37,094 bases of DNA. It comes from a virus. The notes under the pieces are model-generated. The model did not search any database. It was given only the letters and a program-made list of their open reading frames with translations, and had not been told where the DNA came from. Below are positions 1 through 37,094 of this stretch, one piece after another (positions within the stretch are counted from its first letter, which is position 1; every line of letters starts with the position of its first letter). The stretch covers positions 1-37,094 of IMG/VR virus record IMGVR_UViG_3300034418_003885; one strand, given 5' to 3'. Both the position numbers and the translations under genes were made by a program.

Positions 1-131
1 GAGGTCATAGGAAACGTCCGGGTGGATGAATCCCATGTACAAACCGTTGAACGTTGGGACGTTCGCTGCACGCAACTGTGCGGTTGCCTTACGAATGTCG
101 TTGGCTTCCAACTCGTCTTCCACAGCAACGG
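1..131. repeat. Terminal direct repeat, left copy (131 bp, pairs with 36964-37094)
   Basis: Bases 1-131 match bases 36964-37094 with one difference (A at 127, G at 37091), a silent change in a Val codon of the capsid gene. The capsid reading frame continues exactly across the overlap. This is what a circular or circularly permuted genome gives when assembled as a linear contig. A true packaged terminal repeat placed inside the capsid gene is less likely. The mismatch suggests that more than one strain contributed reads. Confidence 0.95.
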
Positions 132-576
132 TGGTACGAGAAGTTGGGGTGGTTGCACCGCCGCCGCCATAAGCGACATTGGAACCAGCCTTCAACACGT
201 CAGCAACAACGGTGTCAAGTGACGAACCGGCGTTGTAACCGATGACGTTCGCTGCAACAGTGTCAACGTCAAGGAACGAGGTGCCACGCAGCTTAGCGGT
301 CGTAGCAACAGCGTTACCATATTCGTTGAGGGTCACTGTCACTTGGCTGTCGCTCATCGCAACAGCGGTAACGTCAGTGTCTTCGGTGAGGGCTGAAGTC
401 GCTTCAGCAAGATCGTTGAAGATCGTGAACGTAACCGACGTACCAGGCATCGCCTGCTGGGTCGGCTGAACGTCTGCTACAGCGTCAAACAAAAGTTCTG
501 AACGGAGCGCAAAATATGCGAGCCGATCAAATGCCGCCTGATCGACGGATACTGATGACTGTTGGGTATATGCCAT
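1..576 (-). CDS. Major capsid protein, N4-gp56-like family (N-terminal part, cut by window edge)
   Basis: This is the N-terminal 192 codons of the major capsid protein, beginning MAYTQQSSVSVDQAAFDRL. The ATG at 576-574 follows a GAAAGG ribosome site about 11 bases upstream. The frame runs open to base 1 and continues in phase in the segment 36574-37094. Joined across the circle the protein is 321 residues, a normal size for an N4-gp56-type HK97-fold capsid protein. The middle and C-terminal parts (YNGEIGAFEGVRFIET) are what place it in the family. It forms the icosahedral shell and lies directly after the scaffold gene, as is usual. The interruption comes from where the circle was opened and is not a pseudogene. 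Confidence 0.93.
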   Translation of the reverse strand, partial: MAYTQQSSVSVDQAAFDRLAYFALRSELLFDAVADVQPTQQAMPGTSVTFTIFNDLAEATSALTEDTDVTAVAMSDSQVTVTLNEYGNAVATTAKLRGTSFLDVDTVAANVIGYNAGSSLDTVVADVLKAGSNVAYGGGGATTPTSRTTVAVEDELEANDIRKATAQLRAANVPTFNGLYMGFIHPDVSYDL

Positions 577-601
577 TGGGGATCAAACCTTTCGGAAAGA
601 G

Positions 602-628
602 GAAGCCCCCTAACGGTTAGAAGGCTTC
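602..628 (-). promoter_or_regulatory. Hairpin between scaffold and capsid genes
   Basis: A near-perfect palindrome: GAAGCC at 602-607 pairs with GGCTTC at 623-628, and CTAAC at 610-614 with GTTAG at 616-620. The scaffold stop codon (617-619) lies inside it. No long T-run follows in the minus-strand RNA, so it is more likely an mRNA-stability or processing element between scaffold and capsid than a full terminator. That role is inference. Confidence 0.4.
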
Positions 629-1048
629 GGATTGTGCTTGGGCTTCGGCCAGCAACTTTTCAACTTCCGCTTGAGACTTTGCTTGCGAAATGCGTTGAAC
701 AAAATCGACAGGAGGTTCACTGTCTGAACCTGCCGCAATCTGGTTTGTCCGATTCCACGTTCCGGCTTCCTGCTTGATGCTTTCGGCCTGCGTGTCTTTC
801 AGAAGTCCTGCTTCGATACCTGCTTCACGGATAGCGTCAGCCGACAGGTCACCGTCATACGCTTTCACGAAATATTTGGAGATCGGCAACTCAGGGTCAA
901 TACCTGCTTTGACGAACGCCAACTCTCGTGCCGCGCTAGACGCTGCGTCTGCTTGCGCTTTCAGTTCAGCATTTTCTGCTTCCAGCTGCCTCATCCGATC
1001 GCGTAACGGATTTCTGCCTTCTTGCTCTTCATCGAAGTTGCTGTCCAT
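617..1048 (-). CDS. Putative capsid scaffold protein
   Basis: A 143-residue acidic protein beginning MDSNFDEEQEG. Residues 18-40 (RMRQLEAENAELKAQADAA) read as a coiled coil, and the C-terminus is another Ala/Gln/Glu-rich helix. There are no cysteines and no enzyme motif. The ATG at 1048 was chosen because AAAGGAG lies 7 bases upstream. An upstream in-frame start would run through a hairpin and lacks such a site. Position immediately before the capsid gene, small size and helical charged composition are typical of phage scaffolds, which fill the procapsid and leave before DNA packaging. The call rests on context and composition rather than a family signature. Confidence 0.7.
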   Translation of the reverse strand: MDSNFDEEQEGRNPLRDRMRQLEAENAELKAQADAASSAARELAFVKAGIDPELPISKYFVKAYDGDLSADAIREAGIEAGLLKDTQAESIKQEAGTWNRTNQIAAGSDSEPPVDFVQRISQAKSQAEVEKLLAEAQAQSEAF

Positions 1049-1120
1049 ATGTACACTCCTTTGCCCAATCACCATCCGGAGGCAGATAGTGACGCTGCTA
1101 TGTCTCCCTTGCGGGGTTCC

Positions 1121-1152
1121 TGCCCACCGTGGGCATCGGGACAATCATATCA
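1121..1152 (-). promoter_or_regulatory. Putative extended -10 promoter and small hairpin before scaffold gene
   Basis: Read on the minus strand, TGATATGAT (1152-1144) is an extended -10 element (TGn plus TATGAT), with no good -35. Just downstream, TGCCCA (1121-1126) and TGGGCA (1130-1135) form a short hairpin in the leader. The gap between the genes is 108 bases, large for this compact operon, which fits a separate promoter boosting scaffold and capsid. A similar extended -10 site precedes the gene after the capsid. Confidence 0.4.
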
Positions 1153-1156
1153 CAAG

Positions 1157-2002
1157 TTATTGTAGTCCGGTGAGTTCTGCGCCTTGACCAGCGAAACGCC
1201 CGCCCTGTTCAAACGCCGCTTGACGGCGACGGGCACGCTGACGGAGCCGTTGCTGTGCCGCACCTGACGTACCAAACACGCCAGCAATCTGCTCTTCTTG
1301 TGACAAACCAGCCATACCAGCCTGCTGTTCTTCGGTTGTCGCCTGGAACAATTCTTGCGATTGTTCAATGGCTTGGAACCCTTGCTGTGCTTGTTGCTGT
1401 GTTATGCCTTGACGTTGTAATTCTTCGGCTTGCGCCAAACTAATATCAACACCGGACTGTTGTGCTTCGCCAGCAATAATTGCTGTCTGTGCTTGTTGTT
1501 TCAAACGTTCACGGGATCGTTCGGGGTCAAGGAAGAATTGTGCAAGGTCAGATTCATTGACCCCATACAAACGTTGTAGTTCCGCAACAACTTCAGGGTC
1601 AGCGTTACGCACAGCAGAATACCCTTCGTTAATGCGCGCATAGTATTCGTCAGGCGAAACATCGTTAGCAATAAAGTTAGCGATATCAGTTTGGCTATCG
1701 TAGAAACCTTCCGGCATACCAGACAAACCACGGTAATAGCGATAAGAATTTTCTAACTCGACATACCGATCCTCGGAATACACGTTCAGTCCTGCTGCTC
1801 GGCGTTCCTCGTTACCCCTAAACCGTTCCCGATACACTTCGGTGCCACGAATCCTTGTTTTTAATTGGGCTTCGCTAACAATGTTCTGACGGAACACCAG
1901 ATCGTAAACAAACTCGTCCAAACCTTGCAGATCGTATTGGCTGAGATAGCTGGCGATGATTTGTTTAGCGGAAACCTGTTCCTCTGTACCTGTCATTGAC
2001 AT
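1157..2002 (-). CDS. Putative internal virion (ejection) protein
   Basis: A 281-residue soluble protein with no recognised domain. The N-terminal half is charged and tyrosine-rich (YRERFRGNEERRAAGLNVYSE). The C-terminal half is Gln/Ala-rich, strongly helical and ends in a basic patch (RQRARRRQAAFEQGGRF). It begins two bases after the stop of the 2005-3018 gene with GGGAAGG upstream. Placement between portal and scaffold, beside two similar-sized helical proteins and one giant protein, matches the internal core and ejection proteins of podoviruses such as T7 gp14-gp16. That is inference from layout. It could instead be another structural protein. Confidence 0.55.
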   Translation of the reverse strand: MSMTGTEEQVSAKQIIASYLSQYDLQGLDEFVYDLVFRQNIVSEAQLKTRIRGTEVYRERFRGNEERRAAGLNVYSEDRYVELENSYRYYRGLSGMPEGFYDSQTDIANFIANDVSPDEYYARINEGYSAVRNADPEVVAELQRLYGVNESDLAQFFLDPERSRERLKQQAQTAIIAGEAQQSGVDISLAQAEELQRQGITQQQAQQGFQAIEQSQELFQATTEEQQAGMAGLSQEEQIAGVFGTSGAAQQRLRQRARRRQAAFEQGGRFAGQGAELTGLQ

Positions 2003-2004
2003 GG

Positions 2005-3018
2005 CTATACCTTCCCAAAGATGTCCGCGATGGTGTTAACAGTTGCATACGCTTTGTCTTTTGCCTGCGAAGTAAACTCGTAGCCGAACGACTCGGTATT
2101 ACGCAAATAATCTCCCCACTCTTGCAGGTTCATCATGCGTTGCTCACCGCTACCAGCATCAGGCTGATAAGTAATTGCTTTCGCCCAATCAGGACTCGTG
2201 AAATCAATTGAATCAGGATTGATCTCTAACGTGTTGGAAGCAATCTCACGATATCCGGCAACCACATCTTCAAACGTGCGACCCGCATCAAACTGATCTG
2301 CCAACGCAGGATACATTGTTTTGGCCTGAGCCTGCATGTAAGAATCAAACGTTGAGATTGATTCATCGCCCGTAGCGATACGTTGAACCCAAGAGTTAAA
2401 CGTCGTATCTGAGGGTTTCACACCATACTTGGTGACAACCTTTTTCATTTCGTCACCGTAATAGCCTTGAACTAAGCCAGCTGTTCCTTCGTCGCCCGTC
2501 AACGAAACAGCTTTTTTGCCGATCATGTTGTCAATCGTTGTGTCATTCCAGCCTTCACGCAAACTGCGTGTAGCAATATCAGATATCTGAACTGGGTTCA
2601 ACCTGACACCCATCTCTAACGCTTTTGCGGCAATCTCGGAAGCACGATTGTCAACATACGTTTGGTAGGTGGCTGGGTCTTGTGCGCTTTCCAAATCCCA
2701 TTCGCGTGCTGATGCGGTGGTGTTCTGGTACCATTCTGTTGCACGCAGCGCCTGCGTGAACTTTACGCCACCAGGTTCCCAATCATTTTCGTAAGCCTGT
2801 TTGATGACTTCTTTGACTTCTTCGTTGCTTGAAATGATTGCCCAGTATTCTGGGAATAGTTGTTCTGCGGCTTCTTGCCAAGACACTGGGATGTCTTCTT
2901 CTGCGGCAGGTGCATCTGTTTGTGTTGATGCAGATGTATCTGTTTGTGTTGATGTGGTTCGGGGAGCAGACAAAAACTCTGCCTCAGCCAACGCTTCGTA
3001 ATCTATATTGTCAGACAT
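2005..3018 (-). CDS. Putative internal virion protein
   Basis: A 337-residue protein. The N-terminus has a short Thr/Ser linker (about residues 15-40, TSTQTDTSASTQTDAP) that contains a near repeat. The remainder is helical and acidic, with no membrane segment and no catalytic motif. The start codon overlaps the preceding stop by one base (TGATG), so translation is coupled to the 3018-3857 gene. The motif FDAGRTFEDVVAGYREIAS near residue 240 looks like a packed helical repeat. Its role as part of an ejectosome or core is inferred from neighbours and size only. Confidence 0.55.
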   Translation of the reverse strand: MSDNIDYEALAEAEFLSAPRTTSTQTDTSASTQTDAPAAEEDIPVSWQEAAEQLFPEYWAIISSNEEVKEVIKQAYENDWEPGGVKFTQALRATEWYQNTTASAREWDLESAQDPATYQTYVDNRASEIAAKALEMGVRLNPVQISDIATRSLREGWNDTTIDNMIGKKAVSLTGDEGTAGLVQGYYGDEMKKVVTKYGVKPSDTTFNSWVQRIATGDESISTFDSYMQAQAKTMYPALADQFDAGRTFEDVVAGYREIASNTLEINPDSIDFTSPDWAKAITYQPDAGSGEQRMMNLQEWGDYLRNTESFGYEFTSQAKDKAYATVNTIADIFGKV

Positions 3019-3857
3019 CAGACCGCCTTCAACGCTTCAGCGAAACCACCAACATGGCTCGCAAACTTAATACCCATAGCCTCAGTCGGAGCAACATTCT
3101 GAGCAAACTGTTCAGCGGCAACACTAATATCTGATGCGGCTGTCGCCACACCCCCCGCTGAAGCCTGCTGTTGCGCCTGAATCTGTTGTTGCTGATATGC
3201 CTTAACGAAATCGTTCGCTTCGGTTTCAGTGAAACCACGACCCAACGTTTGATACGCAACACTTTTTGCTACAGCTTTAATATCGTCAGGAGAAGTAACC
3301 CTATAGGTAGGTCCTGTTCCCCGTTTTTTTGCGGGGGCGTTACGTCTGTAATCTAAAACTGCTCGATCAAAACTGACACCTGAATCGTTAGCGAACTTGT
3401 ACAGGTAGGTGTATCCGTCTATATAGTCGTCAATGGTTTCAATGGTGAACCCTGTGTCTCGTAACACATCTGCGATAAGTTCTCTTTGTTCGTCTGAACT
3501 GTTGTAGTAGGCGTTGAAACCTTCAACTTTAGGGTCGTAAATGTAACGTTCGCCATTTGCGTCAACAAGAAACTGTCCGTCTAAACCGACAAGTCCGGGT
3601 TCGTTTGTTTCGTAGTCGTAACCAGTTCCCCCCGTGCTGATACCAGGCACCCCGATTGTTGTTGGTGTCGGTCGATATCCTATTGGTCTGACACCGGAGT
3701 AGTTGGCTCCACGCGACGGCGGTTGGTTAAGTTTGTTTTCGTCTTCTTCGTCAACTGTCAGCGCATTAACGGTGGCCTCCACTATATCCGCTATATCATC
3801 GGCAGACAAACCAGAACCAGAACCCTGACCATCAACTTGTTGAGGAAACTTCGTCAT
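3018..3857 (-). CDS. Putative internal virion protein, Gly/Pro-rich N-terminus
   Basis: A 279-residue protein. Residues 1-85 are low-complexity and rich in Gly, Pro and Thr, with an acidic stretch (TVDEEDENKLNQPP). The middle is helical (SSDEQRELIADVLRDTGFT), and residues 225-245 are a Gln/Ala-rich segment. The ATG at 3857 has AAGGG upstream. It lies 8 bases after the 1623-residue gene and overlaps the next gene by one base, so the block 1157-8737 reads as one translational unit. No family was recognised. A structural or ejection role is inferred from position. Confidence 0.5.
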   Translation of the reverse strand: MTKFPQQVDGQGSGSGLSADDIADIVEATVNALTVDEEDENKLNQPPSRGANYSGVRPIGYRPTPTTIGVPGISTGGTGYDYETNEPGLVGLDGQFLVDANGERYIYDPKVEGFNAYYNSSDEQRELIADVLRDTGFTIETIDDYIDGYTYLYKFANDSGVSFDRAVLDYRRNAPAKKRGTGPTYRVTSPDDIKAVAKSVAYQTLGRGFTETEANDFVKAYQQQQIQAQQQASAGGVATAASDISVAAEQFAQNVAPTEAMGIKFASHVGGFAEALKAV

Positions 3858-3865
3858 GATAACCC

Positions 3866-6800
3866 TTAACTGTCAATCTCTCTAAATAATACATCGTCCC
3901 AAACCATCTGGAAAGACGGATACTGCTGAGTCAAACCAATACCATGCAACAACAACACAGACCGCAAATCAGTGTTCTCATCCGTTGACAAACCAGACCC
4001 TCTAGCATCCGCAGCTTCCAACACACGATCACGCATAGCAAAATAACTACGCAACGCAGTACCAACCTCATTATTTTGAGTCACTTCCAAACGAGAAGCC
4101 TCTTCCAACTGGGAAATTTTGCGAGGCAACTCGTTGATATCAAACGGGGCGGTCCCATAACCAGGGAAAATTTCGACAAGATTCTCACGGTAGGTTTTCA
4201 AATACTCTCTCTGCAACGGATTCGGTTCGTTATCCATAGACGCAAGAACAGACTGATACAAACGGGAACCAACAAAATACTCTGCCGATTCGCGTCGAGC
4301 CTCAGGATCTTGCCAACGTTCACGCTGACCGCTTGCGATCTGGCTTTGATACTTAGTGAAATCAATATCGGTACCTAAACGGCCAGCAAAATACGGGTAC
4401 ACGTCAGGAACATTTTTTACGATGTCAGGATTATCTCGTTCCCACTGGTCAAACTGTCTGGTGGCCTGCAAACCATCAATGTTCGTATAGGTTTTTCCAA
4501 CCATGTAACCGATTGCGTCTTCACCAAAAAACTCTATATATTTCCTTACGGCCGTAGCAGGATCTTCTTCACGCAACAACCCTAACGCCCTAGACAAAAC
4601 TGCGTTAGAAACATTTCCATTAACCATCGTTGTGATTTCGTCAATGGTTATCTGACCTTCAAACTGGGTGGGAACCATCACCTCAATCTTTGGACGCATC
4701 GGCAAAATGAACTGGCCTAGAGCGCGTTGCAGCACCATATGCTGAGCCACCTGAGCAGCATCATCCAAAAGATCGGCGTTCAGTTGCGCCTGTTCATCTG
4801 GATCACGAGTCCTTGACGTGTACTTGCCTGTCGCCCACAAAGCGTCATACGCTTGGAGTCTTGCATCAGCCACAAGGCTTGGCGTATTCGGATCACTAGA
4901 AATAATGTCAGCCATTTTCTGCGCCCAAGATGGCACAACCAAAGATTCTGCGCTTTGCTCACCGTACGGTGTCATCCACGCATAAATATCTTCAGCTTTC
5001 GGAATGACACGTCTTGTTGGCCCCCAACTCAAAAGGGCGGTAGCAGGGATCGTTAGAGCCGGTCCGCCAGAAGGCATCGCAGAAATAGCAACGTTCGCCG
5101 TTCTCAGCTGCCCGACAAGCGGAAAATCTAAATCGCTTTCCGCTGCGGCTTGCGAAGTTGAATACCCTAAATATCCGCCTGCCCCACCACCAGCAATCGC
5201 TCCAGGCAAACCGAGCATCGCTCCTCCGAGTGTTGCGCCAGCCATGCCGTACAACAAACTTGCTACGGTTTCACTACCCAACAGGCCGGTAGGATACGCA
5301 TAAGACCACTGCCCTGTTGTTGGATCTCGATAAAAATATCCTTGACCGTCTTGATCTGGGTCTGCTTGTGCTAAACCTTCAAAGCCGTTGTACAAGCGTT
5401 TAGTTTCGTTGGGTTGCGACAACAACAATCGGGGCCAACGCGTCACACCGTCCTTAAAAGCGTTAGCGAACGGTTCAAGAACACTTAACGCAACAGCAAG
5501 ATTACTTTGCTCTGTAGCGTTATACAGAACGGACGCTGCGTTATCTGCCGCAAAACCTCTAGCAACAGCATCAATTTCTTCAAAAGTTCGTGAACCGGTG
5601 GCTGGGACAGTTCCGTCAGCGTAACCAACAATACGATCCCATGTTTCTTTTGAACCGATCCATCTGCCAGCGCGTGCGTCAGTGAACTTAACTTTGTTAT
5701 CAGCCATCGCTTTTTTAATGTTGTCAACGATTTTGGCTGCTTCGTCCTGATCTAGTTGAGGCAACAGAAGGTCTATGCCTTCGTGGTAAAACTTTCTCCA
5801 AACAACAGAACGGTTCAACGTCTTGTCCGGTCGAGTCAAAATGTTTGCAAACAGTCGTCGAGTGAAATTATCCCACGACCGCAACACAGCTTTTTGTGAT
5901 TCGGGTGCTTTGGTTACTACGTTTGTAGTTCTGTTAACTCGCCCTTTAACCCACATCGGAAACGCATCAGGCGTGGTTTCCAAAATTTCTTTGACAACAT
6001 CAATGAATTCGTCAGAATAATCTGCTACTGCTTCAGGACCAAACAAACCTTGCTGCAATCTTGTGAACGCGTTGACTTCTTCCGTTGCGCCAGTAGGTAG
6101 GAACTTGCCAAAATCGCCACCATTCTTAACAATGTCAACGAGTCGTGAGTCACCCACAGTGAACCTGCGGAACCGTTGCACAAAATAATCTTCAATGATG
6201 CCAACAGCGTTACTGCGAATTATGTTGCCGTTCTGGTCAAAAATTTTAAACGAACCTTTTTGAGATTGGCCTCCAAGATCAAGGAAACCTTCTCCGGCTT
6301 TGCGGGATTCAAAATCTTTTAAGGCAGATAAAATCCTTCTGTCACCGGCCTGAGCCATGTCAACAATTTGTTGCGGGGTGTTGCCTTCTGCAATTAAACG
6401 GGTGATGCGGTCGTTTGAAATCAAGTGGATATTGTCTGCAACATGGCGAACATAAAATTCTGCTTCTCTTCGAGCCGGTCGCCATGCTCCTGCCGCATAC
6501 GTTGCTTTTTCTAGCACACCAGGATCTAAGTCTTTTGTAAGACCACCTTCGACAAATTCAACAGCGTCTTTGAAAGTTTCGCTAATCACTTTGTCGGCTT
6601 CTGCTTTGTTGCGAAACGTACCTAGTACATCGCTCCATTGTTCGCCGGTGACTGAACCTTTGTATTTGCCGACACGTTTGCGTCGAAACAGCAACGCCGA
6701 AGCAAGTTCAACAGGGTGAAACACCCCTGTTCTAATTCCCGGCGCAAAACTTTGGGCAAACAAACCTTCGTTTGCAATTCGCCAACCGTAACCACCCGAA

Positions 6801-8737
6801 CCAAGAGCTGCACGTTTGAACACTTTGTTGTGAACAAAGTCCATTGCCGCGACGGGGAGCCGTGGTTTACCTAACTCTGTTAACGCATTAGGCAACGGAG
6901 GGTTAGTGATTGTTTTCCCAGCTTTGTTAACCCCCGCCCTGCTGAACATCCAGTTGTACGGTTTCGTTAAACGCTGTACTGCTCTAGGGTCAGGCATCTG
7001 AATCTTGTAACGTGCATGTTCTGAATCTAGCCAGCCCCGCTTTTTTGAACGAGTAGACATTGTGCCTGGAACAAGTTTGCCTGTTTCGTCTTGGAAAAAA
7101 TAGCGTGTGGCGACAGCATTGTAAATGTCGCCCAGACCGCTGTCGTCCAAAGCGTTGAAGGCGTTCATCTCGTCGCCTTCTTTAATGCCACGCTCAAACA
7201 CCTCTTCAGCAAATGCGCGTGGAACCCCAAACTTTTCCACAGCATCAGCAAAAATAGTTTTGAATTCGGTGATTGAATCCTTGATATCGCCTTTGTTATC
7301 CAACAAGGCATTAGTCAAACGGTTCAATACTGGGTTGCGTTCAGCAGGAGAACTGTAAACAATCTTCAGCCAATCCTCTGCATTTTTGACAGTTTCAGTA
7401 ATTTCGGCATCGTTAGCGAAACCGAGAACCAGATTTCGTGACGGCGCACGGGTCAACTTTCTTTCAACAGACAGATACCGAGAAACAGGATTTCTCAAAA
7501 CTGACGCTTTAACGTTGCTCCAGTTAGACCAATCCATTTCAGAAACATTCATCGCGCCACGCTCGGCACCCAACACTCTTTCAAGTGTCACCAATGCTTC
7601 AGTTTCATTTGTTGTTTGAACCAGATCGTTCCACACACGGGCGTTGGCGTTCGGCAACAAACGTCGAGCATCAGAAATGTCTTTGATGCCAGCAACGTTC
7701 CTAACTAGACGTTGCCCGTCGCCAGAAGCCAGCCACCCAGAAACTTTCTCAGGTCGCACAAACGGGGTCACCCCATTCGTCAATCCGAACGTTTGTCGCA
7801 GCGAACCTTTAGTCGCGCTAGAAACCGCACCAGTTGCACCTTTAACCGCACTTTTAGCCGCTGGGACTCCAGTAGGCGCAGTCATTACCAATGTTGCGTC
7901 AACAAGACCAGACACATTGTTGTACTGTTCTGAGCCGGGACGAGCAAACGCTGTTCCAAGAATTCGACCAGGGGTCATGCCAACAATGTCAAAACCTGCG
8001 CCGCCAGGAGCGTTAGGGTTGGGGACTTGAATTGCGCCACGATAATCTTTCGCTGCTTCTGCTTGCGCTAATCGTGCTTCACCTTCAATAAAAAAACCGC
8101 TGCCGGTATCTTTCCCTGACAAAAGTTGGTAAAGGTCGGTGGTTGCAAGAATTGCTCTAGGGTCCCACCACGACGCTGTGGGGCGATAAGCCGTTGTCTT
8201 TGTTCCATCAGGACTTTCTAACGTCCATGTTGCTTTGTCCATGTCGCCGGGACGTACAACTTCTTGCGGTAAACGTGTTTCAACGTTTGTCAATAGTTGT
8301 TCAACGGTACTTAGCCCAGCAATAGTGGTTCGGCTTGCCCCTTTGAGGCCGCCGTACAATGGATCTTTAACATACTTAGAGAACCAACCTCTCTCATCGG
8401 GTGATTCTGCACCGCCACCACCAGCACCGCCACCTACGCCACGATTCTGTTGCGCCATATTCTGGGCGTTTAAAATTGCTTTGTTTTGAAAATCTTGGAC
8501 AAACCCGAAAGCTTCGTCCTCGGTCATCACACCAGAAACCATCGCTTGTGACGCTGCAAGCAAAACGTCTGCCTGAACACTGGGGAACGCAACGTTCATA
8601 TCTGCAATCACATCTGACAGTTCTTGCCCGTTTGATGATGCAAGTTCAGAACGTATCTGTGCTTGACGACCACCGACATCGGCAATCTCCGCAAGCATCT
8701 GCTCTTCTTCGTCAGGCGTATAGAAAGGACGCGCCAT
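3866..8737 (-). CDS. Giant internal virion / DNA-ejection protein (1623 aa)
   Basis: The largest gene in the genome. The N-terminal 110 residues are helical and end in a Gly-rich linker (GVGGGAGGGG). There follows a long soluble region with many Trp, Arg and Lys residues. Near residue 1150 is a glycine-zipper-like hydrophobic stretch (MAGATLGGAMLGLPGAIAGG) that could insert in membranes. The C-terminus (from about 1450) is helical. I see no polymerase, peptidoglycan-hydrolase or protease motif. A single very large protein in the portal-to-scaffold interval, with a membrane-active segment, fits the T7 gp16 or N4-type proteins that leave the capsid and form a DNA channel in the envelope. The start overlaps the preceding stop (TAATG). 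Its function is inferred. Confidence 0.65.
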   Translation of the reverse strand: MARPFYTPDEEEQMLAEIADVGGRQAQIRSELASSNGQELSDVIADMNVAFPSVQADVLLAASQAMVSGVMTEDEAFGFVQDFQNKAILNAQNMAQQNRGVGGGAGGGGAESPDERGWFSKYVKDPLYGGLKGASRTTIAGLSTVEQLLTNVETRLPQEVVRPGDMDKATWTLESPDGTKTTAYRPTASWWDPRAILATTDLYQLLSGKDTGSGFFIEGEARLAQAEAAKDYRGAIQVPNPNAPGGAGFDIVGMTPGRILGTAFARPGSEQYNNVSGLVDATLVMTAPTGVPAAKSAVKGATGAVSSATKGSLRQTFGLTNGVTPFVRPEKVSGWLASGDGQRLVRNVAGIKDISDARRLLPNANARVWNDLVQTTNETEALVTLERVLGAERGAMNVSEMDWSNWSNVKASVLRNPVSRYLSVERKLTRAPSRNLVLGFANDAEITETVKNAEDWLKIVYSSPAERNPVLNRLTNALLDNKGDIKDSITEFKTIFADAVEKFGVPRAFAEEVFERGIKEGDEMNAFNALDDSGLGDIYNAVATRYFFQDETGKLVPGTMSTRSKKRGWLDSEHARYKIQMPDPRAVQRLTKPYNWMFSRAGVNKAGKTITNPPLPNALTELGKPRLPVAAMDFVHNKVFKRAALGSGGYGWRIANEGLFAQSFAPGIRTGVFHPVELASALLFRRKRVGKYKGSVTGEQWSDVLGTFRNKAEADKVISETFKDAVEFVEGGLTKDLDPGVLEKATYAAGAWRPARREAEFYVRHVADNIHLISNDRITRLIAEGNTPQQIVDMAQAGDRRILSALKDFESRKAGEGFLDLGGQSQKGSFKIFDQNGNIIRSNAVGIIEDYFVQRFRRFTVGDSRLVDIVKNGGDFGKFLPTGATEEVNAFTRLQQGLFGPEAVADYSDEFIDVVKEILETTPDAFPMWVKGRVNRTTNVVTKAPESQKAVLRSWDNFTRRLFANILTRPDKTLNRSVVWRKFYHEGIDLLLPQLDQDEAAKIVDNIKKAMADNKVKFTDARAGRWIGSKETWDRIVGYADGTVPATGSRTFEEIDAVARGFAADNAASVLYNATEQSNLAVALSVLEPFANAFKDGVTRWPRLLLSQPNETKRLYNGFEGLAQADPDQDGQGYFYRDPTTGQWSYAYPTGLLGSETVASLLYGMAGATLGGAMLGLPGAIAGGGAGGYLGYSTSQAAAESDLDFPLVGQLRTANVAISAMPSGGPALTIPATALLSWGPTRRVIPKAEDIYAWMTPYGEQSAESLVVPSWAQKMADIISSDPNTPSLVADARLQAYDALWATGKYTSRTRDPDEQAQLNADLLDDAAQVAQHMVLQRALGQFILPMRPKIEVMVPTQFEGQITIDEITTMVNGNVSNAVLSRALGLLREEDPATAVRKYIEFFGEDAIGYMVGKTYTNIDGLQATRQFDQWERDNPDIVKNVPDVYPYFAGRLGTDIDFTKYQSQIASGQRERWQDPEARRESAEYFVGSRLYQSVLASMDNEPNPLQREYLKTYRENLVEIFPGYGTAPFDINELPRKISQLEEASRLEVTQNNEVGTALRSYFAMRDRVLEAADARGSGLSTDENTDLRSVLLLHGIGLTQQYPSFQMVWDDVLFREIDS

Positions 8738-9129
8738 TATCGACCCTGTTCTAACATCTGATTGATGATTGACCTTAACCCATCGTTCGGAAACATATTG
8801 TGCAACGCAATCAAACGTTCCAGCGTGTCATCAGATGGAATCATCCGCCCACGAACACGTTGATCCATCGCTGACGGACCCGGACCGAAGTTGGCTCCAG
8901 CAGTCAAAGGTTCGTTCGGTCGTTCAGTAGGACGATTAAAAGTTTTTGCTCCGGGGCGAGGTGCCTGTGCTGCGGCAGCTTGTCCTTGTAAAGTGGCCGG
9001 TGATGTACCCGGCCTTACCGCTTGCTGTGATGCTTCTTGTGCTGCGCCCTCACCATAGGTTTGTCCAGTGAAACGAGCAGTAGACGTAGCAGAATTACGA
9101 AGATCAGAACGATTAGGATAATCGGCCAT
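8737..9129 (-). CDS. Small structural protein downstream of portal
   Basis: A 130-residue protein with a disordered N-terminal two-thirds rich in Ala, Pro, Gln and Thr. The compact C-terminal end (DDTLERLIALHNMFPNDGLRSIINQMLEQ) looks helical. It starts two bases after the portal stop codon and its own stop overlaps the start of the giant gene. Small proteins in this slot commonly help the portal or internal core assemble, but I do not recognise the family. Confidence 0.5.
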   Translation of the reverse strand: MADYPNRSDLRNSATSTARFTGQTYGEGAAQEASQQAVRPGTSPATLQGQAAAAQAPRPGAKTFNRPTERPNEPLTAGANFGPGPSAMDQRVRGRMIPSDDTLERLIALHNMFPNDGLRSIINQMLEQGR

Positions 9130-9131
9130 TG

Positions 9132-10895
9132 TCAGCCTCCGAGTTGTGCGAGTAGAGCTTCAATACCGCCAGCACCCTGCTCAGGTGGTGGAGCCATCGG
9201 TGCCTCAGCACCCATCCCTGGCATAGCCAAACCAGGCATACCTTCAGGTGCGCCAGCCGGAACTTCCGCTGCTTGACGTTCACGGGCTTCCTCATCAACT
9301 TCTTTAACAGCGTCAAACAACGATTTCTTTTCCAACATCACTTTCTTAGTGAGCGATGCTAGATCGGCAGGCTGGTACGGACCTTCTGGGTTAGCGGCCT
9401 GCTGCTGGATGGATGCCAACAACGCTGCCTCAATTCCTTCGGCGGTGATGCGATCACGCTCTAGTTCTGGATCGCTAATCATCGGATCGGCTTCACGGGC
9501 AGATTCTTTTGACATCATGCCAGTACCCATACGCTGACCCAAACCGATAATCAGGTTGTTAACATCGGAACCAGAAGCCGAATACGAAACGTAGTGGAAA
9601 TCGGTTTCCCAAATTTTGTTCGGGGTGTAATCAACTTTGCCGGACTGTGCGCGCCCCGGCATAAAGAATGATTTGGGTTGCGAACCGAAATAAGCTTTCT
9701 CGATTGCGATAGCAACCTTGTCTTCTTCCAGCAGAGAAGATGCAAACAGGTCTTGTGCTTCCTGCACTCGGTAGTCCACAACTGCTGACAGCACGTTTTC
9801 GCCACGGCGACCTGTACGAATGTTTGTGCCAGATTCGCCACCGAACTCTGCTGGGATTGCACCTTCCAAACGTTCCTGCCGTTCAATGCGGTCAAGAGCC
9901 GTATCGGTTTTGTAGCCGGGGTTGACCTGCTGGATCTGTAGGTCGCCACCTTTGATAATGCCCAGCTCGCCACGCTTACCGTCAGCCAACGCAATAATTT
10001 CAGGGTTCTCACCGGGGCGGGCAACCAGATATTCGTCTGGAAAAATGCCTCGCTCAATAGCGATTTCTGTTAATGCTTGTAGACGCGCACGGGTGTAAAA
10101 CATTCCGAGCATGTCATCAAACTGTCCTCGTGGTGTGTCAAGCGTGATGCGTTGCGGGATAATTACCAGCGGGCAACCGGCACGGTTAACGATGCGCTCC
10201 AGTTCAAGCACTTCCATACCAGCACGTTCCATGTAGTTCAGCGACGGATCATCCTCTGCGCCCAGCACACCAACCACAATTTCGTTCTCGCAAACATATT
10301 CCAGCAACGTAAACTGGGTGTCTGGTTCTGGTCGGCCAACCCGTAGACGGCCATCAACCTGCGGACCGTACATTTGGATGAGCCACGAGTACGGTTTGCG
10401 ATAGGTAAAGATCACGTTCTCTGGGACAGGGTTGTCTGGATCTTCGTTCGGTGACGGGTAGGTGTCAAGCGGGTTACGCAAATGCCATTTCGGTGCGTTC
10501 GTACGGAAACACGGCTTCACTACGACAGGTGACATTGAGTAGCCGAGCAGATGGCGGGCGCGTCGCCGGAGCTTCATGTTCATCCGGTTCTGATCCCACA
10601 TCGCCAACATTGCTTTGTGGCGCAGCGAAGCCAAATCTTTAGAACGTTCCGAACCTTCCTTCATTGGAGGAAAGTACGGGTGTGGCATTGTGGATGCAAC
10701 ACGCATCGACATTTGGTCAAGGCCAACAGACAGCAAGTTGGCGACAGATGCTTTAGCGTTCTTGTCTAGTTCGTTCAACGGAACGATCACGTCGCCTTTA
10801 GCAAGTTCACGCACCTTCAACATTTGGTCGTGGACTGGACCCAGTATCCGGCGACGATGATTGTACATCGCTACAATTTCTTCGATAGTCCTCAC
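9132..10895 (-). CDS. Portal protein
   Basis: A protein of about 587 residues with the layout of a phage portal: a helical N-terminus, a clip/stem region and a long helical crown, ending in a Pro/Gly/Met-rich tail (residues 540-587). The segment with RTGRRGENVLSAVVDYRVQEA is typical of portal stem helices. It follows terminase and precedes the internal proteins and capsid, as in most tailed phages. Portals form the 12-fold ring that admits DNA and bears the tail adaptor. Two GTG codons compete as start, at 10901 and 10895. I prefer 10895 because GGAG lies 5 bases upstream of it, while it touches the 10901 codon. Confidence 0.88.
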   Translation of the reverse strand: MRTIEEIVAMYNHRRRILGPVHDQMLKVRELAKGDVIVPLNELDKNAKASVANLLSVGLDQMSMRVASTMPHPYFPPMKEGSERSKDLASLRHKAMLAMWDQNRMNMKLRRRARHLLGYSMSPVVVKPCFRTNAPKWHLRNPLDTYPSPNEDPDNPVPENVIFTYRKPYSWLIQMYGPQVDGRLRVGRPEPDTQFTLLEYVCENEIVVGVLGAEDDPSLNYMERAGMEVLELERIVNRAGCPLVIIPQRITLDTPRGQFDDMLGMFYTRARLQALTEIAIERGIFPDEYLVARPGENPEIIALADGKRGELGIIKGGDLQIQQVNPGYKTDTALDRIERQERLEGAIPAEFGGESGTNIRTGRRGENVLSAVVDYRVQEAQDLFASSLLEEDKVAIAIEKAYFGSQPKSFFMPGRAQSGKVDYTPNKIWETDFHYVSYSASGSDVNNLIIGLGQRMGTGMMSKESAREADPMISDPELERDRITAEGIEAALLASIQQQAANPEGPYQPADLASLTKKVMLEKKSLFDAVKEVDEEARERQAAEVPAGAPEGMPGLAMPGMGAEAPMAPPPEQGAGGIEALLAQLGG

Positions 10896-10937
10896 GCGCA
10901 CTCCAAGATAGTTGACAGTCTTACGCTAAGGATACCA

Positions 10938-11030
10938 TTATCCGCAGCAGTGATGCTTCAATCCGCAGTGCGGGCATCGCCAACGGGTTGCCACCGGGTC
11001 AAACTGTTTAGAACAGTTTTCGCAAATCAA
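10938..11030 (-). CDS. 30-residue zinc-ribbon peptide
   Basis: A very short frame between portal and the small basic gene. It begins at a TTG codon (11030-11028) and ends TAA at 10940-10938. The translation begins LICENCSKQFDPVATRW and continues CPHCG, ending HHCCG. The CxxC...CxxC pairs 13 residues apart are a textbook zinc ribbon, too ordered to be chance in 93 bases. No ATG or GTG is available in frame and the ribosome site is weak, so the exact start is uncertain. It may act with terminase or portal during packaging, but only position supports that. Confidence 0.6.
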   Translation of the reverse strand: MICENCSKQFDPVATRWRCPHCGLKHHCCG

Positions 11031-11061
11031 TTTAACAACTAATAATTAGTTGCAAATTTGA

Positions 11062-11289
11062 TTAGCGGCCACGTCGGTTGCGAGGAATCTTCACCATAGC
11101 GCGAACGAAATCCAAATTTGGATGTGAATAGGTTTCTGCCGCTGTGCGTGAAGGATTTAATCGGGTGGTGCCTCGGACGCGTGCATCAGCCGCAGTCATG
11201 GCTCGCTCGCGACTTGACCGAGTTGTGCGTCCAGACCCGCGACCAGATGTATACGGATTTTTGTTTTTTGGCATTCTACCTTTTGGCAT
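11062..11289 (-). CDS. Small basic protein downstream of terminase
   Basis: A 75-residue, very basic protein beginning MPKGRMPKNKNPYTSG and rich in Arg, Lys, Ser and Thr, with a basic end (RAMVKIPRNRRGR). The ATG at 11289 has AAAGGA 6 bases upstream and is preferred over a longer frame that would overlap the terminase stop. It probably binds nucleic acid or an acidic partner. Basic proteins next to terminase may be packaging accessories, but I do not recognise this family. Confidence 0.55.
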   Translation of the reverse strand: MPKGRMPKNKNPYTSGRGSGRTTRSSRERAMTAADARVRGTTRLNPSRTAAETYSHPNLDFVRAMVKIPRNRRGR

Positions 11290-11327
11290 TGGTATTCCTT
11301 TGTTCGTAACCTTGACACAGTATAGCA

Positions 11328-13313
11328 CTACGCATCAATAAGAAAGGAAGGTCGCCACATGCGAGGTGGACGTTTAGGTTCCGTCAACTTCGGGGCGTGC
11401 AACAACATAAACCACAACGCCATTGCCAAGTCAGTCCCCTTCTTCTTGTCACGAGTCCAAGTTTCCAACTCTTGCACCAACGCCAACGTTTTCCAGTTCT
11501 CCGACATGCGAGGCAACCGCAACGAACCTGACCTGACAACCGGAGGAATCAACGCTTCCAAACCAAAGTTCTCATCCAGCTTGTTGCGTGACGTGGTATG
11601 CGGGATTACCAGCACCTGTCGTAACGCCTGCCAACGTCGCACAAAATCGTGTGCCAACAAAAACCGTTGCGCTGCGTTAATCTCAACAACAATATGTGAC
11701 ACCGGATACCCCATGTCCTCGGCACGATCACACCAGTCGTCAAGAATTCCGGTATATCGGCCAGTAGACATATCGTAACCGAGCAGGTCTTCTGCTGTAA
11801 GTTTGGTGCGTTCGATATCGACAACGTGATACAAACCGAGATCGGGCTGATAGATAGTCCAAATAACCCCCCAAAAGTTTGCTGGCGAAGGGTCAACCGA
11901 AATGATTGACACCCACGGCGGTTTCAACCCACGAATAATGTTTCCCGGGAAACGGTCACGGTCAATGCAACCCGGATATTCCACACCGTCTGATGCGATA
12001 CCGCCAATCAACTGTGGGCGTTCCACAAGCTGATAATCCAAATCTATGTCTTCCTGCTGGTAGACAACACGAAACTTTTGTGGCTGGTTGTATCGGACAA
12101 ACGACAGGTCTTTCCACGGTAAACGCACCGGATCAAGCAACGGTCCTTCCGGCCATGCCGGTGCATCCTTACGGCGGGACTGTTTACCGGTGTCCAACTC
12201 TTCGTAATACGCTTTGTAAATCAGGTGATGGTACTTCGGTATGCGTACTGGGTCAGCCAAAGAGTCTTCTGCGGTTGCATCCTCGCCGTCATCCTCTTCA
12301 ATGTCGTCGTACGTCACTTTGTCTAAACAATGTTTGTACAAGTCGCCGGGGCCGAGCCTCTGACCGATCACATTCACCAGCCCGCCAGGGTCACAGCGTG
12401 CCTCAGCCATAGAATCCCAGCGTTCCAGTAGCCGGTCACGGGCAACAGATTCTTTAGCGTTTTCCGGTGAGGCCACATCGTCAAACAAGCACAGGTCGGC
12501 ACGGTGACCGATGAACTCTGAGTCGATACCGTACGCAGAAACGGTGGGTTCTTTGTTGTCTAGCCCGCCAGGAATGAACTGTTCCACCACAAATTCTTCT
12601 GCACGCCACAACGAACCGGAAGCTAACGGTTTGAACCTGCCGTAGTCTTGGGCGAGGCAGCCTTCTGCGTCTACCGCCAGCCCTTTCTTCACTTGTTCTG
12701 GGTCAACAGTCAAAGCGACAGGCCGTTCAAGGGTTTCACGGATACGTCGAGAGTATTGTTTTGCTAGTGTTTGCGAGATCGAGCCGATAAGGACTCGGAT
12801 CGCACGGTTCCTTACGATACACCAGACTGCTACGTCGTGAAAAAGCGTGGATTTTCCGGCACCGGGTGGACAGTTGAGTACCAGAAATTCTTTTTCTTCG
12901 GATTCTAGGTGTTGAACAATTTTGTATGCTGCGTCTACCTGCCAGGGTGACGGGACTCGACCTAGATAGACGCGCCGGAAGTAGTCAAAGTCGTCCCAGC
13001 CTCGTTTTGCTCGTTCGTTCAGACGCTCATATGGGATGACTGGTGGCAGGTCACCGGCTTCGTCAATGACAGATCGTAGTTCTCGGCGTTCCCTACCAGA
13101 GTTTGCGTTCGCTTTTTTAACTCCGAGGTCTGCGGCAGCTTGATCGGCTTCAATTTTGCGGCGTTTCGCATCCCATTTTTGGCCGGTGTTGTAATGGATG
13201 CCCGCAATTTTGCAGGCTTCTTTGATGGAGATACCTGCTGCACGGGCTTGCCAGAAACGGGCTTTGTCTTCTAACGGTACGTTGCGTCTACCTGACCGGT
13301 CTGTTCCTGACAT
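11328..13313 (-). CDS. terL: Terminase large subunit with N-terminal helix-turn-helix
   Basis: A 661-residue packaging motor that drives DNA into the procapsid and cuts it. Residues 12-50 form a helix-turn-helix (AGISIKEACKIAGIHYNTGQKW) like those of small terminase subunits. The ATPase domain has Walker A CPPGAGKST (148-156) and Walker B LCLFDD (274-279). The nuclease domain has SVDPS (472-476), an acidic residue in VVEINAA (E544) and D628 in GTDLAMALWF. No separate small subunit is evident, so the fused domain may recognise DNA. The ATG at 13313 has only a weak ribosome site. It is the first gene of the leftward late operon. Confidence 0.95.
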   Translation of the reverse strand: MSGTDRSGRRNVPLEDKARFWQARAAGISIKEACKIAGIHYNTGQKWDAKRRKIEADQAAADLGVKKANANSGRERRELRSVIDEAGDLPPVIPYERLNERAKRGWDDFDYFRRVYLGRVPSPWQVDAAYKIVQHLESEEKEFLVLNCPPGAGKSTLFHDVAVWCIVRNRAIRVLIGSISQTLAKQYSRRIRETLERPVALTVDPEQVKKGLAVDAEGCLAQDYGRFKPLASGSLWRAEEFVVEQFIPGGLDNKEPTVSAYGIDSEFIGHRADLCLFDDVASPENAKESVARDRLLERWDSMAEARCDPGGLVNVIGQRLGPGDLYKHCLDKVTYDDIEEDDGEDATAEDSLADPVRIPKYHHLIYKAYYEELDTGKQSRRKDAPAWPEGPLLDPVRLPWKDLSFVRYNQPQKFRVVYQQEDIDLDYQLVERPQLIGGIASDGVEYPGCIDRDRFPGNIIRGLKPPWVSIISVDPSPANFWGVIWTIYQPDLGLYHVVDIERTKLTAEDLLGYDMSTGRYTGILDDWCDRAEDMGYPVSHIVVEINAAQRFLLAHDFVRRWQALRQVLVIPHTTSRNKLDENFGLEALIPPVVRSGSLRLPRMSENWKTLALVQELETWTRDKKKGTDLAMALWFMLLHAPKLTEPKRPPRMWRPSFLIDA

Positions 13314-13400
13314 CCATCACATGATACACGGAGAGCAGGCCGTACGCCGCTTTATTTTTTAGGAGGTGGGTGAACGACCCGCTCTATCCGTGCAATACAT

Positions 13401-13420
13401 AACTCGAACCCCTCCGAGTT
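13401..13420. promoter_or_regulatory. Operator-like dyad overlapping the early promoter
   Basis: AACTCG (13401-13406) and CGAGTT (13415-13420) form an inverted repeat around an 8-base centre. The right arm overlaps the -35 of the rightward promoter at 13419. In the divergent region between late and early genes this is a plausible binding site for a regulator. The protein that would bind it is unknown. Confidence 0.4.
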
Positions 13421-13448
13421 GCAGAAAGCATACCACAGGTGCTACAGT
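13419..13448 (+). promoter_or_regulatory. Early promoter for the replication initiator
   Basis: TTGCAG (13419-13424), an 18-base spacer and TACAGT (13443-13448) preceded by TGC (extended -10). The same -10 hexamer TACAGT recurs in the strong promoter at 14910-14938, which supports it as a phage-preferred form. Transcription would start near 13455, about 30 bases before the initiator ATG. Confidence 0.6.
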
Positions 13449-13478
13449 GAACACAACCGTTCAACACGGTTGCTGTAG
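13442..13478 (+). promoter_or_regulatory. Inverted repeat at the early transcription start
   Basis: Outer arms CTACAG (13442-13447) and CTGTAG (13473-13478) enclose CAACCGT (13454-13460) and ACGGTTG (13466-13472) with a 5-base loop. The element spans the predicted transcription start and lies just before the GGAGG ribosome site (13478-13482). It could be an operator for autoregulation by the initiator or a 5'-leader hairpin. Confidence 0.4.
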
Positions 13479-13486
13479 GAGGCAAA

Positions 13487-14260
13487 ATGCAATACGAAAT
13501 CAGTGCAACAGACTACTTTGCGATCATCCCCGAAAAAGTCCTGTACGCAGACATCAGTCACATCTCGGTACGCATCTACGGAGTGTTACGCAGACACGCA
13601 GACCAAACAGGAAGCTGCCACCCCGGACGGGCAAGAATAGCGAAACTCGCACACACAAGCGCAAGTTCAGTAGACCGAGCCATACAAGAACTCGTCGAAC
13701 ACGGCTTCATCACCGTCCACCACAGACGCAACCCCGACAATCCACAACAAATGCTGTCAAACAGGTACGTTATCCACAGCACCCCTCCCGCCCATGACCA
13801 TACCCCTCCCGTGGGTGATGATACCCCCCTCCCGCTGGTGACGACACCCCCTCCCGCCAGTGACGAAGTAACCATAGCCATAGAACCAAAGCCAATAAAC
13901 CACTTCGAGGAATGGTGGAACACCTACCCGAAACGGGTCAACCGCAAAGCCGCACAAAAAGCATGGAAAACAGCAACCAAAACAACCAGCCCACAAGCAA
14001 TCATTGAAGCAACACGCCAACAAATCGCAACAACAGGCAGCCCACTATCAAGAGAAGACATCTACATCCCGATGCCATCCTCCTGGCTCAACGCAGGAAG
14101 CCACCTCGACCAATACGGAACCACAGAACCATCCAGACCATACGACCAACCAACACCCCATCACTGCAACAGATGCGACAGCACCGGACACATCACAAAA
14201 ACAGATGAAAAAGGCTACTCATACGCACACCCATGCCCAAACTGCAATGATATAATCTAA
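13487..14260 (+). CDS. Replication initiator: winged-helix N-terminus, zinc-ribbon C-terminus
   Basis: A 257-residue protein. Residues 25-95 form a winged-helix domain of the phage/plasmid replication type (ISVRIYGVLRRHADQTG, then HTSASSVDRAIQELVEHGF). Residues 100-125 are a Pro/Thr/Asp linker encoded by the iteron DNA. Residues 139-205 (FEEWWNTYPKRVNRKAAQKAW ... PMPSSWLNAG) are a motif common in phage replication organisers. The C-terminus has CNRCDSTGH and CPNCN, a DnaJ-like zinc ribbon. The ATG has GGAGG 4 bases upstream. It presumably binds the iterons inside its own gene and recruits host replication proteins, as lambda O does. No helicase gene is present, so the host one is probably used. 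Confidence 0.82.
   Translation: MQYEISATDYFAIIPEKVLYADISHISVRIYGVLRRHADQTGSCHPGRARIAKLAHTSASSVDRAIQELVEHGFITVHHRRNPDNPQQMLSNRYVIHSTPPAHDHTPPVGDDTPLPLVTTPPPASDEVTIAIEPKPINHFEEWWNTYPKRVNRKAAQKAWKTATKTTSPQAIIEATRQQIATTGSPLSREDIYIPMPSSWLNAGSHLDQYGTTEPSRPYDQPTPHHCNRCDSTGHITKTDEKGYSYAHPCPNCNDII
13770..13867 (+). other. Putative replication origin: DnaA box plus four iterons
   Basis: A perfect DnaA box TTATCCACA at 13770-13778 is followed by four copies of a 20-bp unit, CCCCTCCCG, then 3 variable bases, then RTGAYSAN. The copies lie at 13782-13801, 13803-13822, 13826-13845 and 13848-13867. Start-to-start distances are 21, 23 and 22 bp, so the third copy sits in a different codon phase from the other three, yet its bases are kept. 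That argues the DNA, not the peptide, is conserved. The array lies inside the initiator gene, as lambda origin iterons lie inside gene O. Confidence 0.75.
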
Positions 14261-14607
14261 CCACCGGCCCACGCAGGCCGCTCAGGTCGTACCCTCGTTG
14301 CACAGGGCGGGACGCAACCCACGGAAACGTGGTCGATCTCTCATGCGTAAACGACGATCCCATAGGAACTCTCGCTAAGGCAGGAAGACGAGAGAAGCAC
14401 GAACCCGCGAGGGCGACAAAAACCAACCTAAACGTAAAGCTCCACGACAACGAGCGGGAATCAGGAACAGCGGCACCCTGATGGGGGACAAACACCTCCC
14501 TAAGTTCCCAACCAATCCAACAAAACCACACATCTCAAACACAGATAATATGGATGTACGGCCCCCCTGCCTTCGGCAGATAGCCGGTCGGCTGGCGGCA
14601 CCGAAGG
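14261..14607 (+). ncRNA. Candidate structured RNA downstream of the initiator gene
   Basis: No credible gene lies here. Instead there is a chain of hairpins, starting 5 bases after the initiator stop: CGGCC/GGCCG (14265-14280), GTTGC/GCAAC (14297-14318), CCACG-GAAA-CGTGG with a GNRA loop (14319-14332), CTCTCG/CGAGAG (14369-14394), ATCAGG/CCTGAT (14460-14482) and GGGGG/CTCCC (14483-14500, one G-U). Last is CCTTCGG/CCGAAGG (14570-14607), enclosing AGCC-GGTC-GGCT. Such density suggests a folded RNA or a structured part of the origin. I could not match it to a known family. It is not a recognisable tRNA or tmRNA. Confidence 0.5.
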
Positions 14608-14653
14608 TAACCCCTCTGGCGTTATTCATCATAATGTGGGCGTGGGGGCATGG

Positions 14654-14770
14654 CGAACAAACGTTCGATTGTGGATAACCCCCCCCATCGTGTAAAGGTT
14701 GCCTAACATGTTAGGGATGCTTAACACAGTGCGCCTATGGTCGAACGTATGTTTGTCGAACATGTGTTTG
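14654..14770. promoter_or_regulatory. Regulatory/origin cluster: 15-bp repeats, DnaA box, 14-bp palindrome
   Basis: Three copies of a 15-bp motif TCGAACGTATGTTTG: two head-to-tail without a gap (14741-14755 and 14756-14770) and one inverted (14654-14668), each with two mismatches to the first. A perfect DnaA box on the minus strand (TGTGGATAA, 14670-14678) is followed by eight C residues. The perfect palindrome CCTAACATGTTAGG lies at 14702-14715. Bases 14771-14822 are GT-rich and hold nothing else I recognise. This may be a second part of the origin or operators for the promoters just downstream. Confidence 0.5.
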
Positions 14771-14822
14771 GGGTATCGTTGGGTGTGATGGGTGGCTATC
14801 TGAAAGAATGATGGGTGTGGGG

Positions 14823-14851
14823 TTGACATTGGTGTGATGGTGTGTTATGGT
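14823..14851 (+). promoter_or_regulatory. Strong early promoter (distal of a tandem pair)
   Basis: Consensus -35 TTGACA (14823-14828), a 17-base spacer and -10 TATGGT (14846-14851) with an extended TGT before it. It drives the small early genes from 14966 rightward and would place the hairpins at 14859-14891 in its leader RNA. Confidence 0.65.
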
Positions 14852-14858
14852 GTTGTTA

Positions 14859-14891
14859 TCGGGTTGAGAGAGAACCCGAAAGAAATTTCGG
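14859..14891 (+). promoter_or_regulatory. Two mutually exclusive leader hairpins
   Basis: TCGGGTT (14859-14865) pairs with AACCCGA (14873-14879) around a 7-base loop. CCGAAA (14876-14881) pairs with TTTCGG (14886-14891) around a GAAA loop. The two share bases 14876-14879 and cannot form together, the arrangement of an attenuator-type switch. There is no T-run, so any effect on transcription is uncertain. Confidence 0.4.
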
Positions 14892-14909
14892 AAAGTTTTG
14901 CGAAATGGG

Positions 14910-14938
14910 TTGACAAGTTCGCAAGTTTCTGATACAGT
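14910..14938 (+). promoter_or_regulatory. Strong early promoter (proximal of a tandem pair)
   Basis: TTGACA (14910-14915), a 17-base spacer and TACAGT (14933-14938). The -10 is the same hexamer as in the initiator promoter. Transcription would start near 14945, about 20 bases before the ATG at 14966. Confidence 0.7.
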
Positions 14939-14949
14939 GTTATCAACAT

Positions 14950-14965
14950 AGAGAAAGAGAGAGAT
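14950..14965 (+). promoter_or_regulatory. Purine-rich repeated leader, copy 1
   Basis: AGAGAAAGAGAGAGAT directly precedes the ATG at 14966. It belongs to a repeated translation leader found before at least six early genes (15202, 15705, 16229, 16921, 17320). It contains no GGAGG, unlike the ribosome sites of the minus-strand genes. Confidence 0.6.
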
Positions 14966-15157
14966 ATGAGAAATTCCGAGGCTCGTTTCAAGGGTAAGGA
15001 GATAGCGTTTGTGAATGGTGTTTATTACCGTTGCGTAGACGATGGGGCGTGGGATGAACTCGCCAACACATACGAGTGGAATTCTGCCGAGTCCCAACTT
15101 GTTCGTGAACATTACGAGCGTGCTTTAGACCGTATTGAGACATTTCTAGGTATCTGA
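14966..15157 (+). CDS. Small early protein, unknown function
   Basis: A 63-residue protein beginning MRNSEARFKGKEIAFVNG, with a basic start and an acidic, helical end (ERALDRIETFLGI). It is the first gene behind the tandem promoters, so it is probably made early and abundantly. No domain was recognised. Placement suggests a host-takeover or anti-defence role, which is inference only. Confidence 0.6.
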   Translation: MRNSEARFKGKEIAFVNGVYYRCVDDGAWDELANTYEWNSAESQLVREHYERALDRIETFLGI

Positions 15158-15201
15158 GACTGACCTACTCAACCTGAGCATGTTGTAAAACTGCTCAACC
15201 C

Positions 15202-15220
15202 AACAACAGAGAAAGAGAGA
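15202..15220 (+). promoter_or_regulatory. Purine-rich repeated leader, copy 2
   Basis: AACAACAGAGAAAGAGAGA, 4 bases before the ATG at 15225. The identical 19 bases recur at 15705-15723 and 17320-17338. An upstream hairpin TGAGCA/TGCTCA lies within the 67-base gap between the genes. Confidence 0.65.
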
Positions 15221-15224
15221 CAAC

Positions 15225-15533
15225 ATGACATATTCACACGAGGCAACAGAGTTGCGTCTGTACATTGTGAACGATCATCATTTATGGATGGATCGTCGCC
15301 CAGAGTTCTGGCGAAACCTTGATCGGCATATGGTGCGAGGCAACTTCGACAGTGATAAGGCGATCACGTTACTGATGTATCTTGTCAGTGAGGCAGCTCG
15401 CCAGTATTGTAAGGAGTTCGGCGGTACTGTTCGCAGTGTGTTCCCTAAGGATGTGCGAGAGAGTGTCGCACGCCATCTCTTAGAGTGTTACGCTGACGAC
15501 TTGCGTGACGCAGAATGTGAGATGGCATCGTGA
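15225..15533 (+). CDS. Early protein of a widespread phage family of unknown function
   Basis: A 102-residue protein. The pattern LRLYIVNDHHLW ... NFDSDKAITLLMYLVSEAARQYCKEFG ... VFPKDVRESVARHLLE resembles a small family I recall from many marine and actinobacterial phages and some mobile elements, in which DSDKA and the final FP..VR..A segment are the most constant parts. No activity is known to me. It is preceded by the 19-base leader repeat, and its stop overlaps the next GTG start. Confidence 0.7.
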   Translation: MTYSHEATELRLYIVNDHHLWMDRRPEFWRNLDRHMVRGNFDSDKAITLLMYLVSEAARQYCKEFGGTVRSVFPKDVRESVARHLLECYADDLRDAECEMAS

Positions 15534-15778
15534 GCGCAGTCTGGCAGAGTCCGAGCGATCGAGCAAAAGACTCAGCGCACACGCAGGGTTACGAATTAGA
15601 GTGCTATTCGTGTGGCAAGGTTGGCGAAATTGGCGAGCAGTTTCGTCTAGTTAGTTGGGGTCGCCAATGTTGCGACTGCCAGAGTTACGAGGTTCACGTT
15701 ACACAACAACAGAGAAAGAGAGAGAGAAATGAGAACAACGTATTGTGTGTGGTATGCGAGTGCAGGTTGCCTACCTGA
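15530..15778 (+). CDS. Small zinc-ribbon early protein
   Basis: An 82-residue protein starting at GTG within TCGTGA, a 4-base overlap with the previous stop. Residues 23-52 hold CYSCG and CCDC, a CxxC...CxxC zinc ribbon. The C-terminal 25 residues are translated from the leader repeat of the next gene (VTQQQRKRERNENN) and overlap that gene by 50 bases, which is unusual. They may be a by-product of lacking an earlier stop. A DNA- or protein-binding role is likely but unspecified. Confidence 0.55.
   Translation: MSAVWQSPSDRAKDSAHTQGYELECYSCGKVGEIGEQFRLVSWGRQCCDCQSYEVHVTQQQRKRERNENNVLCVVCECRLPT
15705..15723 (+). promoter_or_regulatory. Purine-rich repeated leader, copy 3
   Basis: AACAACAGAGAAAGAGAGA, identical to the copies at 15202 and 17320 and extended by GAGAA up to the ATG at 15729. 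It lies inside the coding end of the preceding gene. Confidence 0.65.
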
Positions 15779-15923
15779 CAGTGAGTACCCTGAGTTTGTT
15801 GGCACGCTTAACGAGTGCGAACAGTGGATAGTTGATAATGAGCATGACTATGTGCGACCCGATGTTGTGCATGACTTGTATTCGCTGAGTGTTGGCGAGT
15901 GGGAGGTTGACGACGATGAGTAA
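15729..15923 (+). CDS. Small acidic early protein
   Basis: A 64-residue, strongly acidic protein (EWEVDDDE at the C-terminus) with aromatic residues throughout (CVWYASAGC near the start). It is preceded by the repeated leader, and the next gene starts inside its end. No family was recognised. High negative charge and small size are compatible with a nucleic-acid mimic or inhibitor, but nothing specific shows it. Confidence 0.55.
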   Translation: MRTTYCVWYASAGCLPDSEYPEFVGTLNECEQWIVDNEHDYVRPDVVHDLYSLSVGEWEVDDDE

Positions 15924-16089
15924 GCTTTACCAATTAGACATGACTCGCATGTCATTCTTCACCATTTTTGTAGAGGCTGAGACTGAGGCTGAGGCTCGCA
16001 TGTTGGCAGAGAATGGCGACTATGAAGAGCATTACATTGAGACTGAGGTTGAGATAGGTGAGTGCTATTGCGAAGAGGTTGCGTCGTGA
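15916..16089 (+). CDS. Small acidic early protein
   Basis: A 57-residue acidic protein beginning MSKLYQLDMTRMSFFTIF, followed by a helix (VEAETEAEARMLAENG) and a Glu-rich end with two cysteines. The ATG at 15916 has GGGAGG 9 bases upstream and overlaps the previous stop by 8 bases. The form F-x-V-E-A-E-T-E-A-E-A resembles small phage proteins with a beta-alpha fold. Function unknown. Confidence 0.55.
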   Translation: MSKLYQLDMTRMSFFTIFVEAETEAEARMLAENGDYEEHYIETEVEIGECYCEEVAS

Positions 16090-16247
16090 TCGCACATTTT
16101 ACTGAGACACAAATTATGGATATGAAGATAGGTTTCACTGCGCTCGCATTGTTGGCAGTGTTCCGAGTTGGACTCTATGCGTGGGATACTCGCAACGATT
16201 TTGACAGACCGAAGAAACATGGTGACATGAGAAAGAGAGAGAACTAA
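16086..16247 (+). CDS. Small single-pass membrane protein
   Basis: A 53-residue protein starting at GTG in TCGTGA (overlapping the previous stop). One hydrophobic helix (GFTALALLAVFRVGLYAW, about residues 16-33) is followed by a basic tail (RPKKHGDMRKREN), so the C-terminus is probably cytoplasmic. The tail codons also form the leader repeat of the next gene. Its stop overlaps the next ATG (TAATG). Superinfection exclusion is one possible role, without direct support. Confidence 0.5.
   Translation: MIAHFTETQIMDMKIGFTALALLAVFRVGLYAWDTRNDFDRPKKHGDMRKREN
16229..16242 (+). promoter_or_regulatory. Purine-rich repeated leader, copy 4
   Basis: GAGAAAGAGAGAGA, 4 bases before the ATG at 16247. It is a shortened form of the repeated leader and here also encodes the end of the membrane protein gene. 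Confidence 0.5.
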
Positions 16248-16765
16248 TGAGACTGTCGCTAGTTGACAACATTCCCGATGACTCTATTGTTGAGAGTCTT
16301 TTGGAAGGTGAACGCCCAACATGGCAGTGTGCCGAAGGTACGTTTCGGTTCACGTTCCGTGAAGAGGATGATGAGTTTTGCGATGTTCGTGATGACGACT
16401 GGTATGGGAAGATTGAGAGAGCTGACTCTCACCCATATCGGTTTGGGTGTAACGCTCAAAGGCCTGAAGGTTTTGATGGACGTGCTCGTCTGTTGAAGAC
16501 TCGTTACGATGCAGTGTGGTGGCAACCTGACGATGACATGGATGATGTGATGATTGAGAGTGCTCGTGAGGTTTTGATGAACATTCTCGAATATGGGTAT
16601 GTTGCTCATTCTGTTGAGGTAGAACGTAAGTGTGACTGTTGCGATAGGTGGAGTACCGTTGCGTCGTCGTATCGTGGTGGTAACGAACCGTTTCGCAGTG
16701 TGGGGTCTTACGATATGTCCGAGTTATTGTGGGAGGCTCTTGATTACACGGAGGTGGAGTCGTGA
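16247..16765 (+). CDS. Acidic early protein, unknown function
   Basis: A 172-residue acidic protein, the largest of this block apart from the initiator. Asp-rich stretches (REEDDEFCDVRDDDWYG, about residues 38-54) alternate with aromatic residues. Residues 128-135 (CDCCDRWS) are a cysteine cluster that could bind a metal. The ATG overlaps the preceding stop by one base. No family was recognised. The later part (YDMSELLWEALDYTEVES) is helical. Confidence 0.6.
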   Translation: MRLSLVDNIPDDSIVESLLEGERPTWQCAEGTFRFTFREEDDEFCDVRDDDWYGKIERADSHPYRFGCNAQRPEGFDGRARLLKTRYDAVWWQPDDDMDDVMIESAREVLMNILEYGYVAHSVEVERKCDCCDRWSTVASSYRGGNEPFRSVGSYDMSELLWEALDYTEVES

Positions 16766-16938
16766 GGCTTACGAGACAACGATGGGAAACGATAGTTCGT
16801 GCTATGAATTTTTGGGAAGCGGAGGTTGAAGATATGGAAGTTTTTGACCACCCAGATGCAAGCCGAGAGCGTAGACAGTTTGAGTCTGCGATGGAATATG
16901 TAATGTCAATAGAACCGATAAAGAAAGAGAGTAAGTAA
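16762..16938 (+). CDS. Small charged early protein
   Basis: A 58-residue protein starting at GTG in TCGTGA, with GGAGG upstream, and beginning MRLTRQRWETIVRAMNFWEA. It is a mixed-charge, helical protein ending in Lys-rich PIKKESK. Its stop overlaps the next ATG (TAATG), and the last codons make up a diverged leader repeat. No family was recognised. Tight coupling on both sides supports it as real. Confidence 0.5.
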   Translation: MRLTRQRWETIVRAMNFWEAEVEDMEVFDHPDASRERRQFESAMEYVMSIEPIKKESK

Positions 16939-17273
16939 TGAACAATGGAGAGCAAGTAACGTGGACAGTGTGCGACACACCACCTGAGCGTGCATACAAA
17001 AAGAAAACGAGTTACCAGAAATGGTCAGAGATTTTTACACAAATTGGTGAGTCAACTCATAATGAGTGGGTTCAGCTGGATGGCGAGTTCAGTCAAGGTG
17101 AGGCTCAGTCTGTGTACCAGGCTGGTCGTCGTCATTCTGAGGCTGGCACGTTGGGGAAGGTGAACATCGCTATGCGTACTGCGCGTGTGTTGGATGAGTC
17201 GTATCGTGATGGTGCGAAGAAACGTATGTACAGTTTGTTTATTCAAGTAGAAAAAATATTTGACAAGTCTTGA
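16938..17273 (+). CDS. Early protein, unknown function
   Basis: A 111-residue protein beginning MNNGEQVTWTVCDTPP, with a basic and helical end (RTARVLDESYRDGAKKRMY). It is near neutral overall, unlike its acidic neighbours. No motif was recognised. The start overlaps the preceding stop, and the stop codon lies within the promoter at 17260-17288, so a new transcript begins as this gene ends. Confidence 0.55.
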   Translation: MNNGEQVTWTVCDTPPERAYKKKTSYQKWSEIFTQIGESTHNEWVQLDGEFSQGEAQSVYQAGRRHSEAGTLGKVNIAMRTARVLDESYRDGAKKRMYSLFIQVEKIFDKS

Positions 17274-17288
17274 CAAGTATGTTATGAT
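17260..17288 (+). promoter_or_regulatory. Strong internal early promoter
   Basis: TTGACA (17260-17265), a 17-base spacer and TATGAT (17283-17288). A second TTGACA lies in the spacer at 17270-17275. Transcription would start near 17295 and serve the genes from 17345 to 18462. Confidence 0.75.
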
Positions 17289-17319
17289 GTTATTTATCGG
17301 TACTCTTAGTTGAGTGTCG

Positions 17320-17338
17320 AACAACAGAGAAAGAGAGA
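17320..17338 (+). promoter_or_regulatory. Purine-rich repeated leader, copy 5
   Basis: AACAACAGAGAAAGAGAGA, identical to the copies at 15202 and 15705, before the ATG at 17345. Another ATG at 17340 is followed by a stop after six codons, so 17345 is the start. Confidence 0.65.
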
Positions 17339-17344
17339 AATGAA

Positions 17345-17632
17345 ATGGAAGATATTGTAGTTCAGATTAGTGCGTCTGCGCTTTCTGACCACATGAACAG
17401 GTTGTACCAAGATGGTGATGAGCGGGATGTTTTCCCTCACATCGACGAGGAAGGTGCGACCATCACGTTTATCAAAGCAGGTAAGCGTAGTTGTGTGGTT
17501 AGTTTGACTCGGCCTGCGTTGGTTCAGTTCATTGACGATATGGATTATCAGGTTGAGTTTGCTGAGGATGCGCCTGCGTACACTGCGATGTGCAGGCGTG
17601 CGCTTGCCAAGTTGAGGGAGGTGGCATCGTGA
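17345..17632 (+). CDS. Small early protein, unknown function
   Basis: A 95-residue protein beginning MEDIVVQISASALSDHMNRL, with predicted beta strands (ATITFIKAG, CVVSLTRPALVQF) and a helical basic end (CRRALAKLREVAS). It is the first gene behind the internal promoter, and its stop overlaps the next GTG. No family was recognised. Confidence 0.58.
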   Translation: MEDIVVQISASALSDHMNRLYQDGDERDVFPHIDEEGATITFIKAGKRSCVVSLTRPALVQFIDDMDYQVEFAEDAPAYTAMCRRALAKLREVAS

Positions 17633-17925
17633 TGTTGGAACCAAACCCAGATCGTTCCGTCACCCAAAGGCATGACGACGAATACCATGAGTTCCCTGCC
17701 ACGCTCGGAATGTTTGTGGATATCAACGTCGATTTAGACACTGACCCGAAGAACATTTGTATTGAGGTAATGATTATTGAGCAGGACTTCGATGACCCGT
17801 TGGGTCAGAAAACCCGTGCGTTCGATGGTGGTGAGTGGGTTGGTACTATCCGTGTGCCGATCTCAATGCTAGAGAGGAGGTCAACTGATGTGGCTCCCAA
17901 GAATTACCCGATGCCCACACGATGA
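17629..17925 (+). CDS. Small acidic early protein, beta-rich
   Basis: A protein of about 98 residues. It starts at GTG (17629) inside TCGTGA with GGGAGG upstream, or at the adjacent ATG (17632). Alternating strands (GMFVDINVDLD, ICIEVMIIEQD, WVGTIRVPI) suggest a small beta domain. Asp-rich. It overlaps the next gene by 38 bases. Function unknown. Confidence 0.55.
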   Translation: MMLEPNPDRSVTQRHDDEYHEFPATLGMFVDINVDLDTDPKNICIEVMIIEQDFDDPLGQKTRAFDGGEWVGTIRVPISMLERRSTDVAPKNYPMPTR

Positions 17926-18100
17926 CTGTCGCTCAACAAACCTTGACCGCATAGAAGATGAGTTCCTTGACAACAGCGTGCAAGAACTATGGCAATGCTG
18001 GGAATGTAAACGCTACTGGTCAGAGGTGTACCGCTTAGAGTCTTTTCGTTTGCTGATATCCGATGACGAGATTGAGAGTTGGGGTGAGCCTGATGACTGA
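17888..18100 (+). CDS. Small zinc-ribbon early protein
   Basis: A 70-residue protein. CPHDDC (residues 9-14) and CWEC (37-40) make a zinc ribbon, followed by KRYWSEVYRL. The ATG has an AGGAGG site 7 bases upstream, the best in this block. It may bind DNA, RNA or a host transcription protein. The family was not identified. Confidence 0.6.
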   Translation: MWLPRITRCPHDDCRSTNLDRIEDEFLDNSVQELWQCWECKRYWSEVYRLESFRLLISDDEIESWGEPDD

Positions 18101-18275
18101 CTGGGAGTTTGTTCACGATGAGGTAGCGGAAGCTTTACATACTTACCGTGAGTGGCAGTTCGATCACGACTGTTGGCCTGCCCATGATGTGATTGAGCAG
18201 TTGGGTCAAGCGTTGTTGGCGTTGGCTGAACAGCATGGTTTGTCTGGCACTTATGTTTATGGGAAGGAGAAATGA
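18093..18275 (+). CDS. Small acidic early protein
   Basis: A 60-residue protein beginning MTDWEFVHDEVAEALHTYRE, helical and acidic, with a hydrophobic helix (QLGQALLALAEQHGL) that is too polar for a membrane span. The ATG overlaps the preceding gene by 8 bases and the end overlaps the next ATG (ATGA). No family was recognised. Confidence 0.55.
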   Translation: MTDWEFVHDEVAEALHTYREWQFDHDCWPAHDVIEQLGQALLALAEQHGLSGTYVYGKEK

Positions 18276-18388
18276 TGCTGGCAGAAAGATACGTTCATCT
18301 AATTACCGGTAAAGATGTTGCCTTGTCGGTCGCTATCGGTGCTGTCGGCTGGTGTGTTGGCCGTCTGATAGAGAGGAAAAGAACATGA
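18272..18388 (+). CDS. Membrane micropeptide (38 aa)
   Basis: Translation: MMLAERYVHLITGKD, then a hydrophobic stretch VALSVAIGAVGWCVG, then a basic tail RLIERKRT. One probable membrane helix with cytoplasmic C-terminus. GGAGA lies upstream, and the start overlaps the previous stop (ATGA) and the next gene likewise. Real by coupling, but function unknown. Confidence 0.5.
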   Translation: MMLAERYVHLITGKDVALSVAIGAVGWCVGRLIERKRT

Positions 18389-18462
18389 TTGCTGTTGCCG
18401 ACGACTACATTGTTCTGGGAATTTTAGCTCCGATAGTTGTGTTGTTGTTCCTCATCAAGTAA
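18385..18462 (+). CDS. Membrane micropeptide (25 aa)
   Basis: Translation: MIAVADDYIVLGILAPIV, then VLLFLIK. It is almost entirely one membrane helix. GAGAGGAAAAGAAC precedes the ATG, which overlaps the previous stop by four bases. It is the last gene before the terminator. Two consecutive single-span micropeptides at the end of an early operon could modify the host membrane, but this is inference. Confidence 0.45.
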   Translation: MIAVADDYIVLGILAPIVVLLFLIK

Positions 18463-18474
18463 TATCTGGGTCGC

Positions 18475-18529
18475 AACCTCTCGCCTCGTTTTTATCTCTC
18501 ATTTCTCCGAGGCGGGGGGTTGTTTTTTT
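18475..18529 (+). terminator. Intrinsic terminator closing the early operon
   Basis: AACCTCTCGCCTCG (18475-18488) pairs with CGAGGCGGGGGGTT (18508-18521): 14 bp with two G-U pairs, followed by G and seven T residues (18523-18529). No T-run lies on the other side, so it acts on plus-strand transcripts. It lies where early and late operons converge, and its right arm overlaps the end of the last minus-strand gene. Confidence 0.88.
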
Positions 18530-18780
18530 ATTTCGTTCCACCCTCTGTTTGTTGCTCGCCAAGCGACCGCAGGGTTAGCGTCAATAACTTGTGATGCTTG
18601 TTGACCGCTTTCGTACAGTCGTACAACATGCACACAGATGTCGTCGCCATCCATCATTTGTTCTTCTTCTTCATCTGACGTTGGCAGACCGTCATGGGTA
18701 ACGCAAACGGGCGGTGAACACCAGCCTGCCAGCCACCCTATCTTTGCCCAATGCTCAAATGCTGTTTCGTCTAGTTCCAT
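18499..18780 (-). CDS. Small acidic protein next to WhiB genes
   Basis: A 93-residue protein beginning MELDETAFEHWAKIGWLAG, with an acidic stretch (SDEEEEQMMDGDD) and a helical end (NPAVAWRATNRGWNEIKKQ). The ATG at 18780 was chosen because AGGAG lies 8 bases upstream. An ATG 18 bases further up has no such site. It overlaps the WhiB gene by 26 bases and is the last gene of the minus-strand operon. Family unknown. Confidence 0.55.
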   Translation of the reverse strand: MELDETAFEHWAKIGWLAGWCSPPVCVTHDGLPTSDEEEEQMMDGDDICVHVVRLYESGQQASQVIDANPAVAWRATNRGWNEIKKQPPASEK

Positions 18781-19081
18781 AGTTGTCTCCTGTGTCATCT
18801 AACCCTGTGATGATTTGTTTTTTCGGGCCTGGTTTGTTGCGTTCATGTATTCTGCCGGTGCGTATCCGGTGTCGTTCTACTGGTGTGGTGCCACCGAAGA
18901 TGCCGTAATGATCTTCGATGAGCTTGAATGAGAGTGCGTACTCTAAGCAGTCTTGTTTGACTGGACAGTGCTTGCAGATTGCTAACCCGTATTCTTTCAG
19001 TGAGGGGTAGCCGTCTGGTGGGTGGAACCAGTCGGGGTCTGCTCCTTTGCAGGCGGCTTCAGTCATCCAGTCGGGTGTCAT
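18755..19081 (-). CDS. WhiB-like iron-sulfur regulator, copy A
   Basis: A 108-residue WhiB-family protein. The four cluster cysteines are C11, C36, C39 and C45 (CKHCPVKQDC), which in this family hold a 4Fe-4S cluster. GIFGGTT is the family beta-turn and the basic tail (RHRIRTGRIHERNKPGPKK) the DNA-contacting part. WhiB proteins bind the principal sigma factor. The phage protein WhiB of TM4 is known to lower host whiB2 expression and block superinfection. A similar host-control role is likely. It overlaps the second WhiB gene by 23 bases. Confidence 0.9.
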   Translation of the reverse strand: MTPDWMTEAACKGADPDWFHPPDGYPSLKEYGLAICKHCPVKQDCLEYALSFKLIEDHYGIFGGTTPVERHRIRTGRIHERNKPGPKKQIITGLDDTGDNYGTRRNSI

Positions 19082-19382
19082 CGTCTTTTAACCCTAGCCG
19101 TTTGCGTTCTACCCGTCTGTCGTTTGGTGTCATCCCACCCCATATGCCCATGAGTGAGCGTTCTGAGAATTGCACTGCCCATTCAAGGCAGTCTTGTTTG
19201 ACGGGGCAGGTGTTGCAGATTGCTTTTGCTTCTTGGATTCTTTTTGTTGATGCGCCTTTTTCGGGGAAGAATGTTCCGAGTGATACGTTTTTGCAGGCAG
19301 CTTTGTCTCTCCATTTTTCTTTGTCTGGGTCGAAGAAGATTTGTGAGAGGGGCAACCAAACTATGTCTCTGTTTCGTTTCAT
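19059..19382 (-). CDS. WhiB-like iron-sulfur regulator, copy B
   Basis: A 107-residue WhiB protein with cysteines C30, C56, C59 and C65 (CNTCPVKQDC), the GIWGG turn at 79-83 and a basic end (NDRRVERKRLGLKDDD). The ATG at 19382 was chosen because it overlaps the preceding stop (ATGA). A much longer open frame upstream only shadows the lysozyme-like gene. The two WhiB proteins share the cysteine core but differ at both ends, so they are diverged paralogs or separate acquisitions, probably with different targets. Confidence 0.9.
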   Translation of the reverse strand: MKRNRDIVWLPLSQIFFDPDKEKWRDKAACKNVSLGTFFPEKGASTKRIQEAKAICNTCPVKQDCLEWAVQFSERSLMGIWGGMTPNDRRVERKRLGLKDDDTRLDD

Positions 19383-19921
19383 GTGCAGTATTTGTAAGGG
19401 TTTTTTAGGCTCATGTACCAGGGTTGCGCCCAGCATCCGTAGTTTGTTTCGGCGTATTCGGCTAGCCAAAGTGCGGCAACCATGTTGGTGAGCGGGTCGA
19501 ATAGTTGTTCGGGTTCGGTGATGTTGAGTTCTGTTGTCAGCCATTCGTGGTGTGCTGACCATTGGATTTGGAGTACGCCGTATGCGCCGGTGCCGACAAC
19601 ATCTGTTTGTCCTCGTGATTCGTGGTATGCGATGAGGTCTAGTGTTGGTAGTCGGTCGGTCGGCCATCCAGCTTCAACGGCAGTTATCCACAGGTCTGGG
19701 TATCGTGCGGTTTCGATTGCAGGGATCGGCTCAGTGGTGGTGGTCGTAGTAAAAACCGCAGTCGTTGTCGTGGTTGTCGTGTTGCTCGCCTTAGAACGCA
19801 ATCTAGGGGGGTCTGAAGCGATTGTGGAGGTAGGGGGAGCCACCTCTGTTGGGGCTTCAGTAGTTGCGTTGTACCCAAGCATGGATATGACAAGGAACAC
19901 TACCCAAGAAATGATTTTCAT
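19379..19921 (-). CDS. Secreted lysozyme-like protein with Thr-rich linker
   Basis: A 180-residue protein. Residues 1-18 (MKIISWVVFLVISMLGYN) are a signal peptide or membrane anchor. Residues 20-70 are a Pro/Thr-rich linker with runs of Thr. Residues 75-180 carry a transglycosylase/lysozyme-like fold: LDLIAYHESRGQTDVVG with candidate catalytic E101, then GAYGVLQIQWSAHH and a two-cysteine end. It would act outside the membrane on peptidoglycan. It is separate from the lysis genes and next to WhiB, so it may serve superinfection control or envelope remodelling rather than lysis. Alternatively it is virion-associated. Confidence 0.75.
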   Translation of the reverse strand: MKIISWVVFLVISMLGYNATTEAPTEVAPPTSTIASDPPRLRSKASNTTTTTTTAVFTTTTTTEPIPAIETARYPDLWITAVEAGWPTDRLPTLDLIAYHESRGQTDVVGTGAYGVLQIQWSAHHEWLTTELNITEPEQLFDPLTNMVAALWLAEYAETNYGCWAQPWYMSLKNPYKYCT

Positions 19922-19933
19922 GGCAGACTCCGG

Positions 19934-20269
19934 TCAGTATCCGGCTTCTTTAAGTAGACGGGCGAGGTCAGCGAGTCGCATCACGGCGTACTGGTCGCCA
20001 GCGTCACCCTTGCCTCGACGTTTTGCTACAACGATGCCATAATCAGCAGAAGCATTAGCACGTTCCACGCTAGCTTCTTCCAGCCACTCCGAGAACGAGA
20101 GCGTCTTATGATTCTTACATTCCCACACCAACCCTGGTGTGCCGGTGATGTCTCCGAGGTCATGGGTTCCTGCTAACGCCCTTCGTTCAGCGTGCGGAAA
20201 TCCGTGTTCGGCAAGCCAGCGTACGACCAGCGTTTCAAATGCTGTCCCTTTTTGTTTGTTGCGGCTCAT
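19934..20269 (-). CDS. PD-(D/E)XK nuclease, Holliday-junction-resolvase-like
   Basis: A 111-residue protein with the order of an archaeal-type Hjc nuclease: E12 in GTAFETLVVRWL, D40 in HDLGDITG, and E50-C-K52 in LVWECKNHK. These are the usual metal and catalytic positions. Such enzymes resolve four-way junctions, which fits its place after SSB, annealing protein and exonuclease. A ribosome site GGAGG precedes the ATG at 20269. A simple PD-(D/E)XK endonuclease with another substrate cannot be excluded. Confidence 0.75.
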   Translation of the reverse strand: MSRNKQKGTAFETLVVRWLAEHGFPHAERRALAGTHDLGDITGTPGLVWECKNHKTLSFSEWLEEASVERANASADYGIVVAKRRGKGDAGDQYAVMRLADLARLLKEAGY

Positions 20270-20405
20270 CTACTTCCTCCATAGTTTTGCGTCGCTTCCC
20301 TGCCCCGCACGAGTGCATTGGGGCTGACAGCAACGGTCGGTATGTGGTGAGCGTCTGGCCGCATGTGCGGCACCACCAGTTTACCTTCTTTACGGGTCTT
20401 GCCAT
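20235..20405 (-). CDS. Small zinc-ribbon-like protein
   Basis: A 56-residue basic protein beginning MARPVKKVNWWCRTCGQTL, with a CxxC pair and a further Cys in PMHSCGAG, an incomplete zinc ribbon. The start at 20405 comes one base after the previous stop. The end overlaps the nuclease gene by 35 bases. Probably nucleic-acid binding. Confidence 0.55.
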   Translation of the reverse strand: MARPVKKVNWWCRTCGQTLTTYRPLLSAPMHSCGAGKRRKTMEEVDEPQQTKRDSI

Positions 20406-20406
20406 G

Positions 20407-20646
20407 TCAGAAGACTTTGAGTAGCCGTTCGTCGCGTGTTTCGTTCTCAATTTCTACACTGCTACGAGATGTAGAACCTGTTGATAGCAGCCGGTACACA
20501 TGGAGTCGTGCATCAAACTGGTTGAGTCCAGATTTCCGCATACCTTCGTATGCTCTGCGTACTCGCCACATATCTGACGGCAGGACAGCCATGTACGGTG
20601 TCCTTCCTTCACGGAACCTGCGGGTGACCATAAAGATTTTGTTCAT
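20407..20646 (-). CDS. Small basic protein, unknown function
   Basis: A 79-residue basic protein beginning MNKIFMVTRRFREGRTPYMA, with a helical middle (DMWRVRRAYEGMRKSGL) and a Ser/Thr-rich end. A strong AAGGAGG site precedes the ATG. It lies between SSB and the nuclease, in the recombination block. No family was recognised. Confidence 0.58.
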   Translation of the reverse strand: MNKIFMVTRRFREGRTPYMAVLPSDMWRVRRAYEGMRKSGLNQFDARLHVYRLLSTGSTSRSSVEIENETRDERLLKVF

Positions 20647-20664
20647 GTTTCCTCCTTGCCCGTG

Positions 20665-21036
20665 TCAGAACGGGGCTTCGTCTATCAGTTGTGGTTCTGA
20701 TGCTGGTGCCTCAACGCGCTCGATGCCACCAAACCTGATTGACAACGAGATGTCGTCAGCCAACACCTGCATACGGGTGACTTCTACACCTTCTTTGTTG
20801 GTGTAGGTATCTTCTGTCAGCTTGCCTTCAACAACGACACGGGTGCCTTTGGCAAGTGATACTGCTGCATGTTCTGCGAGGTCACCGAACGCTGTGACTG
20901 AGTGCCAGATCGTTTTCTTTTTGTCGTCACGACCTGTGGTGTCGGCAACACTGAACTTCAGGATTGCCATAGCGTTCTGCGAGTATTTAAGTTCGGGTTC
21001 ACGCCCGACGTTACCGCTGATTTGGATACGGTTCAT
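20665..21036 (-). CDS. ssb: Single-stranded DNA-binding protein
   Basis: A 123-residue SSB with an OB fold: MNRIQISGNVGREPELKYS at the start, FSVADTTGRDDKKKTIWHSV and GTRVVVEGKLTEDTYTNKEG in the strands. The C-terminus ends IDEAPF, an acidic tip close to the DDIPF partner-binding tail of bacterial SSBs. It coats single-stranded DNA during replication and recombination. It overlaps the annealing-protein gene by four bases. Confidence 0.93.
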   Translation of the reverse strand: MNRIQISGNVGREPELKYSQNAMAILKFSVADTTGRDDKKKTIWHSVTAFGDLAEHAAVSLAKGTRVVVEGKLTEDTYTNKEGVEVTRMQVLADDISLSIRFGGIERVEAPASEPQLIDEAPF

Positions 21037-21668
21037 TTCATTTGCTCCTTGAGTTGGTCGAACGATGCTCTTAACTTGTCAAAGTCTTCTAGCGTTGCGG
21101 TGTCAAGGTTATCTACACCGGCATGGAATGTGACTTGTTCTACTGCGAGTCCGGCGACAGCGCAAGCTGCTTTGAATTTGCCGATGCGTGCAGGATCTAT
21201 TTGATGTGTGTCTGCGACCGGTGCAGGTTCAGGCTTTTTCGCTGGTGCTTTCTTCTTTGGTGCGGGTGCCGAGTCGTCAGCCCATTCTTCTTTGCTCCAC
21301 AACGACAGGGCAACACCGAAACGCATAGCCCCGTTACGAATAAAGTCAGACACCAACTCTTTCAACAAATCTTGTTTGTTGTGAGGTGCGCTACCGATAG
21401 CGAGCCTGGTGTGGCCGAGCAACGTCATCGCTCCAGCCATGTGTGCCATGCCGTTCTCAACACGGTACGCAGGCAAACCGTCGTCGTCAATCTTCAACGG
21501 CTTCCATTCCCACAGCGGGTCAATCTCTGTCAGGATGCGGGTGATCTCAGCGTGACCCACATAGTCCAACTTGATGTTGCCCCGAGGCAACTTGCCTACA
21601 ATCTTGGGGTCAGGCACCGCATACTTGTCTAAAACAAGACGCAGTTTCTCTGCGTTCGGTTCGTCCAT
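21033..21668 (-). CDS. Rad52-like single-strand annealing protein
   Basis: A 211-residue protein. Residues 30-125 carry the pattern LDYVGHAEITRILTEIDPLWEW ... GMAHMAGAMTLLGHTRLAIGSA ... KELVSDFIRNGAMRFGVALSLW, which I associate with phage Rad52-type annealing proteins. A Lys/Pro/Ala linker (APAPKKKAPAKKPEPAPV) leads to a small helical C-terminal domain. It pairs complementary strands prepared by the exonuclease next to it. Strong AGGAGG site. Assignment to a particular annealing superfamily is from memory of the motif and would need a profile search. Confidence 0.78.
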   Translation of the reverse strand: MDEPNAEKLRLVLDKYAVPDPKIVGKLPRGNIKLDYVGHAEITRILTEIDPLWEWKPLKIDDDGLPAYRVENGMAHMAGAMTLLGHTRLAIGSAPHNKQDLLKELVSDFIRNGAMRFGVALSLWSKEEWADDSAPAPKKKAPAKKPEPAPVADTHQIDPARIGKFKAACAVAGLAVEQVTFHAGVDNLDTATLEDFDKLRASFDQLKEQMK

Positions 21669-22633
21669 TACTTTCCTCCTAGTAACCGCAACACACGGAA
21701 CGTATTGCTGGTCTGATACTGACTATACAGATCGGGATGTTCCGACGCAAATCTTTTTTGATCGAACCCTGAACGTGACTGCTGTTTCCAGGTGACCGCA
21801 AGGTTCCCGCCGATAGTGCCAGCAGTAGAACCATCCAATGCCAACCCAAGTTCGGCTTTCAGTTCGTCCTCGCGTGCCAACACATCTTTCTTCTCTGCCT
21901 GCACCACACGCAACTGAGAAATCAACGCTTCATATTCGTCAATCTCACGGGACTCTTCATCTACCGGCAACGCTTTAGCGATGTCCTCATAGGTGTGTTC
22001 CCATTCGTCAGGGATAATGCCAGTTGCGATATGCCGACAGAAATCTGACACACGGCCAACATGCTTACCGATGATGCTGCCTTCCATCTTTTGCGTGTAC
22101 AAATGCAGGTCAAGGGTGCTGTCAAAAATACCCCACAACACTTCATCAACACCTGCACAAGCAGCTTGATGCACCCCTTGCCAAAACCAGTAGGCAGGTA
22201 ACGGACCGTACCCGTCGATGTCTGCGTGCGGGTCCCATACTTTGCCGTACGTTTTGATTTCAACAACACGATCAGGGTTCTCTTGGTCACCGACAATGCC
22301 ATCCAATGTGGCGATAAGTGACGCACCCCCGCTAACGACGGTGTACATCACTTCAGGTGTGACAACCTGTTCACCAATCTCGTCAGCCACCCACTGCAAA
22401 ATGACTGGTTCAAGACGGTTGCCTCGTTCCATAGCCCTGTTTGTTTCAGTGACCTCAGGTTCAGCAGCAAGTTTCTCTGCCGCTAACGCATACTTTGTTT
22501 TGAACCGATGCTCGCCATGCACAGCAGCAGCTTCACTTGCTGACACGACAGGGTATCCGGTTTCGTCACGGTGACGTAGCCGTAACCATTCGATTGAGCC
22601 ATGCTCAGGTTTAGAAATAGTGCTTCTTCTCAT
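21668..22633 (-). CDS. YqaJ-type recombination exonuclease
   Basis: A 321-residue lambda-exonuclease-fold nuclease. Motifs: SASEAAAVHG (31-40), GNRLEPVI (71-78, E75), TLDGIV (D111), VEIKT (E125, K127) and helix residues Q152 and Q156 in FWQGVHQAA. These are the YqaJ signature residues. Residues 225-275 form a coiled coil, and a C-terminal extension follows. It resects double-strand ends to expose DNA for the annealing protein encoded next. GAAGGAGG lies upstream of the ATG. Confidence 0.9.
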   Translation of the reverse strand: MRRSTISKPEHGSIEWLRLRHRDETGYPVVSASEAAAVHGEHRFKTKYALAAEKLAAEPEVTETNRAMERGNRLEPVILQWVADEIGEQVVTPEVMYTVVSGGASLIATLDGIVGDQENPDRVVEIKTYGKVWDPHADIDGYGPLPAYWFWQGVHQAACAGVDEVLWGIFDSTLDLHLYTQKMEGSIIGKHVGRVSDFCRHIATGIIPDEWEHTYEDIAKALPVDEESREIDEYEALISQLRVVQAEKKDVLAREDELKAELGLALDGSTAGTIGGNLAVTWKQQSRSGFDQKRFASEHPDLYSQYQTSNTFRVLRLLGGK

Positions 22634-22679
22634 GTCCCTCCTTCAGTAGACGCAGATAGTTCTACCAGAAGGGTGTAAC

Positions 22680-22691
22680 AGTTTGCAAACT
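22680..22691. promoter_or_regulatory. 12-bp perfect palindrome upstream of the exonuclease gene
   Basis: AGTTTGCAAACT, self-complementary, in the 56-base gap between 22633 and 22690. Gaps this long are uncommon in this operon, so it may be an operator for the recombination genes. No good promoter was seen beside it. Confidence 0.35.
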
Positions 22692-23004
22692 AAAAGTCTT
22701 CGGACATCCAGTTCACAGGAACATTCATGGCTAACGAGAACACAGCCAAAATGCTTTCCCACGGGATATGAATGATATCGCCCACCACTTCGGGTTCTTT
22801 GGGTTCACCAATGGTGGAACTAACAAGCGTCAGGTGACCTTCTAAACATTTCGGCCACACCCAGCCGCTACTTAGTACATGCACCTCTTCAGGTTTGTAG
22901 GTTGCTGTGTGAGTCCAACTACTATCCCCACCAGCATGAGCATCTTTCCATTGGCACACAACGAGCGGCCAAGTGTTGTCTTCGTCGTCATAGATTTCGC
23001 TCAT
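22690..23004 (-). CDS. Conserved-looking small phage protein, unknown function
   Basis: A 104-residue acidic protein, MSEIYDDEDNTWPLVVCQWKD ..., with the segment CQWKDAHAG and many Trp residues. The end is hydrophobic (IPWESILAVFSLAMNVP). The start overlaps the zinc-ribbon gene stop (ATGA). It resembles small proteins common in actinobacterial phages beside replication genes, but I cannot name a family. Confidence 0.6.
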   Translation of the reverse strand: MSEIYDDEDNTWPLVVCQWKDAHAGGDSSWTHTATYKPEEVHVLSSGWVWPKCLEGHLTLVSSTIGEPKEPEVVGDIIHIPWESILAVFSLAMNVPVNWMSEDF

Positions 23005-23114
23005 TCGTCCTCGCCATCGTACGGTTCACCATGTCTATCACATTCACGGCACCGACGACCCGTGTTCGCAGGCCACACCTCTCCGCAGAGAGGGCAAGTC
23101 AGAAGATTACTCAT
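23001..23114 (-). CDS. 37-residue zinc-ribbon peptide
   Basis: Translation starts MSNLLTCPLCGEVWPANTGR and continues RCRECDRHGEPYDGEDE. Two CxxC pairs form a complete zinc ribbon. The ATG (23114) overlaps the phosphoesterase stop and its own stop overlaps the next ATG, so it is locked into the operon by overlaps on both sides. Probably a nucleic-acid or protein adaptor. Function unknown. Confidence 0.65.
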   Translation of the reverse strand: MSNLLTCPLCGEVWPANTGRRCRECDRHGEPYDGEDE

Positions 23115-24274
23115 CAATCACAAGTGTACAACTTGCCTCTGAACCATGCCTGCCCATCATGGATGGGTATTTGTTCGTAAAAGAAGTTGCCGTCACCTGG
23201 TTGGAATGTGACTACCGCTGCACCTTGTTGCCAATCCTCAAGGCCGTCGCTGAGAATCGGTCTTCCGTCCAAGTCGAGTGATCCCCGTGTTGAAGGAACT
23301 GCGCCGTCCGTTCTTGCGAGCGTGCCAGGGGATGCGGCCATAATAGTTTTGGCTCCGTCCCAGTCTTGTCGGGTACGTTCAGCCCATTCACGCCTGTGGA
23401 TATGCCCGTAAATAACCGAAACTTTCGAGTCGTTGAGATATTTTGTGGCCGTAACGCCGTTCGAATTAACTTTGTTGCCGTGTATGACTTTGAGTTTTTC
23501 GTTGATCCATACAGAGGATGTCGGGTAACCAGGAACAAACTCAACATCATGGTCATCGAAACGACAAAGATAAGGAACGCTGATAACAGGCCAAGAATCA
23601 GGGCTGTTACCCCTCCGTATTCCAAACGCCGCTGACGCGTTGTCCAAGACATAGTTGACGAGCCTTTCTTCGTGGTTTCCAGCGAGCATCTGGATTTCTG
23701 CGTTCGGCGCGCAAGCTCGCAATTCAGCAGCAAGTGTCGCCATCCTGTCAATGGATGCCTGAGTGCTGTCCGCAAATGCGGGACTCAAACGGTATTTGCC
23801 CATCGTCGGAAGATCGAGGTTGTCGCCAACCAAAACAACTTTTTCGGGGTTCAAGTCACGGATCATGGACATGCACAGGCTGATTGCGTCCTCGTCGTGC
23901 GTCGGAATAAGCTCGCCGTGTACGTCCCTGTAGTAGCCGATTTGGATGTCGGGCACAATGACAGCGGTCTGCCATCCTTCGGGCTTTGGAAGCCCTTTCA
24001 CCGGCCTTACAGAGCATTTGACAGGCGCAGCCTGCGACACAGGGTCCCACTGTGGACCATCCTCCCAAGATGGTGACAACTGCACACCAACAAGGTCATG
24101 GATTTCTGCTTCGCCCTCATCGTTTTTTGTCAACGACTGGTACAACGACACACGGGTAATGCGACCCACCTCGTCAACATCAATCCCGTTACGGTCAAGA
24201 AGCGTGGCGATCTTGCCTAACACTTCTTTCTTGGCGGGAGGTGGACCCTCTTGCAAATCTTTAGACAGAGCCAC
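23114..24274 (-). CDS. Calcineurin-like metallophosphoesterase
   Basis: A protein of about 386 residues with all five metal-site blocks. Numbered from the longest start these are DIQ (114-116, Gln in place of the usual His of DxH), GDNLD (155-159), GNHE (204-207), HGN (270-272) and GHIH (295-298). The N-terminal 100 residues include a helix-turn-helix-like segment. Members act as DNA nucleases or nucleotide phosphatases, and beside the exonuclease a nuclease role is attractive. GTG codons at 24289, 24280 and 24274 compete. The last has GGGGAG 7 bases upstream and is preferred. Confidence 0.85.
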   Translation of the reverse strand: MALSKDLQEGPPPAKKEVLGKIATLLDRNGIDVDEVGRITRVSLYQSLTKNDEGEAEIHDLVGVQLSPSWEDGPQWDPVSQAAPVKCSVRPVKGLPKPEGWQTAVIVPDIQIGYYRDVHGELIPTHDEDAISLCMSMIRDLNPEKVVLVGDNLDLPTMGKYRLSPAFADSTQASIDRMATLAAELRACAPNAEIQMLAGNHEERLVNYVLDNASAAFGIRRGNSPDSWPVISVPYLCRFDDHDVEFVPGYPTSSVWINEKLKVIHGNKVNSNGVTATKYLNDSKVSVIYGHIHRREWAERTRQDWDGAKTIMAASPGTLARTDGAVPSTRGSLDLDGRPILSDGLEDWQQGAAVVTFQPGDGNFFYEQIPIHDGQAWFRGKLYTCD

Positions 24275-24527
24275 AAGCACACTCCCCACGGAAATGGGTG
24301 CTTAAAGTTTTAGGACTAACCTTAAACCCGTTGTTGGTCAACGTATTGGCAAGCCAAACCTGAGAAGGTCCATCGCCATACTTTTGACCCGCTGGCCGTT
24401 TCGCAATTATCTCAATTACTTCGTTCAACATTTTTAGGTCTTCGCCCTTGAAATGTTTTCTTGCTCTAGTAACGCAACAAAGGTTAGTGCTAGTTGGTGC
24501 GTTCCTTATGTCGTCCGCTAATCCCAT
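24261..24527 (-). CDS. Putative helix-turn-helix DNA-binding protein
   Basis: An 88-residue protein. Residues 48-80 (GPSQVWLANTLTNNGFKVSPKTLSTHFRG) have the spacing of a helix-turn-helix in which a new operator or DNA end is read. It ends in ECACGSV. AGGAGG lies 7 bases before the ATG. Similar small proteins are common in actinobacterial phages. It may regulate the operon or act with the phosphoesterase it overlaps. Not assigned to a named family. Confidence 0.6.
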   Translation of the reverse strand: MGLADDIRNAPTSTNLCCVTRARKHFKGEDLKMLNEVIEIIAKRPAGQKYGDGPSQVWLANTLTNNGFKVSPKTLSTHFRGECACGSV

Positions 24528-24651
24528 TGGTTTCCTCCTGGTTGAGTTGACTCATCAGGTGAACCAAACGAGAAGCTTCATCTGGTCCACGAGGAACAAC
24601 TCTACTAAGAAACCAGCGGATGTCAAGGATGGTGTGAGAATCTAGCGACAT
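24490..24651 (-). CDS. Possible small protein, unknown function
   Basis: A 53-residue frame beginning MSLDSHTILDIRWFLSRV and ending GRHKERTN, overlapping the next gene by 38 bases. It fills what would otherwise be a 147-base gap. The ribosome site is weak and no family was recognised, so the gene is uncertain. Confidence 0.38.
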   Translation of the reverse strand: MSLDSHTILDIRWFLSRVVPRGPDEASRLVHLMSQLNQEETNGISGRHKERTN

Positions 24652-24674
24652 GGGACTAGAGATTGTACACCAAG

Positions 24675-24872
24675 TCAGTCGTGATGCGCGTGCCAATCCA
24701 TGTGAGAATCTAAACGATTGTCGATCTTGTCAACCTTGCCATCAATCTGTTGCAACAACTCGCTGTTACGGTTGTGGTCACGGTTGTTTTCACGGCGCAT
24801 ACGCTCAATGAGAACGGTGAGAACGCCACCGGGGGCGAGAACCGCCAACACGATTACTGCCCACGTTGGCAC
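24675..24872 (-). CDS. Small membrane protein with coiled coil, lysis-cassette type
   Basis: A 65-residue protein from a GTG start with AAAGG upstream. One membrane helix (about residues 4-22, WAVIVLAVLAPGGVLTVLI) is followed by a basic patch and a coiled coil (SELLQQIDGKVDKIDNRLDSHMDW), ending HAHHD. This layout is typical of membrane proteins found near actinophage endolysin genes, possibly a holin partner or antiholin. Function inferred. Confidence 0.6.
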   Translation of the reverse strand: MPTWAVIVLAVLAPGGVLTVLIERMRRENNRDHNRNSELLQQIDGKVDKIDNRLDSHMDWHAHHD

Positions 24873-24878
24873 AGCAGA

Positions 24879-25094
24879 TCAGCCTTTGAACGCTGACTCG
24901 ACATCTTCGTCGGTCAACTCGCCATCCGCTTTGTAAGCGGCAGCTAACGTCTGTACCGCACCAAGAGCGGCGATAGCACCAGCCATCACAGCGGACTTCC
25001 AAACAGCCACATCAACAATGGCTCCAGCCAACACGTTAGGTACACCGGCTGCTACGAACGTTGCGACAAGTCGCTTTACTACTACTGCGGTCAT
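24879..25094 (-). CDS. Putative holin
   Basis: A 71-residue protein with two probable membrane helices (VKRLVATFVAAGVPNVLAG and SAVMAGAIAALGAVQTLAAAY) and a charged end (KADGELTDEDVESAFKG). Two short helices with an acidic tail are typical of small actinophage holins, which make the membrane lesions that let the endolysin out. It is near the endolysin gene. Any of the three small membrane proteins here could be the true holin. Confidence 0.62.
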   Translation of the reverse strand: MTAVVVKRLVATFVAAGVPNVLAGAIVDVAVWKSAVMAGAIAALGAVQTLAAAYKADGELTDEDVESAFKG

Positions 25095-25096
25095 GT

Positions 25097-25258
25097 TTAA
25101 TCCTCTGGAGGTACGAGTTCTGACAGTACAAAGAATATCACGGAAGCAATAGATATGCCGATTGCGATGTCTCTTGTTTGCCCCGACAACGTGATGATCA
25201 CCAGCAGCAGACCTCCAGCCATTATGAGAGCTTCTAACAGGGTTCTCAGATGTTTCAT
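25097..25258 (-). CDS. Small two-helix membrane protein (holin/antiholin candidate)
   Basis: A 53-residue protein: MKHLRTLLEALIMAGGLLLV, ITLSGQTRDIAIGIS, then IASVIFFVLSELVPPED. Two hydrophobic helices with a short polar loop. The ATG overlaps the stop of the Thr-rich gene (ATGA). The gene ends 3 bases before the start of the 24879-25094 gene. Adjacent two-helix proteins often form a holin/antiholin pair. Confidence 0.58.
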   Translation of the reverse strand: MKHLRTLLEALIMAGGLLLVIITLSGQTRDIAIGISIASVIFFVLSELVPPED

Positions 25259-26418
25259 TTGAGTCTCCTGCGGGACATCACGGTCGGGACACTTCCTATT
25301 ATGACAGATGCGGCGGTCACTGTGCGACGAGTAGCGACATCAACGGTTGAACCAGCAGGCACATAGTCATCATATCCGGGGGTGGAATAGATATTTACTT
25401 GTTCCTCGAACGCCTGTTTCTCTGCGATAGGTGCATCATTTGGTGGCGGTGGCGGGCTTGCAACTGTTGTGGGGACAGTCGTGGTGGGCTGTGTAGTGGT
25501 GGATACAGCCGTCGTCGTGCTTGATGTAGTCGTAGATGGCGAAGAAGTCGTCGTGGGCGCAACTGTTGTCGTCGTGGTCGTCGAAGTTGTGGTTGCTGCG
25601 ACTGTTGTGCTTGTCGTACTTGTAGTCGGCGGGATAGTTGAAGTCGTCGAGGTAGGCGCGACCGTTGTTGTCGATGATGATGTTGTCGTCGGTGACAACG
25701 TAGTAGTCGGCGGGATCGTCGTCGTTGTTGTACTTGACGTAGTAGTGGTCGTTGGGATCGTGGTGGTTGACGGCGATGTAGTGGTCGTTGGGATCGTAGT
25801 GGTGGTGGTAACGGCGGTGGTTGTCGTCGTAGAGGAAGGGACAGTTGTCGGTGCCGGTGCAGGAACCGAGGTGGTGGTTGTCGTGGTAGAAGGCCATGTC
25901 GTTGTCGTAGTCGTACTAGATGTAGTGGTTGTTGTGCTTGTCGTTGTTGTAGTTGTACTAGATGTAGTAGTTGTAGACAAGTTTATCTCAGACAACAGCT
26001 CGTATGTTCCGTCACCCCACTCAGGGGTATTTCCAAGCCCCAACTGCTCAGGGTAATAGCCTGCCCGCAGACGGTAATCACCAGCGTCCAACGTCAAATA
26101 CAGTTTCGCTGACACACACTGGTCTTGATCGTTGAAGTTGCCGTCGTCGTCGTATGCGATCAGCGTGTCTTTGCCGTCATACAGCCACAGATACGGGTCA
26201 ACAGTCGCAGACTCACAGGGCTGATTGCTGTTGCCGTAAATCACGACGAGGCTTTGCTCGTCAACCGTGAAAAAGATGTCGGTTTCTTCAGTGATTGTCA
26301 CCGAGTCCGCAAACGCAGACAACGGAGCGAACACAGCGACGACAAACAATGAAGCCAGAGCAAGCTGGCTGCAAGTAAGAAGGCCACGGCGCACCGTCAG
26401 CCAAACATGCAACCCCAA
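25255..26418 (-). CDS. Secreted Thr-rich (mucin-like) surface protein
   Basis: A 387-residue protein. A signal peptide occupies residues 1-38 (LALASLFVVAVFAPLSAFA). Residues 39-145 form a beta domain resembling pre-peptidase C-terminal (PPC) domains (DPYLWLYDGKDTLIAYDDDG, LDAGDYRLRAGYYP). Residues 148-325 are almost only Thr, Ser, Pro and Val. A 60-residue end closes with a weakly hydrophobic stretch and RRRLK. It looks like a cell-surface protein of the host. It starts inside the endolysin gene end, so it is co-expressed at lysis. It might be an outer-layer binding or spacer protein. No catalytic motif was seen. Confidence 0.72.
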   Translation of the reverse strand: MGLHVWLTVRRGLLTCSQLALASLFVVAVFAPLSAFADSVTITEETDIFFTVDEQSLVVIYGNSNQPCESATVDPYLWLYDGKDTLIAYDDDGNFNDQDQCVSAKLYLTLDAGDYRLRAGYYPEQLGLGNTPEWGDGTYELLSEINLSTTTTSSTTTTTTSTTTTTSSTTTTTTWPSTTTTTTSVPAPAPTTVPSSTTTTTAVTTTTTIPTTTTSPSTTTIPTTTTTSSTTTTTIPPTTTLSPTTTSSSTTTVAPTSTTSTIPPTTSTTSTTVAATTTSTTTTTTVAPTTTSSPSTTTSSTTTAVSTTTQPTTTVPTTVASPPPPPNDAPIAEKQAFEEQVNIYSTPGYDDYVPAGSTVDVATRRTVTAASVIIGSVPTVMSRRRLK

Positions 26419-27122
26419 GTTTTAGGACCAACGATCCCGTCACTTGGACCGCAACATGCGGTGTTGTCAGCCTGCCATGCTTTCACGGACTTCTCTGTTT
26501 TGGGACCGAAGTCGCCATCAACATAGGCACCGACTTTTTCCTGTACGAGTTTCACGTCGTCACCCTTTGAGCCTTTACGCAACGACTTGCCAGGATACGC
26601 AGGAGCAGCAGCTTTCTTTGCGACTGGTTTGCGGGCAGGCTTCTTGTTGCCCAACAGTTCAGCCATCTTCTGCTCGTAATAGTCAGGGTCATCTGCATAC
26701 TTATTTGAAATTTCAATATGCACCCAATCGCCGCCAGGTGAACCAGAGAACGCCTTCCGGTCGTACACTCTCCATGCGTCACGGTCACACATCCAGCCAC
26801 GGCCATGTGGCTTCGGGTAGTAATCAAACACGGCCTCAATCTGTAGGTCAGAAGCATGTTGAACGCAGAAGTCCATCAGTTTGACGGCATCCTCATACTT
26901 GCCGGAACCCTTGTACGGTGCGCCACGCCAAGAAAGGTCACTGGCGCGGCCGGTCGAATGAACACTTAAATTGGAGGCCGACTTGCCACGCTTCGCTCGA
27001 ACACCGTAGGTGCCGTTGTTCCACAAACCGAACTCGGCTTCAAGAAGGTCAACAAGTTTTTCTAAACCTGCTCGCTTACGCTTTGCGGTTTTGTCGTATC
27101 CGGTGTATCTACGTTTTGCCAT
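26397..27122 (-). CDS. Endolysin: M15-like peptidase with peptidoglycan-binding domain
   Basis: A 241-residue protein. The N-terminal domain (1-150) has the zinc-peptidase pattern of D-Ala/L-Ala endopeptidases: H55 and D62 in VHSTGRASDLSW, and H135 in DWVHIEISN. A Lys/Pro/Ala linker follows (GNKKPARKPVAKKAAAPA). The C-terminal domain (175-241; LRKGSKGDDVKLVQEKVG, VDGDFGPKTEKSVKAWQ, GIVGPKTWG) is a PG_binding_1 repeat. It cuts peptide stems of host peptidoglycan after holin action. No signal peptide, so release depends on a holin. Confidence 0.88.
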   Translation of the reverse strand: MAKRRYTGYDKTAKRKRAGLEKLVDLLEAEFGLWNNGTYGVRAKRGKSASNLSVHSTGRASDLSWRGAPYKGSGKYEDAVKLMDFCVQHASDLQIEAVFDYYPKPHGRGWMCDRDAWRVYDRKAFSGSPGGDWVHIEISNKYADDPDYYEQKMAELLGNKKPARKPVAKKAAAPAYPGKSLRKGSKGDDVKLVQEKVGAYVDGDFGPKTEKSVKAWQADNTACCGPSDGIVGPKTWGCMFG

Positions 27123-27190
27123 CAGTGTGCCTTTATTTGGAAGTTGATTGCGAGGTGCGGGTTGACGATGCTAGACATGAGATGAATCAC
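27122..27190 (-). CDS. Possible 22-residue coupling peptide
   Basis: GTG within ATCGTGA overlaps the stop of the fibre gene. The frame reads VIHLMSSIVNPHLAINFQ and IKAH, and its TGA overlaps the endolysin ATG. It would carry ribosomes across a 64-base gap. The same GTGA overlap occurs at many real genes here, but 22 codons is too short to judge. Confidence 0.28.
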   Translation of the reverse strand: MIHLMSSIVNPHLAINFQIKAH

Positions 27191-28161
27191 GATGGCCCAA
27201 GATCAACAATGTAAGCGACACCCGAAGCCGTAAAACCGCCTGTGCTTCCGTCGTTCCACAATTCGTAAGTCGTGTTTGACGATTGCACATACATCCGAAC
27301 TGTTCCAGAACCAAAAACATCAATTTCGTTAGTTTTGTCGGTACGAATCAAAGTCCCTGCGCCGCTCTTTCTTACTTCCCATTGGGTCACATCGTCGGCT
27401 TCGACAACAATCATCATAAGACGGTTAGTCGCTGTAACCGTTACAGAATCTCTCAAAGCGTCCGATGTATAACTACCGCTTGCCGACAAGTTACCCACAA
27501 TTCCCTGCGGGAACTTCAACTGCACAACGCTATCTAAATTGTCGTACTCAACTGCCCCAGCAGCAATTTCTGTAGTGCCAACAGCACCAGCATCAATCTT
27601 TTCGTTTGTCACCGCATCATTAGCAAGCTCTGTAGTGCCAACAGCACCAGTAGCAATCTTTGCGTTCGTCACAGCATCATTAGTAATATTCGCAGTATTA
27701 ACCTTACCCCACGCCAAACCAGACGACGCAGAAGCATCAGCAATCAACACCGTGTCATCAGAACCAACCGCCAAACGAGCAAACGTAGACGCACCATGCG
27801 AAACAATGTCACCCTTTGCTTCCCACATCGAAGCCAGCTCGTTAGCCTCGTCAGCATCCACCGCGGTAAACACCGGATACACCGTCGCACCAGAACCATG
27901 CGTCACCGCAGACGTACCGTCCAAACCACGAACAACATCAGACGAAATGTTTAACGTCGTATCACCCGCGTTAGTCCGAGTAACCAGTATCTTTTCTTCA
28001 GAAGCAGTACCAGGAGACAACACCACATAAAACGGGTCAGCACCATACGGCCAATTCGTAGCTGATTCAACAGTGAAACTGTTTGTGCCAGACGCGTTGA
28101 TATCTGATTGGGTAATCGTAGAAACCGAAGCCCCTGTATACGATCTGCGTGTCTTAGCCAT
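27187..28161 (-). CDS. Tail fibre / tail tip protein
   Basis: A 324-residue protein. The N-terminal domain (residues 20-105) is beta-rich. Residues about 150-210 consist of repeats of the type NDAVTNAKIATGAVGTTEL, a motif that in phage fibres forms a trimeric shaft. The C-terminal 110 residues are a beta domain, probably the receptor-binding tip. GGAGTAACT precedes the ATG. It lies after the nozzle-like protein, consistent with a tail-tip part. It shares no sequence with the three-fibre cluster at 33-36 kb. Confidence 0.75.
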   Translation of the reverse strand: MAKTRRSYTGASVSTITQSDINASGTNSFTVESATNWPYGADPFYVVLSPGTASEEKILVTRTNAGDTTLNISSDVVRGLDGTSAVTHGSGATVYPVFTAVDADEANELASMWEAKGDIVSHGASTFARLAVGSDDTVLIADASASSGLAWGKVNTANITNDAVTNAKIATGAVGTTELANDAVTNEKIDAGAVGTTEIAAGAVEYDNLDSVVQLKFPQGIVGNLSASGSYTSDALRDSVTVTATNRLMMIVVEADDVTQWEVRKSGAGTLIRTDKTNEIDVFGSGTVRMYVQSSNTTYELWNDGSTGGFTASGVAYIVDLGPS

Positions 28162-28163
28162 AG

Positions 28164-30017
28164 TTACTCCACAAGCGACCGCAACGTCACCGTTGCAGTA
28201 CCATCAAAAATATAGTCGTCGTTAGGTTGATCGACAGGAACCCATTCTACACTCTCAACAATAGTTTTGTAGACTGACGTGCCTGTTTGGTATTGGATAA
28301 CACGAGGATTATGGATAAGATCCCGCAGCTTGTTCAACTCAAACTCAACATCCACGTTGTATTCCCGGTTGAAACGGTTGATGCGTTGATGCAACAACAC
28401 CGGCACCTGGAACAACTCGGAACGTGACGGTGCAGGCACAGCTCTAGCCTGCCAACGTGCCAGCACAGGACCCTCAGATGCGGTAACGGTGTCACGGTTC
28501 AACGTGATTTTAAATTTGGCTTGCCGGAACTTTTTATCTAAACCAGACAAAGAAGTTAACGAGCCACCTTGCGCGTTTGCTGTGCCAAGACGCTCATAGT
28601 TGCCGCCGTCATAGGCGTAATCTACGTCAATACTGCCGTTCAACGCCTCATATTCAAGGTCAAAGAACGCCAAAAACTTGGGATCAGGAATACCCCAACG
28701 CCAAGTACCAGTCTCACAGTAACCGGAAGCCATCAGGCTCGCTGTGTCCTCAACCACCACACCAACACCCGACACCGTGAATACCCGTTTCGAGTCAAAC
28801 GTGGCAACACTTTGCACGTCACCCTGACCTTCATACATCAGGTCGGGGGCTGCGGCAGGAACGTTCACGTCAACATAATGTGACAGGTCGATACGGCCAA
28901 GCCCCGTGTAATCCCCCGTGTAATCGGTGACACCAACCCAAACGTATTGTTGGTAGCCGTCAGCACACAGGATCGGGTTTGTTCCTGCGATGGTTTGTCC
29001 GAGGACAAGGTTTGCGTCTGCGTCAGCGGAGGCGTACCGTAAACCTTCGTTGGTGCCGATAAGGATGTACCCCAAATATCCGGCGAGACTGTAAACACGT
29101 TCACCGAACGGCAGTTCAGCTGCAACAACAGGGGTGTCCAACGTGCCATCCGATTGGATGGTCACCTTATAAATCAACGATTTCTGACCGGAATATCCTG
29201 CACAGTAGATAGCGTTCTGACCGGCTGCGAAACCAACCCAACGGAAATTTTCATCAGGATGCGTGTAATCTGCGGGCGGGTTGTTACCGGACGGGTCAAA
29301 CCACAGTTCGCTTGACGTTGTGCTGCTCGCAACTAGCCGTCCTTTAGCGTAACCAACCTTGTCAAACTGGACACCGTACGCTGTTGCTGTACCAGCCAAC
29401 GTGTGCGTACCGCCATCAACCTTTACAATGCCCCGCGTGGAACCAGTACCAGGGAACACGACATACGCGTCACTACCGATACTTTGAATGTCCCGAATCG
29501 TGCCGGGGCCTGTAATCGTTGCCCAAGTAGGTGACGTAGCATACGGATCAGTCGTGTACTTCACATTCGAGCCATCCGTACACCACAGCTCGTCACCAAC
29601 AACAGCCAAAAACAGATTCGTGCCAGACGTAGACAACGACACCTTCACATCGTTCAACAACGTGAGTTCGCCCTCAGTCCAAACATCCACACCCAACGAA
29701 GCCTCAAAACGTTCAACATTACTGTCAGGCAAATCCCCATACTTCTGGTTGAAACCGAAATGCCAAGACGTTTGACCACGCCTCCACAACCCCTGCGGGT
29801 TAATCGCAGCCTCACCAGGGACATCAGACTGGTCAACCGAATCCCTCAACCGTGCCTCAAACGTGCGGGCATACCGGCCAGACGCAGTGTCCAGCATGTA
29901 CGGGCGGCCATCAATAGCGACCGGAAAAATGTGTGGCACCAAATCGGAGGCACCAGAAATACCTGTGTAAAACGACGGTCCACCCGTGAACGGCGTGGTG
30001 TAAGTAATCAGCGACAT
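28164..30017 (-). CDS. Putative tail nozzle (T7 gp12-like) protein
   Basis: A 617-residue, nearly all-beta protein with repeating short strands (GDELWCTDGSNVKYTT, LVASSTTSSELWFDPSG, YLGYILIGTNEGLRYASA), suggesting a propeller. The C-terminal third has a mixed domain with RINRFNREYNVDVEFELNKLRDL. Size, beta content and position directly after the adaptor gene fit the nozzle of T7-like short tails. The match is structural and positional, not a clear sequence motif. Confidence 0.65.
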   Translation of the reverse strand: MSLITYTTPFTGGPSFYTGISGASDLVPHIFPVAIDGRPYMLDTASGRYARTFEARLRDSVDQSDVPGEAAINPQGLWRRGQTSWHFGFNQKYGDLPDSNVERFEASLGVDVWTEGELTLLNDVKVSLSTSGTNLFLAVVGDELWCTDGSNVKYTTDPYATSPTWATITGPGTIRDIQSIGSDAYVVFPGTGSTRGIVKVDGGTHTLAGTATAYGVQFDKVGYAKGRLVASSTTSSELWFDPSGNNPPADYTHPDENFRWVGFAAGQNAIYCAGYSGQKSLIYKVTIQSDGTLDTPVVAAELPFGERVYSLAGYLGYILIGTNEGLRYASADADANLVLGQTIAGTNPILCADGYQQYVWVGVTDYTGDYTGLGRIDLSHYVDVNVPAAAPDLMYEGQGDVQSVATFDSKRVFTVSGVGVVVEDTASLMASGYCETGTWRWGIPDPKFLAFFDLEYEALNGSIDVDYAYDGGNYERLGTANAQGGSLTSLSGLDKKFRQAKFKITLNRDTVTASEGPVLARWQARAVPAPSRSELFQVPVLLHQRINRFNREYNVDVEFELNKLRDLIHNPRVIQYQTGTSVYKTIVESVEWVPVDQPNDDYIFDGTATVTLRSLVE

Positions 30018-30023
30018 CGCCGC

Positions 30024-30905
30024 CTACTTTCGGATACGCAAAGGATACTGACGGTTCAAACGTGCAGCTTCAGCCATCACACGGTCACGACGCAAACGCT
30101 GTAGTTGCAACATTGAGTTCGCTACAGCACCAGACGGCACTTCTTCAGCTCGACGGGTATCGCCCTGCGACTCGGTGAAGTTGCGTTTAACTTCACGGCC
30201 AGCCATCAAACGCATCTGTGTGCCTAACGCCAGCACGTCATCCAGATAGTCGGAACCGCCAACATCGGCAACGGTGTCAGACTCTGCGCTGAACGAGCCG
30301 TACGGCGCTCGGTACACGACACGGATGGTGCCTGACCGGACATACGAATCGAACGCTAACGCGAACCCTGACGCAAAATCGGAGGTCGGCATATCAGACA
30401 GCAAACGAACATCACGAATAATTGGGTAGTCGTCAGACAGGTAACGGTATCGGACATCAATCAGGTTTTGGATGTCGGTTGCACCTGTAATGTTCACCAT
30501 CCGGTCGCTACCATTGTAAGCAATATCAACAGTTTTAACTTGGAACAGGCCGTTTAACGGTGATGACAAATCTGCTAGGTCGGCATTCAACTGTTGCAAC
30601 ACTCGTGACCGAGGGAACCGTGGGTTCACCGTCGTAATGTCGTTAGCGTCATGGGATGCTGCGGTGGTGCCGTTGAAGCCACGCTCGACTACAGCAGATT
30701 TGGCGGACGAGTTTGTTGTCCACACATAAAACTGTTCTGAACCGATCTCGAACATTGAGCCTTCACGCAAACCTGACAGCTGGTAGGTGAACGTCAACGT
30801 GGTTGCGGACGCGTCAACACCTGTCGCAAGTTTGTTGCGTTCCTCTACCGTTCCTGCCAGCAGTTCGCCAGCAACACGGTCAATGAGTTGACCGGCTGTA
30901 GTCAC
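30024..30905 (-). CDS. Putative head-tail adaptor (T7 gp11-like)
   Basis: A 293-residue protein starting at GTG that overlaps the previous stop (GTGA). The start is helical (TAGQLIDRVAGELLAG), then a beta insert domain (residues 30-95, FEIGSEQFYVWTTNSSA), then the helical adaptor body with FPRSRVLQQLNADLADLSS and YLDDVLALGTQMRLMAGREVKRN. This helix-insert-helix order is that of tail tubular protein A, which bridges portal and nozzle. Confidence 0.65.
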   Translation of the reverse strand: MTTAGQLIDRVAGELLAGTVEERNKLATGVDASATTLTFTYQLSGLREGSMFEIGSEQFYVWTTNSSAKSAVVERGFNGTTAASHDANDITTVNPRFPRSRVLQQLNADLADLSSPLNGLFQVKTVDIAYNGSDRMVNITGATDIQNLIDVRYRYLSDDYPIIRDVRLLSDMPTSDFASGFALAFDSYVRSGTIRVVYRAPYGSFSAESDTVADVGGSDYLDDVLALGTQMRLMAGREVKRNFTESQGDTRRAEEVPSGAVANSMLQLQRLRRDRVMAEAARLNRQYPLRIRK

Positions 30906-31024
30906 TTCTTCTTACCTGTTTTAGCCTCTGCTGTGGATAGAGCGGGACCAAACGACTTTGAACCGGGACCGTTTGACGCAGCCCGCTTCTTGTTCTTCAT
31001 GTACTTACCGCCGTAAACAGTCAT
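30902..31024 (-). CDS. Small basic protein (40 aa)
   Basis: Translation begins MTVYGGKYMKNKKRAASNG, continues PGSKSFGPALSTAEAK and ends TGKKK. Very basic. The ATG overlaps the previous stop and the end overlaps the next GTG. Coupling on both sides supports it. Possibly a minor DNA-binding virion component. Confidence 0.5.
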   Translation of the reverse strand: MTVYGGKYMKNKKRAASNGPGSKSFGPALSTAEAKTGKKK

Positions 31025-31158
31025 CACTTTTTCCGTTTCTTCTGTTGCGACATGCCGATAGCAATAGCCTGCTTACGGTTCGTCACCTTCTTACCTGACG
31101 AAGACTTCAACTTGCCAGCCTTATATTCTTTCATTGTCTTCTTCATACCAGGCATCAT
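31024..31158 (-). CDS. Small basic protein of a widespread KEFK...KSSSGKKVTNRKQAIAI type
   Basis: A 44-residue protein: MMPGMKKTMKEYKAGKLKSS, then SGKKVTNRKQAIAIGMSQ, then a Lys/Arg tail. The pattern is one I know from many phage and bacterial small proteins of unknown role. The start follows the previous stop directly. Probably nucleic-acid binding. Confidence 0.65.
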   Translation of the reverse strand: MMPGMKKTMKEYKAGKLKSSSGKKVTNRKQAIAIGMSQQKKRKK

Positions 31159-31416
31159 TCACCAAGCCTTACAAGACCAATACCGAGCCTGAGTTTTAGG
31201 ACCCGGACTATCACAATTATGGCGTGCATCAAACGACTTTTTACGGGCAGGATCTTGCTTCTTGATCTTCATGTTCGGATCGCCAAACATAACTTTCTTA
31301 ACCCGTGAACCGTCCTTCACATACACGACAGACTTCTTACGGCCATAACCAGGTTCACCCTTACGGATACGACGAGGAGAATCCAACTCCACGTTCTTGC
31401 CCTGATACACAGCCAT
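31159..31416 (-). CDS. Small basic protein with HNC...C end, widespread phage family
   Basis: An 85-residue basic protein. VVYVKDGSRVKKVMFGDPNM and KKSFDARHNCDSPGPKTQARY, ending WSCKAW, match a small family that I recall from many dsDNA phages and some T4-like cyanophages. The conserved His, two Cys and Trp suggest a small metal or disulfide-stabilised fold. The role is unknown; a virion location is suggested by its neighbours. Confidence 0.65.
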   Translation of the reverse strand: MAVYQGKNVELDSPRRIRKGEPGYGRKKSVVYVKDGSRVKKVMFGDPNMKIKKQDPARKKSFDARHNCDSPGPKTQARYWSCKAW

Positions 31417-31428
31417 GCGCTAATTGTA

Positions 31429-31701
31429 CTACAGAATGCCAGTCTCTACCTGCGAGCGGTGGGTAGCTTTCTGCTCGATTTCCCTCGCCCCATCAATTTT
31501 GGCTGGTTGCAAACCGTCCTGTTTGAGCCGCTTATAGGCATCCATGTCTTTAGACCATTGACGTTCTGTGGCTTCAATACGATTATTTTCGATCTTTCGG
31601 GACGGCATTGATGACGCTGCGAACGAAACGCCCGCAATCCGACAGCCGAAACAGCCTTCAATATCAAGCGTTGGATGTACTTCACGATGTTTCATAGTCA
31701 C
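31429..31701 (-). CDS. Small phage protein with GCFGC motif
   Basis: A 90-residue protein: DIEGCFGCRIAGVSFAASSMP, then ERQWSKDMDAYKRLKQDGLQP and KIDGAREIEQKA. The GCxxC and QW.KD..AYKRL..DG..P segments occur in small phage proteins I have seen near structural genes. The start is GTG 31701 overlapping the previous stop (GTGA), or ATG 31695. Function unknown. Confidence 0.58.
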   Translation of the reverse strand: MTMKHREVHPTLDIEGCFGCRIAGVSFAASSMPSRKIENNRIEATERQWSKDMDAYKRLKQDGLQPAKIDGAREIEQKATHRSQVETGIL

Positions 31702-31985
31702 GAAATATAGTCGCCGTAACCCGCAGCAGTAAGACTTGCCGCTTCGGTAGCGGAAACTTCATGGTCGTGACCCCCTTGATAGGTGTGGATAACTGTTGAC
31801 ATATCTGACGGTTCTGATTCTACATAGGTGCCGTCATCAAGTTTGTAGATGTTTCGTCCACGGGGGTTTGGCCGGTAGTGCTGTAGGAATCGGAACGCTA
31901 ACCGTTGTTCTTCGTTCCACGGGATGTCCACATCAAAATCTGAGAAGTGGTGAAGGTTGTCGGTGGGTGGTGTGAATGTTGCCAT
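31698..31985 (-). CDS. Small protein sharing the C-terminal domain of its neighbour
   Basis: A 95-residue protein. NIYKLDDGTYVESEPSD, then VIHTYQGGHDHEVSATEA and LTAAGYGD parallel NVYKLSDGTYTSIDPRN, VVKIYFGSHENFVTAEEK and LVAAGYD in the neighbouring 358-residue protein. Both also have an aromatic PW..... segment before it. It is thus a stand-alone copy of that domain, probably a small virion or fibre-attached module. ATG overlaps the previous stop. Confidence 0.6.
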   Translation of the reverse strand: MATFTPPTDNLHHFSDFDVDIPWNEEQRLAFRFLQHYRPNPRGRNIYKLDDGTYVESEPSDMSTVIHTYQGGHDHEVSATEAASLTAAGYGDYIS

Positions 31986-33061
31986 CAGGTCACATCGTAT
32001 CCTGCTGCTACTAGGTCTGCTTTTTCTTCTGCGGTCACAAAGTTTTCGTGTGAACCGAAATAGATTTTGACGACAGCGTTGTCGTTGCGTGGATCTATTG
32101 AGGTGTAAGTGCCGTCGCTGAGTTTGTAGACGTTAAGTCGGCGTTCGCCGGGGGTGAGTCGTGAGAACAGCCGGTTTGCTGGGGTTGCGGAATGGTAGTT
32201 TGCCCACGGGAAGTCTGCTTCGACGGGTGGCCGGAAGATAAAGCTCTTTGTCCAGGTGGCTGGGATGTCTGCTCCGTTGCCGGTGTTGCTTGCTGCACGG
32301 AACACGAAGCGTGCGCCGATGGAGGTGGCTGTGCCTGTTCCTGTTCCGGTGGCTGTGCGTGGGGCGATGTGTAGTCCGCTGGCGGTTTGGGTGCTGTCAC
32401 CTGAGCCTGTAGCGGTGCGTGGAGCAATATGGACACCGATCGCAGTTGAGGTTCCTGCCCCTGTCGCACTGCCTGTAGCGAACGTGGTGCGTACCTGAAC
32501 AACAGCAGAGGTTCCGTCACCTTCGCCTGTTGCTGTTCGGGGTGCGATGTGAAGTCCGGTTGCGCTGTCTCCGGTGCTTGCGCCTCCGCTGCCGTATGCG
32601 GTGCGTAATAGTTTGTGCAGGATGGCGTTGTTGGATGTGCCTGTGCCGGTGCCTGTGGCGGTGCGTGGCGCAATGTGAAGGCCGGTTGTAGCAGAGGTTC
32701 CTGTGCCTTCACCTGTGGCGGTGCGTGGCGCGACGTGTAAACCTGTTGCTGTTGAGGTGCCGGTGCCGTCACCTGTGGCGGTGCGGAACGCTATGCGAAC
32801 ACCTATGGTGGTGGAGCTGCCGGTGCCGGTTCCGGTTGCTGTGGTGTCGAGTGTGCGTGACCCGTTGTAGCCGGTGGTGTTTGTGGAGTAGGTCAGGGCT
32901 GTGGATGCGTAGCCTTGCGATACGTTGGCGGTGGTGCCTTCGTAGGTGAGTTGTTCCCGGTCGTATAGGTAGTCGGGGTTGTCGTAGTCTTGTTCTACGG
33001 TGTTTCCGGCGTACGTTATGTGTTCTTCGTAGTCGGTGGAGGATTCGTACAGCCGACTCAT
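31985..33061 (-). CDS. Repeat protein with nine 20-residue units (fibre-like)
   Basis: A 358-residue protein. After a 70-residue tyrosine-rich start there are nine units of the type TATGxGTGTSxxxGLHIAPR (residues 74-255, one of 22 residues), then the C-terminal domain shared with the 31698-31985 protein. Regular Gly/Thr/Ala repeats with one conserved Ile/His face suggest a beta-helical or fibrous shaft. It lies among fibre genes. GGAGTAACC precedes the ATG. No known family was recognised. A structural rod is inferred. Confidence 0.65.
   Translation of the reverse strand: MSRLYESSTDYEEHITYAGNTVEQDYDNPDYLYDREQLTYEGTTANVSQGYASTALTYSTNTTGYNGSRTLDTTATGTGTGSSTTIGVRIAFRTATGDGTGTSTATGLHVAPRTATGEGTGTSATTGLHIAPRTATGTGTGTSNNAILHKLLRTAYGSGGASTGDSATGLHIAPRTATGEGDGTSAVVQVRTTFATGSATGAGTSTAIGVHIAPRTATGSGDSTQTASGLHIAPRTATGTGTGTATSIGARFVFRAASNTGNGADIPATWTKSFIFRPPVEADFPWANYHSATPANRLFSRLTPGERRLNVYKLSDGTYTSIDPRNDNAVVKIYFGSHENFVTAEEKADLVAAGYDVT
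32297..32842 (-). repeat. 60-bp tandem repeats within the repeat-protein gene
   Basis: About nine imperfect 60-bp units coding the TATGxGTGT...GLHIAPR motif. Some neighbouring units differ at only a few bases, so units can be gained or lost by recombination or slippage. Confidence 0.7.
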
Positions 33062-33064
33062 CGG

Positions 33065-33295
33065 TTACTCCTGCGGCGGGTCAGGGAACTCTGCTGTCTC
33101 GGATGGTGTCCAAGTTGCCGGGAAGTCACGCAACGCCTGTCGGTATGTTGCCCATGCTTGTCGTTGCTCATCGGTTAGCGGGCTGTCAGGCATCTGAGTC
33201 CAATCGCTAGCACCTAGAAATGCGTCACGGTGCCAACGCATTTCTTGTTCGTAATCTTCCGCCGTTTCGCCTTTCATGTTGCAACGTACTACCAT
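33065..33295 (-). CDS. Tail-assembly-chaperone-like protein, copy 1
   Basis: A 76-residue acidic protein. HRDAFLGASDWTQMPDSPLT, then DEQRQAWATYRQALRDFP and WTPSETAEFPDPP match the Phage_tail_APC type, small proteins encoded after fibre genes. It resembles the 34161-34448 protein closely at the C-terminus (YRQALRDFPA.WTP.ETAEFPDPP). It probably assists folding or attachment of the fibre encoded just upstream. The start overlaps the fibre stop by one base. Confidence 0.72.
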   Translation of the reverse strand: MVVRCNMKGETAEDYEQEMRWHRDAFLGASDWTQMPDSPLTDEQRQAWATYRQALRDFPATWTPSETAEFPDPPQE

Positions 33296-34161
33296 CAGCC
33301 TGCTCCCATGTCATAGACCAGCATTTCTCCGTAGCGATAACCGCCTGCGTTGTTCATTCGTGCTGTTCCTGTTGTTGTGAACGCCATAGTGTAGACGGTG
33401 TGAGTTCCTGTGCTGAACGTTCGCCCCGTAATCACTGTCGTGTCGAAACTGTAACCCGACGACGGCACGTTGTTGTAGGTTGCGTTCCATGCGCCAGATA
33501 ACGGAACTGTGTTGTCATCAGTCAGCCACACGCCCACTTGCATCGCTGACGACGTATTGTCGATCAACGGGACTACACCCATTAGCAAAATCTTTCTGCT
33601 AGTTGCAATAGTGAACGTTACGCTCATGAGCGCAACCGCCGATGTTCCAAAAGTTGCGTCGCCACTAGTTGCCGTACGAGCGAGCAGACCTCTTGGTAGC
33701 GATGTTCCTGATACCAACACATCTGTTTGGCTGTTGATGTCACCGTTCACATCCAACGTGTACGACGGTGTGGTGTCGTTGATACCGACATTGCCTGCTT
33801 CGGTGACCCGCATGATCTCGCCACCAATTTTGATGGCGAACGCCGTGTTTCCTGAACCAGAATAAGTTGGAGTCAATATGACCTGCTGATCGACATTGGC
33901 GTTATCGGTTCTGTCCAACGACAACATATCAAAAGAATCTGCTTTGATATGAAGCGGCGAAGATGGTGTCGTTGTGCCAACACCTACTCGTTCGTTAGCG
34001 TCATCAATATGTAACGGTGCGCCATCCAACAGGGCAGTCTCAATAGCCTCCACCGCATCATTCACATCCGCATGTTGAGCAGAATGCGACGGCGAAGCCA
34101 TCGTCGAGCTGGATGTCGGGTTCGTAAAGTTATCTATGCTGGACGGAAAGTTGGTGGTCAT
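33295..34161 (-). CDS. Tail fibre protein, paralog 3
   Basis: A 288-residue protein. The N-terminal 65 residues (MTTNFPSSIDNFTNP, HSAQHADVNDAVEAIETALL, DGAPLHIDDANERVGVGT) are shared with the 34445-35536 protein, as is the later GNVGINDTTPSYTLDVNGDI. The C-terminal 130 residues are a distinct beta tip domain. The shared start probably anchors the fibre to the tail while the tips bind different receptors. It forms a fibre-chaperone pair with the gene that follows. Confidence 0.75.
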   Translation of the reverse strand: MTTNFPSSIDNFTNPTSSSTMASPSHSAQHADVNDAVEAIETALLDGAPLHIDDANERVGVGTTTPSSPLHIKADSFDMLSLDRTDNANVDQQVILTPTYSGSGNTAFAIKIGGEIMRVTEAGNVGINDTTPSYTLDVNGDINSQTDVLVSGTSLPRGLLARTATSGDATFGTSAVALMSVTFTIATSRKILLMGVVPLIDNTSSAMQVGVWLTDDNTVPLSGAWNATYNNVPSSGYSFDTTVITGRTFSTGTHTVYTMAFTTTGTARMNNAGGYRYGEMLVYDMGAG

Positions 34162-34448
34162 CAGTTGGCCTCTGGCGGGTCAGGGAATTCTGCTGTTTCG
34201 GCAGGTGTCCAAATAGCAGGGAAGTCACGTAGGGCTTGACGATAATTGCCCCACGCAGTTTTATCTGTTGGTGCGTCACTTGTCATAGCCCAATCCGACT
34301 GAGCCAGCAAACGGTCACGTTCAACACGCATACGTTCTAGCCACACCTCATCAGGTAGGTCTGGCACCGTCAAGTCAATACCCAACTCGTCGTAGCGTTC
34401 TGGCGGTATTTCGCCAGGTTCTGTTCTGTCGTACAAATAGATAATCAT
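34161..34448 (-). CDS. Tail-assembly-chaperone-like protein, copy 2
   Basis: A 95-residue acidic protein with RVERDRLLAQSDWAMTSDAP, then YRQALRDFPAIWTPAETAEF and PDPP. It is a paralog of the 33065-33295 protein with a longer N-terminus (IIYLYDRTEPGEIPPERYDE). It lies between two fibre genes, overlapping both by a few bases. Likely a fibre folding or attachment factor of the Phage_tail_APC type. Confidence 0.72.
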   Translation of the reverse strand: MIIYLYDRTEPGEIPPERYDELGIDLTVPDLPDEVWLERMRVERDRLLAQSDWAMTSDAPTDKTAWGNYRQALRDFPAIWTPAETAEFPDPPEAN

Positions 34449-35536
34449 ATCGCCCTGTAGTATCCCTTAATGTATATGTAGTCACCTGATGCCCAAGTAG
34501 TCGGATAACTGACAGACCAATTGCTTACGCCTGTCCCGCCAACAGAACCCCAAAAACGAAGAGCAGTCTGCCCTGAAGTCTGTACCTGATACGATTGGTA
34601 AGTAACGCTACTCGAAGCATCGCGTGCGATAGCGTAAAGGTCTGTGTTTACCGAACCGTTAACGGGCAGACCGTCAATGAACATTGTTGCAGTAACTGTG
34701 CTGGTCAACTGTGCCTGTAAGTCAATGAAAACAAGGTCGTTCACTTGCACATATTTCGCACGGGAGGTGGTAGCACTGAAGTTTAGGTACGAAGGTGTCC
34801 AGTCTTGCCAAATGCCGACCGCTGTGCCACCGATGCGTAGGTCGCCTGTGGTGTTGATGTCTCCGTTGACATCCAACGTGTACGACGGCGTGGTATCGTT
34901 GATACCAACATTGCCAGACGAGTCAATAAGCATACGCGCCGAGCCGCCAGCAGTGAGTCGCATGTCGTCCCCGACAGCCGCAATAATCACTTCCGTCGCA
35001 GAAGTTGAGTCGCTATCAGAAAATGCAATACCCGCTACGGAGTCGGTAGAAGTCACATACATAGGGACGTTTACCCCACCCGCTCCATTGACATGCAAAA
35101 TTGCGTCAGGGCTGGTTGTGCCAATACCGACGTTGCCAGACGAATCAACACCCATAGCGTTGATGTTCCCATTGCGAAACCCAACAAAATTAGCGTCAGG
35201 ATCAAAAAAGACTTGACCTGCACGGCTTGTTCCCCCAGCCTCAGGTGCCCTCAATTCAATTCTTGCGTCCGACCCATTAGTTGTGTGCTGGAACACAGAC
35301 GTATTGTCATTCGCTGAGCGGACATCAAGGGTTTCGCTAGGTGTCGCCGTACCGATACCGACACGCTCGTTATCGTCATCAATATGCAACGGGGCGCCAT
35401 CCAACAACGACGTTTGCACCGCTTCCATAGCGTCATTAATATCGGCGTGCTGTTGATCGTGCGGCGGATTATCTAACGTGTCAGCCGATGTTGGGTTCGT
35501 GAACGCATCAATGCTAGAGGGGAAGTTCGTGGTCAT
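34445..35536 (-). CDS. Tail fibre protein, paralog 2
   Basis: A 363-residue protein, the longest of the three fibres. It shares the N-terminal anchor MTTNFPSSIDAFTNP ... QHADINDAMEAVQTSLLDGA with its neighbours. Repeats of the type SGNVGIGTTSPDAILHVNGA (residues 70-85, 130-150, 205-225) form a shaft seen in many phage fibres. The C-terminal 130 residues (WQDWTPSYLNFSATTSRAKY) look like a beta tip domain. It probably binds the host cell surface. Confidence 0.76.
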   Translation of the reverse strand: MTTNFPSSIDAFTNPTSADTLDNPPHDQQHADINDAMEAVQTSLLDGAPLHIDDDNERVGIGTATPSETLDVRSANDNTSVFQHTTNGSDARIELRAPEAGGTSRAGQVFFDPDANFVGFRNGNINAMGVDSSGNVGIGTTSPDAILHVNGAGGVNVPMYVTSTDSVAGIAFSDSDSTSATEVIIAAVGDDMRLTAGGSARMLIDSSGNVGINDTTPSYTLDVNGDINTTGDLRIGGTAVGIWQDWTPSYLNFSATTSRAKYVQVNDLVFIDLQAQLTSTVTATMFIDGLPVNGSVNTDLYAIARDASSSVTYQSYQVQTSGQTALRFWGSVGGTGVSNWSVSYPTTWASGDYIYIKGYYRAI

Positions 35537-36117
35537 GAGCCGCCTACATCCAAAACGATTAGTTGAGTTGGGACAGACGAATCTGCATAAATTCGCCCTG
35601 AAGTTGCTCCTCCGCCAACCTTACCTTTTAATTCAACGGTTGAGGAACCGCTTGACGGGTAAGAATAATACAACCAAGGGTTTGACGTTCCAAGGTCTAA
35701 ACTGGTGCTCAGATATGCAATAGGGTTTGCTTGTCTTAACGTACCGTCAATAAAAATCCCTAATTCTTCAAAACCAACTGCGTTAATGTTGTCTGGCAAG
35801 CCGTGACCCATAATTAGATAAAGGCGCGATGAATCGGCATTAAAAGTAACAGACAAAAGTGTTGTCGAAGTTGTGTTTAAAGTAAAAGACGTAGTTCTTT
35901 GTGCTTTTGCTATCACGCCTCTTGGTAGTGCGTTCACTTTATAATCAAGCGAACTGGTTACCGCCGAACCATCAACACCAACCTTCGACTCCAAAGCCTC
36001 AACAGCATCATTCAAATTAGCGTGCTGATCTGCATGAGGAACCGTGACAGAATCCATCGCATCCGAAGCAGACGGATTCGTAAACGAATCCAAAGAACCC
36101 GGAAAATTAGTTGCCAT
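35533..36117 (-). CDS. Tail fibre protein, paralog 1 (short)
   Basis: A 194-residue protein with the common N-terminal anchor (MATNFPGSLDSFTNPSASDA, then HADQHANLNDAVEALES), no GNVGI shaft repeats and its own beta tip of about 120 residues. LPRGVIAKAQRTTSFTLNTT parallels LPRGLLARTATSGDATFGTS of paralog 3, so those two also share a neck. It has no chaperone gene directly after it. Confidence 0.72.
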   Translation of the reverse strand: MATNFPGSLDSFTNPSASDAMDSVTVPHADQHANLNDAVEALESKVGVDGSAVTSSLDYKVNALPRGVIAKAQRTTSFTLNTTSTTLLSVTFNADSSRLYLIMGHGLPDNINAVGFEELGIFIDGTLRQANPIAYLSTSLDLGTSNPWLYYSYPSSGSSTVELKGKVGGGATSGRIYADSSVPTQLIVLDVGGS

Positions 36118-36479
36118 CAGTCCAACGTCAACGTCAACGACGTAATCTGAAACGTATCACCAGCCGTCACAGCAGCAGACGAAGCCAACGCCCCAGACCA
36201 CAACGGATCACCAGCCGACGGATCAGTCCACAACGACCAATGCGAATAAGTCTCAGACGCAGAAACATTCGTCCACTCAACAGTCCCAGACGAAGCCATC
36301 GAACCACCCGAAGCAGAACCAAACGACACAGCTTTCCGGGTAGCCTCCGTCGCAGCATTAGCCGTACAATCCTCACCCGGATCACCCGTATGCAACTTCA
36401 AATACGCAGCAGTCACCGAAAACGACGTGCCACCAATCGTGTCCAGCAACTTGTTCTCAGCATAATTAGAAATACTCAT
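36117..36479 (-). CDS. Small virion structural protein following the capsid gene
   Basis: A 120-residue protein: NYAENKLLDTIGGTSFSVTA, then YLKLHTGDPGEDCTANAATE, ATRKAVSFGSASGG and YSHWSLWTDPSAGDPLWSG. The ENKLLD...LHTGDPGEDGTANA pattern is frequent in phage structural proteins, annotated as tail fibre or head fibre/decoration. Mostly beta. Strong AGGAG site 8 bases before the ATG. Exact location in the virion is open. Confidence 0.72.
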   Translation of the reverse strand: MSISNYAENKLLDTIGGTSFSVTAAYLKLHTGDPGEDCTANAATEATRKAVSFGSASGGSMASSGTVEWTNVSASETYSHWSLWTDPSAGDPLWSGALASSAAVTAGDTFQITSLTLTLD

Positions 36480-36504
36480 GTCAACTCCTAGTAGTCGTCC
36501 CTAA

Positions 36505-36513
36505 ATAATAGCA
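36505..36513 (-). promoter_or_regulatory. Putative extended -10 promoter behind the capsid terminator
   Basis: On the minus strand TGCTATTAT (36513-36505) is an extended -10 (TGC plus TATTAT, 5 of 6). There is no clear -35. It lies directly after the capsid hairpin and before the 36479 start, so it could restart transcription of the tail genes. Confidence 0.42.
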
Positions 36514-36529
36514 CCCCAGAAAGAGCGAA

Positions 36530-36551
36530 GCCCCCCGCCGAAGCAGGGGGC
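36530..36551 (-). terminator. Hairpin terminator/attenuator after the capsid gene
   Basis: In the minus-strand RNA, GCCCCCUGC and GCGGGGGGC form a 9-bp stem (one U-G) closed by a UUCG loop. The mismatch it leaves on the other strand (C-A) shows the stem is meant for minus-strand transcripts. Only a short U/C-rich tract follows, so it may be a partial terminator or a 3'-end stabiliser for the abundant capsid message. Confidence 0.7.
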
Positions 36552-36573
36552 AACGCAACCAGGGTCAACCAGA

Positions 36574-37094
36574 TCAGGCGTTAGCACCGATGCTGGACGA
36601 TGACTCAATACGACGGAGGCTTGCCTCACGGAAGCGACCGTAACCGCCGAGCCAGTACCAACCGATTGGACGGAAACGCTCAAGGGTGTCAGTGATAGGA
36701 CCACGGACAATCTTCGGAAGCGCACCGTTACCATCAACGATTGAGTGTGCCTTAGCGAGAGCCTGACGGCCCATCACCAACGTTGCGTACACATCGATGG
36801 TACCGGCTGAACCGGTTCCGTTTGATGCGTTAGCAAACAGAGGTGCGCGTGGTGTCTCAATGAAACGGACACCCTCAAAAGCACCAATCTCACCGTTGTA
36901 AATCATGTCGGTGTCAACATAGACGTGTGGGTCACGCCATGCTGCTGCGCCGGTCTCTGAACGGAGGTCATAGGAAACGTCCGGGTGGATGAATCCCATG
37001 TACAAACCGTTGAACGTTGGGACGTTCGCTGCACGCAACTGTGCGGTTGCCTTACGAATGTCGTTGGCTTCCAACTCGTCTTCCACAGCGACGG
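36574..37094 (-). CDS. Major capsid protein, N4-gp56-like family (C-terminal part, cut by window edge)
   Basis: The C-terminal part of the capsid protein, running in open frame to the window end and continuous with 1-576 across the circle (bases 36964-37094 repeat 1-131). FNGLYMGFIHPDVSYDLRSE, then YNGEIGAFEGVRFIETPRAP and GRFREASLRRIESSSSIGAN are typical of the N4-gp56-like family. The GTG near 37086 is an internal Val codon, not a start. The unit-length gene is 966 bases, 321 residues. Confidence 0.93.
   Translation of the reverse strand, partial: VAVEDELEANDIRKATAQLRAANVPTFNGLYMGFIHPDVSYDLRSETGAAAWRDPHVYVDTDMIYNGEIGAFEGVRFIETPRAPLFANASNGTGSAGTIDVYATLVMGRQALAKAHSIVDGNGALPKIVRGPITDTLERFRPIGWYWLGGYGRFREASLRRIESSSSIGANA
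36964..37094. repeat. Terminal direct repeat, right copy (pairs with 1-131)
   Basis: Same 131 bases as the window start with one silent mismatch (37091). Marks the point where the circular unit was opened. Confidence 0.95.

Follow-up and report, generated by a model that had tools for sequence, protein, structure and literature searches.

We report that a short purine-rich leader, represented by the 19-mer AACAACAGAGAAAGAGAGA, is repeated before unrelated small genes of an uncultivated virus, and that it probably serves as a lineage-specific, start-associated ribosome-binding site whose copies also mark the boundaries of gene cassettes. The analysed window is the entire virus record of 37,094 bases. 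Portal and terminase genes occupy its minus strand, the replication initiation (Rep) gene lies on the plus strand, and 3' of the latter a block of small plus-strand genes extends from 14966 to ~18.4 kb (Table 1). The block is presumably early, judging from its adjacency to the replication gene. None of the block genes tested against Pfam scored above the curated cut-offs. Known phages gave no nucleotide match to the block and only remote matches to the terminase (<30% identity among the matches listed), a search of genome contigs recovered no relative, and an Rfam search of the 37-kb window returned no match. The two WhiB genes of the minus strand indicate a likely actinobacterial host, since, to our knowledge, WhiB proteins are confined to actinobacteria and their phages.

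Table 1. Leader copies and neighbouring features of the 37,094-base window.
Feature	Position	Strand	Context
Portal and terminase genes	~9-13 kb	-	
Replication initiation (Rep) gene	13487-14260	+	
Four tandem 22-nt CCCCTCCCGC-type repeats	13782-13872		inside the replication gene
Noncoding element	14290-14505	+	between replication gene and early block
Near-palindrome (81%), core CCTAACATGTTAGG	14690-14727		just 5' of promoter-like sites 14823 and 14910
Promoter-like TTGACA-17-TACAGT	14910-14938	+	precedes leader 14950
Leader copy AGAGAAAGAGAGA	14950-14962 (core 14952-14961)	+	before gene 14966-15157
Inverted repeat TGAGCA-N11-TGCTCA	15175-15198	+	5' of leader 15202; single copy in window
Exact 19-nt leader	15202-15220 (core 15210-15219)	+	before gene 15225-15533
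Exact 19-nt leader	15705-15723 (core 15713-15722)	+	before gene 15729-15923
Leader copy GAGAAAGAGAGAGAA	16229-16243 (core 16230-16239)	+	before gene 16247-16765; doubles as last codons of upstream ORF
Core copy AGAAAGAGAG	16922-16931	+	before gene 16938-17273; overlaps 3' end of gene 16762-16938
Promoter-like TTGACA-17-TATGAT	17260-17288	+	consensus match only (11/12 positions, TG before -10); ~30 nt 5' of leader 17320
Exact 19-nt leader	17320-17338 (core 17328-17337)	+	before gene 17345-17632
WhiB gene	18755-19081	-	
WhiB gene	19059-19667	-	

The three identical copies of the 19-mer, each preceding a start codon, were found exactly where the original prediction had placed them, and 100 shuffles gave 0 matches. 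Of the shorter forms, those at 14950 and 16229 stood as described, while the third begins at 16922 rather than 16921. A search of both strands over the whole window located the core AGAAAGAGAG six times on the plus strand and never on the minus strand. All six cores end 4-7 nt 5' of a gene-opening ATG; because only ~4% of positions on the plus strand here stand at that distance before an ATG ORF (40 codons), this association is far from chance, and the leader repeat is a genuine, non-random feature. Every copy lies in the plus-strand block adjoining the Rep gene, with none among the structural genes, and two of the six (16230 and 16922) sit within the end of the upstream gene. No paralogy was found among the early ORFs of the window, so the genes served by the leader are unrelated. 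Gene duplication as the source of the repeat was ruled out by this lack of paralogues together with the unrelated flanks.

As had been claimed, the leaders lack GGAGG. The accompanying claim that minus-strand genes contrast by using strong GGAGG sites was overstated: some GGAGG or partial sites are present there, but within 20 nt of 34 putative minus-strand starts GGAGG occurs at 4 and GGAG, GAGG or AGGA at 14, and several genes of the same plus-strand block (16762, 17629 and 17888) also use GGAGG.

The original prediction implied that the leader is unrelated to the 16S rRNA tail, a premise that proved wrong and was discarded after testing the actinobacterial tail rather than GGAGG only, with pairing possible to its distal UUUCU part. 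The comparison with the 16S 3' end that had been proposed as a check thus found complementarity: the leader can pair as AGAAAG-(bulged A)-GAG with the actinobacterial 3' end 5'-CUCCUUUCU at the usual spacing. The sequence CCTCCTTTCT terminates or follows the 16S gene in many actinobacteria, mature 16S rRNA ends as in Streptomyces, and the mature end of this host was taken from the actinobacterial tail. Complementarity to the 16S 3' tail at the proper spacing would place the leader among Shine-Dalgarno sites, with one bulged base and a host tail modelled on actinobacteria. Duplex energy was ~-9.7 kcal/mol with the CCUCCUUUCU tail; an E. coli-type tail, paired in the same register, gave ~-5 kcal/mol. 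In five leaders, 3-6 nt separate the end of the predicted duplex and the start codon; that of gene 17345 adopts the same register, and its predicted duplex extends to the start. Most GGAGG-type sites of the block form stronger duplexes (-13 to -17) than the leader, and since 3-26% of shuffles of the same purine-rich leaders match the observed energy, duplex energy or complementarity carries little weight by itself. The 19-mer also includes AACAAC, for which 16S rRNA offers no partner, and the perfect match AGAAAGGAG hardly ever precedes a start in these phages (1 linked), a rarity that plain 16S matching does not explain. In predicted RNA folds, leader starts were unpaired at 0.68-0.87, compared with 0.33-0.56 at six GGAGG-type or other starts.

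A search of related phages, also proposed as a check, bore out the association for the nearer relatives, in which the core is start-linked, while more distant ones carry repeated leaders of their own instead. Across related contigs, AGAAAGAGAG was start-linked in 18/18 cases on the Rep-side strand versus 1/3 on the terminase strand. The reversed 10-mer GAGAGAAAGA occurred once in the terminase-family loci, and plain purine richness is therefore insufficient. One contig, L015, is a 99.9% identical piece. L016, ~75% identical where aligned, contains four AGAAAGAGAG leaders and a second leader, AGAGAAAGAGAAAGAGAA, twice. In L065, whose terminase is 99% identical, all three copies read AGAAAGTGAG and precede three unrelated genes; this form differs from the core only at the unpaired (bulge) base, A to T. 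Further away, the repeated leaders are TAGATGGGAGTCTA (L081), GATTAGGAGG (L086) and GAGAGAGAGG (L061).

Among 31 non-redundant early regions, a 10-mer at the ribosome-binding position was shared by 3.5% of within-genome gene pairs versus 0.48% between genomes, a ~7-fold difference, with 0-0.26% sharing within genomes at control positions away from starts. With the window and L016 excluded, the values were 1.9% within and 0.28% between genomes, and 0/500 permutations reached the observed count. A protein-led search for additional early regions yielded few loci. No paralogy was found among the genes following shared leaders in the genomes checked. The leader of the window is thus one case of a family-wide habit.

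A pattern scan of viral contigs was biased by design, as loci were selected for a leader before an ATG, and only other occurrences of the core in those loci were counted. Among the matches listed, these were start-linked in 29/37 cases versus 20% at random positions. In L110, all seven of seven copies of the core preceded starts. As a side observation, L110, L194, L177, L178, L159, L182 and L216, apparently unrelated to the window, each hold between three and seven AGAAAGAGAG-type leaders linked to starts among the matches listed. With few exceptions, the scanned contigs had no detectable relation to the main proteins of the window. The recurrence of one 10-mer before the starts of unrelated viruses favours the ribosome as their shared reader.

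The leaders coincide with breakpoints of homology. Homology between the window and L016 starts at leader 15705, stops at 16222 by leader 16229, and stops again at the ATG after leader 16922; homology with L065 stops at 15220 and 16240. Leader 17320 is unchanged in L016, and a 27-nt segment spanning it and the start codon recurs in L065, with the bulge A changed to T, before an unrelated gene. Similarly, leader 15202 closes a 54-nt segment, including ~40 nt of upstream sequence, that stands before an unrelated gene in L065. At leader 16922 a 19-nt identity has homology on one side only, so that short identity between non-homologous modules, as at a mosaic boundary, is found here and at the 27-nt and 54-nt islands. 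Genes 17345 and 17629 are in reversed order in L016, and gene 16762, which has a GGAGG site in the window, has the leader at its L016 orthologue. Overall, 19 homology-block ends lay nearer to gene starts than random (p ~0.0002). The suggestion that the repeats seed gene shuffling was thus upheld as regards breakpoints on leaders and near-identical segments before unrelated genes, but nothing proved leader-specific: the GGAGG sites 17601-17624 and 17876 also mark breakpoints. Because GGAGG sites act alike and selection for intact genes would yield similar border breakpoints, we interpret the leaders as cassette borders and claim no dedicated recombination signal.

Several further elements adjoin the leaders. 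With a promoter-like site directly upstream, leader 14950 would be at the very 5' end of its mRNA. We rejected a reading of the leader as a DNA promoter or operator, since its position is tied to the start codon and not to promoters, only two of the six copies having a good promoter-like match just upstream. L065 retains the TGAGCA/TGCTCA inverted repeat 5' of its own leader, where another gene follows. Gene 17345 has a second ATG 5 nt ahead of its start (window 17340-17360), which opens a tiny overlapping ORF, MKWKIL-stop; the matching site in L065 reads MKWKM-stop before an unrelated gene. The near-palindrome resembles an operator or a site of replication origin. The noncoding element following the replication gene is conserved in 9 related contigs; its consensus fold comprises 37 pairs, 7 of them with pair-keeping changes on both sides, and it had no Rfam match at E up to 1, making it a candidate new structured RNA. 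The ends of many related contigs, e.g., L025-L027, L036, L037, L041 and L054, fall near ~14400-14700, upstream of the terminase gene, and L015 and L016 begin there; the genome may physically end at this place, or a terminal repeat or the border of a variable region may lie here. Repeats similar to the tandem ones in the replication gene are present in relatives, e.g., L042.

The original proposal of a translation element is supported by the start spacing, the complementarity to actinobacterial 16S rRNA, the predicted open RNA and the GGAGG exchange at an orthologous gene. In the mechanism we favour, the mRNA core AGAAAG-A-GAG would pair with the 16S end (5'-...CCUCCUUUCU-3') from its place 4-7 nt 5' of the start, leaving one base unpaired (A here, T in the near relative), and the composition of the leader would keep the start region open, as it has nearly no U and little C. 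The leader would serve small, mutually unrelated genes within a single block and be interchangeable with ordinary GGAGG sites. As repeated DNA at gene borders, it would also be where cassettes are joined and replaced. Such exchange would probably spread one version through a genome, and each lineage would therefore have its own leader.

Alternatively, a phage or host protein, or a small RNA, could bind the leader in trans and switch the translation of the gene set, with co-evolution producing the lineage versions; a binding site for an early RNA-binding protein was among the original suggestions. Such regulation would account for a leader that is near-uniform within a genome and differs between genomes, for an identity that reaches past the 16S-pairing part into AACAAC, for the rarity of perfect 16S matches, and for the alteration of all three L065 copies at the same base, which 16S pairing leaves unconstrained. 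Nevertheless, the same 10-mer precedes the starts of several viruses to which no relation was detectable, the fixed ATG spacing and the swapping with GGAGG sites are predictions of a ribosome site, and no candidate factor was identified; we regard this explanation as unlikely. Quite unlikely, in our judgement, is a more specific scheme in which the near-uniform, imperfectly 16S-binding leader of each lineage is read by a co-evolving protein or RNA factor that would switch the whole set during infection, with leaders and factor turning over together.

The copies could also be short repeats retained mainly for single-gene exchange by the phage recombination system, ribosome binding being incidental. 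A YqaJ-type exonuclease and an SSB are among the phage proteins, homology blocks begin and end at leaders, identity islands of 54 and 27 nt surround leaders between unrelated genes, and the window and L016 do not have the same gene order. However, breakpoints fall equally on GGAGG sites, viable exchanges land at gene borders regardless, and recombination has no need for a 4-7 nt spacing to the ATG or for a single strand, so that we consider this role improbable as the main one. It is very improbable that the leader is a generic unstructured, purine- and A-rich stretch before the start whose sequence has no specific role and which strand purine bias has amplified: the block does have a strong plus-strand GC skew, and the 16S pairing of shuffled leaders is often nearly as good, but one specific 10-mer predominates in one orientation, unlike its reversed and permuted purine counterparts, and the 19-mer is exact three times amid unrelated flanks.

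Comparable sequences have been described in cultured phages. The start-associated sequence (SAS) of Cluster K mycobacteriophages is a short, asymmetric repeated element that stands a few bp ahead of starts, in one orientation, only in the non-structural region and before genes of different families; it combines partial 16S complementarity with extra conserved non-pairing bases (Pope et al. 2011, PMC3203893). Its sequence is GGGATAGGAGCCC, with an AGGAG core, and most copies have >50 bp of intergenic space; at about half of the sites a 17-bp imperfect inverted repeat lies upstream (ESAS), and the consensus of these inverted repeats varies by subcluster (PMC3203893). Like the SAS, the leader is repeated in one orientation, 4-7 nt before starts in 6/6 copies (typically 3-7 for the SAS), is restricted to non-structural genes and serves different families. 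Unlike it, the leader deviates from GGGATAGGAGCCC at more than two positions and shares no AGGAG; its AGAAAGAGAG core lacks GGAG and would pair nearer the 16S 3' end, and two leaders are inside upstream genes. As for inverted repeats, a general 17-bp one was not seen, and one leader (15202) is preceded by the TGAGCA/TGCTCA repeat. By analogy, the leader appears to work like an SAS but is not the Cluster K SAS. Cluster EF Microbacterium phages have an SAS-like GGGAAAGGACCCC, with ten near-identical, 16S-complementary copies at the ribosome-binding position (PMC7302621); these cultured phages of a different cluster present the same position class, with a sequence differing from both that of Cluster K and the leader. 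Extended Shine-Dalgarno sites (the AGAAAGGAGGUGAUC complement of a 16S ending in CCUCCUUUCU) use the same tail and spacing class, whereas the leader, unlike ordinary sites, contains one interrupting base and recurs in almost identical form. Short conserved boundary sequences have been proposed as promoters of phage mosaicism (discussed in PMC3029335). The leader resembles them in its short identity at borders where unrelated genes meet, and differs in that the border coincides with a putative ribosome-binding site, promotion of exchange being only a candidate role.

Start-associated sequences were thus already known from a small number of cultured actinophage clusters (PMC3203893, PMC7302621). 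In the present case, different repeated leaders occupy the same type of position before unrelated genes in several contigs of a single family of uncultivated phages. These variants form a natural series in which the ribosome, a trans-acting factor and recombination could be tested as the keeper of leader uniformity, and they provide a concrete case of gene replacement at putative ribosome-binding sites.
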